NCBI RefSeq assembly: GCF_000023905.1
Contig: NC_013192.1
Location: 2,170,001-2,234,000, forward strand
From: Leptotrichia buccalis C-1013-b
GTDB lineage: Bacteria > Fusobacteriota > Fusobacteriia > Fusobacteriales > Leptotrichiaceae
DNA: 64,000 bases
Direction of reading: 5' to 3'
The translations under genes were made by a program, and so were the position numbers. Shown here one piece after another: positions 1-64,000 of this stretch (the first letter of the stretch is position 1; the number at the start of each line of letters is the position of its first letter). The notes beneath the pieces were generated by a model, which did not search any database, had not been told where the DNA came from, and saw only the letters and a list, made by a program, of their open reading frames with translations.

Positions 1-2466
1 GTATTCTTTAAAAAAATTCCTGCACCACTTGAACAAATGCAAAAGGATATGAAAGCCAAAAAAGTTGTGTACAGATTAAAAGATGACGCAATTATTTATG
101 CAGATGAGCAAATTGGCTCTGAAGGTGATGAGATTATAAGGTTTAAAAATGTAATTGTAGATTTATTAAAAAAGAAAATGCTAATTTCTGGAAAACAGGC
201 TGAGGTTAATACAAAAACATCTGATATAACGTTACACGGAAAAGTAGTAGGAGCAACGAAAGATAAAAAATGGGAAATGTATACGGAACGTGTCGAATAT
301 AAGAAGCAGGGGGACTTACTAATTTCTCCAGTAAAAACAAAGTTAATAAATAAAATTGATAAAACAGAATCAGAATCAGACAGGGTGGAAACAACTACAA
401 AATTTGAAATAATTACAGCGATAGGTCATGCAAAGCACATTGATCATAAAGAACAAAGAACAATGACAGCAGATAAAATTATTTATAACACTACTACGAA
501 AATAACAAATGCAGAAGGGCATGTAATTTATATAGACAAAAAGAAAAAAAGGGAACTACGTGGAGATAAAATGTCTTATGATGAAGTGCATAAGTTCGGA
601 ACTGCAGAGGGACACGTAATTTATCTGGATCATGCAAATAATAGGGAATTAACAGCAGATAAAATGACTTATGATGATATAAATAAAATAGTTACTGCGG
701 AAGGACATGCATTTTACAAGGATAAAGAGAAAAATCGACAACTGCGTGCGGATAAAATGCGTTTTGACGATAAAAATCAAGTAGGTAACGCGGAAGGACA
801 TGTAATTTATACTGACCCTGAAAATAGACTGACTGGAGATAAAGTTGACTATTACAGAAAAGAAGAGCGGATAGAAGGTCAAGGACACATTGTTTATACG
901 GGTAGAAATTCAGTAATTTCAGGAGACAAGGCAACGTATTTCATTAAGAAAAAACAGATTGATGGAAGAGGAAATGTGAAGTATACGGGGCAAACAATGA
1001 TAATTACAGGAGATCACGTATTTTATGATGAAGTTTCCAAAATATTAAACGGAGATGGAAATGGTACTTATAACTATCTGCCAAGAAAAATAACAGGTAC
1101 GTATAAAACAGGAGTTTATAACCTTAAGACACATGTACTTACAACAAATGACCAGTATACTGCAAATTATGATGACTATAAAATGGATGGAACTGGACTT
1201 GTTTACGCATTCCAAACTGGAGCAGCTTCAATGAAAGGTCCATTTAATGTAAGAAAGCAAAACTTTAATGTACATGGTGCAAATGGAACAATGAACACAA
1301 TTTCAAAGGACATTTTTGCAAATAAAATGGTAATGACAAGTACTCAAGGCGATAGAATTACAGCGAATACTGGACAAGGAAGTTTTGAAAAGAAAGAATT
1401 CAGGTTTGACGGTCAAGTAAAAGGTAAAATTCGTGGAAATGTAAAAGACTTGATAAATGACCCAACACCGCTTGTAGAGTCAGAAGCTGTAAATTTTGTA
1501 GGAAATACAGCAAAAATTTATTTTATTTCACATAAAAACGGTAAAAATATGAGTATTACCCGAAGTGAAATTAAAGGAAATGTCCGTATGACTTATAAAG
1601 AAGTTACATTGGATTCACAGTATAATGAAATTGATACAGGAAGAAATCTTATTCTTGCAAGAGATAAAGTTATGGTAGATTTTAGAAATAATACAAAAAT
1701 GACTTCTAATTACTTGTATATGGATATGAATAAGCAGGAAGGGTATGCGAGAAATAACGTAAAAATTATAAGCCGATTACCGCAATTTAAAACAATCAAT
1801 ACTAGTGCGGATAGAGCTATAATTTATTTGAAGGACAAAAAAATAAAGCTGAATGGGAAAGTAGTTACTTATCAAGGAAAAAATATGATATCTTCTCAAA
1901 GTGCAGTTTATGATATGGATAAAAAAATTCTTGAAAACCGAGGAAAGATTCAAATGCAATATGAAATTCAAAATCAAGGTCAAAGTGATGAAGAACAAGT
2001 AAGATCTGATCCTAAAAATGCTGCTGCAACTCAGGAAGTAATAGATAAGCTATCAATGTCTGAAGGCGAACATCTGAAAAAGTCAGATAAGGCATCAAAT
2101 GGAGTTGACGTCAGAATAAAATGGAAATCATCAAATTCCAGCCTGTATTCACCTTCTGGAAAAATGAACAAACAATTTTATGGTGGAAATTCAAAAGAAG
2201 TAACAATGACTGCAACAGCCAAAGCAGGAACAAATACATCAGAAAAGAAATTCAATGTAAATGTTCCATCAGAATCTGCGCATGAATTGCTTAAAAGAGC
2301 TGCAAGAAACATTTACTTCCCTGAAGATGGTAGAAAACCGCCTTCATCAGTAAAAGTAAATGCACATAAGGGAATGATAACTATTCCAATCTCGTGGTCA
2401 AAGAATGGTAGTAAAAACGTGGCTACTTTAACATATGGCGGTGCTTCCTATTCAAAACAATTTTAA
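1..2466 (+). CDS. OstA/LptA-like LPS-export repeat protein, 5' partial
   Basis: The frame is open from base 1, so the true start lies upstream; the first internal ATG is at 37. From about residue 128 (counted from that ATG) the protein carries tandem units of about 30 residues such as AEGHVIYxD...ADKMxYDD, the OstA/LptA beta-jellyroll pattern of periplasmic LPS-transport proteins; at least six units are clear to about residue 345. The segment before the repeats resembles LptC/LptA-type domains. The last 150 or so residues are different and look like an Ig-like beta domain. Family knowledge suggests a role in carrying or anchoring LPS across the periplasm, in line with kdsB nearby. Exact role, length and signal peptide cannot be seen here. 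Confidence 0.75.
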   Translation, partial: VFFKKIPAPLEQMQKDMKAKKVVYRLKDDAIIYADEQIGSEGDEIIRFKNVIVDLLKKKMLISGKQAEVNTKTSDITLHGKVVGATKDKKWEMYTERVEYKKQGDLLISPVKTKLINKIDKTESESDRVETTTKFEIITAIGHAKHIDHKEQRTMTADKIIYNTTTKITNAEGHVIYIDKKKKRELRGDKMSYDEVHKFGTAEGHVIYLDHANNRELTADKMTYDDINKIVTAEGHAFYKDKEKNRQLRADKMRFDDKNQVGNAEGHVIYTDPENRLTGDKVDYYRKEERIEGQGHIVYTGRNSVISGDKATYFIKKKQIDGRGNVKYTGQTMIITGDHVFYDEVSKILNGDGNGTYNYLPRKITGTYKTGVYNLKTHVLTTNDQYTANYDDYKMDGTGLVYAFQTGAASMKGPFNVRKQNFNVHGANGTMNTISKDIFANKMVMTSTQGDRITANTGQGSFEKKEFRFDGQVKGKIRGNVKDLINDPTPLVESEAVNFVGNTAKIYFISHKNGKNMSITRSEIKGNVRMTYKEVTLDSQYNEIDTGRNLILARDKVMVDFRNNTKMTSNYLYMDMNKQEGYARNNVKIISRLPQFKTINTSADRAIIYLKDKKIKLNGKVVTYQGKNMISSQSAVYDMDKKILENRGKIQMQYEIQNQGQSDEEQVRSDPKNAAATQEVIDKLSMSEGEHLKKSDKASNGVDVRIKWKSSNSSLYSPSGKMNKQFYGGNSKEVTMTATAKAGTNTSEKKFNVNVPSESAHELLKRAARNIYFPEDGRKPPSSVKVNAHKGMITIPISWSKNGSKNVATLTYGGASYSKQF

Positions 2467-2475
2467 AAGATTTGT

Positions 2476-2515
2476 AAAAGAGATTATCTTAATTTTTTAG
2501 GATGGTCTCTTTTTT
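2476..2515 (+). terminator. Rho-independent terminator after the OstA-like gene
   Basis: The arm AAAAGAGATTATC (2476-2488) pairs with GATGGTCTCTTTT (2501-2513), 13 bp including two G-U pairs, and runs into T residues. It lies just after the stop codon at 2466. Confidence 0.8.
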
Positions 2516-2542
2516 ATCGTATGAAAAAAATTATAAAAAATA

Positions 2543-2583
2543 AAAACTACACATACTGCAAATTTAACATTTTGTGTAGTTTT
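2543..2583 (-). terminator. Terminator of the amidase gene
   Basis: AAAACTACACA (2543-2553) pairs perfectly with TGTGTAGTTTT (2573-2583). Read on the minus strand the stem is followed by a T-rich run. It sits 25 bases beyond the amidase stop codon and faces the terminator of the OstA-like gene, so the two convergent genes are separated. Confidence 0.75.
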
Positions 2584-2607
2584 GTTATATCTTAATTCTA
2601 TTTTTTA

Positions 2608-3294
2608 TTATCTTTCTTTAAAATATTTTTCAATTCCATTTATAATTCCATTTACCATTACATCTTGAAATTCTGGAGAAGCCATTTTTCTATCTTCTTC
2701 TGAGTTTGTCATAAATCCCATTTCTAGTAATGTATTTGTAACTGTTGACCAGTTTGTTCCTGTAAGGTCATCTCTATATGCAACTCCTCTGCTTTTAAAC
2801 CCTGTTGCTTTTGTATATTCTGATAAAATTGCTCTTGAGAATTGGTCACTGGATTTTTGTACGCTTTTTGTATGTGGATTTTTAGCTGATGATGTAAGTA
2901 CAGTCGCTCCTCTTACAGAACTTCCTCCTGCATCTGCATGAAGTCTTAAATATACAGAACAACCTGCTTTATTAGTCATCAAAGCTCTTTCTTTGTTACT
3001 GATATTTACATCGTTTGTTTCTCTTATCATGAATACTTCATAACCTTTAGCTTTTAAAGCGTCTCTTAGTTTTAATCCAACTTCTAAGGCTAGTTGATAC
3101 TCAGGCTTTTTAGTAGCAACTCCTCTTGTTCCATATGCCACTTTTGGTTTTCTTTTACTTGAGCCAGGTGCTATTTCTTCTGTTTGCATATTTCCTTTTG
3201 CCTGATGTCCTGGATCAATACATATTTTTTCAGCTCCATTTACTAATCCTGAAACAGTACTGAATAGAATGATTAATTTAAATAATAATTTCAT
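2608..3294 (-). CDS. N-acetylmuramoyl-L-alanine amidase (Amidase_3)
   Basis: This 228-residue protein has a hydrophobic signal peptide (residues 1-20) followed by one zinc amidase domain of the Amidase_3 type. Visible family motifs are DPGH (first zinc histidine), the PEYQLALE segment (zinc glutamate), LRLHADA (second zinc histidine) and TLLEMGFMTN (catalytic glutamate). Such enzymes cut the lactyl-amide bond between MurNAc and L-Ala in the periplasm, usually during septal peptidoglycan splitting. There is no separate targeting (AMIN) or SPOR domain, so localisation must depend on the core domain or a partner. It is monocistronic, with its own terminator, and is preceded by an AGAGGAAAA-type ribosome binding site. 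Confidence 0.9.
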   Translation of the reverse strand: MKLLFKLIILFSTVSGLVNGAEKICIDPGHQAKGNMQTEEIAPGSSKRKPKVAYGTRGVATKKPEYQLALEVGLKLRDALKAKGYEVFMIRETNDVNISNKERALMTNKAGCSVYLRLHADAGGSSVRGATVLTSSAKNPHTKSVQKSSDQFSRAILSEYTKATGFKSRGVAYRDDLTGTNWSTVTNTLLEMGFMTNSEEDRKMASPEFQDVMVNGIINGIEKYFKER

Positions 3295-3439
3295 AATTGT
3301 TTTTCCTCTTTTCTATACTATAAAAATAAATAATATCATTTTAATTTTCAAATTTTTAATATTTAATGTTTGGTAAAAATAAAACTATTGAAAATTGTTT
3401 AAATTTTTATATTTAATAGATTAAATTAAACTATAAAGC

Positions 3440-3679
3440 TTAATTATACAAGTATGCTGACCCTGTAAAATATAAGTTTCTGTAGCCATTTCCTTCAAAA
3501 TATACTCTATATACACTTCCGTAACTAGATCCTGAAAATGGGTATCCGCTAAAATTAAATCTTTTTCCTGACTGTAAACTTACACATGTGTCACCTGATA
3601 TTACTCTGCAACGTTCTACATATCTTGAAAAACCAAGTACGCTAAATAATAAAAATACTCCTAAGATTAACTTTTTCAT
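3440..3679 (-). CDS. Small secreted protein, unknown function
   Basis: The 79-residue product begins with a clear signal peptide (MKKLILGVFLLFSVLGFS). The mature part of about 60 residues holds two cysteines (in ERCRVISGDTC), which could form a disulphide, and is rich in Gly, Tyr and Ser, ending YFTGSAYLYN. The start is supported by AAAGGAGTGATT before ATG; nearly the same leader precedes the secreted gene at 33791, so small exported proteins here may share expression signals. No family is recognised. Confidence 0.65.
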   Translation of the reverse strand: MKKLILGVFLLFSVLGFSRYVERCRVISGDTCVSLQSGKRFNFSGYPFSGSSYGSVYRVYFEGNGYRNLYFTGSAYLYN

Positions 3680-3929
3680 AAATTAATCACTCCTTTAAAA
3701 AAATTTATTAACTTTTCAAATTTAAATATTTATAAATTTTAATTTTATAATTAATTTTTACCAAACAATTTAAAATACAAATATTCTTTAAAATTTTCAA
3801 TAAATGAAAACAAAGATATAATACATTATATACTTTTTTTATGTTATTTGCCTTTTAAATAAATTAATTTTTAATGAAATAAGTAACTAAAATTCATTAT
3901 GTAAAGTTTTTTAAATAAATATAATTTTA

Positions 3930-5186
3930 TTACTCTCTTATTTGTCCTTCTCCTCTTATCACATACTTTGTTGTAGTCAGCTCTCTAATTCCCATAGGCC
4001 CTCTTGCGTGAAGTTTTTGTGTGGAAATTCCGATTTCTCCTCCAAATCCGAACTCTCCTCCGTCAGAAAATCTTGTTGAGGCATTTAAATAAACATTTGC
4101 TGAATCCACTTCATTTAAGAATTTTTCGGCATTCTCTATGGATCTTGTCAAAATTGAGTCGGAATGGTGTGTTCCGTGAGAATTTATATATTCAATTGCT
4201 TCATCTACATTTTTCACTAACTTTAATGACATAATTAAATCCAGATATTCTGTCCCAAAATCTTCTTCTGTTGCCAATTTTACATCTGTTCTATTTCCGA
4301 CGATTTCCAATGCTTCCTTGCTATATCTTAATTCTACGCCATCTTTTAAAAGCATTTCTGTTAATTCAGGCAAGATTGCTTTTGCGATATTTTCGTGAAT
4401 AAGTGCAGTTTCAATGGCGTTACATACGCTTGGACGCTGAACTTTGGCATTTTCGATAATTGGCAATGCCTGTTTTACATCTGCTGTTTCGTCTACAAAA
4501 ATGTGGCAAATTCCTGCACCAGTTTCTATCATTGGAATTGTGGCATTTTCGATAATAAATCTTTTTAGCCCCTTTCCGCCTCTTGGGATAATCACATCTA
4601 TAAATTTATCTGCTCTTATCAAATCTTTTACTAATTCTCTTTCTGGCTTTTCCACAAGTTGAACTGCATTTTCTGGCAATCCGTAAGTATTTGCAACTCT
4701 GCTTAGCAATTTACTTAAATAAATATTTGAATTTAAGGCATCTTCAGAACCACGTAAAATTATTGCATTTGAAGATTTTATTGCAAGTCCCGCTGCATCA
4801 ACTGTAACATTTGGACGTGATTCATAAATCATTCCGATTACTCCAAGTGGTACTCTTTTTTTAGCGATGCTCATTCCATTTTTGTGATTCCATCCTATCA
4901 CAACTTCTCCTATTGGATCTGGAAACATAGCCATTTCACGTAAACTTTGAGCCATTCCTTCAATTCTGCCGTCTGTCAATGTCATTCTGTCTAACAAAGC
5001 AAAAGAAATTCCATTTTTTTCTCCATTTTCTAAATCTATTTTATTTGCAACCTTTATTTCTCCTTTTTTTGCAATTAATTCATCTGCAATTGCAAATAAC
5101 ACATCATTTTTCGTCTTTGTCCCAATTTTTATAAGTTCTCTTGATGCAATTTTTGCTTTTTTTCCTAATTCGCTTATATAACTCAT
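3930..5186 (-). CDS. proA: Glutamate-5-semialdehyde dehydrogenase (gamma-glutamyl phosphate reductase)
   Basis: This 418-residue protein matches ProA along its full length. The catalytic cysteine is in QRPSVCNAIET at about residue 253, and the family motifs YESRPNVTVDAA and RGGKGLKRFI are present. It performs the NADPH-dependent reduction of gamma-glutamyl phosphate, the second step of proline synthesis, in the cytoplasm. It lies 83 bases downstream of proB on the same strand, so the two form a proBA unit. Start: AAAAGAGGGAAAAAATG. Confidence 0.95.
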   Translation of the reverse strand: MSYISELGKKAKIASRELIKIGTKTKNDVLFAIADELIAKKGEIKVANKIDLENGEKNGISFALLDRMTLTDGRIEGMAQSLREMAMFPDPIGEVVIGWNHKNGMSIAKKRVPLGVIGMIYESRPNVTVDAAGLAIKSSNAIILRGSEDALNSNIYLSKLLSRVANTYGLPENAVQLVEKPERELVKDLIRADKFIDVIIPRGGKGLKRFIIENATIPMIETGAGICHIFVDETADVKQALPIIENAKVQRPSVCNAIETALIHENIAKAILPELTEMLLKDGVELRYSKEALEIVGNRTDVKLATEEDFGTEYLDLIMSLKLVKNVDEAIEYINSHGTHHSDSILTRSIENAEKFLNEVDSANVYLNASTRFSDGGEFGFGGEIGISTQKLHARGPMGIRELTTTKYVIRGEGQIRE

Positions 5187-5269
5187 TTTTTCCCTCTTTT
5201 CTCTTATTATTTCGATTTTTTTTACTTTTTCAATATTTCAATAGCAACTGTAAATTCGGTTAATCCTTT

Positions 5270-6412
5270 TTATTTTTTCATTGCCACATTATCAATATGA
5301 ATTACAGCGTCATCATATTTGTAACCCAATATTTCTTCTATATTTTCACTTTGCTCACCTTTTATTAGATTTATTTCCTCTGATGAGTAATTTGAAATAC
5401 CAGTTGCAATAACTTTTCCTTTCAAATCTTCTATTTCCACAATTGCACCTTTATCAAATGTCCCTTCTACAGATTTTATCCCAACTGACAATAAGCTTTT
5501 TCCATTTTTTAAAGCTGATTTTGCACCATTATCTATTGTCAATGCACCTTCCTTGCTTGGTCCATATGCTAGCCAGTATTTTCTTAGGCTGATTTTTTTA
5601 TTTTTTTTCACAAAAAGTGTCCCTATGTTTTCTTTTTCCACTATTCTTGTGATGTTTTTAGGTTCATCTCCGCTGGCAATTACAAGGCTTGTTCCGATTT
5701 TCGTTACCATTTCTGCGGCAATAATTTTTGTAACCATTCCACCTGTTCCAAATTTTGAACCTTCTGCTCCTGCCATTTTTTTTATATCCTCATTAATATC
5801 CCCAACTATGTGAATCAAGTTAGCATCCTCGTATTTTCTAGGATTTTTATTATAAAGCCCATCAATATCCGACAGTATAATCAATAAATCAGCGTCAATT
5901 AAGCCTGAAACAAGTGCCGACATAGTGTCATTATCTCCAACTTTTATTTTTAATGCGTTTGAAACAATGGCGTCATTTTCATTTATAATTGGAATAATTT
6001 TTCTTTTTAGAAAGGCATTACATACATTTCTCATGTTCAAATATCTTTTTCTATTTGAAAATTCTTCTTTTGTCAATAAAAGCTGTCCCACGATTTTGTT
6101 ATGTTCCTTAAAAAGTGTCTGATAAATTTGCATAAGTGAAACTTGCCCTACTGCCGACAGCATCTGTTTTTCTGCCAAAGTTTTAGGCTTTTCGTTTATA
6201 TTTAAAAGTCCCATTCCAGCACCTACAGCTCCAGAGCTAACGAGAATTACATCATATCCTTTATCTTGCAGATTGCTAAGTTCCAGTACAATTTTTCTTA
6301 TTTTTTCAATATCCAAATGTCCGTTTTCATTTGTAAGTGTTGATGTTCCTACTTTTACTACTATTCTTTGAATATTTTCTAAAATTTCTTCTCTTGTATT
6401 CCTGTTTTTCAT
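5270..6412 (-). CDS. proB: Glutamate 5-kinase with PUA domain
   Basis: A 380-residue protein: amino-acid kinase domain (VKVGTSTLTN near the N-terminus, GDNDTMSALVSGLIDADLLI and SDIDGLY in the middle) followed by a C-terminal PUA domain (about residues 285-365), as in full-length ProB. It phosphorylates L-glutamate, the first and usually proline-inhibited step of proline synthesis, and is the first gene of proBA. The start is set by GGGAG seven bases before ATG. The PUA domain is standard for many bacterial ProB proteins. Confidence 0.95.
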   Translation of the reverse strand: MKNRNTREEILENIQRIVVKVGTSTLTNENGHLDIEKIRKIVLELSNLQDKGYDVILVSSGAVGAGMGLLNINEKPKTLAEKQMLSAVGQVSLMQIYQTLFKEHNKIVGQLLLTKEEFSNRKRYLNMRNVCNAFLKRKIIPIINENDAIVSNALKIKVGDNDTMSALVSGLIDADLLIILSDIDGLYNKNPRKYEDANLIHIVGDINEDIKKMAGAEGSKFGTGGMVTKIIAAEMVTKIGTSLVIASGDEPKNITRIVEKENIGTLFVKKNKKISLRKYWLAYGPSKEGALTIDNGAKSALKNGKSLLSVGIKSVEGTFDKGAIVEIEDLKGKVIATGISNYSSEEINLIKGEQSENIEEILGYKYDDAVIHIDNVAMKK

Positions 6413-6435
6413 ATTTTATTCTCCCAGTAGTATAT

Positions 6436-6463
6436 TTTATATGTTTCATAATCTTTAGTACAA
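6436..6463 (-). promoter_or_regulatory. Candidate promoter of proBA
   Basis: On the minus strand a TTGTAC -35 (6458-6463) is followed after 16 bases by TATAAA (6436-6441); an alternative TAAAAT gives an 18-base spacer. It lies just upstream of the proB ribosome binding site and partly overlaps the tail of the lipoprotein terminator. Sequence match only. Confidence 0.4.
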
Positions 6464-6465
6464 AA

Positions 6466-6489
6466 TAGGGGTATGTTATAATACCCCTA
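6466..6489 (-). terminator. Terminator after the small lipoprotein gene
   Basis: TAGGGGTAT (6466-6474) pairs perfectly with ATACCCCTA (6481-6489) around a six-base loop; on the minus strand it is followed by TTTTG. It separates the lipoprotein gene at 6527 from proBA. Confidence 0.7.
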
Positions 6490-6526
6490 AAATAACATAA
6501 AGTGTCAGTAAATTAAATAAAAAATT

Positions 6527-6670
6527 CTATTTTTTTATTTTATCACAAAGTGTTGTCTTGGCACAAGTATATCCTCCAGCAACTGCTCCTGCTCCTAAAG
6601 CCACAGCTGTACAAGAACTTAAGCTCATTGCTAAAAATATTATTGCTCCTGCAATTTTAATTTTTCTCAT
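6527..6670 (-). CDS. Small lipoprotein (47 residues)
   Basis: A short frame with a good GAGAGG ribosome binding site nine bases before ATG encodes 47 residues. It starts with positive residues and a hydrophobic stretch (MRKIKIAGAIIFLAMSLSSC), ending in a lipobox LSSC with Cys at position 20. The mature peptide of 28 residues is Gly/Ala-rich and contains two further cysteines (YTCAKTTLC). It resembles entericidin-like or other tiny lipoproteins only in general plan. It lies between the amylase gene and proB with its own terminator, which supports a real gene. Function unknown. Confidence 0.7.
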   Translation of the reverse strand: MRKIKIAGAIIFLAMSLSSCTAVALGAGAVAGGYTCAKTTLCDKIKK

Positions 6671-6717
6671 TTTTATTTACCTCTCAATCTAATTTTCTAT
6701 TATTTTAACTTAAAATC

Positions 6718-8160
6718 TTAACTTTTACGTATCCAGACAGAAATTTTTTCAGGTTCCACTTTGAAATTGGCATTTCCATCTTCATCAATTACAACATCTT
6801 CATATTCACTTCCTGTAACTTCCTGCCAAACTTCTCCAGCCTTTTCTTTTCCAATTTCTACTTGAATTTCCTCTTCTTCTTCAGAATTGGAAAGCACGGC
6901 AACACAACCTGTTCGTTCATCACGTCCAGTTCTCTGAATTGCAATTACATTTGGATCATCCAGATGGTTTATCTGTTCCCCATAAGCATGTATTCTCCGT
7001 ATTTCCAGAAGTTTATCAATTATCCATTGATGCGGGCTCTTTTCTCCGCCTATTCCGTAATAATCTCCATAAAATAGGCAAGGATAACCATCTTTAGATA
7101 ATAAAATGATTGCATATGAATGTGGGATAAACCAGTTTTCCACTTGTGATTCCAAAGCGCTTCCTTTTTGAGAATCGTGATTATCCACAAAAGTTACAGC
7201 TGCCATTGGATTTGTTGCGACAATTGTATGCTCAAAAATTTCTCTTAAATCATAATCCTGCTTTTTTTTAGAAGCGTCATACATATTAAAGTGAAGTCCA
7301 ACATCGAATAAATCTGTCTTGTATCCGACATTATCCAGATATTCCTTCAATTTTTCCAAATCATTTCGCCAGTATTCTCCTACGGAATAAAACTTTTCTC
7401 CGTGAGTTGCTCTTACTTGTGTCAAAAATTCAGCTATAAATTCATCTTTTATATGTTTTACAGCATCCATTCTGAATCCATCAATTTTCAATTCATTTAC
7501 AACCCATTTACCCCATCGGATTACTTCCTCACGTACTTCAGGATGTGAAAAGTCAATATCAGCATTCATCAAATAATCATAATTTCCAAGCTCAGAATCA
7601 ACTCCCTCATCCCAGTCCTTATTTTCTCCAACGATTTTGTAAATTGCCGTTTTACCAGTTTTGTTGTCATAGTCCACACCGTCAAAAAGATTGTGATTCC
7701 ATTTGAATGAAGAATATTTATTATTTCTTCCAGGGAAAGTGAATTTTGTCCAGCCTTCTATTTCAAAAGGCTCGGATATTTCCACTGTTCTGTCTTCAGG
7801 ATCAACTTCTATTGCCAGAAATTTTTCTGTTTCATCAGCTCCGCCTTTATGGTTCAAGACTGCATCCAAATATACATTTATATTGTATTTGTGGAGTTCT
7901 TCTATTGCTTCAATCAGTTCCTGTTTTGTCCCATATTTCGTTCTGACTGTGCCTTTCTGGTCAAATTCTCCCAAATCCCACAAATCATAAGCACCATATC
8001 CTACATCATTTTCAGAAGTCCCTTTATATGCTGGCGGAATCCAGACTCCGCTGACTCCGATTTCGCTCAAATGCTTAGCATCGTCCTTAAGTCTTTTCCA
8101 ATGTTTTCCATCACTTGGCAAATTCCATTCAAAATATTGTATCATTACTCCATTTTCCAT
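6718..8160 (-). CDS. Alpha-amylase, GH13, cytoplasmic type
   Basis: A 480-residue glycoside hydrolase 13 without a signal peptide, starting MENGVMIQYFEWNLP as in the cytoplasmic alpha-amylases (E. coli AmyA-like, GH13_5). The catalytic triad is visible: nucleophile Asp in GFRMDAVKH, acid/base Glu in YSVGEYWRND, and the third Asp in FVDNHDSQ. Family knowledge points to endo-hydrolysis of alpha-1,4 glucans inside the cell, perhaps of stored or imported maltodextrin. Its start has AAAGGAGG at good spacing. No other glycogen genes are adjacent. Confidence 0.9.
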   Translation of the reverse strand: MENGVMIQYFEWNLPSDGKHWKRLKDDAKHLSEIGVSGVWIPPAYKGTSENDVGYGAYDLWDLGEFDQKGTVRTKYGTKQELIEAIEELHKYNINVYLDAVLNHKGGADETEKFLAIEVDPEDRTVEISEPFEIEGWTKFTFPGRNNKYSSFKWNHNLFDGVDYDNKTGKTAIYKIVGENKDWDEGVDSELGNYDYLMNADIDFSHPEVREEVIRWGKWVVNELKIDGFRMDAVKHIKDEFIAEFLTQVRATHGEKFYSVGEYWRNDLEKLKEYLDNVGYKTDLFDVGLHFNMYDASKKKQDYDLREIFEHTIVATNPMAAVTFVDNHDSQKGSALESQVENWFIPHSYAIILLSKDGYPCLFYGDYYGIGGEKSPHQWIIDKLLEIRRIHAYGEQINHLDDPNVIAIQRTGRDERTGCVAVLSNSEEEEEIQVEIGKEKAGEVWQEVTGSEYEDVVIDEDGNANFKVEPEKISVWIRKS

Positions 8161-8207
8161 TAAAAATTCCTCCTTTTTTACAATTTTTGCTTTAAAGTTT
8201 TATAAAT

Positions 8208-8954
8208 TTATTCAATTTTTATTCCTTTTTTCTTTACAAATTCGATAACTTCTTTCAAATCTTCTTCAGTATCGACTCCAATTACATTTGATACCGTTTC
8301 AAGAACTTTTATTTTATACCCATTTTCAATAAATCTAAGCTGCTCAAGCGATTCTATTTTTTCCAAAATTCCTTCTTTTAAATTTTTTAATTCATTCAAA
8401 AATTTAGCTGTGTATCCATAAATTCCAATATGTTTGAAATATTTAAAATTTTTATCTGGCTTCCTTTCATATGGAATTACTGAACGACTGAAATAAATTG
8501 CATTATTGTTAAAATCTGTAATTACTTTTACATGATTTGGATTTTCAATATCCTTTTGTAATTTCATTTCCTGTTTTAATGTAACAATTTCTGATTTTTC
8601 ATTACGATAATTATTTGCCAGAATGTTAATTGACTCAATGTCAATTAAAGGCTCGTCCCCTTGAATATTTATTATAAAATCATAATTTTTATATTCATCC
8701 TTATTTATAACTTCTATTATTCTGGAAGTTCCATTTTCGTGGTTTTCAGAAGTCATAACTACATTCCCGCCAAATTTTTTTACCGCATCAAAAATCCTTT
8801 TATCATCAGTAGCTACTACAAGTTCGTCAATATCCGCATTTTTCGCCCTTTTGTAAACCCATTCAATCATTGGATGCCCTTCGATTTCTTTTAAAGGCTT
8901 TCCTTCAAATCTGCTGGAGGCATATCTTGCAGGTATTACTCCCAGTATTTTCAT
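8208..8954 (-). CDS. kdsB: 3-deoxy-manno-octulosonate cytidylyltransferase
   Basis: A 248-residue CMP-Kdo synthetase. The N-terminus ILGVIPARYASSRFEGKPL and the motifs VVATDD, ENGTSRIIEV and INIQGDEPLID match KdsB. It activates Kdo with CTP for the LPS inner core, which shows that the host makes Kdo-containing LPS. It is transcribed divergently from dnaX and carries an AAGGAGA ribosome binding site. Confidence 0.95.
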   Translation of the reverse strand: MKILGVIPARYASSRFEGKPLKEIEGHPMIEWVYKRAKNADIDELVVATDDKRIFDAVKKFGGNVVMTSENHENGTSRIIEVINKDEYKNYDFIINIQGDEPLIDIESINILANNYRNEKSEIVTLKQEMKLQKDIENPNHVKVITDFNNNAIYFSRSVIPYERKPDKNFKYFKHIGIYGYTAKFLNELKNLKEGILEKIESLEQLRFIENGYKIKVLETVSNVIGVDTEEDLKEVIEFVKKKGIKIE

Positions 8955-9042
8955 AGACTTTCTCCTTTACATAACTTTATGTTTAAAACTATTTTACCAT
9001 ATTTTTATTTAAATTACATTATATTTTCTGATATAGTTTTAG

Positions 9043-9071
9043 TTGATTGGGGTATTTTTTTATGTTATAAT
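9043..9071 (+). promoter_or_regulatory. Promoter of dnaX-rplI-dnaB
   Basis: TTGATT (9043-9048), a 17-base spacer and a perfect TATAAT (9066-9071) lie about 30 bases before the dnaX start in the divergent kdsB-dnaX gap. Confidence 0.65.
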
Positions 9072-9101
9072 ATCAGACAGCAATGAAAAAGGGTGAGAAT
9101 A

Positions 9102-10676
9102 TTGAATATTACTTTATATAGAAAATATCGGCCACAAAATTTTGATGAAATTGCAGGGCAGGAATTTGTACTGCGGGCAATCAAAAACTCTTTACGGGAA
9201 AATAAACTTTCGCACGCATATTTATTTACAGGACCGCGTGGAGTTGGGAAAACCACTATTGCCAGATTAATTGCAAAGGGCGTGAATTGTCTGAACAGTG
9301 AAAATGTTACAGATAATCCTTGTGGCGAATGTGAAAACTGTCGTGAAATTTCTCAAGGGATTTCTATGGATATGATTGAGATAGATGCGGCTTCCAATCG
9401 TGGAATTGATGAAATTCGGGAATTAAAGGAAAAAATAAATTATCAGCCTGTAAAAGGAAGAAAAAAAATATACATAATTGATGAAGTCCATATGCTTACA
9501 AAAGAGGCTTTTAATGCACTTTTGAAAACTCTGGAGGAACCGCCTTCGCACGTTATTTTTATTCTTGCGACCACAGAAATTGATAAAATCCCTGATACCG
9601 TCATTTCACGATGTCAAAGATACGATTTTTTGCCAATTGATAAAAAAGATATAAAGAAATTGCTGAAAAATGTGGCGGAAAAGGAAAAAATCACGATTGA
9701 TGAGGCAAGTCTGGATTTGATTTACAGAAAATCAGAGGGAAGTGCGAGAGACAGTTTTTCTATTTTTGAGCAAGTTGTATCAAATTTTAATAATGAAGAA
9801 ATTGATATTACGAAGACTCAAAATGCTTTGGGAGTTGTACCTGATGTCATTTTGGAAGAATTTTTGAATTTAATAAAAGACGGGAATAAGGAAAAATTAG
9901 TTGATTTTATTGATAAAATTTGGGAAGAAGGGCTTATTATTGAAACTTTTTTAAAGGATTTTTCCTATTATCTGAAAGAGCAGTTTAAGAAAAAGACTGA
10001 TTTATCGGTAAATTTCCTGCTGGATACAATTAGTGCAATTTTTTTCACATTAAACGAATTTAAATATGAAGAAGATAAACGACTGCTTGGCTATGTCCTA
10101 ATTCACGAACTTTATAAAACTCAGCGAAAAAATTTAAGGCAAAACAACATTTCAGAAGAACCAGTTTCCTCAGTAAATTCGGCTTTTAGTAAATCTGATA
10201 TGAATGAAATGTCAACTATGATTTATGAAAAAGTTATGAATCAAATTTCAATAAATCCAAAAATTGAGAAAGCTGCTTTTAATTCAAAAGAAAATGCTGA
10301 AATTACAGAAAAAACTGAAAATGAAAAAATTGTCAAAAATTACGATATTTCAATTTTTTCTGAAAAATGGAGAAAAATTCTGAATGAAATAAAAAAGGAA
10401 AGTGTAATGCTGGCAGCACTTGCAGTTGAAAGCTATCCTGCGAAAATCGAAAACGGGATACTTTACATAAAATTTCCAAACGACCAGAAATTTCACAGTG
10501 AACAAATTCTACTGCCAGAGAAAAAGCCAAAAGTTGAAAAAATTATTAATACACTTTGTAATACCGATGTTACAATTCAAACTCTTCTTGAAGATGAAAG
10601 TTCACAAAATCAGGAAGATAAATTTTTACAAAAGGCTATAAATTTTTTTGATGGAGAAATTTTAGAAAGAAAATAA
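9102..10676 (+). CDS. dnaX: DNA polymerase III subunits gamma/tau
   Basis: A clamp-loader ATPase of about 524 residues starting ITLYRKYRPQNF. Visible are Walker A GPRGVGKTT, the zinc-binding cysteines (NCLNSE...CGECENC), Walker B-like DEVHML, NALLKTLEEPP and the SRC motif SRCQRYDF, then a longer C-terminal tau-like part. It loads the beta clamp together with HolB (22 kb). I place the start at TTG 9102, preceded by AGGGTGAG, because family proteins begin just before TLYRKYRP; GTG 9093 is the alternative. It leads the cluster dnaX-rplI-dnaB. Confidence 0.93.
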   Translation: MNITLYRKYRPQNFDEIAGQEFVLRAIKNSLRENKLSHAYLFTGPRGVGKTTIARLIAKGVNCLNSENVTDNPCGECENCREISQGISMDMIEIDAASNRGIDEIRELKEKINYQPVKGRKKIYIIDEVHMLTKEAFNALLKTLEEPPSHVIFILATTEIDKIPDTVISRCQRYDFLPIDKKDIKKLLKNVAEKEKITIDEASLDLIYRKSEGSARDSFSIFEQVVSNFNNEEIDITKTQNALGVVPDVILEEFLNLIKDGNKEKLVDFIDKIWEEGLIIETFLKDFSYYLKEQFKKKTDLSVNFLLDTISAIFFTLNEFKYEEDKRLLGYVLIHELYKTQRKNLRQNNISEEPVSSVNSAFSKSDMNEMSTMIYEKVMNQISINPKIEKAAFNSKENAEITEKTENEKIVKNYDISIFSEKWRKILNEIKKESVMLAALAVESYPAKIENGILYIKFPNDQKFHSEQILLPEKKPKVEKIINTLCNTDVTIQTLLEDESSQNQEDKFLQKAINFFDGEILERK

Positions 10677-10721
10677 CATTAAAATATCAAATAAACTTAA
10701 TGAAAGAAAGGAATGATAGAT

Positions 10722-11174
10722 ATGAAAATTAAAGTGATTTTGAAGGAAACTATAAAAGGTGTAGGGAAAAAAGATGAAATTGTAGAAGTGAAAGATGGAT
10801 ATGCAAATAACTTTTTATTGAACAAAAATAAAGCCATACTTGCAACTCCTGAAAATATTAACAAATTAAAGGCAAGAAATGAAAAAATTAAAAAAAATCA
10901 CGATAAAGATGTAAAAAATGCAAATGAATTAAAGGAACAGCTAGCTTCAAAAGAAATTGTGCTAAAAGTGAAAGCTGGAGAAAATAATAAAGTGTTTGGT
11001 TCAATTGGAGCAAAGGAAATTGTGGAAGCATTGAAAGAGCAGTTGAATATTACAATTGACAAGAAAAAAGTTTCCGCAAGTGCAAAATTGAAGGAAATTG
11101 GAGTGCATAATGTAGAACTAAAGCTTCATTCTGAAGTAAAAGCAGTATTAAAGGTTAGAGTGGAAGCTAAATAG
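10722..11174 (+). CDS. rplI: Ribosomal protein bL9
   Basis: A 150-residue bL9 starting MKIKVILKETIKGVGKKDE. The N-terminal RNA-binding domain has the signature VKDGYANNFLL; a connecting helix and the C-terminal domain follow. A nearby ATG at 10713 directly touches the AAAGGA sequence, so the ATG at 10722, nine bases after it, is the better start. It sits between dnaX and dnaB; rplI next to dnaB is a very common arrangement. Confidence 0.95.
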   Translation: MKIKVILKETIKGVGKKDEIVEVKDGYANNFLLNKNKAILATPENINKLKARNEKIKKNHDKDVKNANELKEQLASKEIVLKVKAGENNKVFGSIGAKEIVEALKEQLNITIDKKKVSASAKLKEIGVHNVELKLHSEVKAVLKVRVEAK

Positions 11175-11217
11175 TTTTCATAAACCTGAACTATAAAATG
11201 GAAAGAGAGAAATAAAA

Positions 11218-12657
11218 ATGGCATTGTATAATTCAGAAGATGAAGAAGACAGAGGCAGTCCCTTTAGCATAAAAGCGGAAGAAGCATTACTTGGGTCAAT
11301 TTTTATAAATCCCAATGTTATGGGAGATATTGTTGACGTTATAACGGCAGAAGATTTTTATAAAAACAATTATAAATTAATTTTTTCTGAAATGGTAAAA
11401 GCCTACAACAATGGCAAAATCATTGATGTCCTGTTAATAATTGAGTCCTTGAAAAAAAATGAAGTAATGGAGGAAGTTGGAGGCGAGGACATTATTTATG
11501 ATTTAACGGAAGTAGTGCCGACCGCAGCAAATGCAGTTAATTATGCTCAAATTATAAAAGAAAAGTCAATACAGCGACAATTAATCACCATTGGAGAAAA
11601 AATTGTAAAAATGGCTATGCGTGGTTATGAAAATATCGATGCCATGCTTGACAAGTCTGAAAGTATGATTTTTAAAATAGCAGAATCCAAACAGAAAAAA
11701 GATATTGTCCCTTTGGCAGATTTAGTTCAAGTTAAAATCTCACATCTGGATAGCTATACAGAAAATAAAGGAAAAATAACTGGAATTTCTTCCGGATTCA
11801 GCAGATTTGACAATATAACAAGCGGATTTCATGGTTCTGACTTATTAATTCTTGCGGCACGTCCAGCTATGGGGAAAACCGCTTTTGCCTTAAATCTGGC
11901 AACAAATGTGGCAAAGCAGGGAAAAAGCGTACTCGTTTACAGTCTGGAAATGGGAAATGAACAACTTTTTGACAGACTTATAGCAAGTGAGTCTAAAATA
12001 CGTTTAAAATCCCTAAAAGACAGCACACTGACATCTGAAGAACTAATAAGTATGGGAAACGGTCTTGGACGGCTTTCTGAACTTCCAATTTATATTTCAG
12101 ATTCATCAAGTGTAACTATGCTGGATATAAAAGCTACGGCAAGAAGATTAAAATCTGAAGGAAAACTGGATTTTATGCTAATTGATTACCTTCAGTTAAT
12201 AAGTCCTGCAGAAAATTCAAGAAAAAGCCGTGAACAGGAAATATCTGAAATTTCGCGTTCTTTAAAAATATTGGCAAAAGAGCTTAACATACCAATTGTA
12301 ACACTTTCGCAATTATCCCGTGGAGTAGAGCAGAGAGTGGATAAAAGACCAATTTTGTCAGATTTGCGGGAATCAGGAGCTATCGAGCAAGATGCAGATA
12401 TGGTAATGTTTTTATACCGTGAAAAATATTATAATAAGGACACTGCTACAGAAGTGGACAATGTAAATATTCCAAGTAAATATACACAAAATTTTGAAGA
12501 AACACAAAAAGAAGATAAGAGCGAGATGGAAAAAGTTGAATTAATTATAGGAAAACATAGAAGCGGACCGACTGGAACGATAGAATTGGGATTTAGACCA
12601 AGCTATCAGCAATTTGTAAATGTTGTGGATGACGAATTTGCGCCGTCGCCAGAATAA
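11218..12657 (+). CDS. dnaB: Replicative DNA helicase
   Basis: A 479-residue DnaB. The N-terminal primase-interacting domain (KAEEALLGSIFINP) is followed by the RecA-like helicase domain with Walker A RPAMGKTAFAL (about residue 220), Walker B-like FMLIDYLQL, and the DLRESGAIEQDADMV motif. It unwinds DNA ahead of the replication fork as a hexamer. An extra acidic insertion of about 25 residues lies before the final VELIIGKHRSGPTGT segment. There is no intein. It lies 43 bases after rplI. Confidence 0.96.
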   Translation: MALYNSEDEEDRGSPFSIKAEEALLGSIFINPNVMGDIVDVITAEDFYKNNYKLIFSEMVKAYNNGKIIDVLLIIESLKKNEVMEEVGGEDIIYDLTEVVPTAANAVNYAQIIKEKSIQRQLITIGEKIVKMAMRGYENIDAMLDKSESMIFKIAESKQKKDIVPLADLVQVKISHLDSYTENKGKITGISSGFSRFDNITSGFHGSDLLILAARPAMGKTAFALNLATNVAKQGKSVLVYSLEMGNEQLFDRLIASESKIRLKSLKDSTLTSEELISMGNGLGRLSELPIYISDSSSVTMLDIKATARRLKSEGKLDFMLIDYLQLISPAENSRKSREQEISEISRSLKILAKELNIPIVTLSQLSRGVEQRVDKRPILSDLRESGAIEQDADMVMFLYREKYYNKDTATEVDNVNIPSKYTQNFEETQKEDKSEMEKVELIIGKHRSGPTGTIELGFRPSYQQFVNVVDDEFAPSPE

Positions 12658-12680
12658 AATTAATACAAACAATAAAATAT

Positions 12681-12735
12681 TTTAAAACTGAACTCAAAAA
12701 TTAAGTTATTTACTCAAATTTTGAGTTTATTTAAA
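12681..12735 (+). terminator. Terminator-like hairpin after dnaB, partly matching a small inverted repeat
   Basis: AACTCAAAA (12691-12699) pairs with TTTTGAGTT (12719-12727), followed by TATTT. The left edge TTTAAAACTGAACTC also resembles the edges of the short palindromic repeats at 32851 and 41006. Confidence 0.55.
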
Positions 12736-12776
12736 CTTTACACAAAATAAAAATATTAAGGAGAGAAAATTCAAGA

Positions 12777-14045
12777 ATGGAAACAAAAAAAAGAGTAGAA
12801 TTATTGGCACCAGCTGGAAATATGGAAAAGTTAAAAACAGCTTTTCATTTTGGAGCTGATGCCTGTTTTGTTGGAGGAAGCGCCTTCAACTTGAGAGGAA
12901 TGTCTTCAAACTTTAAAAATAAAGAATTAAAGGAAGCCGTGGACTATGTTCACAGTTTGGGTAAAAAAATATATGTTACACTAAATATTTTTGCACATAA
13001 TACAGAAATTGAATATATGCCAAGATTTATAAAAAAACTGGATGAATTTGGTGTGGATGCGGTAATTGTGGCTGATCTAGGAGTTTTCCAGATGGTTAGG
13101 CAACATGCTCCGAATATGAAAATTCACGTAAGTACTCAGGCAAATAATACAAACTGGATGAGTGTAAAAACTTGGAAGGATATGGGAGCAAAAAGAGTTA
13201 TTTTAGCTAGAGAAATGTCGTTAAAAGAAATAAAAACTATCCGTGAAAAAGTACCTGATGTGGAAATAGAAGTGTTTATTCATGGAGCAATGTGTATGGC
13301 GTATTCTGGAAGATGTCTATTAAGTAATTACTTTACAAATCGTGATGCAAATCGTGGAATTTGCGCTCAAGATTGCCGTTGGAACTATAAAGTGATTGCA
13401 GAGGGGCATGAGGAAACTGGGGCTCACGATATTGTAGAAAATGAAGAAGGAACATATATGTTTAATGCTAAAGACTTATGTTCTATCGAATTTATTGACA
13501 AAGTACTTGAAACTGGTGTGGATTCATTAAAAATTGAAGGAAGAATGAAAAGTATTTACTATAACTCAACTGTTGTGAAGCAGTATAAAAGAGCATTGGA
13601 TAATTATTATTCTGGAAATTACGAATATAATCCAGATTGGCTAAAAGAGCTTAAAACTATTAGTCATAGACAATATTCAAACGGATTTTATTTAGGTCCT
13701 ACTTCTGAGAAGGATCAGAATTATGAAACAGGTCTTTCTTACAGCCAAACTTACAGACTTGTTGCAAATGTACTTGAAAAAGTTGACACAAATAAATACA
13801 AAATTCAAATAAGAAATAAAGTTTACGCAACAGAAACTTTGGAACTGGTACGTCCAATTGGAGATGCTATTAAATTTAAAGTAGAAAACTTTTTAAATAC
13901 AAAAAATGACGAATTTCAGGAATACGTAAACCCAAATACAATCGCTATTATCGAGACGGATGTGGAAATGGGACCAATGGATTTAATCAGAATAAAATTA
14001 CCTGAAGGACAGTCTGACAGCGATATGGATACTTCAGAATTTTAA
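12777..14045 (+). CDS. Peptidase U32 family protein, TrhP-like tRNA hydroxylation protein
   Basis: A 422-residue U32-family protein. It begins VELLAPAGNMEKLKTAFHFGADACFVGG and contains the family signature EVFIHGAMCMAYSGRCLLSNYF followed by the cysteine-bearing NRGICAQDCRW. Despite the peptidase name, members of this subfamily (E. coli YegQ/TrhP, B. subtilis YrrN/YrrO) act in prephenate-dependent 5-hydroxylation of wobble uridine in tRNA, using an iron-sulphur cluster. The cysteines needed for a cluster are present. It stands alone, with AAGGAGAG 12 bases before ATG. Confidence 0.8.
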   Translation: METKKRVELLAPAGNMEKLKTAFHFGADACFVGGSAFNLRGMSSNFKNKELKEAVDYVHSLGKKIYVTLNIFAHNTEIEYMPRFIKKLDEFGVDAVIVADLGVFQMVRQHAPNMKIHVSTQANNTNWMSVKTWKDMGAKRVILAREMSLKEIKTIREKVPDVEIEVFIHGAMCMAYSGRCLLSNYFTNRDANRGICAQDCRWNYKVIAEGHEETGAHDIVENEEGTYMFNAKDLCSIEFIDKVLETGVDSLKIEGRMKSIYYNSTVVKQYKRALDNYYSGNYEYNPDWLKELKTISHRQYSNGFYLGPTSEKDQNYETGLSYSQTYRLVANVLEKVDTNKYKIQIRNKVYATETLELVRPIGDAIKFKVENFLNTKNDEFQEYVNPNTIAIIETDVEMGPMDLIRIKLPEGQSDSDMDTSEF

Positions 14046-14285
14046 TAAATATAAACTTAATTTTAATTATGATTTTAACAAAAAAAAAGTAAAATATTTA
14101 AAAATCTGGAATTTTTAATATTAAATAAACCTCTTGTTTATTAAAAATTATAAGAAAAAAAAGATAAAATACTATACAAATTTTGAAAAATGAGTTATAA
14201 TTATCTATGAGAATAAAATAACTTTTATTCTGTTATAAATTAAAAATTTTGATAAAATGAAAAATCAATGGAATTGGAGATAATT

Positions 14286-14966
14286 ATGAGAGAAAAAATA
14301 TTAGTAATTGAAGATGATCCTAAAATTTCGAGATTACTTGAAATCGAATTAAAATTTGAAGGGTTTGATGTATTTTTTGCATATGATGGTAAAGAAGGAT
14401 TGAATATGGCTAAATATGGCTCATATGATATTATTCTTCTAGATGTAATGCTTCCTAAAATGAGCGGAATGGAAGTTTGTAAAAGAATAAGGGAAACTTC
14501 ACAAGTACCTATTATTATGCTTACTGCGAAAGATGAAATTAGTGATAAAGTAGTTGGATTTGATTATGGAGCTGACGACTATATGACAAAACCGTTCTCA
14601 AATGAAGAATTACTTGCCAGAATAAAAGCTCTTCTTAGAAGAACTAAAAAATCTGTTGTTCATAAAGGGATTTTTGAATTTGAAGATTTGACAATCAATT
14701 ATTCAACTTATGAAGTATTCAGAGATTATGGAAAAAATTTGATTCAGTTATCAAAAAGAGAATTTGAACTTCTTGATTTCCTAGTTTTAAATAAAGGAAT
14801 TGTTTTATCAAGAGATAAAATTTTAGAAGAAGTTTGGGGATTTGACTATATCGGAAATGATAATATTCTTGATTTGTATATTAAATATTTAAGAGATAAA
14901 ATTGACAGACCTTATGAAAGAAAATTTATTCAGACTGTAAGAGGAATTGGATTTATCTTTAAATAA
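14286..14966 (+). CDS. OmpR-family response regulator
   Basis: About 226 residues: a receiver domain (ILVIEDDPK with the acidic pocket, phospho-acceptor Asp in IILLDVMLP, Lys in DYMTKPF) and a C-terminal winged-helix DNA-binding domain (LSKREFELLDFL, YIKYLRDKI, FIQTVRGIGFIF). The start at 14286 is favoured because GGAGA lies just before it, whereas the ATG at 14268 has no ribosome binding site. The kinase follows after 10 bases, so they form one operon that runs into glmM. The signal sensed is unknown. Confidence 0.9.
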   Translation: MREKILVIEDDPKISRLLEIELKFEGFDVFFAYDGKEGLNMAKYGSYDIILLDVMLPKMSGMEVCKRIRETSQVPIIMLTAKDEISDKVVGFDYGADDYMTKPFSNEELLARIKALLRRTKKSVVHKGIFEFEDLTINYSTYEVFRDYGKNLIQLSKREFELLDFLVLNKGIVLSRDKILEEVWGFDYIGNDNILDLYIKYLRDKIDRPYERKFIQTVRGIGFIFK

Positions 14967-14976
14967 GGAGTAAAAA

Positions 14977-16578
14977 ATGAAAAATTTAAAATTAGAAGAT
15001 CGTATTTCAGCAAATTACGCTCTTCTATTTTTGGTATTAATATTAGTTTCTAATATTATTTTAGTTTATTCATTGAAAAGGCAGTCTAATAAAATGCTTG
15101 AAAAGTCTGCTGATGATAAGATTGAAGAAATAAACAGTTTTTTAGATAAAGTTGGAATTTTTTCAGACAAAACAAATGTCCTGACACTTGATTTTAATCC
15201 TGAAATTGTGGAAGGGAAAAAGATTATTCACGTAAAACCGTTTAATCCTGGTGAAGATAATTATTTGTATGTTTTAGAAATTGAACAAAAAAATGATTCG
15301 ATAATTCCTATTAATACAGTTGGAGATACTGATACAGAGGAAGCGACGATAACAAATGAAAAAATGGTAGAATTGCTAAAAAATTCTAATTTAAAAAATA
15401 ATTCTTCTGACGGAAAAATAATAAATATTGAAAAAAATAAATATTTTGTTTTTGAAGTAAGCCGTCAAATAAAAAATTATAAATTTAACATTTACACTTT
15501 AAAAAATGTAACTCAGGAAAATAAAATTTATAAAAGGCTAGAATATCTTGTTATTTTATTTACAATAATCGGAGTTGTCATAACAGTTATTGTATCAAAA
15601 TTATTAAGCAGAAGAATTTTAAGACCAATTAATAACGTTATAAAAACGGCAAAAAGTATTTCAACTGATGATTTGAGTAAAAGAATAGAAATTCCAAAAG
15701 GAGAAGATGAATTACAAAATTTAATCCTTATTATAAATGAAATGCTGGATAGGCTTGAAACTTCATTTGAAAATCAAACAAAATTTGTATCAGATGCTTC
15801 CCACGAATTACGTACACCACTTGCGATAATAAAAGGGTATGCTGAAATCATACGAAAACGTGGAACCACAGATATTGACATCTTTGTAGAATCAATTGAT
15901 TCAATTATAAGTGAAACCGACAATATGCGTAATTTAATTCAAAAACTTTTATTTTTAGCTAAAGGTGAAATTACCAAAATTAATACAAAATTTGTAGATA
16001 TTGATGCAAATGAAATGGTTCATCAAATTCATTCTGATACTGTAGTTTCTATAAAAACTCATAGTTTCCATCTGGAAATGGGAAAAGATTATAAAATCAA
16101 AGGTGATGAAACATTACTGCAACAAGCAATCAGAGCTTTGATTGAAAATGCTGTAAAATATTCTGAACCGCATACAAATGTTTATATAAAATCCTTTATT
16201 AAGAACGGATTTGGAAGAATCTCAATTCGAGATGAAGGTGTTGGAATTTCTGATGAAGATGCAAAAAGAATTTTTGACAGATTCTATAGAGTTGATTTGT
16301 CCAGAACAAAAGCTACTGGCGGAACTGGACTTGGACTTGCAATAGTAAAAAGAATTGTGGAAATTCATAATGGAAAAATTGAGATAGATTCTAAAATGAA
16401 TGAAGGAACAGAAATTTCAATTGTATTGCCGATTGAGAAGATTATCATAAATAAAGATGAAGAAAGTTTAAAAAATGTGAAAAAGGAAAAATCTGAAAGA
16501 AAAAGTGCAGTATTTAGTTTTTTAAAAAAGGAAAGAGAAAATAAAAAAAGAAAAATAGGAAGGAAAAATAATGGCTAG
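14977..16578 (+). CDS. Membrane sensor histidine kinase
   Basis: A 533-residue kinase. A first membrane helix (about residues 14-32), an extracytoplasmic sensor region of about 150 residues and a second helix (YLVILFTIIGVVITVIV) lead into HAMP (RRILRPINNVI), HisKA with the phospho-His in SDASHELRTPLAI, and HATPase_c (ENAVKYSEP, DEGVGISDED, GGTGLGLAIVKRI). The last 40 residues are a very lysine-rich tail. The final codons overlap glmM by 8 bases, implying translational coupling. The partner is the regulator directly upstream. Confidence 0.92.
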   Translation: MKNLKLEDRISANYALLFLVLILVSNIILVYSLKRQSNKMLEKSADDKIEEINSFLDKVGIFSDKTNVLTLDFNPEIVEGKKIIHVKPFNPGEDNYLYVLEIEQKNDSIIPINTVGDTDTEEATITNEKMVELLKNSNLKNNSSDGKIINIEKNKYFVFEVSRQIKNYKFNIYTLKNVTQENKIYKRLEYLVILFTIIGVVITVIVSKLLSRRILRPINNVIKTAKSISTDDLSKRIEIPKGEDELQNLILIINEMLDRLETSFENQTKFVSDASHELRTPLAIIKGYAEIIRKRGTTDIDIFVESIDSIISETDNMRNLIQKLLFLAKGEITKINTKFVDIDANEMVHQIHSDTVVSIKTHSFHLEMGKDYKIKGDETLLQQAIRALIENAVKYSEPHTNVYIKSFIKNGFGRISIRDEGVGISDEDAKRIFDRFYRVDLSRTKATGGTGLGLAIVKRIVEIHNGKIEIDSKMNEGTEISIVLPIEKIIINKDEESLKNVKKEKSERKSAVFSFLKKERENKKRKIGRKNNG

Positions 16579-17932
16579 AAAATATTTTGGAACTGATGGA
16601 ATGAGAGGGGAAGCAAACAAGGACTTAACAATTGACCTAGTTACAAACCTTGGACTTGCATTGGGATATTACTTAAAAAAACGGAGAAAAAAAGCTGGAA
16701 AACCTAAAGTAATTTTAGGAACTGATACGAGAATTTCAGGTTATATGATTCGTTCAGCTCTTACTGCTGGACTAAATTCTATGGGAGTAAATATTGATTT
16801 TGTGGGAGTGCTGCCTACTCCAGGAGTTTGCTATCTGACTAGAAAATTAAAGGCTGACGCAGGAATTATGATTTCGGCTTCACATAATCCTGTAAAAGAC
16901 AATGGAATAAAAATATTTAGTCAAAATGGTTACAAACTGCCTGATTCAGTTGAAGAGGAACTGGAACAATTAATGGAGAAAAAGGATGAACTTTTAAAAC
17001 ATCAAGTGCCAGGAGATGATTTGGGAAGATTTAAATATGTGGAAGATGATATGAGAATTTATTTAGACTATCTAACTTCTACTGTGAAAACTAATTTTTC
17101 AAAATTACGAATTGTAATTGATACAGCAAATGGTGCAGCTTATAGAGTTGCTTCAAAAGTATTTCAGTCTTTAGGAGCAGATGTTATTGTAATTAATAAT
17201 ATTCCAAATGGGAAAAATATTAACGTAAATTGCGGATCTACACATCCAGAACTTCTTCAGGAAGTTGTCAAAGTTTATAAAGCTGATTTAGGACTTGCCT
17301 ATGATGGTGATGCTGACAGATTAATTGCTGTTGATAATACAGGTGCAATTATAAATGGAGATTTGATTATTGCGATTATTGCAGAATATATGAAAAAAAG
17401 AGGTCTTTTAAACGATAATAAAGTCGTTACTACTGTTCTTAGCAATATGGGATTTGAGAAGTATCTGGATGAAAAAGGAATTGGATTAATTCGTGCAAAT
17501 GTTGGAGATAGATACGTTCTTGAGAAAATGAAAGAATACGGTTTAAACATTGGTGGAGAACAGTCTGGACATATTTTAATGCTTGACTACAATACGACTG
17601 GAGATGGAGTTTTATCGTCAATTCAGTTAGTGGCGGCAGTTTTAGAAAGTGGAAAGACATTACGTGAACTTGTAAAAGGAATTGAACTTTGGCCTCAAGA
17701 TTCTAAAAATATCTTTGTTGCAAAAGAGAAAAAAGCAACTTGGGAAACAAATAAAGACTTAATTGACTTTATTAAGGCAAAAGAAAAAGAAATTGCTGGA
17801 AAAGGTAGAATTTTAGTAAGAGCTTCGGGAACAGAATCACTTATAAGAGTAATGGTTGAGGCTGAAAGTCAGGAAATTGTAGATAAATATGTGGCAGAAT
17901 TAAGTAAGAAAGTAGAAGAAACACTTTGTTAA
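16571..17932 (+). CDS. glmM: Phosphoglucosamine mutase
   Basis: A 453-residue GlmM. It starts RKYFGTDGMRGEAN, has the phosphoserine loop MISASHNPVKDNGIK, the metal loop AYDGDADRLIAVD, the sugar-binding GGEQSGH and the C-terminal phosphate-binding RASGTESLIRVMVE. It converts glucosamine-6-phosphate, the product of GlmS, to glucosamine-1-phosphate for UDP-GlcNAc. It overlaps the histidine kinase by 8 bases, so its expression is tied to the two-component operon, and ends at a strong terminator. Confidence 0.96.
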   Translation: MARKYFGTDGMRGEANKDLTIDLVTNLGLALGYYLKKRRKKAGKPKVILGTDTRISGYMIRSALTAGLNSMGVNIDFVGVLPTPGVCYLTRKLKADAGIMISASHNPVKDNGIKIFSQNGYKLPDSVEEELEQLMEKKDELLKHQVPGDDLGRFKYVEDDMRIYLDYLTSTVKTNFSKLRIVIDTANGAAYRVASKVFQSLGADVIVINNIPNGKNINVNCGSTHPELLQEVVKVYKADLGLAYDGDADRLIAVDNTGAIINGDLIIAIIAEYMKKRGLLNDNKVVTTVLSNMGFEKYLDEKGIGLIRANVGDRYVLEKMKEYGLNIGGEQSGHILMLDYNTTGDGVLSSIQLVAAVLESGKTLRELVKGIELWPQDSKNIFVAKEKKATWETNKDLIDFIKAKEKEIAGKGRILVRASGTESLIRVMVEAESQEIVDKYVAELSKKVEETLC

Positions 17933-17943
17933 TTTAAAAAAAG

Positions 17944-17974
17944 AAAATCATAGTTAAATAGGCTATGATTTTTT
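17944..17974 (+). terminator. Terminator after glmM
   Basis: AAAATCATAG (17944-17953) pairs perfectly with CTATGATTTT (17963-17972) and runs into T residues. The A-run on the other side lets it also serve the convergent gene ending at 17982. Confidence 0.85.
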
Positions 17975-17981
17975 CTTTAAA

Positions 17982-18725
17982 TTAATTTTTTTTCCTTAAA
18001 TTTACTTCATTTACAAATTTTTCAAACAGCTTTTGTGCAGTTTCGTCATTAATTGCCATCATTTCTGGATGCCATTGAACTCCAACGATAAAAATTTCAT
18101 CAGAAATATTTTCAATTGCTTCGATTACCCCATCTGCACTTTTCGCCGTTACAACAAATCCTTGTGCCAGCTTATTTATTGTCTGATGATGATAACTGTT
18201 TATAAATCCAATTCCTTCAGGATAGATATCGCTTAAAAAACAGTTGCTTGCTACAGTAATGGAGTGAGTTGGAGTGTGGGCTCTGGCTTTCTGGAAATGC
18301 TTTATTGTAACGTTTTCATTGTAGGAAAGGTCCTGATGAAGCGAACCGCCACATTCAACATTAGCTATTTGCATTCCACGACAAATTCCAAAAATTGGTT
18401 TTTTATAAGTTATTGCATAACGGATGAGAAGTGAGTCGAATTTATCACGTTCAGGAAATATTTCGCCAAGTTTCTCTTTTGGCTCTTCCCCATAAAGAAG
18501 CGGAAAAACATCATTTCCTCCAGTCAAAATTATTCCATCCACATTTTTTACAAATTCCTCAATAATATCTTCATGCTCATTCAAAGGAAGAAGATGCGGC
18601 ACACCGCCAGCATTTATTACAGCATTGATATAGGAAACATCAACGTAGGCTCGTTTATATCCAGCAAAAAGCCCTTTTTCCAACCCAAGTATATTACTCG
18701 AAATTCCAATAACAGGTTTTTTCAT
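17982..18725 (-). CDS. Gamma-glutamyl-GABA hydrolase-like class I glutamine amidotransferase
   Basis: A 247-residue peptidase C26 family protein. It begins PVIGISSN, has the nucleophile Cys in FGICRGMQIANV, the oxyanion segment LTGGNDVFP and the catalytic His in GVQWHPEMM. The family includes PuuD, which releases GABA from gamma-glutamyl-GABA, but the substrate here cannot be told. No putrescine pathway genes are adjacent. Start: GGAGGATAATATG. Confidence 0.85.
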   Translation of the reverse strand: MKKPVIGISSNILGLEKGLFAGYKRAYVDVSYINAVINAGGVPHLLPLNEHEDIIEEFVKNVDGIILTGGNDVFPLLYGEEPKEKLGEIFPERDKFDSLLIRYAITYKKPIFGICRGMQIANVECGGSLHQDLSYNENVTIKHFQKARAHTPTHSITVASNCFLSDIYPEGIGFINSYHHQTINKLAQGFVVTAKSADGVIEAIENISDEIFIVGVQWHPEMMAINDETAQKLFEKFVNEVNLRKKN

Positions 18726-18830
18726 ATTATCCTCCCAATTATAAATATTTATATAATTTAATCATATATTTTTTTATTAGTCAAATATTTATATTCTTAT
18801 TGACAAAGTAAAATATTTTTATTTCCCTTA

Positions 18831-18860
18831 TTGGACTTTTTCCCTTATTTCCTGTATAAT
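18831..18860 (+). promoter_or_regulatory. Promoter of the threonine-aldolase-like gene
   Basis: TTGGAC (18831-18836), an 18-base spacer and TATAAT (18855-18860) precede the ATG at 18900. This shows that an open frame extending back to TTG 18831 is not the real start. Confidence 0.65.
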
Positions 18861-18899
18861 ACCAATATAAAGCATCAGTTTTACAGAAAGGAAAAATTT

Positions 18900-19925
18900 A
18901 TGTTACATTTTGCAAATGATTATACGCAAGGAGCCTGTCAAGAGATTTTGGATGCGATTGTGAAAACTAATTTTGAGGATTTAGCAGGGTATGGGGCTGA
19001 TAGATATTGTGAAAGTGCGAAAGCAAAAATTAGGAAAGTTTGTGAAGTGAAGAATGCGGACGTGCATTTTTTGACTGGTGGAACACAGGCTAATGCGGTT
19101 GTGATTAATTCGATGCTGGAGTCTTATGAAGGTGTAATTGCGGCTGAAACAGGGCATATTGCGATACATGAGGCTGGAGCGATTGAATTTACAGGGCATA
19201 AGGTTTTGACATTGCCACACCATAGCGGGAAAATTGATGTTAATGAGCTGAAGGAATATTTACATACATTTTATGCAGACGAAAATCACGAACATATGGT
19301 TTTTCCTGGAATGGTTTATATTTCACATCCAACAGAATATGGAACTTTGTACTCGAAAAAAGAGCTGATAGAAATTTCAAAGACTTGTAAAAAATACGAG
19401 ATTCCGTTGTTTTTGGATGGAGCAAGGCTGGTATACGGGCTTATGGCAAAAGATACGGATGTTACACTTCCAGATATTGCACAGCTTTGTGATGTTTTTT
19501 ATTTTGGAGGGACAAAAGCTGGAGCATTGCTTGGAGAAGCAGTTGTTTTTACCAAAAATAACACACCAAAGAATTTTGTAACAAGGATAAAGCAACATGG
19601 GGCATTACTTGCTAAGGGACGGCTACTTGGAGTACAGTTTGACACATTATTTTCAAATGATTTGTACAAAAGGATTGGAAAACATACTATAAATTTATCT
19701 GAAAAATTAAAAAATATTTTACACGAAAAAAATTACAGATTTTATCTTGAATCACCTACAAATCAGCAGTTTATCATAATTGAAAATACAAAAATGGAAG
19801 AACTGGCAAAAAACGTAAGTTTTTCATTTTGGGAAAAATACGATGAAAATCATACGGTAATAAGATTTGTAACGAGCTGGGCAACTACGGAAAAAGATTT
19901 GGATGAATTAATAAAATTATTATAA
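18900..19925 (+). CDS. Low-specificity threonine aldolase / beta-eliminating lyase family
   Basis: A PLP enzyme of 341 residues, fold type I. It begins LHFANDYTQGACQEIL, has FLTGGTQANAVVINS, the PLP aspartate in FLDGARLVYGL and the Schiff-base lysine in YFGGTKAGALLGEA. Threonine aldolases cleave L-threonine or L-allo-threonine to glycine and acetaldehyde; specificity is not visible. Start: GAAAGGAAAAATTTATG at 18900, 40 bases after the -10 box. The HAD phosphatase follows after 22 bases. Confidence 0.87.
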   Translation: MLHFANDYTQGACQEILDAIVKTNFEDLAGYGADRYCESAKAKIRKVCEVKNADVHFLTGGTQANAVVINSMLESYEGVIAAETGHIAIHEAGAIEFTGHKVLTLPHHSGKIDVNELKEYLHTFYADENHEHMVFPGMVYISHPTEYGTLYSKKELIEISKTCKKYEIPLFLDGARLVYGLMAKDTDVTLPDIAQLCDVFYFGGTKAGALLGEAVVFTKNNTPKNFVTRIKQHGALLAKGRLLGVQFDTLFSNDLYKRIGKHTINLSEKLKNILHEKNYRFYLESPTNQQFIIIENTKMEELAKNVSFSFWEKYDENHTVIRFVTSWATTEKDLDELIKLL

Positions 19926-19947
19926 TAGAAGAAAGTGAGAGGATTTT

Positions 19948-20766
19948 ATGAATTATAAGTTAATTGCAACTGATATGGATGGGACATTGCTTGATGAGGA
20001 GCATGGAATAACAAAGGAAAATGTTGAGGCGATTATTAAAGTTCAAAAGGAAAAAGGAGTTAAATTTGTACTTGCGAGCGGAAGACCTAGCTATGCTATG
20101 CTTGAATATGCAAAAGAGCTTCAAATGGATAAGTATGAAGGCTATGTTTTGGCATTTAACGGTGGTGAATTAATTGATATGAAGACAAACGAAGTTATTT
20201 TTCACGAAGGGCTGGAAAAAAAGGATATTGAAAATGTTTATAAAGTTTCAAAGGAAATAAATGTTCCAATGATTTTGTACGTTGGAGATACAATTTATGG
20301 AACTGAAGCGACAGATGGAGTAATGTATGAAGCCGATCAATGCAAGATGAAATTTCAAAAATTCGACACACTTGAAGACTTGGAGAAAAAAGGAATTGAT
20401 AAAACTACAAAATGTATGATTATTGGAACGCCTGAAGAAGTATTGATTGCTCAGAAACACATGAATAAAGTTCACGGAAACGATTATTTTATTGCCATTT
20501 CAAAACCAATTTTCCTAGAAATTGCAAATAAAAATGTGGATAAAGGGAAAACATTGAAAAAATTGGGAGAAATTGAAAATATAAATCCTGAGGAAATGAT
20601 TGCAGTTGGCGACAGTGCAAACGATAAGCCGTTGCTGGAGTACGTGGGAATGCCTGTGGCTGTGGAAAATGCAATTCCTGAAATTAAGGAAATAGCTAAA
20701 TTTATTTCAACATCAAATGTAAAGCATGGATTGAAAACTACGATTGAGGAGTTTTTTGAATTTTAA
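19948..20766 (+). CDS. Cof-type HAD phosphatase
   Basis: A 272-residue haloacid-dehalogenase hydrolase of the Cof/YidA type. The nucleophile motif is ATDMDGTLLDEE, motif II is LASGRP, the lysine is in DKGKTLKKL, and motif IV is AVGDSANDKPLLEYVG. The large C2B cap lies between motifs II and III. Members dephosphorylate sugar phosphates or related small molecules; the substrate is not predictable. It probably shares the transcript of the preceding PLP enzyme. Confidence 0.88.
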   Translation: MNYKLIATDMDGTLLDEEHGITKENVEAIIKVQKEKGVKFVLASGRPSYAMLEYAKELQMDKYEGYVLAFNGGELIDMKTNEVIFHEGLEKKDIENVYKVSKEINVPMILYVGDTIYGTEATDGVMYEADQCKMKFQKFDTLEDLEKKGIDKTTKCMIIGTPEEVLIAQKHMNKVHGNDYFIAISKPIFLEIANKNVDKGKTLKKLGEIENINPEEMIAVGDSANDKPLLEYVGMPVAVENAIPEIKEIAKFISTSNVKHGLKTTIEEFFEF

Positions 20767-20774
20767 AACTATAA

Positions 20775-20918
20775 AATTTGTACAGGAATTATCGGGAAAA
20801 AAGTCGAAAAATCATATATACTTTTTCTCCTGATTTTGAAGTTTATAGTGAAGGGGATATGTATAATCCAAGTTATGAAATGGAACTTTGGGTTTCGATA
20901 GTAAAAGATAAAAATTAA
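20775..20918 (+). pseudogene. Fragment of a GyrI-like effector-binding domain protein
   Basis: Directly after the HAD stop, one frame encodes a start-less stretch of 47 codons including SPDFEVYSEGDMYNPSYEME and LWVSIVKDKN, ending in TAA at 20916-20918. The pattern FEVY..D...P.YE.E.WV is that of the C-terminal end of GyrI-like/AraC effector-binding domains. There is no start codon or N-terminal domain, so it looks like the tail of a lost gene. Confidence 0.5.
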
Positions 20919-21012
20919 ATTGTAGATATATTTGAATCTTTTATTGAATATTTATTATAAAAAAAGGGAGATATCCTGAATACACAGTTTATTTCCCATT
21001 TTATCTTTATTA

Positions 21013-21756
21013 TATATTAACCCCAATAGAAGTAAAATTTTACAATAAGTAATTCGATAGCTTTATTAAAAAAATCAAATTTAATTTTTAAGTATCTATC
21101 TTAAAGACTTTTATAATTTTATTTATAAATATTATGATTAATAATAGTTTTTTCTATTCAATTTTTTTGTAACGTAAGGGCAGTAGACGCCATGCCCTTT
21201 TTCGCAATAAAAGTTATTTTAACATGTATAACTGGTTATATATTAAAGATAATGGCGAAACGTTCTACGAACTACCCCGCTTTACACAAAACTTTCTTAT
21301 AAAAAAAAATAAAACTCGCTTCGTAAAACTACGCTCAGACAGTTATTTTTCCTTTAACGAAATTTTGCTTATTTAATATTTTCCAAATGTAAAAGCCTAG
21401 AATTTAAATATAATAAATCTATATAATCTTAGTACAGAATGTCGTGATTTTTTTGGAATGAAAACGATTGTCTGAGCGTTAGCGAGTTTCGTTTTTATTT
21501 CAAAAAAATGCTTAGACGAGCCAGGGTTGCAAGGGAAATGGCGACTGATTTCCCTTGCTTTATAAAAAGAAAAAATACAAGATTACGAAAAATATTTATT
21601 AATAATAAACAGTCTTTCAAACTCTAAATAAAAATCCCTTATATAGATACTTAATGACAAAATTTAATTAAAGGATATAATAGCATAATATTGTAAAAAA
21701 ATGACTTTAATTTCATGAATTTTTGATATTTGCTCTTTAAATGAGAAATAGTATTA
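21013..21756 (+). repeat. Divergent member of the structured TAATACTA-ended element family (744 bp)
   Basis: The gap between the HAD gene and holB has no gene. Its edges (ATATTAACCCCAATAG at the left; TTTAAATGAGAAATAGTATTA at the right) resemble the edges of the four elements at 25.0, 41.2, 47.8 and 53.9 kb. Inside, a perfect 11-bp hairpin (21529-21539 with 21548-21558, loop GGCGACTG) sits where those copies have a different-sequence hairpin with loop GGCAATGA. A long-range pairing joins 21312-21320 with 21481-21489 (9 bp) and 21331-21341 with 21469-21479 (11 bp). A short hairpin AAGGGCA/TGCCCTT lies near 21176-21199. Confidence 0.6.
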
Positions 21757-21767
21757 ATTTCTTCTTT

Positions 21768-22721
21768 TTAAGAACTTTGTAAAATGTCAAAAAAGTTAAA
21801 AATCACACTTTTCACATTTACATTACTTCTAATACTATTTTTCAAATTTATCAGTTTTTTCAATTCATCTGCTTCCACAGAATGTTTCACGTTTATAATG
21901 ATTTTTGAAAGAAAACTTATCAGAAATTCCTTTTCCTTTTTTAGTTCATTTTCAATTTCATTTATAAAAAAATACACATTTTCAATATCCCAAAAACGTA
22001 TTCGTCGTGCTAACAGTTCAATACTTTTATTATATTTTATTGTTAAATCTAGATTATTTTTTATAATAAATTCCCCAGTCATATAATTTTTCATTTCAAA
22101 AATAATTTGCAAAATATCTTCCACTGTATTAATTTTAAATTGAATATCCTCAAGTGAGAGATTTTGTCGTTTAAATTCTAAAATGTCGTTTTCATTTCCG
22201 TCAAAAAAATAATAAACTTCTTTGCTAACTCCCAGTTCATCGTTATTCATTCCAGATAGATGAAATTTAATTGTACGGGATTTTATTGTAGAAATGATAT
22301 TTAATGTTCTTGATAAAAGGATAAAGTATACATTTTGCGGGGGTTCTTCCAAAATTTTTAAAAGTGCGTTTGAAGATTCTTTTCGCAAGTTTTCGATTCC
22401 GCATAGAATAAATATCTTTTTTGGCGAGTTAAATGAAGATTCTATTGATGAATAAATGATTTCCCGCACTTCGTCAATTTTTATGTTTTCATTATTTTTA
22501 TTTATTATTTCAATATCAGGATGCTGGAGATTGTCAATAAGCCGTTCTATTTTCTCTCTTTCAGCGTCATTCTGCACATCCTTTGTCATAACCATTTTTG
22601 AAAACATTAGTGCATAAGAAAGCAAGTCAACTCTCTTATCACCGTAAAAGAGGTAACTTGCACTTATTTTATCTTGATTTATTTCGTTCTTAAATTTTTC
22701 TGTTATTTCCTGTAATTTCAT
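21768..22721 (-). CDS. holB: DNA polymerase III subunit delta'
   Basis: A 317-residue clamp-loader subunit. Typical are SYLFYGDKR near the N-terminus, NLQHPDIEII, the SSNALLKILEEPPQNVYFILLS segment and SRTIKFHLSG. The P-loop is degenerate (YGDKRVDLLS in place of a GxxGxGK motif), as expected for a non-ATPase delta' subunit. It works with DnaX. It lies 37 bases downstream of mreB on the same strand. A weak ribosome binding site (GAGAAAA) precedes its ATG. Confidence 0.88.
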   Translation of the reverse strand: MKLQEITEKFKNEINQDKISASYLFYGDKRVDLLSYALMFSKMVMTKDVQNDAEREKIERLIDNLQHPDIEIINKNNENIKIDEVREIIYSSIESSFNSPKKIFILCGIENLRKESSNALLKILEEPPQNVYFILLSRTLNIISTIKSRTIKFHLSGMNNDELGVSKEVYYFFDGNENDILEFKRQNLSLEDIQFKINTVEDILQIIFEMKNYMTGEFIIKNNLDLTIKYNKSIELLARRIRFWDIENVYFFINEIENELKKEKEFLISFLSKIIINVKHSVEADELKKLINLKNSIRSNVNVKSVIFNFFDILQSS

Positions 22722-22758
22722 TTTTTCTCATTTTCTCTTTTTTTATTAACAACAAATA

Positions 22759-23790
22759 TTAATTTTCTTTCATTTGAAGAGTTCTTAATAATTTCTTGTT
22801 GTCAAATGCGGCTCCTCCACCTAAAACTACTGAATCCAATGGATTTGGAGATAAGAACACTTTGATTCCAACTTCTTGTTCCATCATATCAATAAAGTTT
22901 TTAATTAATGAACCTCCACCAGTCATTACAATTCCGTTATCCAAGATATCTGCAGCCAATTCAGGTGGACATTTTTCAAGAACTTCTTTTGTAGAGTTTA
23001 CAATTTGGAATAAAGAATCTTCAATTGCTTCATAAATTTCATTTGCATTAACTTCCACAGTATTAGGAATTCCAGATTCCAAATCTCTTCCTTTAATTTC
23101 CATAATATCAGGCGTTTGATATTTTATAGCTGAAGCTAATTCTTTTTTAATTTTTTCAGCAGTTCTGTCACCAATTAATAAATTGTATTTTCTCTTAACG
23201 TATTTTACAATGTCTTCGTCAAATTTGTTTCCAGCAATTCTAATTGATTTACTTGCAATAATTTCATCAAGTGATAAGATAGCAATATCTGTAGATCCTC
23301 CACCTATGTCAATTACCATACTTCCTTCAGGTTGTGAAATATCCACTCCAGAACCGATAATAGCCGCTCTTCCTTCTTCGATGATATATGTCTTTTTAGC
23401 ACCTTTTACCGCATCAAACAAGGCTTTTCTTTCCACGCTCGTTACTTCGATTGGTACACAAATCATAACTTCAGGCTTGAAAAGTGAATTTCCATAAATT
23501 TTATGAATAAAATATGTAATCATTTCTTTTGTTGAGTCAATATCTGCAATAACTCCATCTTGCAAAGGTTTGATGGCTTGAATGCTGTCAGGAGTTTTTC
23601 CTAACATTTCTCTAGCTTCTCTTCCAACTGCGATTAATTTTCCAGTTTTTCTATCTCTTGCAACCACAGATGGCTCATTTAACACTATTTTTTTTCTTTG
23701 TTTATCATAAATTAATATGTTTGCAGTTCCCAAGTCTATTGAGATGCTTTTATTTACTCTAAATATTTTTACAAAATCAAATGCTCCCAT
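22759..23790 (-). CDS. mreB: Rod shape-determining protein MreB
   Basis: A 343-residue bacterial actin. It has the phosphate-1 motif IDLGTANILIY, VPIEVTSVERKAL, the phosphate-2 motif MVIDIGGGSTDIAIL and the adenosine motif IVMTGGGSLI. It forms membrane-bound filaments that guide lateral wall synthesis, which fits a rod-shaped cell. mreC and mreD are not adjacent; holB follows. Start: TAGGAGGAAAAATG. Confidence 0.95.
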   Translation of the reverse strand: MGAFDFVKIFRVNKSISIDLGTANILIYDKQRKKIVLNEPSVVARDRKTGKLIAVGREAREMLGKTPDSIQAIKPLQDGVIADIDSTKEMITYFIHKIYGNSLFKPEVMICVPIEVTSVERKALFDAVKGAKKTYIIEEGRAAIIGSGVDISQPEGSMVIDIGGGSTDIAILSLDEIIASKSIRIAGNKFDEDIVKYVKRKYNLLIGDRTAEKIKKELASAIKYQTPDIMEIKGRDLESGIPNTVEVNANEIYEAIEDSLFQIVNSTKEVLEKCPPELAADILDNGIVMTGGGSLIKNFIDMMEQEVGIKVFLSPNPLDSVVLGGGAAFDNKKLLRTLQMKEN

Positions 23791-23941
23791 TTTTCCTCCT
23801 ATTAAAATTAACTTTCTTAATTATACCATACTTTTTGATAAAAATTTATTATTTTTTGCAATTTTTTTAAAATTTTTATTGAAAATGTCTATTTTTTAAT
23901 AAACTATTATATTTTTAATTTATTTATACTAGTTGTGATAT

Positions 23942-24832
23942 TTAAAAATCTTTTGCATTTAGCCATTTTAAAATTTCATCATAAATTTCATATTTATTTG
24001 TTTCATTAAGAGATTCATGCCGTCCATTTTTGTTTTCAAGAATGTTTATTCTTCTTTTTTTCTTTCTTAATATATTAAAAATTTGAGTAATATATGGAAT
24101 GTCGATTACTTTGTCATCCGTTCCATAAATGGCTAATATTCTCGCATGTTCATCTAATTTTTTATAGTTTCTATTGATAAATCCTATTGTGGAAAAAATT
24201 TCAGAATAAAACTTTGGTGTGACAGAATAGCCACAAAGCTCATTATCTTCATATTTTTTATTTTCAGTTTCATCTCTTGTAAGCCAGTCGAATTTTGTTT
24301 TATTTGGCTCAAAATTTGCGTTCCATTTTTCTGAAATTTTATTAAACGCAGAAACTTTTCTGAAAATCACTTTTTCCAAAAAAGTGGCAAAATTTCCACC
24401 TATAGCTGTTAACTGGCTTTTCAATGGAAAACCTGATAAAATAAAATATTTATATTTATTTTTGATTCCCCATTCTGCTCCAATCAAAGAACCCATACTA
24501 TGCCCCAAAATTGTAGTATTGCTTGGAGTTGCTCCGACTTTGCTCAAAACTTTTTTAAAAAAGGAATCAATATCTTTAAAGACAGATTTCATTCCTCCTT
24601 TTCCAAAATCTCCAATTTCACCTTCTTTCAATTCGCCATGTCCTCGAATTTCCATAACAAACACATTATACCCATTAGAAGCCAAAAATGACCCAAATTC
24701 AGTATATCTATCAATAGGTTCAGTCATTCCGTGAAATATTACAACATTATTTTTATATTTCTGCTTTTTTGACTCAAAAAATAAATAAGGGATTTTTTTA
24801 TTATCAAAACTCTCAAAATATTGTTTTTCCAT
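23942..24832 (-). CDS. Alpha/beta hydrolase (monoacylglycerol lipase / lysophospholipase-like)
   Basis: A 296-residue serine hydrolase of the Hydrolase_4 type with no signal peptide. The nucleophile elbow is ILGHSMGSLIGAEWG; the oxyanion region is VVIFHGMTEPIDRY; an acid in IYGTDDKVIDI and a His in NKNGRHESLNE complete the triad. Family members cleave monoacylglycerols or lysophospholipids; the substrate here is unknown. The start has AGAAAGGAAAATAATG. Intergenic DNA follows on both sides. Confidence 0.85.
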   Translation of the reverse strand: MEKQYFESFDNKKIPYLFFESKKQKYKNNVVIFHGMTEPIDRYTEFGSFLASNGYNVFVMEIRGHGELKEGEIGDFGKGGMKSVFKDIDSFFKKVLSKVGATPSNTTILGHSMGSLIGAEWGIKNKYKYFILSGFPLKSQLTAIGGNFATFLEKVIFRKVSAFNKISEKWNANFEPNKTKFDWLTRDETENKKYEDNELCGYSVTPKFYSEIFSTIGFINRNYKKLDEHARILAIYGTDDKVIDIPYITQIFNILRKKKRRINILENKNGRHESLNETNKYEIYDEILKWLNAKDF

Positions 24833-25009
24833 TATTTTCCTTTCTGAAAATTGTGAACCATCAATTTAAAAGTTTTAGTTTTTTACCAATTTTCAAGAAT
24901 TACATATACATATTATAATATAATATAATATTTTTTGCAATTACAAATTTTACTTTATCTAGGAGTTAAATGTTTGTAGTAACTTTTTTAAAATTATGTT
25001 ATTACGATT

Positions 25010-25476
25010 TATACTAACCCCATTTAAATAACGAATTTATTACAAACTTTTCCAACAAAGGCTAAAAACCTAATATTTCTAAAGAATTAAAATATAATTT
25101 TTTTGTTTTAATAAACCGACGGAGCTTTTATTTGTTCAACTACGACTGTTTGACGACTATAAGGAGGAGTTTCGGAGTTGGGCAAATAAAAGTCGTAGTC
25201 TAGCCATAGGTATTGCGTAGCAATCTTGCCACAATTTTAATTATTAGGATAAACCTTTACTGCAAGATAAGGATTTGCGGCAATGAGCAATCCTGCGAAA
25301 AAAAAGAAAAAAACGAATAAAAATAGTAAAAACTGATATTAAATAAAATAATCTAATACTAAATCCCATTATAAAATAGAAACTATGTTAAGGACAAAAA
25401 GTTGTAATTTCTTACTAAAATAGTATGTAATTCAAAATTTATTAAATATTCGCTATTTAAACGGGAAATAGCATTA
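25010..25476 (+). repeat. Structured TAATACTA-ended element, copy 1
   Basis: The gap between the hydrolase and the first tRNA cluster holds one copy of a dispersed element, also at 41.2, 47.8 and 53.9 kb. Helix a (25125-25134, CTTTTATTTG) pairs with 25183-25192, and helix b (25140-25147, CTACGACT) pairs with 25191-25198, in a-b-a'-b' order. This copy has about 58 bp of extra DNA at 25208-25265, which breaks the left foot of the terminal hairpin (AGGATTTGC 25270-25278 still pairs). No gene is seen in it. Confidence 0.8.
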
Positions 25477-25606
25477 GTATAGCAACAATAATCCTTTCTA
25501 ATTTTGTAGAAGATATTAGTATATCATTTTTACTGTGTTCTAGGTGCTACACTTAATTATATAATACGCCTGTACAGAAAAAATAAAAATTTTAGAAAAA
25601 AAAGTG

Positions 25607-25635
25607 TTGACATTTATTTTAATTTGTGATATTAT
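25607..25635 (+). promoter_or_regulatory. Promoter of tRNA cluster 1
   Basis: Consensus TTGACA (25607-25612), a 17-base spacer and TATTAT (25630-25635) lie about 37 bases before tRNA-Pro. The same layout and downstream sequence precede the second tRNA cluster. Confidence 0.85.
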
Positions 25636-25672
25636 ATTTCTTGTCCGAGAGTAATTAAGAATTATTCTAGAA

Positions 25673-25749
25673 CGGTGTATAGCGCAGCTCGGTAGCGCAC
25701 CTGCCTTGGGAGCAGGGGGTCGTAGGTTCAAATCCTACTACACCGACCA
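25673..25749 (+). tRNA. tRNA-Pro (anticodon TGG)
   Basis: The acceptor stem CGGTGTA/TACACCG, anticodon stem CCTGC/GCAGG with loop CTTGGGA, T-arm GGTTCAAATCC and encoded CCA are all present. It is the first of five tRNAs in this cluster. Confidence 0.95.
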
Positions 25750-25761
25750 TTTAATAGATTT

Positions 25762-25837
25762 GCGGGAGTAGCTCAGTTGGTAGAGCGTCAGCCTTCCAAG
25801 CTGAATGTCGCGAGTTCGACCCTCGTCTCCCGCTCCA
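25762..25837 (+). tRNA. tRNA-Gly (anticodon TCC)
   Basis: Acceptor GCGGGAG/CTCCCGC, anticodon stem TCAGC/GCTGA with loop CTTCCAA, T-loop GTTCGAC and encoded CCA. Confidence 0.95.
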
Positions 25838-25874
25838 TTTTATTTTTAAAGACAAATGATTGCATAAATAGTAT

Positions 25875-25951
25875 GGTGACCGTAGTTCAGTTGGTAGAGC
25901 GCCAGTTTGTGGCACTGGTTGTCGCGGGTTCAAGTCCCGTCGGTCACCCCA
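25875..25951 (+). tRNA. tRNA-His (anticodon GTG)
   Basis: Anticodon loop TTGTGGC; acceptor GTGACCG/CGGTCAC with an extra 5' G at 25875 opposite C73, the histidine identity feature; CCA is encoded. Confidence 0.95.
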
Positions 25952-25958
25952 TAAATAT

Positions 25959-26034
25959 GAGCCATTAGCTCAGTCGGTAGAGCACTTGACTTTTAATCAA
26001 GGTGTCACTGGTTCGATCCCAGTATGGCTCACCA
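25959..26034 (+). tRNA. tRNA-Lys (anticodon TTT)
   Basis: Acceptor GAGCCAT/ATGGCTC, anticodon loop CTTTTAA, T-loop GTTCGAT, encoded CCA. Confidence 0.95.
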
Positions 26035-26051
26035 TTTAAATAAAATAATAA

Positions 26052-26135
26052 GCGAGAGTGGCGAAATTGGTATACGCACTAGACTTAGGATCTAGCGTCT
26101 TCGACATGTGGGTTCGAGTCCCACCTTTCGCACCA
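26052..26135 (+). tRNA. tRNA-Leu (anticodon TAG)
   Basis: An 84-base class II tRNA with a long variable arm, acceptor starting GCGAGAG, anticodon stem CTAGA/TCTAG with loop CTTAGGA, and encoded CCA. A GAGC/GCTC mini-hairpin with a T8 run at about 26163-26184 may end the transcript. Confidence 0.95.
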
Positions 26136-26264
26136 TTTAAGAATAAAATTGTTGGTTATTATGGAGCTATATTGCTCTTTTTTTTATATAAAATCTAGAA
26201 TCATATCAAAAAAATATTAATCTTTAAGTGAATAACTCACATATAAAATAATGCAGAGGAAAAA

Positions 26265-27020
26265 ATGAAAAAAAGAAATGTAAAAATAGTTTATCAATAT
26301 GATGGAAGTAAATTTTGCGGTTTTCAACGACAAATGGGAATAAAAACAGTACAAGGGGAAATCGAAAAGGTTATATCCAAAACGTTTTTTCAAAATATAA
26401 ATATGATTTCATCAGGAAGAACTGACAAGGGAGTTCATGCCATAGAGCAGGTTTCTAATTTCATGATTGACCAGAATATTCCATTGAATGCGATTAAAAG
26501 ACAGCTTAACAAACGTTTGAAGGGTGAAATAAAAATTTTAGATATTGAAGAAATGGATGAGAAATTTAATTCTCGATTTGATGCTCAAAATAGGACTTAT
26601 TTGTATATTATGAAAGTCGAAGATGAAATCACACCATTTGAAACAAATTATATAACTGGGATAAAAGAAATGATTGATATAGATAAATTTCAGAAAATAA
26701 TGTTAGAATTTATTGGAAAACATGATTTTAGCAGTTTTATGAAAAAAGATAAGGCTTATAGAAATCCAGTGAGAGAAATTTTTTTTATAAATTGTTATTA
26801 TGATAAAAATGGGAAGGAAAAACAGATAAATATTGAAATTTGTGGAAATGGTTTTTTGAAAACGATGGTACGGATAATGATTGGGTCGGCTTTGGCGGTA
26901 TATTTTGGAAAAGAAGAAAAAAATTATATTAAAAAAAAGCTGGAAAATCCAGATGCAGATGGGAAAAAAATTTTAGCAGGTTCAGAAGGGCTTTATTTAT
27001 ATAAAGTAAGTTATGAATAA
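26265..27020 (+). CDS. truA: tRNA pseudouridine(38-40) synthase
   Basis: A 251-residue TruA. The N-terminal VKIVYQYDGSKFCGFQRQ, the catalytic Asp in SSGRTDKGVHAIEQV, and the C-terminal ICGNGFLKTMVRIMIG are family hallmarks. It modifies U38-40 in the anticodon arm of tRNAs; its position directly behind five tRNA genes is fitting but may be chance. Start: GAGGAAAAAATG. Confidence 0.93.
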   Translation: MKKRNVKIVYQYDGSKFCGFQRQMGIKTVQGEIEKVISKTFFQNINMISSGRTDKGVHAIEQVSNFMIDQNIPLNAIKRQLNKRLKGEIKILDIEEMDEKFNSRFDAQNRTYLYIMKVEDEITPFETNYITGIKEMIDIDKFQKIMLEFIGKHDFSSFMKKDKAYRNPVREIFFINCYYDKNGKEKQINIEICGNGFLKTMVRIMIGSALAVYFGKEEKNYIKKKLENPDADGKKILAGSEGLYLYKVSYE

Positions 27021-27075
27021 ATTAGATACAGTAATAGTATTTTTAAATTTTTTTAGTGTAGAAAAGGAGAATTTT

Positions 27076-27546
27076 ATGGAAAAAAATTATAAAATAAAGG
27101 TTTTAGAAGCAAAAAAAGATTCAGATTTATTATTTAAAATTGTAGAACATGAAAATGAAGTTTTTGGTGAAGCAACAGTTGGTAACTGGAATATCAAGCC
27201 ATTCACTAAATATGGAAAAGTTTTTGCAATGGTAACTAATGATGAAAATGAAGAACTAATGTCTGTTATTGAAGTATTAAGCAGTTTTGATAGAGAACTT
27301 GCTTATGTTTATGGCGTTTCTACTGTACCAAAATTTGAAAGAAATGGATACGCACGAATATTGTTGAAATATGTATTGAAATTTTTAAAAGAACTTGGAA
27401 TAAAAAAAGTTGAATTGACTCTTGATAAGGATAATTTTACAGCAAAAAGAATTTATGAAGAATTAGGATTTAAAATTGTCGGAAATTTAGATAATGAATA
27501 TGGAGACAATGTTGAGCGATATTTAATGAGATATTTTGAAAAGTAA
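27076..27546 (+). CDS. GNAT-family N-acetyltransferase
   Basis: About 156 residues with the GNAT acetyl-CoA loop in AYVYGVSTVPKFERNGYARI and the C-terminal VELTLDKDNFTAKRIYEELGF. The start is moved to ATG 27076 because AAAAGGAGAATTTT lies just before it; the frame upstream would overlap truA. Substrate unknown. It follows truA by 55 bases and may share its transcript. Confidence 0.8.
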   Translation: MEKNYKIKVLEAKKDSDLLFKIVEHENEVFGEATVGNWNIKPFTKYGKVFAMVTNDENEELMSVIEVLSSFDRELAYVYGVSTVPKFERNGYARILLKYVLKFLKELGIKKVELTLDKDNFTAKRIYEELGFKIVGNLDNEYGDNVERYLMRYFEK

Positions 27547-27643
27547 TAAATTAAGAAAATAATACTCATTTTAATATTAAAAGAATTTAAGTATATCTTA
27601 GAGCCACGCATTCAAAAAAAAACAAGTATATTTTTCTAACAAA

Positions 27644-27672
27644 AAATCAGATGAAAAAACTTCACCTGATTT
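27644..27672 (-). terminator. Terminator of the metal-chaperone gene
   Basis: AAATCAGATGAA (27644-27655) pairs with TTCACCTGATTT (27661-27672), with a T6 run on the minus strand. Confidence 0.75.
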
Positions 27673-27722
27673 CCATATATTGTTTTTAAGTCTATGCAAA
27701 ATTATATTCCGGCTAAAAATAA

Positions 27723-27947
27723 TTATGAAATTTCTGTAACATCCTTTACTTTATAATGCCCAGCTGCATTTACTACATCTGCAATTAATAAGTCATCAAC
27801 CTCTTCATTCAAGGTAACTTTTGCATTTTTATCAGCAAGATTAACTTCAACATTTTCCACTTCTGGTAGTCCATACAAAGCATCTTCTACTTTTTTTATA
27901 CAATTATTACAATTCATACCTTCTATTTCTATAAGTTTTTTTAACAT
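27723..27947 (-). CDS. Heavy-metal-associated domain protein (CopZ-like)
   Basis: A 74-residue single HMA domain. The metal-binding motif is GMNCNNCIKKVEDAL and the beta-alpha-beta pattern VENVEVNLADKNAKVTL follows. Such proteins ferry Cu(I) or a similar soft metal in the cytoplasm, normally with a P-type ATPase; no ATPase is in this window. Start: ATGGAGGTAAAAAATG. It has its own terminator. Confidence 0.85.
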   Translation of the reverse strand: MLKKLIEIEGMNCNNCIKKVEDALYGLPEVENVEVNLADKNAKVTLNEEVDDLLIADVVNAAGHYKVKDVTEIS

Positions 27948-28046
27948 TTTTTACCTCCATAAAACTAGCTAATTTGATACAATTATTAATTTAATTCAAA
28001 ACCTTTTTAATTGTACCATATGTAAAAAAATATTTCAAATTTTTAT

Positions 28047-29586
28047 ACACGAAAAGACAGAGTAAAAAAAATAGGGGCAGTCATTAAATACCACAACAAA
28101 TCTTTTTTGACTGCTTTTTTTAAAATATTTTACTTTGTAATATTTCTTTCAAAACTTCCCTAAGCGGACATTCTCCTCCTCTCAAATATGGCATATTTGT
28201 GTTTTTTCCTGTTTCATTAACAATTTCTGGCAAGCATTCCATCTCTATTACCTTTTCTAGTGAACTCGTTCTTTTGCCGCTAAAGTACAATTCATACGCC
28301 TTTTCCCTGTTTTTTCCATAGTTTGCAAAGAAAGTGTGGTATAACGCTCTTGCCTTTATCTTTCTTCTTGAAAATGCTTTTGGCCTACTTGATAGAAATC
28401 TTGAGCATTCGTGGGATACTAGGGCTTCCGTCCTTGAGCCTATGTAGTCCTCCTCCGTGTATATTCTTCTTATCTTCTCATACTGGTTAAACAGCATCTT
28501 CGTCTGGTCTTTTCTTCTCTGGCTTACATTCTCCTTTTCCTTGAAATTTTCATAAAAATTCTCAAGTTCTTTAAAATCGTCTTCCTTTAGCCATTTGTAA
28601 AGATTTTTTGATATTTCCCTGTCCCTTTTAGAAATTTCAGCTATGGCTTTTACTAAATGGAACTTGTCATAGATGTGTATTGGCTTGTAAATTCCAAGCT
28701 CTCTTACAAAGCTGTCTATCCATATTCCTCCATCAGAGTTCACAATTAGTTTCTTTTTGTCCATATTGTATCTTTTTTCAATATAGTTAAGTACATACTC
28801 CGATACTTCCTCAAGCGATACGGATGCAGGAAACATTACTGTGTGCTTGTCAATGAGTTTGTTCCTGTCTGTGCAGATTTCCTCAATTCCACGATGTATT
28901 ACAACCATCCTCATGTATGTATTTTTACTTCTTCTACACTTCATATGATCTTCATCAATCTCCATATATACTGGCGAATTGTCGTCTCTTTCAAATCTTT
29001 CAATATCAAGTTTCGGCATTTGAAAAGAATTGACAAGATTATACACGGTAGCCCTTGAAACACCGTAAGTTTTTGCAAGAAATGAAGCTGTAGTATACTG
29101 ATATTCAAAAAGTATAGTAAAAATCATTTCCTCAGAAAGCCGTCTATACCGTTTAAGTCCAATTTTTTCATCAATATAATAATGAATGCCTGTTTTTTTT
29201 GTTTACATATTTTCGACGTTCAAAAGTTACATCCCCGAAGGCAGTGGTAACAGTTCTTTTAACAAATCCTTTGCTTTTAAACTTATTTTTTCTTTCGTTG
29301 GAATGAAAGAAGTAATCATCAACTCTTTTGACATAAACTCTAAACAGCGTTTCAAAAGCTTTTGTGACAAACAGCTTAAACTGCTGCTCAAACGGAAGTC
29401 TGAAGGAAAAAATATTTTTAAAAAAAGTCTTTACAAGTGAAGAAAAATTTGATATTCTAATCATAGAGGGAACCACCTTTCAATAGGATTTAGCGATTAT
29501 ATTGTAACTGGTTTCCTCTTTTTTGTTAATTCGAAATTTAATTAAATTTATTTGCCCCTATATTTTTTACTTTGTCTACACGAAAA
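28047..29586. mobile_element. ISLre2-family insertion sequence with target-site duplication
   Basis: Near-identical inverted ends (GACAGAGTAAAA...ATAGGGGC at 28056 and its complement ...TTTTACTTTGTCT ending at 29577) bracket a minus-strand transposase. ACACGAAAA occurs directly on both sides (28047-28055 and 29578-29586), a 9-bp (or 8-bp) target duplication. The element is about 1522 bp. It is inserted next to the terminator of the subtilisin autotransporter gene. Confidence 0.85.
28120..29464 (-). pseudogene. ISLre2-family transposase, frameshifted
   Basis: Two frames together make one transposase of the ISLre2/UPF0236 type. The first (start 29464, MIRISNFSSLVKTFF, with AAAGGTGG upstream) ends at 29171; the second resumes as YIDEKIGLKRYRRLSEEM and ends at 28120, with YMEIDEDHMKCRRSKNTYM, VNSDGGIWIDSF and YDKFHLVKAIAEI. 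The break is at a run of eight A residues on the coding strand (T-run at 29193-29200); one A fewer would join the frames. Either it is inactive, or it needs transcript slippage. Everything else looks intact. Confidence 0.85.
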
Positions 29587-29595
29587 TACAGTAAA

Positions 29596-29624
29596 AACTG
29601 TATTAGCATCTTACTAATACAGTT
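29596..29624 (-). terminator. Terminator of the subtilisin autotransporter
   Basis: AACTGTATTAG (29596-29606) pairs perfectly with CTAATACAGTT (29614-29624); the minus-strand side is T-rich. The IS target site lies just beyond it. Confidence 0.75.
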
Positions 29625-29644
29625 AATTTTGCTATAATTATACC

Positions 29645-32600
29645 TTAAAAATTAAATCTAAGTCCAGTAGTAACAACATTATTGTTTCCCTTGCCTTTTC
29701 CACTGCTTATTTCACCATCATAGTTTACATACCATCCAAAGCTGGAATTTACTTCCGTCAATGCTCCAACTCCTGCCTTAGTCTTGCTCTTGGAAAGTCC
29801 TATCCCCTTCACTTTAAACGAACTTCCAGGTAATCCTGAATATTCAGCTTTGAAACTTAAGTCCTCATCATTAAAGGCTCTCTGGTGTGTCACGTAGCCT
29901 TGGAAGGTAGTTTTGCTTCCTCCATTCCATTGCACTGCCTTACCTACTCTCACTCCTGCCAATGCTGATGTCTGGCTGTAATTCTTTTTATCAGCTTTTA
30001 GTCCAAACTGGCTCTTGTCTTCTGAGAATGAACCCCTTGCAACCGTATCATGAGTAATTCCTGCAAACGGTGTCACAACAAAGTCTCCATTGCTGTTCTT
30101 AATGTCGTATCCTGTTTCTACATATCCTGAGTAAACTTTATCATTGTGGTTAATTTTTGCTCTTGAATAGTCATTACTGCTCAATATGATATCCCTTTCA
30201 ACATCACTGTCAACAAATCCAACTCCAAAACGTCCTTGTAAATACCAAGGGATATCCTTATTCCCTAATCTTCCGTATAATGAAATTCCAAAGTTGCTGG
30301 CATCTGATTTTCCACCATATCTGTTAAATTTAACGTCGGCTTTTGAATAGGAAAGTGCTGTCCCTAGAATCAGATTATCTCCAAACTGCTTGTCAATCCC
30401 AACTTGTCCACCAAAGACTTTTGTGTCTCCTTTACCGTATCCGTTCTGTTCCAGCTTACCATTTGCTCCAAAGCTTGAAACCCACAGTCCAAAATTATCT
30501 CCAACATTGTCAAGAGTTCCAAGCATAACCAGCCTATTTGACAAGTCCTTATTTACAGTCTGTGAATGCTGGAAAGTTAAAGCCTGTGCTGATGCGTAAA
30601 TCTGTCCAGAAAGACTGTCCAGAATTGCTGCCCTGTTTGTAAGGTCAAGAGCCTGCAATGTAGCGGCTTTCTTTTCAAAACTGGATAAATTTCCTGCTTT
30701 TCCATTTTCAATTTCTTCATCTAATTTCTGAAAAGCTGATTCTATATTCTGCGCAGTATTTTGCTGCATTTCATCGGCTTTTGTTTCTTTTGCATATTCC
30801 AGAATATTTTTTCTACTTAATTTTACATTTATCTGATTATCAGTTTTTTCAACTGAACCTTTTATTAATTCAGGCGTTTTCATCTTGTTAAAATTTCCAT
30901 TTATTCCATTTTTAGCTTCAATTATTGTTGAAGATAAAGATTTTGCTGTAATGTATCTTCCGTTGCTTAGTGTTTGCAGTGTTGTATTTCCGCCATTTAA
31001 ATTTACGCTTCCATTGACTATAAGTTTTGAACCAATTTCCGCTTTTGTTATAGAACCTGCAGTTGCAGTATAATTTCCTGTTATAACAGCTCCTGAGCCT
31101 CTATTTTCTAGAGTTCCACCTTCATTTTTAACATTTACTGGTGAAAAATTATCATAGTGAGAATTTTTTAATCCTATTATAGTTGTCGGTGTAGTTATTA
31201 AAGTCCCGCCTGATTTTATAGTTATTGGAGAACCATTTTCCTTTTGAATTTCTAAAGTTCCGCTTTCAATATCAGTTGAACCTTGATAAGTGTTTTTTCC
31301 AGCTAAAATCAATGTTCCATTACCAGATTTTCTCAATCCACCTAAACCTGTAATATCATTTTCAAATTTCGAAGTTATATTATCTCCAATATTAGCATTA
31401 AATTGTCCTTTTGCACCATTCCTTGCAGCAGATTCTCCAACAAGTAATTCATTGCTAAATTCAGCAGGTCCTTTTAATACTTTCCTTTCGTTTAAAAGTC
31501 CCCATCCGAATTTGTTATCTACTCCTGGATCTCCTAAGTCTGTTGCTGTTGTCAGTATTGTTTGCTGTATTTCATGCCCTGTCATCCAAGGAAATTTTTC
31601 TTTTATTTTGGCTGCCGCTGCAGAAACTTTTGGTGTTGCAAAAGATGATCCATATTCTGTACACCCATCTATCTCACAATCACCGCTTGCCGCAACAGTC
31701 CACCATTTCGCCGAATTTACTCCTTCTTGTAAAGAAGTCCAATCCGCTCTTGCAAAGTAAGGGCTGTATTCTCTTCCATCAGGTCTTACGCCCATTACAG
31801 CAATCCATCCTTTGTAAAGAGAAGGAATATAATAGGGTAATCCTGCCTGAACACTTACTCCATTCATGTTTGTACCGTCAAATCTTCTATTACCCGCTGC
31901 CCATATGAATAATGAACCTTCATTTACGGCATTTTTATAAAAATTTGTTAAAACATCAACTCTACGATCATTTTCTGTTGTTAAAATACTTTCAGTAAGA
32001 GTTCTTAAATATATTCTAAATTCTTCCCTATAATTAGGATTTTCTCTAAAACTTTTTTGTGAACCAAATGAATGGCTGTATATTCTAACTCCTTTATTTT
32101 GAAGTTCCTGATACTTATTTACATCTAAATAAAATCCGCTTCCTTGGCTTACACTTACACCATGAATTTTAGCTCCAGTAGCACCAGTACCGCTATTTCC
32201 TCCCAAGATAGTAGCTACAATTATTCCATGATTATTTTTACTCAAATTGTTTCGATTAGGATCTGAAGATTTTGTTTCCTGAATAAATCTATCTTTAAAT
32301 TCTCTATCCAATATTTCTTCAAGATAGCTCTCCTTATGATACAACTGATTAGTATGTACATCTGGTGAGATAAAATCACTATCCAAAACCGCAACACTAA
32401 CACCTTTTCCTGTAATTTGGTTTTGTGACGGATTATTTGATCCAGGCTGAGATGGATTTTGTGCATTAGAATTCCCTGGTTGATTATTTCCTGGCTGAGA
32501 TGGATTCTGTGCACTAGAGTTCCCTGGTTGATTATTTCCTGGTTGAGTTGGATTTTGTGCATTAGAATTTCCAGGCTGATTTGGATTATTTGGTACAGGT

Positions 32601-32698
32601 GTGGTTGAGCCTGTCTGTGAAGAACCTCCACCTCCGCCACCTCCTCCGCAACTTGATAATGCCGTAACAAGACTGACTAATAATAGTACTTTTTTCAT
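29645..32698 (-). CDS. Lipidated subtilisin-like serine protease autotransporter
   Basis: A 1017-residue surface protease. Residues 1-17 form a lipoprotein signal ending LSSC, followed by eight glycines and a low-complexity linker of about 16-residue repeats (NPSQPGNNQPGNS-like, to about residue 95). The S8 domain shows Asp106 in AVLDSDF, His157 in NNHGIIVA, the oxyanion Asn270 in AAGN and Ser352 in GSSFATP. An autotransporter-associated beta segment (GNGTLILAGKNTYQGSTDI) follows, then a C-terminal beta-barrel from about residue 735 ending in GLRFNF. The plan resembles NalP of Neisseria and fusolisin of Fusobacterium. Start: AAAGGAGAAAAAAATG. Confidence 0.92.
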   Translation of the reverse strand: MKKVLLLVSLVTALSSCGGGGGGGGSSQTGSTTPVPNNPNQPGNSNAQNPTQPGNNQPGNSSAQNPSQPGNNQPGNSNAQNPSQPGSNNPSQNQITGKGVSVAVLDSDFISPDVHTNQLYHKESYLEEILDREFKDRFIQETKSSDPNRNNLSKNNHGIIVATILGGNSGTGATGAKIHGVSVSQGSGFYLDVNKYQELQNKGVRIYSHSFGSQKSFRENPNYREEFRIYLRTLTESILTTENDRRVDVLTNFYKNAVNEGSLFIWAAGNRRFDGTNMNGVSVQAGLPYYIPSLYKGWIAVMGVRPDGREYSPYFARADWTSLQEGVNSAKWWTVAASGDCEIDGCTEYGSSFATPKVSAAAAKIKEKFPWMTGHEIQQTILTTATDLGDPGVDNKFGWGLLNERKVLKGPAEFSNELLVGESAARNGAKGQFNANIGDNITSKFENDITGLGGLRKSGNGTLILAGKNTYQGSTDIESGTLEIQKENGSPITIKSGGTLITTPTTIIGLKNSHYDNFSPVNVKNEGGTLENRGSGAVITGNYTATAGSITKAEIGSKLIVNGSVNLNGGNTTLQTLSNGRYITAKSLSSTIIEAKNGINGNFNKMKTPELIKGSVEKTDNQINVKLSRKNILEYAKETKADEMQQNTAQNIESAFQKLDEEIENGKAGNLSSFEKKAATLQALDLTNRAAILDSLSGQIYASAQALTFQHSQTVNKDLSNRLVMLGTLDNVGDNFGLWVSSFGANGKLEQNGYGKGDTKVFGGQVGIDKQFGDNLILGTALSYSKADVKFNRYGGKSDASNFGISLYGRLGNKDIPWYLQGRFGVGFVDSDVERDIILSSNDYSRAKINHNDKVYSGYVETGYDIKNSNGDFVVTPFAGITHDTVARGSFSEDKSQFGLKADKKNYSQTSALAGVRVGKAVQWNGGSKTTFQGYVTHQRAFNDEDLSFKAEYSGLPGSSFKVKGIGLSKSKTKAGVGALTEVNSSFGWYVNYDGEISSGKGKGNNNVVTTGLRFNF
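32345..32590 (-). repeat. Tandem 48-bp repeats in the autotransporter linker
   Basis: Within roughly 32440-32590 the coding DNA repeats a 48-bp unit (16 codons, PGN-NQPGNS-AQNPSQ type) nearly three times with few changes. The unit is a multiple of three, so copy changes would alter linker length without breaking the frame. Exact limits are approximate. Confidence 0.6.
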
Positions 32699-32850
32699 TT
32701 TTTTCTCCTTTTTTTTAAAATTATATTTGATTTTTAATTGTTATCATTACAATAATTTAAAATATACATTACAGTATAACATTTTTATTTAATTCTTTCT
32801 ATGATTTTTTTTAAAAAATTATATATTTTTTATTTGCATAGTAAAATTAC

Positions 32851-32938
32851 TTTAAAATCGAATTCAAAAATTATGATAAAAATTAGTTAACTACGTAGTT
32901 TGAATCAGATCTTATCATCTTTTAGCTCAGTTTTAAAA
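32851..32938. repeat. Small palindromic repeat (88 bp)
   Basis: The 357-bp gap upstream of the autotransporter has no gene. It holds an 88-bp inverted-repeat element: edges TTTAAAATCGAATTC and TAGCTCAGTTTTAAA, inner arms ATGATAA/TTATCAT, and AACTACGTAGTT at the centre. Its edges match those of the element at 41006-41083. Confidence 0.5.
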
Positions 32939-32997
32939 CTACATTTATAGTTGTAAATACAATTATTTTGTTTAAAAATATAACAAAAATAAATAAA

Positions 32998-33027
32998 AAA
33001 ATGACAAATTAAAAAACTTGCCATTTT
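32998..33027 (-). terminator. Terminator of the DUF333 gene
   Basis: AAAATGACAA (32998-33007) pairs with TTGCCATTTT (33018-33027), one G-U pair; the minus-strand side runs into T7. Confidence 0.7.
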
Positions 33028-33056
33028 ATACACATTTTTAAATTTAAAATAATATT

Positions 33057-33503
33057 CTAATGATTTGCTCTGTAGTAATCCCATTCGTCAACTTTAGTAC
33101 CATTACTGAATTGACATATTCCTTTTTCAGCTCCATTTCTATCCTTAACTTTTAGAGATTTACCACCTTTTGCTATACAGAACTTTGCTGCAGGATTTTC
33201 TGAATTTAATACCTGTCTTTCAAAATCTTGAACGGTTGGAGCATTATTTCTGTAATATTCCCATTCATCTATTGTTGTTCCGTTTCTTAATTTACAAACT
33301 CTGAAATCTCCCTTTTTACTTTTTACAAGGATAGATTCCCCACCTTGACTTACACAGTAAGATGAAGCTTGAGTTGGTGCTTCAGCAGTAGTAGAGGTAC
33401 TTTTATTTTTTTTCTTTCTAAATATGCTTGATAAACTTGCTGACATTCCACTAATAGACATAGCTATTACCAAACCAGTTACAATGACCTTTAAATTTTT
33501 CAT
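33057..33503 (-). CDS. Secreted protein with two DUF333 repeats
   Basis: A 148-residue protein. After an N-terminal export signal (MKNLKVIVTGLVIAMSISGM) and a basic Ser/Thr linker come two tandem DUF333 units: residues about 48-90 (SYCVSQGGES...VCKLRNGTTIDEWEYYR) and about 102-147 (KFCIAKGGKS...ICQFSNGTKVDEWDYYR). DUF333 proteins are small periplasmic or outer-membrane lipoproteins often called putative hemolysins, without a proven function. Each unit has two conserved cysteines. Start: AAAGGAGAAAAAAAATG. Confidence 0.82.
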   Translation of the reverse strand: MKNLKVIVTGLVIAMSISGMSASLSSIFRKKKNKSTSTTAEAPTQASSYCVSQGGESILVKSKKGDFRVCKLRNGTTIDEWEYYRNNAPTVQDFERQVLNSENPAAKFCIAKGGKSLKVKDRNGAEKGICQFSNGTKVDEWDYYRANH

Positions 33504-33625
33504 TTTTTTTCTCCTTTTTAACTAGTATTCTTAGTTTTTTATACCATAAAAGTTTTTGTTTTTTATTTATTTACTATTATTTTCTAATTTTAAAGACGTA
33601 AATTAAAAAAATTTATAATAAAATA

Positions 33626-33653
33626 TTGACACCCTTATTAAATATGGTATACT
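33626..33653 (+). promoter_or_regulatory. Promoter of the secreted gene at 33791
   Basis: TTGACA (33626-33631), a 16-base spacer and TATACT (33648-33653). The resulting untranslated leader is about 130 bases, long for this genome. Confidence 0.7.
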
Positions 33654-33790
33654 TTAAATAAGAAGAATCTACACTTTTTGAATCTTATTTAAATTTTTCT
33701 GATTTTAATCACGATAAGTACATCAACTCTTCCTCATTTAAAATTATTAAAAAATATAAAAAAATTAAATTATAAAAGGAGTGATTTATT

Positions 33791-34186
33791 ATGAAAAAAT
33801 TATTATTAGGTTTTATGTTTATTTGTGCTTGTGCAACAACTTATGCCTATCCAAAAAACATAAACATAACTAAAAGCGAAGGAGCTTACATAAGAGCTAA
33901 TTTCAGTACTTTATTTGGAAAAAATCAAATATGTCAAAGTATCGGTAGAACATACATTAATTTCCCTGCCATTTACGACGGTAAACGACCTGATTTAGAT
34001 AAGGCTCTATTAAATCTTATTAAAAGGGGAGATAGAAACTATACTTCACAAGTTTATAATACAGCAAGTGGTGAAATAGGAAATTGGTATTTCAATAATT
34101 GTAAATTATTTCCAAGTGGAATAAGAAAAATTAGAGCACTTGATTATTTTTATGGTTATATGATAGCCTTTGAAAATGAAGGTTAA
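33791..34186 (+). CDS. Small secreted protein, unknown function
   Basis: A 131-residue protein with a signal peptide (MKKLLLGFMFICACATTYAY). The mature part contains two cysteines (QICQSIG and NNCKLF) and aromatic-rich text (GNWYFNNC, ALDYFYGYM). The start has AAAAGGAGTGATTTATT, nearly the same leader as the 79-residue secreted gene at 3440. A decayed tandem copy follows at 34259. No family recognised. Confidence 0.7.
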   Translation: MKKLLLGFMFICACATTYAYPKNINITKSEGAYIRANFSTLFGKNQICQSIGRTYINFPAIYDGKRPDLDKALLNLIKRGDRNYTSQVYNTASGEIGNWYFNNCKLFPSGIRKIRALDYFYGYMIAFENEG

Positions 34187-34258
34187 GATTAAACGTTGAG
34201 TACAATTTGTAGGAACATTATCTAAATATTATATTTAAATAAAAAGGAATGATTTGTT

Positions 34259-34527
34259 ATGAAAAAATTGCTATTAGGTTTTATGTTTATTTGTGCTTGC
34301 GCAACAACTACGTATATTCTAGAGAACTAGCTGTAAAAAATAAGATTTGTCACAAGCACTTTTTAACCTTATAAGAAAAGCAGTTTCTAGCTATTATGGC
34401 TTTCAGATGAAGAAAATATAATATTATGGCATAAAATTGTGTTACATATAATGAAATTGAGGTTAGAAATAGTAAGGCTTTGGAATATTTTTATAAATAT
34501 GTTTCAATTTTTAATTTTCTGTATTGA
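34259..34527 (+). pseudogene. Decayed tandem copy of the secreted gene at 33791
   Basis: The ribosome binding site and first 17 codons repeat those of the upstream gene almost exactly (MKKLLLGFMFICACATT), but the frame stops at 34330. Later pieces in other frames still match it: NLIRKAVSSYYG (compare NLIKRGDRNYTS) and, ending at 34527, KALEYFYKYVSIFN (compare RALDYFYGYMIAFE). Several frameshifts therefore separate recognisable parts of a paralogue. The signal-peptide fragment alone could still be translated. Confidence 0.75.
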
Positions 34528-34699
34528 GAATAACTTAATATAATAAGCAGTATAATAAAAAATAAAAACATAATCTAACAAACCGGGAATGGAGATTTAA
34601 GTTTGAGAGGTTATGTTTTTATATAAGTTAAATTTTTTTAGTTTTATCATCTTTATTATTTTTACTTATTTGATTAAAAAAATACTTTATATGTATAAA

Positions 34700-36403
34700 T
34701 CATAATGTTTCTATTACTTGTTTTATTTCTTTAAATAGTTTAGTATTTTTAGTTAATGCTGAAACATTTCTAACCCCATCAGGATGATTATCACATATTT
34801 GTTTATGAATCAAAAAAATAGAGTCTCTAATTAATTTATTATCATCAAAATCTATATTTTTTTCCTTGTATTTATTTTTAAGTAATTTAACTGCATTTAG
34901 TAAAATTATATCTCCTGTATTAACAAATAAATATTCATTAATCGTATCTAAAAATTTTGGATGAGAAATTCCTAAAAATTCTGAAAATTCACTTTTCGTT
35001 TCATTTCTTCTTGTCTTTCTATAGCTAGTTATTATTTTACTAATTTTTGCATACATGTTATTGGCTTCAATTACTCGCTCTGCATTTATATCCATTAATA
35101 TTTCATCAATTTTATTTTTATCAAAAAGCAAACTTTTTCCTCTTTTAGCTATAGAAGCATGGTCATCAAGCCAATATCCAACATAATATTGTATAATATT
35201 TTCTAATTTTACTGGTACTAAACTATTTAATTTTTTATCTCCATAAACTTTTTTATATTCAAATTCCTTAATTTGTCTCTCAAGATAGTATCCTTTATTT
35301 TCTAATGATTTTTGTAAATCTCTAATTATTGTATGATTTGCAATAAAATAACTATCTTTTATTGGATTTTGAGAATTTAGATATTCTGTAATTTTCATTC
35401 GTTCATTGTAATCAGATATCTCAATGATTCTAGTTAAAATATCTACATTTTCTTGAAGTATATTATTTTTATATAAATCATATAAAGAAGTTACAGTTTG
35501 GCATCCATTGACTATTGATACACCTTTTAAATTAACACTCAATTTGTTTGGGCTGTTACTAACTTTATCACAAATGATTGTGATACCATTATTATAAAAA
35601 TAAAACATTTCACTTTCTTTTTTATCAGAAGCAGTAGCTTTTATAGAATTATTAACATTTGTTTTTCCTTCATATAAACGAATATTTTCATCAAAAATAG
35701 TTTCTATACTATTTTCAATAGCATTTATAAGTGAGTTCCCATTTACTAATCCCACATATGATTTAATATTCATTGCATCTATATCATATGCAGAAGTCAT
35801 TTGCTTGTATGCAAGTGTAATTTCTAGATTATTTTTTCTATTTATTTTTTCATAAATATTTGAAATTATTGATTTATCATGAACTTCTACTTGTAATTCA
35901 CTACCGTAATCTTTATTAAATTTTTGAGAGAAATTGTCAACCAATTCTTTATTAGCATTGGCATCTATTCCTGTATTAAAACTAACAAAATATATTTTAA
36001 ATTTAAAAATATCCATATCGTTTATTCGTTCTTTAAATTGTTTAAATTGAATATTTGATTCTTGATTTTCTGATTTATTTATTAATAAATTAAATCCATG
36101 AAAAGTTTTTAATATATCTCCTTGCTCAATTTGTGAATTAATTCCATTAACATTATTAGGAAATTTAAATTGCATGACTATTAATTCTTTTTCATCTTCA
36201 TTTAATAATATAGCATCTATTCCATTATCACCAGAACCATCAATTATTGCTTCCCCTATTTCTTGTTCTTCTAAAAATAAATGATTTTTTAAGTACCAGT
36301 GTATAAATGCTTTTGATAGATTATTATAATCATTATTATTTTTTATTTCTTCTACTGATTCTCTTATTTGTTTATAGTATGATTCATATTTTGTAATTGC
36401 CAT
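34700..36403 (-). CDS. AIPR-family (abortive infection phage resistance) protein
   Basis: A 567-residue protein. The N-terminus carries a PD-(D/E)XK-like nuclease pattern: Glu51, GDNGIDAI (58-65), then QFKF with Gln78 and Lys80. The AIPR domain follows, recognisable by MFYFYNNGITIICDKV and IVNGCQTVTSLYDLYK in the middle. AIPR proteins are tied to phage defence, some by abortive infection. It has no partner gene: a decayed secreted gene is on one side, guaA on the other. Its codons are very A+T-rich, in line with acquisition. Start: GGGAGAACAAAATG. Whether it cuts DNA is inference. Confidence 0.85.
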   Translation of the reverse strand: MAITKYESYYKQIRESVEEIKNNNDYNNLSKAFIHWYLKNHLFLEEQEIGEAIIDGSGDNGIDAILLNEDEKELIVMQFKFPNNVNGINSQIEQGDILKTFHGFNLLINKSENQESNIQFKQFKERINDMDIFKFKIYFVSFNTGIDANANKELVDNFSQKFNKDYGSELQVEVHDKSIISNIYEKINRKNNLEITLAYKQMTSAYDIDAMNIKSYVGLVNGNSLINAIENSIETIFDENIRLYEGKTNVNNSIKATASDKKESEMFYFYNNGITIICDKVSNSPNKLSVNLKGVSIVNGCQTVTSLYDLYKNNILQENVDILTRIIEISDYNERMKITEYLNSQNPIKDSYFIANHTIIRDLQKSLENKGYYLERQIKEFEYKKVYGDKKLNSLVPVKLENIIQYYVGYWLDDHASIAKRGKSLLFDKNKIDEILMDINAERVIEANNMYAKISKIITSYRKTRRNETKSEFSEFLGISHPKFLDTINEYLFVNTGDIILLNAVKLLKNKYKEKNIDFDDNKLIRDSIFLIHKQICDNHPDGVRNVSALTKNTKLFKEIKQVIETL

Positions 36404-36501
36404 TTTGTTCTCCCTGATCTATATAAAGTTTTTTAGTGTTGTATAATTTATCATGTTTTCAAAATATTCAAATCTATTATGAATTAAAATATATATTTTG
36501 A

Positions 36502-38046
36502 TTACTCCCACTCAATAGTACCTGGTGGCTTAGAAGAAATATCATACACAATTCTATTTATTCCGTTTACTTTGTTTATAATCTTGTTTGACACTTCCTC
36601 AAGGAATTCGTAAGGCAGTTTTGACCATGTGGCAGTCATAAAATCGATTGTATTTACTGAACGAATAGCTGCTACGTATTCATAAGTTCTTTGATCGCCC
36701 ATAACTCCGACAGTTTTTACAGGTAGTAATGTTACGAATGCTTGATCTACTTTGTCGTAAAGTCCTTTTTCCATCAATTCGATAATGAAAATATCATCAG
36801 CTTCTTGAAGAATTTTTACTTTGTCAGGAGTTACTTCTCCGATAACTCTGATTCCAAGTCCTGGACCTGGGAAGGGGTGTCTTTTTATAATTGTGTCAGG
36901 AAGTCCAAGTTCGTGTCCAACTTTTCTTACTTCGTCTTTAAATAGTTCTTTTAAAGGTTCTAACAGTTCAAATTGCAAGTCTTCTGGTAGTCCTCCTACG
37001 TTGTGGTGAGATTTTATTGTGTGTGAAGGACCTTTTATAGACTGAGATTCAATTACGTCTGGGTAAATTGTTCCTTGTGCTAGGAATTTTGCACCTTCTT
37101 GTCCTTTCAGTTTTCTTATTTCTTCGTTAAAGACTTCGATAAATTCATTTCCGATGATTTTTCTCTTGGCTTCAGGCTCGTCTATACCTTTTAATTTGTT
37201 TAAAAATCTATCTTTTGCGTCAACAAAAACTATGTTTAAGTCAAAATGTTCCTTGTAGTATTCAAGAACTTTTTTGCCTTCGTCTTTTCTCAAAAGTCCA
37301 GTGTCTACGAACATACAAGTAAGCTGATGTCCAATTGCATTGTTGATTAGAACCGCGGCAACTGATGAATCTACTCCTCCTGAAAGTGCAAGCAGTACGT
37401 GCTCATCTCCGACAGTTTTCTTGATAAATTTTGTTTTTTCAGCAATAAAGCTTGAAATTTTCCAGTTTCTCTCACATTTACAGATGTTAAATACGAAGTT
37501 TTCCAAAATTTGTGTTCCACATTCAGAATGGACTACTTCTGGATGAAATTGAAGTGCATAAATTCCGTTGTTATTTGTAATTGCGGCGATTGATGAATCT
37601 GTTTTTGCAATTATTTCAAAATCTTTTGGTAATTCTGTAATGTGGTCGTTGTGACTCATCCAGATGTTAGAAGATTTTTTTACTCCTGTAAACAATGGAT
37701 TATCACTATTTTCCACTTCCAGCACAGCTTTTCCAAACTCCCTTGAATCAGCCTTTTCAACTTTTCCACCATTTAAGTGTGTAATTAGCTGCATTCCATA
37801 GCAAATTCCCAAAATAGGAAGATTTAAGTTAAATACTTCAGGATTTACAGTTGGAGCGTCTTTTTCATAAACGGAAGCAGGACCTCCTGAAAAAATAATT
37901 CCTTTTACTTTTTCTTCTCCATTTTTTATTTTTTCAATATCAACCAAAGGCATAATTTCACAATAAACTTCCATTTCTCTAATTCTTCTGGCAATTAATT
38001 GACTGTATTGTGAACCAAAATCAATAATAATAATTTTCTCTTTCAC
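36502..38046 (-). CDS. guaA: GMP synthase (glutamine-hydrolysing)
   Basis: A 514-residue GuaA. The glutaminase part has Cys in [11 protein letters not shown] and His/Glu in FHPEVVHSE; the ATP-pyrophosphatase part has the P-loop [14 protein letters not shown]; the C-terminal dimerisation domain ends in [11 protein letters not shown]. It converts XMP to GMP. The start is GTG at 38044-38046, with GAGGTG upstream. No purine riboswitch could be picked out by eye in its 300-base upstream gap. Confidence 0.96.
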
Positions 38047-38268
38047 ATTTCACCTCTATTTATTTAAATTTTTTTTATAAAACATAATTTTACACAAGTA
38101 TTTTAGCATTATTTTAAAGTTTTTTCTATAAATTTTTTGAATTTTTCAATTTATATCCATATTTAAAATTTTATTTAAACTTTAATTTTTCTCTTATTTT
38201 ATAAATTTTATTTTTTGATTATTTATAGGCATAAATAGGTATTTTTATGAGAAAGTGAAAAAAAAAAC

Positions 38269-38297
38269 TTGAGTTTTTTGGTAAAATAGAGTATCAT
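38269..38297 (+). promoter_or_regulatory. Promoter of adhE
   Basis: TTGAGT (38269-38274), a 17-base spacer and TATCAT (38292-38297), in the 302-base guaA-adhE divergent gap. Nothing else stands out in that gap. Confidence 0.5.
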
Positions 38298-38348
38298 ATA
38301 AGTTATAAGGAATGTAACAAAATATACACTTTATTTATAGGAGGAAAA

Positions 38349-40976
38349 ATGGCAGTAGTGAAAGATTTGGAAAGTTTGAAGGAGCTTATTCAGAGAGTTA
38401 GAAAGGCTCAGGAGGAATTTGCAACATTTGATCAAGAAAGAGTCGATAAGATTTTTAGAAAAGTGGCTCAAAAAATGAATGATGAAAGAATTACACTGGC
38501 AAATCTGGCAGTAGCAGAAACTGGAATGGGGATTGTGGAAGACAAGGTTATAAAAAATCACTTTGCTTCTGAATACATTTACAATAAATACAAAGATGAA
38601 AAAACTTGTGGCGTGCTGGAAGACGACAGATCCTACGGAGTCAAAAAAATTGCAACTCCAATAGGGATTATCGCAGGGATTGTACCAACAACAAATCCAA
38701 CTTCAACAGCAATGTTCAAAACATTAATATCATTAAAAACAAGAAATGCAATAATATTTTCTCCACATCCAAGAGCAAAACAAGCAACAATTGAAACGGC
38801 TAAAATTGCTTTGGAAACAGCAGTAAAATATGGAGCCCCTAAAGACATAATCGGATGGATTGACGAGCCAAGTGTAGAATTATCGAGAGAACTTATGGCA
38901 AGTGCTGATTTGATACTTGCGACAGGTGGACCAGGAATGGTTAAGGCTGCTTATTCATCAGGAACTCCTGCAATTGGGGTAGGAGCTGGAAATACACCAG
39001 TTGTAATTGATAAATCAGCAGATATAAAAATGACTGCAAACTATATTTTGATGTCTAAAACATTTGATAATGGGGTAATTTGTGCGACAGAACAGTCTGT
39101 AATTATAGACAAAGAAATTTACGACAAAGTTAGAAGCGAATTTTTAAACAGAGGAGCTTATATCCTTAACGAAGAAGAATTAAATAAAGTAAGAGAAATA
39201 TTGTTTATAAATGGAAACTTGAATGCTGAAGTAGTTGGAAAAAGTGCATATGTTATCGCAGGTATGGCAGGGTTTGAAATTCCAAAAAGTTCAAAAGTGT
39301 TAATTGGGGAAGTGGAATCTACTGCAACAGAAGAACCTTTTGCACATGAAAAATTATCGCCAGTGCTTGCAATGTACAAATCTGAAAATTTTGAAGATTC
39401 ACTGAAAAAAGCTGATGAGTTAGTAAGACTTGGAGGATTAGGACATACTTCTTCATTGTATATTAATTTAGCAGAAAAAGAAAAAATAGATAAATTTGGA
39501 AGATTAATGAAAACAGGACGTACATTAATTAATATGCCAGCGTCACTTGGAGCAATCGGAGATGTATTTAACTTTAAATTAGAGCCATCATTAACACTTG
39601 GATGTGGTTCATGGGGAGGAAATTCTGTGTCAGAAAACGTAGGAGTAAAACATTTATTAAATGTAAAAACAATTGCAGAAAGAAGAGAAAATATGTTATG
39701 GTTCAAAGTTCCTGAAAAAATTTATTTCAAATACGGATCACTTCCGACAGCTTTAGAAGAATTGAAAGGAAGCCACAAAAAAGCATTTATCGTAACAGAT
39801 AAAGTATTGGCAGAATTAGGATATGCAGAACACATTACAAAAGTATTGGATGAAATAAATATTGATTATAGAATATTCTCTGAAGTAAAAGAGGATCCAA
39901 CATTAAGTTCGGCTCAGGCTGGAGCAAAAGCAATGCTTGAATACAATCCTGACGTTGTTATCGCTCTTGGTGGAGGATCTGCAATGGATGCCGCTAAAAT
40001 TATGTGGGTATTATACGAACATCCTGAATTAAGATTTAGAGATTTGGCAATGAGATTTATGGATATTAGAAAGAGAATCGTTGAATTTCCTGAAATGGGT
40101 AAAAAAGCTAAATTTATCGCAGTTGCAACATCGGCTGGAACTGGTTCGGAAGTAACTCCATTCTCAGTAATTACAGATGATGAAACTGGAATTAAATACC
40201 CGCTTGCAGATTATGCATTAACACCGCATGTAGCAATTAACGATCCTGAGCTTATGCTCACAATGCCAAAAGGGCTTACAATAGCTTCTGGAATTGACGT
40301 ATTTACACATGCTCTTGAATCTTATGTTTCAATTATGGCAACAGAATATACAAAACCATATTCAAAAGAAGCGGCTAGACTTGTATTCAAATACTTGCCA
40401 GAATCGGTAGATTTAGGTGCAAAAGCAATTAAAGCTAAGGAAAAAATGGCTAATGCTTCATGTCTTGCAGGAATGGCTTTCGCAAATGCATTCTTAGGAA
40501 TAAATCACTCGCTTGCACACAAACTTGGAGGAAAATTCCACGTGCCACATGGTATTGCAAATGCTATGCTTCTTGAAGAAGTTATCCGTTTCAATGCAGT
40601 TGAGGCTCCAACAAAAATGGGATTATTCCCTCAATACAGATATCCTGACGCAATGCAAAGATACGCTGAAATGAATGATTATCTAGGATTTGGCGGAAAC
40701 ACTAAAGAAGAAAAAGTGGAAAATTTAATTAAGGGAATTAATGAATTAAATAGAAGAATTGGAATTCCAGCAAGCATTAAGGAATGGGGAGTGCCTGAAA
40801 AAGACTTCCTGGAAGCAGTAGACGAAATGTCACTAGATGCTTTTGATGACCAATGTACACCAGCTAACCCAAGATACCCGCTAATGGAAGAATTAAGAGA
40901 AATTTACTTAAAATCTTACTACGGAAAAGAATGGGAAAATGAAAAAGAAAGAGTAGCACAAATTTTAGGTTTTTAA
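38349..40976 (+). CDS. adhE: Bifunctional acetaldehyde-CoA / alcohol dehydrogenase
   Basis: An 875-residue AdhE. The N-terminal aldehyde dehydrogenase part contains GIVPTTNPTSTAMFK and the catalytic Cys in NGVICATEQSVI; the C-terminal iron-dependent alcohol dehydrogenase part contains ALGGGSAMDAAKIMW, SAGTGSEVTPFSVI and the metal histidines in IDVFTHALESY and NHSLAHKLGG. It reduces acetyl-CoA to ethanol and regenerates NAD+ in fermentation, usually as long filaments (spirosomes). Start: AGGAGGAAAAATG. Confidence 0.96.
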   Translation: MAVVKDLESLKELIQRVRKAQEEFATFDQERVDKIFRKVAQKMNDERITLANLAVAETGMGIVEDKVIKNHFASEYIYNKYKDEKTCGVLEDDRSYGVKKIATPIGIIAGIVPTTNPTSTAMFKTLISLKTRNAIIFSPHPRAKQATIETAKIALETAVKYGAPKDIIGWIDEPSVELSRELMASADLILATGGPGMVKAAYSSGTPAIGVGAGNTPVVIDKSADIKMTANYILMSKTFDNGVICATEQSVIIDKEIYDKVRSEFLNRGAYILNEEELNKVREILFINGNLNAEVVGKSAYVIAGMAGFEIPKSSKVLIGEVESTATEEPFAHEKLSPVLAMYKSENFEDSLKKADELVRLGGLGHTSSLYINLAEKEKIDKFGRLMKTGRTLINMPASLGAIGDVFNFKLEPSLTLGCGSWGGNSVSENVGVKHLLNVKTIAERRENMLWFKVPEKIYFKYGSLPTALEELKGSHKKAFIVTDKVLAELGYAEHITKVLDEINIDYRIFSEVKEDPTLSSAQAGAKAMLEYNPDVVIALGGGSAMDAAKIMWVLYEHPELRFRDLAMRFMDIRKRIVEFPEMGKKAKFIAVATSAGTGSEVTPFSVITDDETGIKYPLADYALTPHVAINDPELMLTMPKGLTIASGIDVFTHALESYVSIMATEYTKPYSKEAARLVFKYLPESVDLGAKAIKAKEKMANASCLAGMAFANAFLGINHSLAHKLGGKFHVPHGIANAMLLEEVIRFNAVEAPTKMGLFPQYRYPDAMQRYAEMNDYLGFGGNTKEEKVENLIKGINELNRRIGIPASIKEWGVPEKDFLEAVDEMSLDAFDDQCTPANPRYPLMEELREIYLKSYYGKEWENEKERVAQILGF

Positions 40977-41005
40977 TTTGAATTTTTAAAATATACTCGA
41001 ACCCA

Positions 41006-41083
41006 TTTAAAATTGAACTACTAAAAATTATATAAATTTAGGATTTGAATAAATTAGTCATAGCTTTTGAGTTCAGTTTTAAA
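41006..41083. repeat. Small palindromic repeat (78 bp)
   Basis: Edges TTTAAAATTGAACT and AGTTCAGTTTTAAA are inverted copies. A similar element lies at 32851-32938, and a partial one at 12681-12735. Confidence 0.45.
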
Positions 41084-41109
41084 GAAGTTTCACTATAAAA
41101 TAAAGTAAA

Positions 41110-41151
41110 AAAATAAGAGATCTTCTCAAACTTGAGATTATCTCTTTTTTA
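41110..41151 (+). terminator. Terminator downstream of adhE
   Basis: An AAGAGAT...ATCTCTT hairpin with inner CTC/GAG pairing ends in a T6 run. It lies past the small repeat and before the structured element. Confidence 0.65.
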
Positions 41152-41176
41152 GTGAATTATTCTTACTTATAGAAGT

Positions 41177-41588
41177 TAATACTATTTCTTCTTTAAATAG
41201 CGAATGTTTAATAAATTTTGAATTACATACTTTTTAGTAAGGAATTAAAACTTTTTGTCCTTAAAATAGTTTCTATTTTATAATGGGATTTAGTATTAGA
41301 TTATTTTATTTAATATTGGTTTTTACTATTTTTATTAGTTTTTTTCTTTTTTTTCGCAGGATTGCTCATTGCCGCAAATCCTGCACCTATGGCTAGACTA
41401 CGACTTTTATTTGCCCAACTCCGAAACTCCTCCTTCCAGTCGTCAAACAGTCGTAGCTGAACAAATAAAAGCTCCGTCAGTTTATTAAAACAAAAAAATT
41501 ATATTTTAATTATTTTGAAATACTAGGTTTTTATCCTTTGTTAGAAAAGTTTGTAATAAATTCGTTATTTAAATGGGGTTTAGTATTA
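41177..41588 (-). repeat. Structured TAATACTA-ended element, copy 2
   Basis: This 412-bp copy, in the opposite orientation to copies 1 and 4, fills most of the gap between adhE and gapN. Its ends TAATACTATTTC...TTTAAATAGCGAAT and the inverted ATTTAAATGGGGTTTAGTATTA form imperfect terminal inverted repeats of about 29 bp. Both helix pairs (CTTTTATTTG with CAAATAAAAG; CTACGACT with AGTCGTAG) are intact. Flanks are TTAA on both sides if the core is taken as TACTA...TAGTA. No gene is seen in it. Confidence 0.8.
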
Positions 41589-41669
41589 AAATCTTTTACT
41601 TAGAAATTTCAAAATTAAAAGTCCAAAAAAAAAAGATGTTCTCCCGAAAGAAAACATCTCTTGTAAATT

Positions 41670-43088
41670 TTATATATCAAATACGATAGATTTAACTCTT
41701 GTCATGCTTTCTATACTGTATTTTAATCCTTGAACTCCTGCTCCTGAACCTTTAATTCCTAAGAATGGGAAGCTGTCAGGCCCTCTTTGAGTCTTGTTAT
41801 TTATATGCACTGTTCCCACTTCCAGTTTTTCAGCGATTTCAAATGCCAATGGGAAATTTTTTGTAAATACTGCTGATTGTAGTCCATATTCTGATTTATT
41901 TGCAATTTCTATTGCTTCATCTACAGAATTTACTCTAATAATCGGCAATACTGGTCCAAATGGCTCTTCCCAAGCAATTCTCATATCAGTTGTTACATTG
42001 TCAAAAACTACTGGCCATATTAAGTTTTTTTCTCTTTTTACTGTTGTCAATGCTTTTGCACCTTTTTCCTGTGCATCTTTTATCAATCCTTCAATAAAGT
42101 CTGCTGATGGAGTGTCGATTACTGTTGTAATATCAGCATTATCAAAAGGATCTCCCACAGTTAATTTTTCAACTTGAGCTTTTATCAAGTCGGCTAATTT
42201 ATCTGCAACAGAATCCATTACAAGCACTCTTTTAATTGCAGTACATCTTTGTCCAGAATAGCTGAATGCCCCTGCCACTATATCTTTTGCAGCTTTTTCC
42301 AAATCAGCATCTTCTAATACAATTCCAGCGTCTTTTCCACCTAATTCAAGCATAATTGGACGCATTCCAGCAAGTTTTCCAATTTTTTTACCAATTGGCG
42401 TACTTCCTGTAAAGTTTATAAAATTCACTTCCTCATGTTCAATCAAATAATCTCCAATTTCAGAACCTTTTCCAGTTACAGAGTTAAATACTCCCGCTGG
42501 AATTCCAGCTTCTGCAAATACTTGTGTCAATAGCAATCCACTAATTGAACCTTGTGTAGGCGGTTTAAAAATTACTACGTTTCCTCCTATTAAGGCTGGT
42601 GCAATTTTAGATGCTGACAAGTTTACTGGATAGTTAAACGGTGCGATTGCAAGCACAACTCCAACTGGTTCTCTTTTTACAACTCCACATTTTCTTTTGC
42701 TTCCAGCTTCAAATCCGCCACCATTTACAAATTCACCTGTGATTCTAAGACCTTCTTCCGCAGCATATCTAATCAAATCGGCAGTTCTCACAACTTCTGA
42801 AATAGCAGCCTTAATTCCTTTTGCCACTTCCTTTGCCAAGTTTTCCCCAATTTTATCCTTATCTCTTTCAAGAATATCCGCAGCCTTATTCAAATAAGCC
42901 GCTCTTTCCACAGCTGACAACGCTCTCCAAGCAGGTAAAGCCTTTCTGGCAGATTCCATAGCAAAGTCAACTTCTTCTCTTGACATAGCTGGCACTGTCC
43001 CAATCTCTTCCCCATTTATAGGCGAATAAATAGTTATTGTATTTTCAGAGTCTTTCCATTCTCCATTTACTAAATTTTGATAATTCAT
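41670..43088 (-). CDS. gapN: NADP-dependent non-phosphorylating glyceraldehyde-3-phosphate dehydrogenase
   Basis: A 472-residue aldehyde dehydrogenase close to streptococcal GapN along its length: NGEWKDSENTITIY, IAPFNYPVNLSASKIAPALI, the Glu in MLELGGKDAGIVLE, the catalytic Cys in YSGQRCTAIKRV and VGTVHINNKTQRGPDSFPF. It oxidises glyceraldehyde-3-phosphate directly to 3-phosphoglycerate while making NADPH, bypassing one ATP-yielding step. ATG 43088 is chosen, with AAGGAGG seven bases ahead; the preceding TTG is not needed. A Crp/Fnr regulator lies upstream on the same strand. Confidence 0.93.
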   Translation of the reverse strand: MNYQNLVNGEWKDSENTITIYSPINGEEIGTVPAMSREEVDFAMESARKALPAWRALSAVERAAYLNKAADILERDKDKIGENLAKEVAKGIKAAISEVVRTADLIRYAAEEGLRITGEFVNGGGFEAGSKRKCGVVKREPVGVVLAIAPFNYPVNLSASKIAPALIGGNVVIFKPPTQGSISGLLLTQVFAEAGIPAGVFNSVTGKGSEIGDYLIEHEEVNFINFTGSTPIGKKIGKLAGMRPIMLELGGKDAGIVLEDADLEKAAKDIVAGAFSYSGQRCTAIKRVLVMDSVADKLADLIKAQVEKLTVGDPFDNADITTVIDTPSADFIEGLIKDAQEKGAKALTTVKREKNLIWPVVFDNVTTDMRIAWEEPFGPVLPIIRVNSVDEAIEIANKSEYGLQSAVFTKNFPLAFEIAEKLEVGTVHINNKTQRGPDSFPFLGIKGSGAGVQGLKYSIESMTRVKSIVFDI

Positions 43089-43265
43089 CAAAATGCCTCC
43101 TTATTCCATTTTTATACATTTTATATTTTAGCACATATTCCTCATAATTAATATAGTTTTTTTATATATTTTCTATTTTAAATCTTAATTTGTATTGTAT
43201 AATCAAGTGCAAAACTAAAAATACACAGTAAAAATAATATGTTAATATCTACTTTTTTATAAATA

Positions 43266-43943
43266 TCAAACATTTCTTTGAGAAATCTGTTGAAAATCTA
43301 CTGAATATAAGTTATTCTCTATTTTTGTTAATATTTTTTCTTTACATAAATTGGAAATTTCTCTTGACAGTGCTGGTCTTGTTACTTCAAATTGTTTTGC
43401 TAAGGCTGAGATATTGGGAAGAAACTTTATTATACCATTTGTTGTATTTTCTTTTATGTAACTTAATATTTTCTCTTCAATTGTTTTATTTGTAAAATTG
43501 AACCATATTCTTTTTGATAAATGTTGGCTCTTGTTTGAAATTTCATTTATAAAATTTAGTAAAAGTCTTTTGTCTGACTGAATTAAATTTAGATATTTTT
43601 CTTTATTTAGAAATAAAAACTTGGAATTTTCCAATGCTATTAAGTCTACTGGAAAAACATTGCTTTTTCCAAATAAAAATGCTGAAGCTACAACTTCACC
43701 TGATTTCATCCGATTAATGACAGTGATATCTCCGTTAAATTTTTGCATTTCACCATGAGCAGTTCCTTTGATAACTATAATTACATTTTTTAAAAAATCT
43801 CCACGAAAAAACACAGTTTCATTTTTTTTATAGTTTTTTATTTTAAAACCAGTTTTTGAGAGATATTCTGAAATTTCCAAAGCGTTTAATCCTTTAAATA
43901 AGGAAACTTGCGTTAAAAATTGTGATAATTCATCTATTTTCAT
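43266..43943 (-). CDS. Crp/Fnr-family transcription regulator
   Basis: A 225-residue protein: a cyclic-nucleotide-binding-like beta barrel (about residues 10-130, with KNETVFFRGDFLKNVIIVIKG) and a C-terminal winged helix (residues about 145-215, ISALAKQFEVTRPALSREISNL). No N-terminal cysteine cluster is visible, so it is not a classical Fnr oxygen sensor. It lies 177 bases upstream of gapN on the same strand and could control it; this is inferred from position only. Confidence 0.85.
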   Translation of the reverse strand: MKIDELSQFLTQVSLFKGLNALEISEYLSKTGFKIKNYKKNETVFFRGDFLKNVIIVIKGTAHGEMQKFNGDITVINRMKSGEVVASAFLFGKSNVFPVDLIALENSKFLFLNKEKYLNLIQSDKRLLLNFINEISNKSQHLSKRIWFNFTNKTIEEKILSYIKENTTNGIIKFLPNISALAKQFEVTRPALSREISNLCKEKILTKIENNLYSVDFQQISQRNV

Positions 43944-44276
43944 TTTTTTACCTTCTATCTTTTAATTCTAAATATATAATTTTGGAAACAAATACTTTGT
44001 CTCTAAAATATATTGAATATCTTACTTAATTTCTATATTATCATTTTTATTTTCAGTTTTCAAGAAAAAAACTTTTGAGGGAGTACAGAAAATTATTGCA
44101 AAAAATATAAAAAACATGAAAACTACGTAAACTTTATACAGGATTTGAAAGTCTGAGAAAATTTAAAAGCGATAATAATCGTAGAAAATTACTGTGAAAC
44201 TAGTGATACAAAAGCAAAAGAATTTTTAAAAATAATAGGGAAATATTGAGAAATCTTCGGTTTTAACAAAATCTAT

Positions 44277-44317
44277 CAAGAAGTTTCCTGCTTCTAAAAG
44301 TGGGAGTAATTCACTTG
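44277..44317 (+). other. Possible right-end scar of an IS200/IS605-type element
   Basis: The gap from 43944 to 44382 has no intact gene. It contains AAGAAGTTTCCTGCTTCT followed by AAGTGGGAGTAATTCACTT, two small stem-loops (AGAAG/CTTCT and AAGTG/CACTT) that recall the 3' ends of IS605/TnpB elements. No tnpB remains are recognised. One frame upstream (about 44115-44247) reads sensibly apart from one internal TGA (KHENYVNFIQ..., ending FLKIIGKY) and may be an unidentified gene remnant. Confidence 0.35.
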
Positions 44318-44382
44318 TTTGTAGGTAATTGAAAAAAGAAAATTTTAATATACAATAACCCTAATCAAATAAAGTTTGTGTA

Positions 44383-44411
44383 TTGAAAAAATATGAAAAA
44401 TTTGATATAAT
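44383..44411 (+). promoter_or_regulatory. Promoter of the glmS ribozyme-glmS transcript
   Basis: TTGAAA (44383-44388), a 17-base spacer and a perfect TATAAT (44406-44411). Transcription would begin about 20 bases before the ribozyme core. Confidence 0.7.
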
Positions 44412-44429
44412 CATTTCAACTAGGAAATA

Positions 44430-44600
44430 AAAATAAAAAAGCGCCAGTCCTTTTGGAACAATCAATATAAACAATAAAATTTCAGAAGGAGACGAGGGAA
44501 AGAGTTATCGAAATATCGGCGGATGCTCTTTAGGTGGTTACAACCTTAATAATATACAAAAATTTCGAGTAATTGGGATTACAAAGGTATTATAGTAACG
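44430..44600 (+). ncRNA. glmS ribozyme (GlcN6P-activated self-cleaving riboswitch)
   Basis: The 5' UTR of glmS contains the conserved core: GCGCCAG at 44441, then GACGAGGGAAAGAGTTATCG, ATCGGCGGATGCTCTTTAGG and GGTTACAACC. These match the glmS ribozyme class in order and spacing. Cleavage is expected between A44440 and G44441, using glucosamine-6-phosphate as cofactor, leading to decay of the mRNA when the product of GlmS is plentiful. The 3' limit is approximate. Confidence 0.9.
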
Positions 44601-44636
44601 TTTTCTAGTAATTTTATATTATGAAGGAGAAATATT

Positions 44637-46466
44637 ATGTGTGGAATTGTAGGTTACATCGGAGCGAAAAATGCTCAGGAATTTGTTATTGACGGGTTGG
44701 AAAAATTAGAGTACAGAGGGTATGATTCAGCGGGGATTGCTGTTAATACTGGAAATGAAAAATTTGAGATTGTGAAAAAAGTTGGAAAATTACAAAATTT
44801 GGCTGATGAGCTGAAAAAAAATCCACTTTCAGGGACAGTTGCGATAGGGCATACAAGATGGGCAACTCATGGAAAGCCATCTGATGAAAATTCACACCCT
44901 CATTTTAACAAAGATAAAACATTAGTTGTTGTTCACAATGGAATCATTGAAAATTATCTGGAATTAAAAAAAGATTTAGTTGCAAAAGGATATGAGTTTA
45001 AGTCAGAAACTGATACCGAAGTTGTGGCACACTTGTTAGATGAGCTTTATACTGGGGACTTGCTTGAAACAGTAAAGAAATTGTTAAAAGTTATAAAAGG
45101 TGCCTATGCACTTGGAATTATGTCTGTGAACGAGCCTGACAGAATTATTGCGGCAAGAAAGGAAAGTCCGCTTATTGTAGGGCTTGGAAATGGAGAAAAC
45201 TTTATTGCGTCAGATATTCCTGCGATTTTGAAATATACTAGGGATGTATATTTGATTGAAAATAATGAAATTGTGGAAATAAAAAAAGATTCTGTAAAAA
45301 TTATGGATGTAGAAGGAAACGAGATAAAAAGAGACATAACTCATATTGAGTGGGATTTGGAAGCTGCTTCTAAAGGTGGATACGAGTATTTTATGGAAAA
45401 GGAAATTTTTGAACAGCCAGAAGTGCTTGTAAAAACTTTGAACAGCAGAGTTGATGAAAATTATAACATTAATTTTGATGATGCAGGACTTACAAAAGAG
45501 TATTTGAGCGGAATCAATGATATTTATATTGTAGCTTGCGGAACTGCTTATCATGCTGGGCTTGCTGGAAAGCATATTATTGAGAAAAAAACAAGAATCC
45601 GTGTAGATGTTGACATTGCGTCAGAATTTAGATATAGAAATCCTGTAATTGATGACAAGGCGTTGGTTATTGTGTTAAGCCAGTCTGGAGAAACTTTGGA
45701 CACGCTTGAGGCTATGAAAGAGGCGAAAAGACACGGGGCAAGAGTTGTTGCAATTTCAAATGTAGTTGGTTCTTCAATAGCAAGGGAAGCGGACCACGTT
45801 ATTTACACTTGGGCAGGACCTGAAATTGCCGTTGCTTCTACAAAGGCGTACACGACTCAAATGGTAATTTTAAATTTAATGGCAATAGATTTTGCATATA
45901 AATTTGGAAAAATTACAAAAGATGAAGCAGTTGAAGATATTAAAAAATTGTATGATGTAAAACAAAGCGTTCAGAAAATGTTAGAATATGATGAAAAAAT
46001 AAAAGATATCGCAGATAAGATTAAAGATAGCGAAAGTATGTTCTATCTTGGACGTGGGCTTGATTATGTAATCGCTGTGGAAGGTGCATTAAAATCTAAG
46101 GAAATTTCATATATTCATTCAGAAGCCTTTGCTTCAGGAGAATTGAAACATGGTACAATTGCACTTATTACAGATGGAGTGCCAGTTGTTGTAAACGTTA
46201 CACAGTCTGACTTATTTGAAAAATCAGTATCAAATATAAAAGAAGTTACTTCAAGAGGAGCTTACGTTATCGCAATTGCAAAAGAAGGAAATACAATTGT
46301 GGAAGAAGTTGCTGACGAAGTATTCTATATTCCAAATGTGGAAGATGATTACGCAGGATTCCCTACAATCGTAATTCATCAGTTATTGGCATATTATTTA
46401 TCAAAATTAAAAGGAAACGATGTTGATAAGCCAAGAAACTTGGCAAAATCAGTAACTGTGGAATAA
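44637..46466 (+). CDS. glmS: Glutamine-fructose-6-phosphate aminotransferase (isomerising)
   Basis: A 609-residue GlmS. The N-terminal glutaminase begins with the catalytic Cys2 (MCGIVGYIGAKNAQEFVIDG) and has GHTRWATHGKPS; two SIS domains follow (CGTAYHAGLAGKHIIE, LSQSGETLDTLEAM, SEAFASGELKHGTIALI), ending KPRNLAKSVTVE. It makes glucosamine-6-phosphate, the entry to UDP-GlcNAc for peptidoglycan and LPS. Expression is controlled by the glmS ribozyme immediately upstream; the next enzyme, GlmM, is encoded at 16.6 kb. Confidence 0.97.
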   Translation: MCGIVGYIGAKNAQEFVIDGLEKLEYRGYDSAGIAVNTGNEKFEIVKKVGKLQNLADELKKNPLSGTVAIGHTRWATHGKPSDENSHPHFNKDKTLVVVHNGIIENYLELKKDLVAKGYEFKSETDTEVVAHLLDELYTGDLLETVKKLLKVIKGAYALGIMSVNEPDRIIAARKESPLIVGLGNGENFIASDIPAILKYTRDVYLIENNEIVEIKKDSVKIMDVEGNEIKRDITHIEWDLEAASKGGYEYFMEKEIFEQPEVLVKTLNSRVDENYNINFDDAGLTKEYLSGINDIYIVACGTAYHAGLAGKHIIEKKTRIRVDVDIASEFRYRNPVIDDKALVIVLSQSGETLDTLEAMKEAKRHGARVVAISNVVGSSIAREADHVIYTWAGPEIAVASTKAYTTQMVILNLMAIDFAYKFGKITKDEAVEDIKKLYDVKQSVQKMLEYDEKIKDIADKIKDSESMFYLGRGLDYVIAVEGALKSKEISYIHSEAFASGELKHGTIALITDGVPVVVNVTQSDLFEKSVSNIKEVTSRGAYVIAIAKEGNTIVEEVADEVFYIPNVEDDYAGFPTIVIHQLLAYYLSKLKGNDVDKPRNLAKSVTVE

Positions 46467-46492
46467 TTTTTAAAAATTAATTGGTGAAAATT

Positions 46493-47116
46493 ATGAAATA
46501 TATAAAAAAAATACCTGAAGAAAATAAGGAATATACAGGGGAACTTTTAAGGACAGGATGGAAAAAATTAAAAGAGCCAAAATTATCTTTAGTAATGTTA
46601 ATTGCAATTCCTGTTGGTATATTCCTAATGTTGTTAAATATAAAGTATTGTCTATATTTTTTTCCCAAATTAAACGAGATAATTAATTATAGTGAAAATA
46701 GTTTTGCGATAGAATTTAAACTTGGAATTTGGCAATTAATACTTTATTTAATAATAACGGTACTGTTTCTCATTTTACACGAATTTATTCATTTGTTATT
46801 TGTACCAAATTTTTTTAAGTCAAAAAGAACTTTTTGGGGAATGAGATTGCTTTATTTTTTTACATACACAGAAGAGGAAATGTCTAAATTTAGAATGGCA
46901 GTAATTTTTATAGCTCCTTTATTATTTTTATCATTTATTTTTCCAGTTATTTTAAATATTTTAGGAATAATGAATGGATTTATAATGTTTTTGTGTGTAT
47001 TAAATGCGGGTGGTTCTTGTGTAGATGTGTTTTATACATTATTAATTTTATTTAAAATTCCAAATGGCTCGATTGTAAAAAATAATGGTGCAGTAACTTT
47101 TTATAAAAAAAGATAG
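46493..47116 (+). CDS. DUF3267-type membrane metalloprotease-like protein
   Basis: About 207 residues with four hydrophobic segments. A zincin-like HExxH motif lies in FLILHEFIHLLFVP, inside a membrane helix, followed by the pattern FRMAVIFIAPLLFLS seen in DUF3267 proteins (putative zinc peptidases related to site-2 proteases). A third metal ligand is not obvious. It starts about 25 bases after glmS, with a weak GGTG ribosome binding site before ATG 46493; upstream TTG 46481 is possible. It may be co-transcribed with glmS. Confidence 0.7.
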   Translation: MKYIKKIPEENKEYTGELLRTGWKKLKEPKLSLVMLIAIPVGIFLMLLNIKYCLYFFPKLNEIINYSENSFAIEFKLGIWQLILYLIITVLFLILHEFIHLLFVPNFFKSKRTFWGMRLLYFFTYTEEEMSKFRMAVIFIAPLLFLSFIFPVILNILGIMNGFIMFLCVLNAGGSCVDVFYTLLILFKIPNGSIVKNNGAVTFYKKR

Positions 47117-47156
47117 TTATTTAATAATTATAAATAAAAAAATGGAGGAAAAGATT

Positions 47157-47468
47157 ATGAAATTTGATGATTTAAAAAAAGGTGCAGAAGATGCATTGAA
47201 AAAAACTGTAGATGGAGCAAAAGACTTGGCTGACAAAGCTGCTGACAAAACAAAGGAAATTGCAGGAAGCGAAGTTGCTCAAAATATAAAAAAAGGAACT
47301 GAAGAAGTTTTTGAAAAAACAGTAGAAGGAGCAAAAGATTTAGCTAATAAAGCAGCAAACAACAAAATTGTTAAAGATGTGGAAAAAGGTGCTGAAAAAG
47401 CAGTAGATAAAACTGTAGAAGGAGCAAAGGACTTAGCTGGTAAAGTTACTGGAATGTTTAAAAAATAG
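47157..47468 (+). CDS. Helical repeat protein (LEA/CsbD-like), unknown function
   Basis: A 103-residue, very charged protein made of three near-identical units of the type KKTVDGAKDLADKAA, KTVEGAKDLANKAA and KTVEGAKDLAGKV, spaced about 40 and 36 residues apart and all alpha-helix forming. There is no signal peptide. Amphipathic 11-residue-like periodicity recalls late-embryogenesis-abundant or stress proteins, but no family is certain. ATG 47157 is chosen since GGAGG sits eight bases before it; ATG 47142 precedes that site. A clear terminator follows. Confidence 0.7.
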   Translation: MKFDDLKKGAEDALKKTVDGAKDLADKAADKTKEIAGSEVAQNIKKGTEEVFEKTVEGAKDLANKAANNKIVKDVEKGAEKAVDKTVEGAKDLAGKVTGMFKK

Positions 47469-47500
47469 TAAAAACAAAAATGTACTAAAAAGAAATTATT

Positions 47501-47530
47501 TGGAGTATCAGTTTTGGTACTCCATTTTTT
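47501..47530 (+). terminator. Terminator of the helical repeat gene
   Basis: TGGAGTA (47501-47507) pairs with TACTCCA (47518-47524), followed by T6. Confidence 0.8.
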
Positions 47531-47581
47531 AAAAAAAATTTTGAAAAATCAAAAAAATGTGGTAAAATAATTTTGTGGTAA

Positions 47582-47763
47582 GTTAAAGTAGAGTATCCAT
47601 TAAAACAAGGATTGAAACATCTTGAGATCAAACCCTCCATAAATAAAAATTTATAGTTAAAGTAGAGTATCCATTAAAATAAGGATTGAAACTAATTGGA
47701 TGAGCTCTAAACTCATCTGTTTGGTTTGGTTAAATAGAGTATCCATCAAAACAAGGATTAAAC
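47582..47763 (+). CRISPR. Orphan mini-CRISPR, three repeats, two spacers
   Basis: Repeat 1 (47582-47618) and repeat 2 (47656-47692) are 37 bp and differ at one base; both begin GTTAAAGTAGAGTATCC and end GGATTGAAAC. Repeat 3 (47729-47763) is degenerate (two one-base deletions and two changes), as expected at the old end. The spacers are 37 bp (47619-47655) and 36 bp (47693-47728) and are unrelated to each other. The ATTGAAAC end is typical of type I and III systems. No cas genes are in the window. A TTGAAA-16-TAAAAT promoter-like sequence lies in the A/T-rich leader before repeat 1. Confidence 0.85.
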
Positions 47764-47769
47764 TATTCG

Positions 47770-47805
47770 TTAAAAACAACAACTTTTATATAAGGTTGTT
47801 TTTTT
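47770..47805 (+). terminator. Terminator-like hairpin after the CRISPR
   Basis: AACAAC (47777-47782 region) pairs with GTTGTT a few bases later and is followed by a T run, just beyond the last repeat. Confidence 0.55.
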
Positions 47806-47825
47806 TGTTTGTAAATAAAATAAGT

Positions 47826-48227
47826 TATACTATTCCCCGTTTAAATAGCGAATGTTTAATAAATTTTGAATTACATACTATTTAGTAAGGAATTAAAACT
47901 TTTGTCCTTAATATAGTTTCTATTTTATAAGGGATTTAGTATTAGATTATTTTATTTACTATCGGTTTTTACTATTTTTATTAGTTTTTTTTCGCAGGAT
48001 TGCTCATTGCCGCAAATCCTGCACCTATGGCTAGACTACGACTTTTATTTGCCCAACTCCGAAACTCCTCCTTGCAGTCGTCAAACAGTCGTAGTTAAAC
48101 AAATAAAAGCTCCGTCGGTTTATTAAAACAAAAAAAATTATATTTTAATTATTTTGAAATACTAAGTTTTTATCCTTTGTTGGAAAAGTTTATAATAAAT
48201 TCGTTATTTAAATGGGGTTTAGTATTA
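47826..48227 (-). repeat. Structured TAATACTA-ended element, copy 3
   Basis: This 402-bp copy has the same orientation as copy 2 and lies 60 bp beyond the mini-CRISPR. The ends are TATACTATTCCCCGTTTAAA and the inverted TTTAAATGGGGTTTAGTATTA. Both helix pairs and the terminal hairpin GCAGGATTGC/GCAAATCCTGC are intact. No gene is seen in it. Confidence 0.8.
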
Positions 48228-48259
48228 AATATTTTACTCTATCAAATTTTTAAAATATT

Positions 48260-48288
48260 TTGTTATTTTTAGGGAAATTTGGTATAAT
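48260..48288 (+). promoter_or_regulatory. Promoter before the 13-codon ORF and M50 protease
   Basis: TTGTTA (48260-48265), a 17-base spacer and TATAAT (48283-48288), 34 bases after structured element copy 3. Confidence 0.7.
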
Positions 48289-48317
48289 TGATTTAAATCA
48301 CAAATAAATTGGGGGTG

Positions 48318-48359
48318 ATGAATTTGAGAGGTAAAGGAATAATAGGAAAGAAAAAATAA
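48318..48359 (+). CDS. Possible 13-residue leader peptide
   Basis: Directly behind the promoter, GGGGGTG precedes ATG by a few bases and opens a 14-codon frame coding MNLRGKGIIGKKK, ending TAA at 48357-48359. It lies 34 bases before the GTG of the M50 protease gene. The strong ribosome binding site and the basic composition suggest translation, perhaps as a leader peptide. Too short to judge from one sequence. Confidence 0.35.
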   Translation: MNLRGKGIIGKKK

Positions 48360-48393
48360 ACAATTAAGAATTTATTTTGAGAAAGGAAATTTT

Positions 48394-49158
48394 GTGAAAA
48401 GAATAAAAGAATATTATAATAGGTTTAAAATTATGAATCCTCAGTATTCTGGAATAAAACTGGGGATTATTGCAGCAATTATTATTTATTTTGTTGCAAA
48501 AATTTTTTTTGTTGTGGAAATTTCAAGCAGTATGATAATTTCACTTGCTGTGTTTGTGGTGTCAATGACATTTCACGAAGTGGCACATGGCTATGTAGCT
48601 TATAAATTCGGCGATGATACTGCAAAAAGGGCAGGAAGGATTACATTAAATCCTTTGAAGCATTTGGATTTGACAGGAATAATTCTGCCGATTTTAATAC
48701 TTTTAAGCGGCTTTAAATTTTTAGTGGGATGGGCAAAGCCTGTTCCAGTGAATTTTGATAATTTGAATCCTCCAAGACGTGGTCTATTTTGCGTTGCGAT
48801 TGCAGGAATAGTTGTAAATTTCATTATTTCTGCAATTTCACTTGTTTTATTAAAAGTTATGGGAAAATATTTGGATGTTGAAAATGTATTTATGACAATT
48901 TTTCTATATGCCTATTTAATAAATTTATTGCTTGGATTGTTTAATTTGATACCAATAACGCCTTTAGATGGAGGAAGGATAATTTATTCTTTTTCTGGAA
49001 AAAAAGTTATGGAATTTTATAATAAAATTGAAAAGTATGGAATTTTAATTATATTTGCGATTGTTTATCTGGGAAGTACGGTTTTGGCACAGGGATTTTT
49101 GACAATTGCAGATTTTTTTCTTAAATTGGCTGGAATAAATATTGCTCTAACTTTCTAA
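48394..49158 (+). CDS. Site-2 protease family protein (M50, short form)
   Basis: A 254-residue membrane metalloprotease. The zinc motif is MTFHEVAHGYVAYKFGDDTA in a transmembrane segment; the second part of the active site is NLIPITPLDGGRII; five or six hydrophobic helices are present and no PDZ domain. This short M50B type is widespread; targets are unknown. The start is GTG with GAAAGGA upstream. The long-form RseP is encoded separately at 60.5 kb. Confidence 0.88.
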   Translation: MKRIKEYYNRFKIMNPQYSGIKLGIIAAIIIYFVAKIFFVVEISSSMIISLAVFVVSMTFHEVAHGYVAYKFGDDTAKRAGRITLNPLKHLDLTGIILPILILLSGFKFLVGWAKPVPVNFDNLNPPRRGLFCVAIAGIVVNFIISAISLVLLKVMGKYLDVENVFMTIFLYAYLINLLLGLFNLIPITPLDGGRIIYSFSGKKVMEFYNKIEKYGILIIFAIVYLGSTVLAQGFLTIADFFLKLAGINIALTF

Positions 49159-49285
49159 ACTTGCCAAAATAAACTTAAAACTTAATTTATTTAGTTTTTA
49201 TGAGAAAAATTTGAGTAAATTTTAAAGTAATTAAAATAATTAAGAATATTTGCCAAAAAGGTTTTTAAAAATCAAAAATATAGGA

Positions 49286-49314
49286 TATAATATAGTGTTA
49301 AATTAAATTTAACA
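49286..49314 (+). promoter_or_regulatory. Promoter -10 with palindromic operator
   Basis: TATAAT (49286-49291) is followed five bases later by TGTTAAATTAAATTTAACA (49296-49314), a perfect inverted repeat of 8+8 with a 3-base centre, placed over the expected transcription start of the exported-paralogue genes. The -35 is weak (TTTTTA, 49262-49267). It looks like a repressor site; the regulator is unknown. Confidence 0.6.
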
Positions 49315-49363
49315 TCGAGTGTCACAGGAAATATTTTTACAAAATTTTAAGGATGTGGTAAAG

Positions 49364-50245
49364 ATGAAAAGACTATTTTTGATTTTAGGAATATTTTTGG
49401 CAATAAATTTTGAAATATCCGCATTTACACAAAAGGAAAAAATCCAGCAAACATTGTCCAAACTTGGAGTAAAACAGGAATTGATAAATGAAACAATATC
49501 CCTTAGTTATGAAATTCGAGATACCCGGTATTTTGAAGATGATGAAAAAATTATTCGGGAGAGAGTGAAAAAGCTGGAAAACTTACTTCAGAAAGATGAA
49601 AGAAATTATATAGCGGCACAGGCTTTGGTTACAATTTTTGAAACAAAAATAAGTGGAAATTATAAAAAATATTTAGACTTATTTGAAAAATATACGCCAT
49701 ATGAATATGAAAAAACTTTTTCAAAGATGATGTACGCCTTAGATAATAACGACATTGGAACTTTTGAAAAATATATGGACGAAATTTCAAAAAAATATAA
49801 AGATCCAATTATAATAACGCTTTCAAAACTTTTTGTTGCAAAAGATCTAAGTGAGAAACAGCTTCTTACAGGAAAAGTTCTAGAATTACTAAAAAATGAA
49901 AACGATAGAAAAAGAGTGGGAGTTTCTGATGAAGAATATTATTTTATGAAACTGACTTATTATTTGAATAAAATACACAATCTCTTTAATAAAGGAGAAA
50001 TAAAGCAAGCAGTTAAAGAATATTTAGATAATATTACAGATGACAGCGTAAGTGAGGAAGTAAGAAATTACAATCTTCGTGCTGAAGTGGTACTATATTA
50101 TAATGTTGTAATAATGAATGAACAAATTTCTGAAGAATTTTTGAAAATATCAAATGGAGTAAAATTGGAAGATAGCTGGATTGGGAAAAAAATTCAAAGT
50201 GAAACAGAAAAAGATAAGGATTTTTTGTCAAAAATGGTAAATTAA
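49364..50245 (+). CDS. Exported helical protein, paralogue 1 of 3
   Basis: About 293 residues with a signal peptide (MKRLFLILGIFLAINFEISAF). The mature part is mainly helical and charged. It opens with QTLSKLGVKQELINETI and has YTPYEYEKTF in the middle; the C-terminal part AVKEYLDNITDDSVSEEVRN is shared in pattern with the two following genes. TPR-like helical repeats are possible but unproven. ATG 49364 is favoured, with AAGGA upstream; GTG 49319 would place extra residues before the signal peptide. A palindromic operator precedes it. Confidence 0.7.
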   Translation: MKRLFLILGIFLAINFEISAFTQKEKIQQTLSKLGVKQELINETISLSYEIRDTRYFEDDEKIIRERVKKLENLLQKDERNYIAAQALVTIFETKISGNYKKYLDLFEKYTPYEYEKTFSKMMYALDNNDIGTFEKYMDEISKKYKDPIIITLSKLFVAKDLSEKQLLTGKVLELLKNENDRKRVGVSDEEYYFMKLTYYLNKIHNLFNKGEIKQAVKEYLDNITDDSVSEEVRNYNLRAEVVLYYNVVIMNEQISEEFLKISNGVKLEDSWIGKKIQSETEKDKDFLSKMVN

Positions 50246-50299
50246 AGTTTTAATTTTAATGAAAAAATGTAGTTATATTTATTTATTGTGGGAGGAATT

Positions 50300-51481
50300 A
50301 TGAAAAGAGTTTTTATATCATTGTCATTACCATTCTTTTTAACTCTAAGTTACGAATTATCAGCGTATACACGAGCAGAATTAACTCAAGATAAACTTTC
50401 CAAAATTGGTATAAAACAGGAAGTTATTGATGAAACAATAAAATTTCAATATGATGTGAAAGATGAGAAGAATTTTTTTACGGAAGATGGAGAAGAAAAT
50501 GAAAATTTTACAAAATTGAAGGAAATTTTTCAAAAAGATGAAAGAAATGATATCTTAGGAACAATTCTTGCTTCCGCATATATGATAGGAGAAAAAAAGG
50601 ATTTTAAAAAAGCAAGGGAATATATGGATAAAATTACACCATATTGGTCAAAATTTGATAAATTGTCAAATGAATGGACTTATTATAAACTAAAAGGAGA
50701 TGAAAAAGGCACAAAAAAATATTATAATTTATTGAAAAAAAATTATAAGGGAACAGTTATTCTTGATTTAATTGATACCTTAGATAACAATCTGGACATA
50801 GTTCTGTTTATTGATAAACTGGGAGAATTTTTAATTGATGAGGGCAATGAAAGTTTGGATACTAATAACAATCATGCAAATGATTTACCAAACGGTTATT
50901 CCTATGACGATAAAAAAGGTATTATCAAGAATGATGAAAATAATAAAGAAGAACCTGTAGAGGAAGAAGAAGAAAATGAAGATGAAATGCAAAAGTATTC
51001 AGAAAGTGTAAAAGAAATTCTGGATAATGGAAAAAACACGTTAAAAGAACAGAAAGATGAAATTGATAAATATCAACGAATAATTGATTATTTTAAAATA
51101 GGTAAAAATCAAAAGGAATTTGGAGTACCTGATGATTATGTGAGAGGCTACCAATTAAAAATTGCTGAAGCAAAAATAACAAAAAATATGATGAATTATG
51201 GTATTGAAAGTGCACTGAAGTATTATCTGGAAAATGTTTCAACAAAAGATGTAACTTATGAAGACGTGTATTTTAATGAAGAAGCAGAACTTGCAATTTA
51301 TTTATCAATTGCTCAAATGCTGGCAGTTGCAGATGAAAATATTGTAAATAAATACAGAAAAGATTTTGAAAATACAAGAGTAATTAAGCTACTGGATAGA
51401 ATTATGGAAAATGATAAAAAGAAAGAGAAGGAAAAAGAAAAATCTGAAAAATCTCAAAATAAAAATCATATAAAAAGCTAA
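50300..51481 (+). CDS. Exported helical protein, paralogue 2 of 3
   Basis: About 393 residues: signal peptide (MKRVFISLSLPFFLTLSYEL), then KLSKIGIKQEVIDETIKFQY, matching the start of paralogue 1, a Glu/Asp-rich insertion near residues 205-235 (EEPVEEEEENEDEMQ), and the shared C-terminal part ALKYYLENVSTKDVTYEDVY. The tail is lysine/glutamate rich. GGGAGGA lies just before ATG 50300. It follows paralogue 1 by 54 bases. No known family recognised. Confidence 0.7.
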   Translation: MKRVFISLSLPFFLTLSYELSAYTRAELTQDKLSKIGIKQEVIDETIKFQYDVKDEKNFFTEDGEENENFTKLKEIFQKDERNDILGTILASAYMIGEKKDFKKAREYMDKITPYWSKFDKLSNEWTYYKLKGDEKGTKKYYNLLKKNYKGTVILDLIDTLDNNLDIVLFIDKLGEFLIDEGNESLDTNNNHANDLPNGYSYDDKKGIIKNDENNKEEPVEEEEENEDEMQKYSESVKEILDNGKNTLKEQKDEIDKYQRIIDYFKIGKNQKEFGVPDDYVRGYQLKIAEAKITKNMMNYGIESALKYYLENVSTKDVTYEDVYFNEEAELAIYLSIAQMLAVADENIVNKYRKDFENTRVIKLLDRIMENDKKKEKEKEKSEKSQNKNHIKS

Positions 51482-51611
51482 TTCTTGCTGTGTAAAAATC
51501 AAAATTAAAAATGAAATATGAAGTTTAAGTGAAATAAAAGGATATTCAATAGCATAATTTAGAATTTTGAGTTATTATAAAACAGTAAAATAAAAAGGAG
51601 AATTGGTAAAA

Positions 51612-52091
51612 ATGAAAAAAAGTAAAAAAATAATTGGAATCGCATTACTTCTAATGAGTATAAGCTATATCGGAAATGCAAAAACAGTTAATAAAACTGG
51701 GAAAAATCAAAATGTGAAAAAAACAGACACTACAAAAAGAAATGCAAAAGAATTAAACAGTCAGGAATATGCACAAGTTTTGAGCAATTTTCAGAAAAAA
51801 GCTGAAAAATATTTGGAAACAGGAGACAAAATCAAACTTGTTGATGATTATATAAATGATATTGAAAATGCAAAAGTTTCCGAAAAAGCATTGGAAGATA
51901 ATAAAAAAGCTGATATGGAAGTATTTGGTATGGTTGAAGTAGCAATATTTATGAAAAGTATGTATTCCGATGGAGCAGAAGCTAAAAAGTTAACAGATGC
52001 AGATTATGAAAGAATACAAAAGAAATTCGCAAGTACAAATAAATTTAAACAGTTAGAAGGATATGTACAAATACAGCCAATAACTCAATAA
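51612..52091 (+). CDS. Exported helical protein, paralogue 3 of 3 (short)
   Basis: About 159 residues with a signal peptide (KKIIGIALLLMSISYIGNAK) and a basic linker. It contains only the C-terminal part shared by the two preceding proteins: KLVDDYINDIENAKVSEKAL and MEVFGMVEVAIFMKSM align by pattern with AVKEYLDNITDDSVSEEV and EVVLYYNVVIM. It lies 130 bases after paralogue 2 and ends at its own terminator. Function unknown. Confidence 0.68.
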   Translation: MKKSKKIIGIALLLMSISYIGNAKTVNKTGKNQNVKKTDTTKRNAKELNSQEYAQVLSNFQKKAEKYLETGDKIKLVDDYINDIENAKVSEKALEDNKKADMEVFGMVEVAIFMKSMYSDGAEAKKLTDADYERIQKKFASTNKFKQLEGYVQIQPITQ

Positions 52092-52097
52092 AAACAG

Positions 52098-52145
52098 AAA
52101 CTCAGATAAACTTAATTGTAAAAATAGTTGTCTGAGTTTTATTTT
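52098..52145 (+). terminator. Terminator of the exported-paralogue cluster
   Basis: AAACTCAGA (52098-52106) pairs with TCTGAGTTT (52131-52139), followed by TATTTTT. Confidence 0.75.
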
Positions 52146-52197
52146 TATGGTAACATAATAATATCATTTTAAATTATAAAATGAAAGGAGGATAAGC

Positions 52198-52788
52198 TTG
52201 AAAACTGTAAAAAAGGAAACAATAATTGAATTTGAAGAAAAAAAATCGAAATTTATCGGATATATTAAGCCAGTTTCAACAGTAATTGAAGCTGAAAAGT
52301 TTATTGATTCAATAAAAAAAATGCATCCAAATGCAACTCACAATGTTCCGCTTTATAGAGTGGTAGAAAATGGGCAAGAGTATTTTAAGTATAATGACGA
52401 CGGAGAACCAAGTAACACAGCAGGAAAACCAATGGCCGAAATACTTAATATTCTGGATGTGTATAACGTGGCAGTAGTCGCTACAAGATATTTTGGCGGA
52501 ATAAAACTGGGAGCAGGTGGACTTATAAGAAATTACGCTAAAACAGCAAAGTTAGCTGTTAATGAAGCGGAGATTGTGGAATATGTGGAAAAATCAATTT
52601 TCATTTTAGACTATGACTACGAATATACTTCAGAGATAGAGACATTTTTAAGTGCAAATATGGGTAAATTTGGTATAGAGATATTGGAAAAAAATTATTC
52701 CAGCAGAGTTACTATGAAAATATCAGCAAATGATGAAATTGAAAATGAACTGAATGGATTGCAGAAAATAATTGTAATAAAAATGTAA
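52198..52788 (+). CDS. yigZ: YigZ/IMPACT family protein
   Basis: A 196-residue UPF0029 protein: KKSKFIGYIKPV, NVPLYRV, YFKYNDDGEPSNTAGKPM and VVATRYFGGIKLGAGGLIRNY are the family's core motifs, followed by the C-terminal DUF1949-like half. YigZ proteins are related to the eukaryotic translation modulator IMPACT; the bacterial role is not settled. The start is TTG at 52198, backed by AAAGGAGG six bases before it. A tRNA cluster follows. Confidence 0.88.
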   Translation: MKTVKKETIIEFEEKKSKFIGYIKPVSTVIEAEKFIDSIKKMHPNATHNVPLYRVVENGQEYFKYNDDGEPSNTAGKPMAEILNILDVYNVAVVATRYFGGIKLGAGGLIRNYAKTAKLAVNEAEIVEYVEKSIFILDYDYEYTSEIETFLSANMGKFGIEILEKNYSSRVTMKISANDEIENELNGLQKIIVIKM

Positions 52789-52836
52789 AAAATAATAAAT
52801 TTTAGAGAGAAATTAAAAAAAATTTATAAAAAGGTG

Positions 52837-52865
52837 TTGACAAATAAAATTAAATATGATATTAT
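52837..52865 (+). promoter_or_regulatory. Promoter of tRNA cluster 2
   Basis: TTGACA (52837-52842), a 17-base spacer and TATTAT (52860-52865). It is nearly the same as the promoter of tRNA cluster 1 from GTGTTGACA through the -10 box and past the start point. Confidence 0.85.
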
Positions 52866-52911
52866 ATCTCTTGTCTGTGAGTAATAGGAAAACAGATAAG
52901 GGAATGAATGT

Positions 52912-52986
52912 GCGGCCTTCGTCTAGTGGTTAGGACCTCGGGTTTTCATCCCGGTAACAGGGGTTCGATCCCCCTAGGCCGTACCA
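52912..52986 (+). tRNA. tRNA-Glu (anticodon TTC)
   Basis: Acceptor GCGGCCT/AGGCCGT (first pair G-U), anticodon loop TTTTCAT, T-loop GTTCGAT, encoded CCA. Confidence 0.93.
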
Positions 52987-53030
52987 ATTTAAAAATTGAA
53001 TATTATAATGTTAAATGGTGATTGTTTTAT

Positions 53031-53106
53031 GGTCGCATAGCTCAGTTGGGAGAGCACCTGCCTTACAAGCAGGGGGTCATTGGTTCGAGCCCAATTGTGA
53101 CCACCA
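53031..53106 (+). tRNA. tRNA-Val (anticodon TAC)
   Basis: Acceptor GGTCGCA/TGTGACC, anticodon stem CCTGC/GCAGG with loop CTTACAA, encoded CCA. Confidence 0.95.
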
Positions 53107-53110
53107 TTAT

Positions 53111-53187
53111 GGAGGTGTAGCTCAGTTGGTTAGAGTGCTTGCCTGTCACGCAAGATGTCGCGAGTTCGAGTCTCGTCACTTCCGCCA
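53111..53187 (+). tRNA. tRNA-Asp (anticodon GTC)
   Basis: Acceptor GGAGGTG/CACTTCC, anticodon stem CTTGC/GCAAG with loop CTGTCAC, encoded CCA. Confidence 0.95.
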
Positions 53188-53193
53188 TTTAAT

Positions 53194-53269
<76 letters not shown>

Positions 53270-53292
53270 CTATTTAAAATTTAGAATGTTGT

Positions 53293-53377
53293 GGAGAGGT
53301 TCCCGAGTGGCCAAAGGGATCAGACTGTAAATCTGCCGGCTCAGCCTTCGAAGGTTCGAATCCTTCTCTCTCCACCA
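53293..53377 (+). tRNA. tRNA-Tyr (anticodon GTA)
   Basis: An 85-base class II tRNA with acceptor GGAGAGG, anticodon stem CAGA/TCTG with loop CTGTAAA, a long variable arm and encoded CCA. Confidence 0.95.
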
Positions 53378-53444
53378 TTTTTTTTTATAAAAAATAAAAT
53401 TTGTTATAAATAATAAATCATAATTCGTAGGAGGAATTATAACT

Positions 53445-53804
53445 ATGGTTAGAAAAATAAAAGGAGCAGGAAACAAATCTGGTGGAAATCAACAAGATAT
53501 AATCAAACAGGCTCAAGTAATGCAACAAGAAATGCTAAAAATCCAAGAAGGATTAAAAGATAAATTTGTAGAAACATCTGTTGCTGGTGGAGGAATTACT
53601 GTAAAAGCAAACGGACAGAAAAAAATTGTAGATTTATCAATTTCATTAGATGTATTAAAAGATGCAATTGAAGAAAATGATGCAACAATAGTTTCTGACT
53701 TGATTGTAAATGCAGTAAACGAAATTTTGGATAAAGCTGAAGAAATGGCTGAAAAGGAAATGGAAGTAGTTACTGGTGGAGTAAGTATTCCAGGATTATT
53801 TTAA
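53445..53804 (+). CDS. YbaB/EbfC-family nucleoid-associated protein
   Basis: A 119-residue YbaB/EbfC protein: IIKQAQVMQQEMLKIQEGL, VETSVAGGGITVKANGQKKI and VNAVNEILDKAEEMAEKEM are typical. These dimeric proteins bind DNA without strong specificity and are often encoded beside dnaX or recR; here the gene stands behind a tRNA cluster. Start: AGGAGGAATTATAACTATG. It ends at a strong terminator. Confidence 0.92.
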   Translation: MVRKIKGAGNKSGGNQQDIIKQAQVMQQEMLKIQEGLKDKFVETSVAGGGITVKANGQKKIVDLSISLDVLKDAIEENDATIVSDLIVNAVNEILDKAEEMAEKEMEVVTGGVSIPGLF

Positions 53805-53834
53805 AAATTAAAATTTTAAATAAATATTTTTATA

Positions 53835-53860
53835 AAAACCAGAGTAATATCTGGTTTTTT
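53835..53860 (+). terminator. Terminator of the YbaB gene
   Basis: AAAACCAGA (53835-53843) pairs perfectly with TCTGGTTTT (53850-53858), then a T run. Confidence 0.9.
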
Positions 53861-53884
53861 GTTTTTTCATAATTAATTTTATAC

Positions 53885-54437
53885 TAATACTAAACTCCAT
53901 TTGAATAACGAATTTATTACAAACTTTTCCAACAAAAGATAAAAATCTAGTATTTCAAAATAATTAAAATATAATTTTTTTTGTTTTAATAAACCGACGG
54001 AGCTTTTATTTGTTCAGCTACGACTGTTTGACGACTATAAGGAGGAGTTTCGGAGTTGGGCAAATAAAAGTCGTAGTCTAGCCATAGGTGCAGGATTTGC
54101 GGCAATGAGCAATCCTGCAAAAAAAAAGAAAGAAACTAATATTAGGCTGTGTCTGAAAACTCAAAATCTATGTTATTTTTAATATTTTTTTGATTTTATA
54201 AATTATACAAATCACGATAAAATCAGTGTTTATTATTTTTGATTTTGGAAAAATTTGTTAAAAATTCATCATTTGGAGAGTTTTCAGACACGCCCTAAAT
54301 AAAATAATCTAATACTAAAGCCCATTATAAAATAGAAACTATGTTAAGAACAAAAAGTTTTAATTCCTTATTAACTAAAAATAGTATGTAATTCAAAATT
54401 TATTAAATATTTGCTATTTAAAGGGGAAATAGTATTA
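53885..54437 (+). repeat. Structured TAATACTA-ended element, copy 4 (interrupted by a MITE)
   Basis: This copy has the orientation of copy 1, with ends TAATACTAAACTCC and GGGGAAATAGTATTA. Both helix pairs are intact, and the terminal hairpin is 54090-54100 with 54109-54118, loop GGCAATGA. A 151-bp inverted-repeat element sits inside it at 54145-54295, and about 16 bp present in other copies is missing next to it. It ends 40 bases before the MFS gene start. Confidence 0.8.
54145..54295. mobile_element. MITE-like element, 151 bp, nested in copy 4
   Basis: GGCTGTGTCTGAAAACTC at the left and GAGTTTTCAGACACGCCC at the right are inverted copies with two mismatches. TA flanks both sides (54143-54144 and 54296-54297), while the other copies of the host element have a single TA at that place, so the insertion duplicated TA. 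It has no coding capacity. TA duplication fits IS630/mariner-like or some IS5-group transposases, which are not in this window. Confidence 0.8.
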
Positions 54438-54476
54438 GAATTAACAAAATATCTAAAAGAAAAGGAGATAGAAAAA

Positions 54477-55646
54477 ATGAAAAAAAATATAAATAGGATG
54501 ATAATATTGATGTTTTTGTGTATTATTGTTTATAATTTAGGACATCCTGCGACACCTGCACTAATTGAACTGAGAGGATGGAAGAAAAGTATTTCGGGGG
54601 AATTGCTGGCGTTTATGAGTACGGCTATGTTTATTTCTTCGCCTTATTTGGGGGCTTTGGCGGATAGAGTTGGGATGAAGAGGATATTTGTGTTTATGCC
54701 ATTTTGTTATGGGATGTCGCAGCTTATATTTGGATTTGAGACTAATTTGCCACTTATATTTTTGGCAAGGATGATTTCGGGATTTGCTTCGGGAGGAACG
54801 TTTGCTGTGGCATTTGGATATGTGAGTCAGCTTTCTGAAAAAGAAGAAAAGGCAAAAAATATTGCTAAAGTAAGTTCTGCGACTGTAATTGGCGGAGCGA
54901 TTGGGCAGAAAATAGGGGGATATGTCGCAACTGCTATGAATGATCCACGATTTTCTTTTGCATTGCAGTTTATTGGTGGGAGTATTGTTTCGATAATTAT
55001 TTTGCTGATTATGAAAGAAATTGTGAAAAAAGATAGTAATTCAGAGGAAGAAAAAAGTAAAAAGGATTTGAATCCGTTTGCAACTTTTAGATATATTAAG
55101 GAATTAGATGGATATTCCAAGTTTTTTTGTCTTATAATTTTACTTTCAGGAATAGGAATTTATTCTTATGGAAGTGCTTTAAACTATTTTTTCAAATTTT
55201 ATGAAAAAGTGTCTTCTGATACGATTGGAACATTTGTTATGTGTTCGTCATTGCTTGCTTTTTTTGGAACTGCATTTTTATTGGGGAAATTATTAAAAAA
55301 ATTTAAAGAAAAAAGTATTTATAAATTTTTGATTTTTACTGGAATAATACTAATGTCAGTGATTTTGTTTAGAGTTAAGTTTGGTGTAACTCCGTATATT
55401 CTTATGGCTGTTTATACGATGACTTACGAAATTGTGCGTTCGCTTGGAAATACAATTATTGCTCAAAGATATAAAGAAAATCAGGGAAAAATACTGGGAG
55501 TGGCATCTGCGGTAGGTTCACTTGGAACTGCGATTGGTTCACTGCTTTCTGGACATTTATTGAATTTTAATCCATTTTTTCCATTTGTTGTGAATATTAT
55601 TGTAATGTCTTTTGTATTAATTTTAATTTTAGTAAAAAAATTGTAA
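54477..55646 (+). CDS. MFS transporter
   Basis: About 389 residues with 12 predicted membrane helices. The MFS motif A appears as YLGALADRVGMKRIFVF, with a matching RMISGFASGGTFAVAFGYVS segment and GKILGVASAVGSLGTAIGSL in the second half. It is a drug- or metabolite-exporter type by appearance; the substrate is unknown. ATG 54477 is chosen, with AAAAGGAGATAGAAAAA before it; a longer frame from 54411 would begin inside the repeat element. Confidence 0.85.
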   Translation: MKKNINRMIILMFLCIIVYNLGHPATPALIELRGWKKSISGELLAFMSTAMFISSPYLGALADRVGMKRIFVFMPFCYGMSQLIFGFETNLPLIFLARMISGFASGGTFAVAFGYVSQLSEKEEKAKNIAKVSSATVIGGAIGQKIGGYVATAMNDPRFSFALQFIGGSIVSIIILLIMKEIVKKDSNSEEEKSKKDLNPFATFRYIKELDGYSKFFCLIILLSGIGIYSYGSALNYFFKFYEKVSSDTIGTFVMCSSLLAFFGTAFLLGKLLKKFKEKSIYKFLIFTGIILMSVILFRVKFGVTPYILMAVYTMTYEIVRSLGNTIIAQRYKENQGKILGVASAVGSLGTAIGSLLSGHLLNFNPFFPFVVNIIVMSFVLILILVKKL

Positions 55647-55664
55647 TTTTTTTCATTTAGGCAC

Positions 55665-55692
55665 TTGTTAAATCAAATAAATGTGGTAAAAT
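55665..55692 (+). promoter_or_regulatory. Promoter of pgcA
   Basis: TTGTTA (55665-55670), a 16-base spacer and TAAAAT (55687-55692). The TGTGG before the -10 also occurs before the CRISPR. Confidence 0.5.
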
Positions 55693-55794
55693 TAATATTG
55701 GATAGAAAAATTTGCTATTTGTAATTTAATTATCTAAAAAATAGGTTTTTTGCAAATTAAATTGTTTAATAATAAAATTTTTAGGAGGAATACT

Positions 55795-57513
55795 ATGGAC
55801 TACATGAAAAAATATGAATATTGGCTAAATTCAGAAGCAGTTGATGAAAAAGACAAAGAAGAATTAAGAAGTCTTGCCGGAAATGAAAAAGAAATCGAAG
55901 ACAGATTTTTTAAAGATTTGAGTTTTGGAACAGGTGGAATTAGAGGGGTTCGTGGAATCGGTACAAACAGAATTAATAAATATGTTATTAGAAAAGTTAC
56001 ACAAGGTCTTGCAAATTATATGTTAAAATTTGATGCTGATAAAGCTAAAAAACAAGGAATTATAATTGCACACGACTGTAGAATAGGTTCTAGGGAATAT
56101 ACTTTAAATGCTGCCAGAGTTATGGCTGCTAATGGAATTAAAGCATATATCTATAAAAGTTTGCGTTCTACTCCGGAATTATCATTTGGGGTAAGATATA
56201 AAGGAACTATGGCTGGAATTGTTGTAACTGCGTCACATAATCCTGTTGAATATAATGGATACAAAGTTTATTGGGATGACGGAGCACAAGTTGTAGACCC
56301 TCACGCACCTTCAATCGTTGATGAAGTTAATAAAATCAAAACTCTTGAAGAAATCAACGTTATTTCAGAAGAAGAAGGAAAAGAAAAAGGCTTAATTATC
56401 GAATTGGACGGACAAATTGACGATGATTATATAGCAGCGATTAAAAAACAAACTTTAAAAACAGATATTCCAGGAAAAGAAGATTTCAAAATAGTTTATA
56501 CTCCACTTCACGGAACTGGAGGAAGACCTGCGAAACGAATTTTATCAGACTTTGGTTACAGTTTTGAAGTTGTAAAAGAACAAATTGAACCAGACGGTAA
56601 TTTCCCAACTGTAGTTTATGCAAACCCTGAAGAAAAAGCGGCATTCAAACTTGGTGTAAAATTGGCTGATGAAATCGGAGCAAAATTAGTTATGGCAAAT
56701 GACCCGGATGCAGATAGAATCGGTATTGCTGTAAAAGATGATAAAAATGAATGGTATTATCCAAATGGAAACCAAGTTGGACTACTATTGTTACAATATC
56801 TATTAAATAATAAGACAGATATTCCTGCAAACGCAAAAGTTATCACAACAGTTGTTTCTACACCAATGATTGACGTTGTTGCACCTTCTAAAGGCGTTGA
56901 AGTAATGAAGACATTGACTGGATTTAAATATATTGGAGAAAAAATTAGACAATTTGAAAATAAAGAATTGGACGGAACGTATTTATTTGGATTTGAAGAA
57001 AGCTATGGATACTTGATTGGAACTCATGCAAGAGATAAAGATGCGCTGGTAACTTCAATGGTAATTGCTGAAATGGCTACTTACTATGATTCAATTGGAA
57101 GTTCAATTTATGAAGAATTGCAAAAATTATACAAAGAATTTGGATATTACTTGGAAGGAATAAAATCTGTAACTCTTAAAGGAAAAGATGGAATTGAACA
57201 AATGGCAGCTCTTATGGCTAACTTGAGAGAAAATATAAAAGACGAACTACTTGGTAAAAAGATAAAAATTAAACGTGATTTCTTCTCACATAAAGAATAC
57301 AACTTGGAAAAAGGAACTGAAGCTGAAATAAAATTGCCAAAAGAAAATGTTTTACAATTTGTTCTGGAAGACAATACATATATTACAGCACGTCCATCTG
57401 GAACAGAGCCAAAAATTAAATTCTACTTTAGTGTAAATGCAGATTCAGATGAAAATGTAAAAGCAAAACTTGATAAAACAATGAAAGAATTTTCAGAATT
57501 CTTAGGATTATAA
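55795..57513 (+). CDS. pgcA: Phospho-sugar mutase (phosphoglucomutase PgcA type)
   Basis: A 572-residue alpha-D-phosphohexomutase. It has FGTGGIRGVRGIGTNRINKY, the phosphoserine loop VVTASHNPVEYNGYKVYWDD, the metal loop NDPDADRIGIAV, the sugar loop GFEESYGYL and the C-terminal RPSGTEPKIKFYFSV. It interconverts glucose-1- and glucose-6-phosphate (or mannose phosphates), linking glycolysis to polysaccharide precursors. ATG 55795 has AGGAGGA six bases before it. A terminator follows. Confidence 0.93.
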   Translation: MDYMKKYEYWLNSEAVDEKDKEELRSLAGNEKEIEDRFFKDLSFGTGGIRGVRGIGTNRINKYVIRKVTQGLANYMLKFDADKAKKQGIIIAHDCRIGSREYTLNAARVMAANGIKAYIYKSLRSTPELSFGVRYKGTMAGIVVTASHNPVEYNGYKVYWDDGAQVVDPHAPSIVDEVNKIKTLEEINVISEEEGKEKGLIIELDGQIDDDYIAAIKKQTLKTDIPGKEDFKIVYTPLHGTGGRPAKRILSDFGYSFEVVKEQIEPDGNFPTVVYANPEEKAAFKLGVKLADEIGAKLVMANDPDADRIGIAVKDDKNEWYYPNGNQVGLLLLQYLLNNKTDIPANAKVITTVVSTPMIDVVAPSKGVEVMKTLTGFKYIGEKIRQFENKELDGTYLFGFEESYGYLIGTHARDKDALVTSMVIAEMATYYDSIGSSIYEELQKLYKEFGYYLEGIKSVTLKGKDGIEQMAALMANLRENIKDELLGKKIKIKRDFFSHKEYNLEKGTEAEIKLPKENVLQFVLEDNTYITARPSGTEPKIKFYFSVNADSDENVKAKLDKTMKEFSEFLGL

Positions 57514-57518
57514 TTTTT

Positions 57519-57552
57519 TAAAAGAGATCAGAAGATTTTTTCTGGTCTTTTT
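57519..57552 (+). terminator. Terminator of pgcA
   Basis: An imperfect AAAAGA.ATCAGAA / TTCTGGTCTTTT hairpin ends in a T run. Confidence 0.75.
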
Positions 57553-57650
57553 TGTTTTATAAATTAAAAAAATAAGTTTACTGAATAATTAAAGATAAAT
57601 TTTTAAAATAAAATGAATATAATAAAAATTTTAGAGAGATCTTGTGAAAA

Positions 57651-58961
57651 ATGACAAAAATAAAAGAGAAAAATATTGATGCGATATATATTCACATTCC
57701 GTTTTGTGATAAAAAGTGTGAATATTGCGATTTCTGCACATTTGTCCGAATGGAGAAAGAATACAGGAAATATATTGACTATTTAATCAGGGAAATAAGG
57801 ATGTATCCAAAGTTTACGTATGATACGATTTATTTTGGTGGAGGAACACCTTCAGTATTGCCTGTAGAAATGATACGGGAAATAATGCAGGAATTAGAAT
57901 GGACTGAAAATACTGAAATTACTTTGGAATTGAATCCAACGGATATGACTTTGGAAAAGTTGAAGGAAATTCGGGAAATTGGGATAAATCGTTTGAGTAT
58001 TGGAATACAGAGTTTTCAGAATCACGTGCTGAAATTTATTGGGAGGCAACATAGTTCAGATGATGCAGTAAATGTGTACAGAATGGCTAGAGAAGCTGGA
58101 TTTGAGAATATAACCGTGGATTTGATGTTTGGAATTCCTAATCAAAGTATTGAAGATTTACAGCGGGATTTAAACATTTTGAAGGAATTAAAGCCTGAGA
58201 ATGTTTCGATTTATTCGCTTATTTGGGAAGAAGGGACAGTTTTCTGGAGTAAATTGCAAAAGGGGATTCTGTCGGAAATTGATCAGGATGTGGAAGCTCA
58301 GATGTATGAGATGATTATTGAATTTTTTAATGAAAATGGATACTGTCATTACGAAATATCGAATTTTGCACGAATTGATGAAAATTTGTGGAAAAATCAA
58401 ATATCTGAAAATATAGAAGATTTTGAGATGATTAAGAAAAGACAAAAAAATGGTGGAAGACATAATCTAAAATATTGGAGAAATAAAAAGTTTATTGGTG
58501 TTGGAATGAGTGCAACGGCTTATTATGGTGAGAACCGGCATAGCAATGTTCGGACATTTAATAAATATTATAAATTTTTAGATAATGGAAAATTACCTAT
58601 TGATGAAAATACAGTAGAAATTGTTGATGAAATTGAAAGTGAAAAATTAAAGAGAATGCTGGGGTTAAGGTTGATTCAGGAGGGAATTGAGTATTTTGAG
58701 GATGAGAGAGTTGAAAAACTTATAGAAAATGGATTGCTAGAGAAATTTACCGCGAAAAAAATAAAAAAAATAAATTCTTTTACTGAAAATACTGGAAAAG
58801 TTGAAAAATTTATTCCCGCAAAAGAAAAAAAAATAAAAAATAAAGTTAAAAATAATGAATATTTTGATAAAAAAATAGTGGAAAATAGTTATGAAATAAG
58901 GCTTCGATTAACAAAAAGAGGAATGTTACTAGCAAATGATGTATTTGTTGAATTTATTTGA
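57651..58961 (+). CDS. hemW: Radical SAM protein HemW-like
   Basis: A 436-residue radical SAM enzyme. The cluster motif is HIPFCDKKCEYCDFC, followed by YFGGGTPSVLP and SIGIQSFQNHVLKFIGRQHS, all HemW hallmarks. HemW is thought to be a heme chaperone rather than a coproporphyrinogen oxidase. Between the catalytic core and the end there is a lysine-rich insertion (about residues 365-405, KKIKKINSF...KEKKIKNKVK) that is unusual for the family. The start codon has only a weak ribosome binding site. Confidence 0.87.
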   Translation: MTKIKEKNIDAIYIHIPFCDKKCEYCDFCTFVRMEKEYRKYIDYLIREIRMYPKFTYDTIYFGGGTPSVLPVEMIREIMQELEWTENTEITLELNPTDMTLEKLKEIREIGINRLSIGIQSFQNHVLKFIGRQHSSDDAVNVYRMAREAGFENITVDLMFGIPNQSIEDLQRDLNILKELKPENVSIYSLIWEEGTVFWSKLQKGILSEIDQDVEAQMYEMIIEFFNENGYCHYEISNFARIDENLWKNQISENIEDFEMIKKRQKNGGRHNLKYWRNKKFIGVGMSATAYYGENRHSNVRTFNKYYKFLDNGKLPIDENTVEIVDEIESEKLKRMLGLRLIQEGIEYFEDERVEKLIENGLLEKFTAKKIKKINSFTENTGKVEKFIPAKEKKIKNKVKNNEYFDKKIVENSYEIRLRLTKRGMLLANDVFVEFI

Positions 58962-59117
58962 AAAAAAGGTTATAATAATGTAACTGTAGAAATATCATAT
59001 TTATTAAAATGTCAAAAAGCATTTATAAATTGAATCGTAAAAAATTCAATCTCATAGAAATTTAATTATAAAAAATTTTAAAAAAATTAAAGCAGATTAA
59101 AGTAATAGGAGCAGAAA

Positions 59118-59801
59118 ATGGAACTCAACAGTGTAAAAATTCATCAAAATTATGAAAAAATCTTGGAAAATGTGAAAAAATATTCACCATATCCAGAAAA
59201 AGTGAAAATTTTATTTGTAAGCAAATATTTAAATGTGGAAGAACATAAGGCTGTAATAGATATGGGCTATGATTATTTTGGTGAAAATCGAGCTCAGCTC
59301 TATCGAGACAAGTTAAATGAATTTTCAGATGAAAAATATAAAAATATCAAATGGGATTTTATTGGGCGATTACAGAAAAATAAAATTAAATACATAATAA
59401 ATAGCGTAAATTTAGTACATTCAATAGATTCTTACCAGCTTTTAGAAGAAATAAATAAAAAAGCTATTGAAAATAATAAGACTATAAGCGGGTTAATACA
59501 AATTAACGTTTCAAGGGAAGAATCCAAAACAGGAGTTTATATTGAAGATTTTAAAAAGGATAGTGAAAAATATTTTTCAATGAGTAATGTAAAAATAGCT
59601 GGGTTTATGACAATGGCTCCATTTGATGCTAGTGAATACGAAATAGATAATTATTTTTCAAAAATGAGAGAATTAAAAGAAGAATACGAAAAAAAATATG
59701 ATTATATTACTGAGCTTTCTATGGGAATGTCTAATGATTATATAGAAGCCTTGAAAAATGGTGCAACTATAATTAGAATAGGAAGCAAGTTATTTGAATA
59801 G
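59118..59801 (+). CDS. YggS-family PLP-binding protein (PLPBP)
   Basis: A 227-residue YggS protein. The PLP lysine is in KILFVSKYLNVEEH, with DYFGENRAQ, WDFIGRLQKNKIKYI, VHSIDS and GLIQINVSREESKTG as family motifs, and ELSMGMSNDYIEAL near the C-terminus. It controls vitamin B6 and amino-acid balance. The stop at 59801 lies 11 bases before the sepF start, and the yggS-sepF pairing is common in other bacteria. Confidence 0.93.
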   Translation: MELNSVKIHQNYEKILENVKKYSPYPEKVKILFVSKYLNVEEHKAVIDMGYDYFGENRAQLYRDKLNEFSDEKYKNIKWDFIGRLQKNKIKYIINSVNLVHSIDSYQLLEEINKKAIENNKTISGLIQINVSREESKTGVYIEDFKKDSEKYFSMSNVKIAGFMTMAPFDASEYEIDNYFSKMRELKEEYEKKYDYITELSMGMSNDYIEALKNGATIIRIGSKLFE

Positions 59802-59812
59802 GAGGTTATATT

Positions 59813-60352
59813 TTGGGACTTAAAAGAAAATTAATGGAATTTTTTGGCGATGATATAGAAGATGATGACGATGAATTATCTGAAGAATTGTCAAATGATG
59901 AAAAAAAAGAAGCAGCAACAGAACAACCGTCGCAAAATCAGCAGGCGAAAGTTCAGCATAAAACAACAACAAACAGAGTAGAGCAGGAAAAACAACCAGA
60001 AGAAAAAAAAGGCATTGGAAGTCTTTTTGGAGTAGGGAAAAAGGAGGAAAGTACAAAAATGGCGTCGTCAAAAGTGAGCTATGTTTCGATTATCAGACCA
60101 AAAGTTTTTGAAGATTCAAGATTAATTGCAGATGCAATAAAAGAAAACAAAGTTGTAACATTCAGTCTGGAATTTTTAGAATATGAAGTAGGGCAAAGAG
60201 TAATAGATTTTGTAAGTGGAGCAGCTTATGCAATGAATGCACATCTTTCAAAAGTTACAGACAAAGTTTTGACTTCAATTCCAGTTGGAATTGACTATGA
60301 AGACATTGATGCTTCATTAGGTGAAGAAACAACAGACAGTAATCTGTTATAA
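59813..60352 (+). CDS. sepF: Cell division protein SepF
   Basis: A 179-residue SepF. It has an N-terminal amphipathic membrane-binding part (LGLKRKLMEFFGDDIEDDDDE), a long Glu/Gln-rich linker, and the C-terminal SepF domain (VSYVSIIRPKVFEDSRLIAD, IDFVSGAAYAMNAHLSKV, VLTSIPVGIDY). It anchors FtsZ to the membrane. SepF is best known from Gram-positives; here it is in a double-membraned cell. The start is TTG at 59813, with GGAGG seven bases upstream. Confidence 0.92.
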   Translation: MGLKRKLMEFFGDDIEDDDDELSEELSNDEKKEAATEQPSQNQQAKVQHKTTTNRVEQEKQPEEKKGIGSLFGVGKKEESTKMASSKVSYVSIIRPKVFEDSRLIADAIKENKVVTFSLEFLEYEVGQRVIDFVSGAAYAMNAHLSKVTDKVLTSIPVGIDYEDIDASLGEETTDSNLL

Positions 60353-60388
60353 TTATGAATATTAATTAAGTCAAGTTTTTGAATTTAG

Positions 60389-60430
60389 CTGCTTTTTATG
60401 GGGACTGTCTCATTGAAAGCAGTATTTTTT
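60389..60430 (+). terminator. Terminator between sepF and rseP
   Basis: CTGCTTT (60389-60395) pairs with AAAGCAG (60416-60422), then TATTTTTT. Confidence 0.6.
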
Positions 60431-60462
60431 AAATAAAAAAATAAATTAAAGATGGAGAAAAT

Positions 60463-61653
60463 ATGGGAATAATTTTTACAATAATAATTTTAGGAATGAT
60501 AATATTGTTGCACGAACTCGGACATTTTGCTACGGCTAAATTTTTTAAAATGCCTGTTTCTGAGTTTGCAATTGGAATGGGACCGAAAGTTTTTTCTGTA
60601 AAAAAAGGAGAAACTGTTTATTCGATTAGAGCTTTGCCGCTTGGCGGGTTTGTAAATATTGAAGGTATGCAGCCGCAGGAATTTGATTTGGAAACATTCA
60701 AGAAGGAAAAAATTGATGAGATAACAGAAAATTTAAAAAATGAGATGGAAAAGAAAAATGAAAAAATTGATGACGAAAAATTTGTCAATGAAGTAGAAAA
60801 AAAATTGAATATAGCTGTGGCTGAAGAATTGGAAAAACAGAAAAAAATTTCAGAAAATGGATTTTTTACAAAATCTCCGTTTAAACGATTTGTTGTGTTA
60901 ATTGCAGGAGTTACAATGAATTTTATTTCAGCTTTGGTGGCATTATTTATGTTACTTTCAGTAACAGGAATTTTACCTGTGGAATATGCAAAGCCGATAG
61001 TTGGAGCAGTTCAGGAAGATTCTAAGGCAAAAGGGAAATTGCAGGTAAATGATAAAATTTTGTCAATTAACGGAGAAAATGTATCAAGCTGGCTTGATAT
61101 GTCAGAAAAAATTTCAAAAATTAGTCAGAATTATAAAAATGAAGATGTAAATTTAAAAATATTGAGAAATAATGCAGAAATTACAGAAAATGTAAAATTA
61201 ACATACAATGATGAAACCAAAGGAAATATTTTAGGAATAAGAATATTGGAACAAAAGTCAACTTTTAATGAAAAAATAAAAATAAGTTTTCAGAAATTTG
61301 GAGATTATTTTAAACTGACACTTGTTGGAGTAAAAATGCTTGTAACTGGAAAAGTGGCAATGAAGGAAATGACAGGACCTGTGGGGCTTCCAAAACTCGT
61401 TGGACTTGCATATGGGCAAGGTGGCTTCCTGGCGTTAATTAATATATTTATTTTAATTTCAATAAATATTGGAATTATGAATTTGCTGCCTATTCCTGCA
61501 CTTGATGGAGGAAGACTGATTTTCATTATTCCTGAATTTTTAGGAATAAAAATTAATAAAAAAATTGAAGAGCAAATACATTTAATTGGAATGATTTTTT
61601 TGCTTGTATTAATGTTAATTATTGTATTTTTTGATGTAACCAAGTATTTTTAA
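60463..61653 (+). CDS. rseP: Membrane-embedded site-2 zinc metalloprotease RseP
   Basis: A 396-residue M50 protease. The zinc motif is ILLHELGHFATAKFFKMPVS at the N-terminus; a charged insertion of about 60 residues follows; one PDZ domain (about residues 180-265, GAVQEDSKAKGKLQVNDKIL) and NLLPIPALDGGRLIF complete the active site. It performs intramembrane cleavage of anti-sigma factors and similar single-pass proteins. It is followed after 19 bases by the UbiB-like kinase gene. Confidence 0.93.
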   Translation: MGIIFTIIILGMIILLHELGHFATAKFFKMPVSEFAIGMGPKVFSVKKGETVYSIRALPLGGFVNIEGMQPQEFDLETFKKEKIDEITENLKNEMEKKNEKIDDEKFVNEVEKKLNIAVAEELEKQKKISENGFFTKSPFKRFVVLIAGVTMNFISALVALFMLLSVTGILPVEYAKPIVGAVQEDSKAKGKLQVNDKILSINGENVSSWLDMSEKISKISQNYKNEDVNLKILRNNAEITENVKLTYNDETKGNILGIRILEQKSTFNEKIKISFQKFGDYFKLTLVGVKMLVTGKVAMKEMTGPVGLPKLVGLAYGQGGFLALINIFILISINIGIMNLLPIPALDGGRLIFIIPEFLGIKINKKIEEQIHLIGMIFLLVLMLIIVFFDVTKYF

Positions 61654-61672
61654 AAGATGGAAGTGAAAATAA

Positions 61673-63316
61673 GTGGAAATTATTAGCCAAAAGACAAAAA
61701 GAGTAATGAAACTTTCAGGAGTAATTGCAAAATATGGATTTGATGAATTGTTTAAAAGAGGGGAACTTGAGAAATATATTCCAAAAAATGTTAAACGTAG
61801 GTACAGCGATAAAATTGAAGAAATAAATTCATATACTTTTTATGAAAGAATACGAATGGCAATCGAAGAAATGGGACCTGTTCATATAAAATTTGGACAA
61901 ATGTTAAGTAACAGGAAAGATATATTGCCTGAAGAATTTATTATAGAACTGCAGAAGTTACAGGATAATGTGGAAGTAGAGAAAATTGATGTAAGGAAAA
62001 AGCTAGATTTAGAGCTTGGAATTGATGTAAATGATTACTTTAGCGAGATAGAAGAAAATCCAATGGCTTCGGCTTCAATAGGGCAAGTATTCAGAGCAAA
62101 ATTAAAGACAGGAGAAAAAGTTGTTATAAAAATACAGCGGGAAAATATACGCCCTGTTGTCGAAGCTGATTTGGGCATTATGAAAAATCTTGCAAAAACT
62201 CTTGAAAAATATTATGATGTTTTAAAAAGAATGAGTATTAGCGAGATTGTAGAAAGTTTTGAAAAAATGTTAAATGAAGAGCTTTCGTTAAATAATGAGC
62301 TAAATAATATGCTTCGTTTTGCAAACAACTTTAAGAATGATAGTAGAATTCACGTTCCAGTTGTGTATAAGACACTTTCTAATGATCGTATTCTTACTAT
62401 GGAAATGATAGAAGGATTTAAAATTACAGATGCTGAAAATATTATAAAAATTGGAATAGAAACAAAAAAAGTTGCGAGAACAGGGCTTGACTTATATTTG
62501 ACACAATTTTTAAAACATGGATTTTTTCATGCTGATCCGCATCCTGGCAATATCTTTATAAAGGAAAATGGACAAATTGTGTTTATTGATTTTGGAGCGA
62601 TGGGAAGGCTTTATCCGAACGAGCGGGAACTTTTAATCAATTTGATTATTTACTCGCTTAAAAAAGATGTGAAAAAAATGATTGAAACAATACGGGAACT
62701 GGCTGTAAAATTTGAAGTGGCAGATGAAAAAAAATTTGAAAGAGAGCTGTACGGTCTAATTGAGCTGGTAGATGAAAATTCATTGGAAAATATAGATGTA
62801 GTTACTATTTTTGAAAAGGCAAGAAAAATATTCAGTAATAATCAGATTCTGCTTTCGGAAGATATTTACCTATTAGTAAAGGGTATTGGGCAAATTGAAG
62901 GAATAGGAAGACATCTAGATCCGACTTTAAATATAACAAAAGTTATGCGACCATATATGAATAAAATTACCAAAGAAAGAATGAATCCAATTAATATTTT
63001 TAAAAAAGGTATTTCTAAAATTGAAACTTTTTCAGACAATTGGCTAACTTTGCCTACAGATATGAAAATTCTCTTAGAAAAAATTCAGAATAATGAATTA
63101 AAGCATAAACATGAAATAATTGGTTTTGATAAATTTCAAAAGGCTTTTGAGCGATTGATTCTGGCAATCATTATTTCATCACTATTTGTTGGTTCATCAA
63201 TATTGGCTTTAGCAAATATTCCACCAAAAATCTTTGGAATTTCAGGACTGGGACTATTAGGATTTTTTATTTCAGGTATTATGGGGATAAATTTATTTTT
63301 GAAAAGTAAAAAATAA
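61673..63316 (+). CDS. AarF/UbiB (ABC1) family atypical kinase
   Basis: A 547-residue UbiB-like protein. The signatures are the KxGQ motif (HIKFGQMLSNRKDILP), the Ala-rich nucleotide loop MASASIGQVFRAKL, the lysine in KVVIKIQREN, FFHADPHPGNIFI and VFIDFGAMGRL. Two C-terminal membrane helices follow (about residues 490-545). The family supports quinone or lipid metabolism by an ATPase activity. The start is GTG at 61673. Confidence 0.93.
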   Translation: MEIISQKTKRVMKLSGVIAKYGFDELFKRGELEKYIPKNVKRRYSDKIEEINSYTFYERIRMAIEEMGPVHIKFGQMLSNRKDILPEEFIIELQKLQDNVEVEKIDVRKKLDLELGIDVNDYFSEIEENPMASASIGQVFRAKLKTGEKVVIKIQRENIRPVVEADLGIMKNLAKTLEKYYDVLKRMSISEIVESFEKMLNEELSLNNELNNMLRFANNFKNDSRIHVPVVYKTLSNDRILTMEMIEGFKITDAENIIKIGIETKKVARTGLDLYLTQFLKHGFFHADPHPGNIFIKENGQIVFIDFGAMGRLYPNERELLINLIIYSLKKDVKKMIETIRELAVKFEVADEKKFERELYGLIELVDENSLENIDVVTIFEKARKIFSNNQILLSEDIYLLVKGIGQIEGIGRHLDPTLNITKVMRPYMNKITKERMNPINIFKKGISKIETFSDNWLTLPTDMKILLEKIQNNELKHKHEIIGFDKFQKAFERLILAIIISSLFVGSSILALANIPPKIFGISGLGLLGFFISGIMGINLFLKSKK

Positions 63317-63417
63317 GTAGCAACAAAATAAAATCTATTTTTTCAGAGCATATAATAAATTATTTGAAAAGTTAAATTTTGATAACAATTATATAAAAAT
63401 TGAAAGGAATGATAGTT

Positions 63418-64000
63418 ATGGAAAATAATGTGTTACTTGCAACATTTAAAAATCAGCTAAGTGCATTTGAGACACTAGCGGATATAAAGGCTAAATATGT
63501 TGGGAAAAATTATGTGATTACTCAGGCAGCTGTTGTAAAAAAGGAAAATGATAAACTGACCTTTAAAGACGGATTTGAAGTCGCTTCAAACGGGAAAATA
63601 GGATTTCTGAATGGTGGTTTTACTAGGCAGCTTTATTGGAATTATCGGTGGTCCATTAGGAATTGTTTTTGGTGGAGCTATTGGAGCTTTGCTAGGTGGA
63701 AGACATGGAGATAAGGAAGATGAAAAAGTGGTGAGTATCTTTGAAGATGTTTCAAAACATCTTGTAAATGACCATTATGGACTGATTTTGCTTGTGGGAG
63801 AATCAGATGTTTCAGAACTGGACAACTTTTTGAATAAATATGAATCGGAAACTATTTTAAGAAAAGATGCTGCCGTTGTAAGAAAAGATTTGGAGCTAGC
63901 TGAAGAATATGAAAGAAAACTGAAAACCGATATTGAATATAAGGAATTAAAAGAAAAATTTGAAAATGGATCAGAAAAATTAAAAGATGATTTTGCCAAT
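63418..64000 (+). pseudogene. DUF1269-like membrane protein gene, frameshifted and cut by the window end
   Basis: From ATG 63418 (AAAGGA nine bases earlier) the frame reads MENNVLLATFKNQLSAFETL and ...KDGFEVASNGKIGFLNGGF, then breaks at about 63630. In the next frame the protein continues as GSFIGIIGGPLGIVFGGAIG, ALLGGRHGDKEDEKVVSIFE and onward to the window end, always open. Joined, it has the Gly-rich membrane hairpin and flanking domain order of DUF1269 proteins. One extra base near TTTACTAGGC explains the break; a sequencing error is possible. Function unknown. Confidence 0.75.

What the first reader, a model, noticed from the sequence alone, without database searches (positions are those of the whole stretch)
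21013..21756. Divergent family member whose terminal hairpin shows covariation
The gene-free 744 bp before holB share edge motifs with the four copies and a similar order of parts. Where they have GCAGGATTTGC/GCAATCCTGC with loop GGCAATGA (54090-54118), this one has GCAAGGGAAAT/ATTTCCCTTGC with loop GGCGACTG (21529-21558). The stem sequence is different but still pairs perfectly, and the loop stays at eight bases beginning GGC. Preceding text is also alike (TAGACGAGCCAGGGTTGCA here, TAGCCATAGGTGCA there). Pairing kept while the sequence changes is the classic sign of a functional RNA.
Basis: partly seen in the sequence, partly recalled or inferred. Interest (0 to 1): 0.75.

Follow-up and report, generated by a model that had tools for sequence, protein, structure and literature searches.

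The report
Mobile element with co-varying hairpin arms
The gap next to holB holds a small gene-free jumping element carrying two copies of a folded module that keeps its shape while its sequence changes; the same tip of this fold sits on unrelated stems in many other bacterial phyla, apparently undescribed.

Summary
Window 21013-21753 is a gene-free mobile element: orthologous sites in three related species are empty, filled sites show a likely TTA duplication, and its ends match the four other copies. It carries two outward-facing copies of a structured module ("arm"); each of the four copies carries one. A covariance model built only from this region's arm type recovers all four copies (E 2e-8 to 6e-6); a sequence-only profile from the same seed does not (E 0.04-1.6). 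Over 123 distinct arms from the genus, 36 of 39 pairs show changes on both sides and 96% of cells pair (shuffled 75%, slid 44-54%). G·T far exceeds A·C, so one defined strand folds. That it is a "functional RNA" is not shown: the arms ride on mobile elements, and the helix tip resembles extraordinarily stable DNA mini-hairpins (GNA/GNNA loops), so folded single-stranded DNA is at least as likely. Unexpectedly, the tip motif ACTGTYTGAGC-N-GCGAGTTT caps stems of unrelated sequence in genomes of many phyla (up to 129 exact copies per genome; reversed-pattern control 0). No Rfam family, transposase association or paper was found in the sources searched. What drives or uses the arms is unknown.

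The parts
21010..21012 (.). likely target-site duplication TTA, left
   Evidence: comparison with empty sites in sister species G001, G006, G012
21013..21753 (.). whole mobile element (two-arm type)
   Evidence: present in G000, G004, G003, G008; absent in G001, G006, G012
21013..21032 (+). left terminal inverted repeat, degenerate (TATATTAACCCC; G004 has GACTAAACCCCATTTAAA)
21176..21369 (-). left arm, facing outwards: P3 hairpin 21176-21199, optional inserted hairpin about 21200-21262, P1/P2
   Evidence: model R1 hit 21260-21369 minus, E 4e-4; reading of the sequence
21312..21343 (-). apical cap motif of the left arm (ACTGTCTGAGC...GCGAGTTT)
   Evidence: sequence
21440..21560 (+). right arm: P1, bulge, P2, linker, P3
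   Evidence: model R1 148 bits (seed member); fold z -4.9
21467..21489 (+). apical cap motif of the right arm (ATTGTCTGAGC-GTTA-GCGAGTTT)
   Evidence: sequence
21529..21558 (+).
   Evidence: sequence, covariation
21736..21753 (-). right terminal inverted repeat TACTATTTCTCATTTAAA
   Evidence: pattern match in this genome
21754..21756 (.). likely target-site duplication TTA, right
25010..25480 (+). related one-arm element; arm 25117-25237 (extra hairpin inserted before P3 at about 25270-25296)
41177..41588 (-). related one-arm element; arm 41354-41479
47827..48229 (-). related one-arm element; arm 47992-48117
53885..54441 (+). related one-arm element; arm 53995-54120; interrupted by an insertion at about 54145-54296

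Best explanation
The region is a non-autonomous mobile element (MITE-like: terminal inverted repeats, likely 3-bp TTA target duplication, no gene) that carries two outward-facing copies of a folded module; the four other copies carry one module each inside similar ends. The module (P1 of 3-4 bp, 3-nt bulge, P2 of about 20 bp capped by a conserved internal-loop motif with a mini-hairpin, linker, P3 of 10-11 bp with an 8-nt loop beginning GGC) is kept by selection for folding of one defined strand. Shown: insertion polymorphism, homology of the two types, compensatory changes, strand asymmetry of G-T over A-C. Inferred: it moves by a transposase supplied in trans (none identified), and the arm works as a single-stranded nucleic acid recognised by a host or element protein, more likely as single-stranded DNA during mobilisation or replication than as a transcript, because of the DNA-type loops and the tie to mobile elements.
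For: Empty versus filled holB sites. TIR family dispersed in 13/13 genus genomes, reversed control 0. Sequence-family copies in this genome. Model from D-type arms finds all four one-arm copies in the window, E 2e-8 to 6e-6, and none elsewhere in the window apart from D's own second arm and an antisense hit on the same palindrome, while a sequence HMM from the same seed gives E 0.04-1.6. 36/39 pairs with double changes, 860 cells with double changes vs 179 shuffled. G-T 379 vs A-C 40 on the model-fitted alignment, and 50 vs 0 on the MAFFT alignment not fitted to structure (my count from the table). A mosaic arm in G012 joins the P2 of one type to the P3 of the other. Cap loops GNA 60/78 of triloops in other phyla; GNYA 36 vs GNRA 11 among GNNA tetraloops; such loops make extraordinarily stable DNA mini-hairpins (PMC4686876).
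Against: No transposase with these ends was found in this genome (incomplete search). The TTA duplication rests on few sites and the left end of the window copy is degenerate. G-U excess, the long linker and internal loops would fit an RNA equally well, and some tetraloops are GNRA. Arms also occur without recognisable TACTAAACC ends. Cells in the pair counts are not independent events, and the 123-arm alignment was fitted to the structure.
Confidence: 0.72

Rival explanations
1. The arm is a functional non-coding RNA (or a structured 3'-UTR element) that hitch-hikes on mobile elements; P1-P3 fold in the transcript and a protein reads the cap and the P3 loop.
For: Deep covariation with strong G-U over A-C on one strand; arm strand folds better than its complement, -44.7 vs -30.8 kcal/mol; optional hairpins inserted at loop or helix-end positions; in other phyla the cap favours convergent over divergent intergenic spaces, 18 vs 5.
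Against: No Rfam match; apical loops are GNYA more often than GNRA; copies on both strands in one element would need divergent transcripts; no expression data available; the element is mobile and absent in sister species.
Confidence: 0.3
2. The paired changes are not selected: they come from template switching or gene conversion between the arms of a palindrome, which rewrites both sides at once.
For: Near-perfect Watson-Crick stems of arbitrary sequence in other phyla are what such a process would leave; inversion of the inner part in G003 and G008 shows recombination between inverted copies.
Against: It predicts no G-T excess over A-C, but 50 vs 0 and 379 vs 40 are seen in Leptotrichia; the same geometry (bulge, linker, 8-nt loop beginning GGC) is kept across types with unrelated stems.
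Confidence: 0.1
3. The arms are REP/REPIN-like units moved by a Y1 (RAYT/IS200-type) transposase acting on single-stranded hairpins.
For: Inverted pairs of hairpins, high copy number, intergenic placement; Y1 genes present in 10 of 13 genus genomes.
Against: G002, G003, G010 have no Y1 match but 51-66 arms; GTAG tag not conserved (D arms have CTTAGAC); TIRs and target duplications point to a cut-and-paste enzyme.
Confidence: 0.07

Closest known systems
MITEs and other small mobile sequences of bacteria (reviewed in PMC2229807)
   Same: Short, gene-free, multicopy, terminal inverted repeats, probable target duplication, intergenic, folds into long hairpins, presence/absence between relatives.
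   Different: Carries a module with its own conserved fold that is shared between different ends (TACTAAACC... and, in G007, GACAGAGTAAA... with about 9-10 bp duplications); no partner IS known.
REPs, BIMEs and REPINs with RAYT transposases (PMC3116915, PMC3733652)
   Same: Dispersed palindromes, inverted pairs, conserved features with variable stems.
   Different: Arm is about 120 nt, not 20-40; conserved part is the apical cap, not a GTAG or CGTC foot; no link to Y1 genes.
Extraordinarily stable DNA mini-hairpins GC(GNA or GNNA)GC (PMC4686876 and works by Hirao cited there)
   Same: The tip of the cap, GC-GNA-GC or GC-GNNA-GC, is this motif in most copies from other phyla.
   Different: Those are in-vitro characterised oligonucleotides; here the tip sits in a longer conserved cap on free stems in genomes.
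Modular pneumococcal BOX elements (from memory, not tested)
   Same: Modular mobile repeats with optional internal pieces and RNA-like folding.
   Different: No sequence relation was tested or claimed.

Membership tests
MITE | terminal inverted repeats | tested here: met
   TACTAAACCCCATTTAAA / TACTATTTC(C/T)C(G/A)TTTAAA in 13/13 genus genomes, reversed control 0; the window copy's left end is degenerate
MITE | target-site duplication and empty sites | tested here: met
   likely TTA at holB; empty in G001, G006, G012
MITE | no transposase gene inside | tested here: met
   no ORF of 80 aa or more inside 21013-21753
MITE | ends shared with an autonomous IS | tested here: inconclusive
   none seen near 12 stretches with TIRs lacking an exact partner; the one DDE transposase found belongs to an unrelated IS5-like insertion
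REP/REPIN-RAYT | GTAG or CGTC tag at the hairpin foot | tested here: not met
   D arms have CTTAGAC, others GTAGAC or GAAGAC at that place
REP/REPIN-RAYT | associated Y1 transposase | tested here: not met
   absent in G002, G003, G010 despite 51-66 arms
known Rfam RNA family | match to a covariance model | tested here: not met
   no arm matched at gathering score in the window or at E up to 1 in seven loci
functional structured RNA | compensatory changes beyond chance | tested here: met
   36/39 pairs; 0/500 shuffles reach observed values; slid controls far lower
functional structured RNA | transcription of the arm strand | not testable with these tools
   no expression data
stable DNA mini-hairpin GC(GNA/GNNA)GC | GNA or GNNA loop on at least two G-C pairs | tested here: met
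   60/78 triloops GNA in other phyla (8/17 in Leptotrichia), 47/65 tetraloops GNNA over all sets; definition from PMC4686876

The most novel reading that the evidence does not exclude
A conserved apical cap, ACTGTYTGAGC-GNA/GNNA-GCGAGTTT, sits on stems of free sequence as a dispersed repeat in genomes of many bacterial phyla. It would be an undescribed, very widespread class of foldback selfish elements recognised by the shape of one folded strand, of which the Leptotrichia arms are one local form.
Probability: 0.45. Interest if true: 0.85.

Novelty: new variant of a known kind. Interest (0 to 1): 0.62.

Why it matters
Small non-coding repeats make up much of the intergenic space of some bacteria, and what moves or keeps them is often unknown. 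Here the structure, not the sequence, is what is conserved, the folded strand is known, and the same cap recurs across phyla, so one can ask directly which protein reads it and whether it reads RNA or single-stranded DNA.

Tried and rejected
Coding origin of the P3 region was considered by eye (the A-type P3 region reads in frame, the D-type does not) and dropped. Rho-independent terminator: P3 is not followed by a T run on either strand (by eye). Rfam families: none. RAYT/IS200 mobilisation: rejected by distribution. Autonomous partner with the same ends: not found; the 141-aa DDE protein near two A copies belongs to an IS5-like IS (GGGCGTGTCTGAAAACT ends, apparent CTAG duplication) that landed in an A copy. 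Transposase neighbours of the cap in other phyla: none among the most frequent families in 92 neighbouring ORFs. Phage origin: few hits, 7 viral contigs vs 1 for the reversed control. Cross-phylum G-T versus A-C test: uninformative, 27 vs 23 over 8 positions. Literature for the sequence itself: nothing in the open-access library; an intrastrand-triplex paper (PMC4666352) and REP papers were read in part and describe other motifs. Phylum-wide covariance search failed twice for technical reasons.

Full report
1. Setting. The window lies in a 2,465,610-bp single-contig genome (G000:C1:2170001-2234000). The size fits Leptotrichia buccalis C-1013-b, from memory only; a close named relative with the module is Leptotrichia sp. 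oral taxon 879 (L275). The gene at 21768-22721 (minus) is holB-like (PF13177). No ORF of 80 aa or more lies inside 21013-21753.

2. The observation. The hairpin is exactly as read, 11 perfect pairs and an 8-nt loop at 21529-21558. The compared hairpin of the other copies has one bulged T. Plain blastn between the two regions shows one clear match, the 31-nt right end (84%, E 2e-5). So by sequence alone the relation would be doubtful.

3. Both are one family. Searching this genome with each region gives two dispersed families. All arms, seen in their own direction, fold alike: P1 (GUC/GAC in D, GAC/GUC in the window's A copies, itself a double change), a 3-nt bulge, P2 of about 20 bp, a conserved cap, P1 3' side, a linker, and P3. 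A covariance model built only from 17 D-type arms recovers the four window copies at 47992-48117 (E 2e-8), 41354-41479 (3e-8), 53995-54120 (4e-8) and 25117-25237 (6e-6), plus a second, opposite arm of D at 21260-21369 (4e-4). A sequence-only HMM from the same alignment gives the four copies E 0.04, 0.8, 0.9 and 1.6. Structure makes the link. The converse model was not built. Mosaic arms in G012 join the P2 of one type to the P3 of the other.

4. Covariation. In the MAFFT alignment of 17 D arms, 9 of 39 pairs show double changes. In 123 distinct arms of the genus, 36 of 39 pairs do; 96.0% of cells pair against 75.2% when shuffled and 43.6-53.5% when slid. P3 stems include GCAAGGGAAAT, GTAAAGGGGAT, GCAAAGGGGA, GTAAGGGCAT, GCAGGGAGAT, GCAGAGGTAT, GCAAGGGGGA, GCAGGGGTGC, each with its complement (two G-T wobbles in the last), and a loop beginning GGC. 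The larger alignment was fitted to the model and leans towards it; the P3 list and the MAFFT alignment were not. G-T cells exceed A-C cells 379 to 40, and 50 to 0 in the MAFFT alignment (my count's table). Neutral decay of an inverted repeat, or template switching, would treat the two alike; selection on one folded strand would not. These are cells, not independent events.

5. It is mobile. At the holB site G000 and G004 hold the element in the same direction; G003 and G008 hold it with the inner two-arm part inverted; G001, G006 and G012 are empty (...TTTATTAATTT... and close variants). Filled sites in G000 and G004 end ...TTTATTA at the left flank and restart TTAATTT after the right end GAAATAGTA, which gives a likely TTA duplication. 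G010 and G002 hold one-arm elements close to the same place. The end motif occurs in all 13 genus genomes with no match to the reversed control. G007 shows a recent burst of the arm inside other ends (GACAGAGTAAAATATTTAGGGG / CCCCTAAAATTTTTAAACCATC) with duplications of about 9-10 bp in the four cases measured. So the module travels with more than one set of ends. In the family search 58-78 matches per genome were found in the eight most richly populated species (lower bounds, since only 83 candidates were scored per genome), 2-38 in the other five, and weak ones in one other genus, G020.

6. Beyond the genus. Flanks were not used for the search, yet each of the 8 bp next to the cap is Watson-Crick in 79-90% of 117 distinct copies (41% paired over 12 positions when flanks are shuffled), with 94 different 8-nt stems. 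Exact copies per genome reach 71 in Clostridium peptidivorans and 129 in a Proteobacteria MAG, reversed control 0 in all 18 genomes. In C. peptidivorans many come as outward-facing pairs about 280-550 nt apart, as in the holB element, each arm being a long palindrome between ATTTTTAATGTTGAAC-like ends. The cap's end loop is GNA in 60/78 triloops from other phyla (8/17 in Leptotrichia) and GNNA in 47/65 tetraloops over all sets, and the third base is a pyrimidine in 36 of those 47. GC-GNA-GC and GC-GNNA-GC are the extraordinarily stable, nuclease-resistant DNA mini-hairpins (PMC4686876); RNA GNRA loops would need a purine there. A few of the pattern hits will be chance.

7. How it most likely works. 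Shown: mobility, one homologous fold, selection-like covariation, one folding strand. Inferred: a transposase in trans moves the units by their ends; the arm matters as a folded single strand. I favour single-stranded DNA (loops, tie to mobile units in more than one phylum) over RNA, without proof. A Y1/RAYT driver is unlikely, since three genomes with 51-66 arms lack the family. Neighbouring genes in other phyla are ordinary, with no transposase among the frequent families. No autonomous partner was found in this genome.

8. Novelty. As a mobile gene-free repeat it is a new variant of a known kind. The cross-phylum cap is the surprising part; I found no Rfam family and no paper with the sequence, but subscription papers are not in the library and a full GTDB count was not possible.

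Noticed in passing
Genome-contig loci L221-L339; genomes G033-G044: Cap motif ACTGTYTGAGC-N-GCGAGTTT on stems of unrelated sequence across many phyla, up to 129 exact copies per genome, often as outward-facing pairs.
   Followed up: partly
L124, L125 (G003, G008), holB site: The inner two-arm part of the element is inverted relative to G000 and G004 at the orthologous site, suggesting recombination between inverted parts.
   Followed up: partly
25219-25268; L003, L021, L065, L069, L137: Optional extra hairpin (TGCGTAGCA...TTGCGA) inserted at the foot of P3 in both arm types.
   Followed up: no
G007, L090-L108: Recent amplification of near-identical arm elements with other terminal repeats and about 9-10 bp target duplications.
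   Followed up: partly
54145-54296: Palindromic insert with IS5-like ends (GGCTGTGTCTGAAAACT...) inside a one-arm copy; a longer relative with a 141-aa DDE transposase fragment lies at L375:2041-2979.
   Followed up: partly
47581-47764: Short CRISPR remnant (three repeats, two matching Rfam CRISPR-DR7) next to the one-arm copy at 47827-48229.
   Followed up: no
44429-44604: glmS ribozyme (RF00234, 97 bits) upstream of the ORF at 44637.
   Followed up: no
33774-33841 and 34242-34309: Two 68-nt copies (93%) of a gene start with the same signal-peptide-like sequence.
   Followed up: no
47158-47445: In-frame repeat of about 90-114 nt inside the small ORF 47142-47468.
   Followed up: no
L153 (G012:583400-592200): Five arms of two types within 8.8 kb, three of them 3.5-3.9 kb apart.
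   Followed up: no
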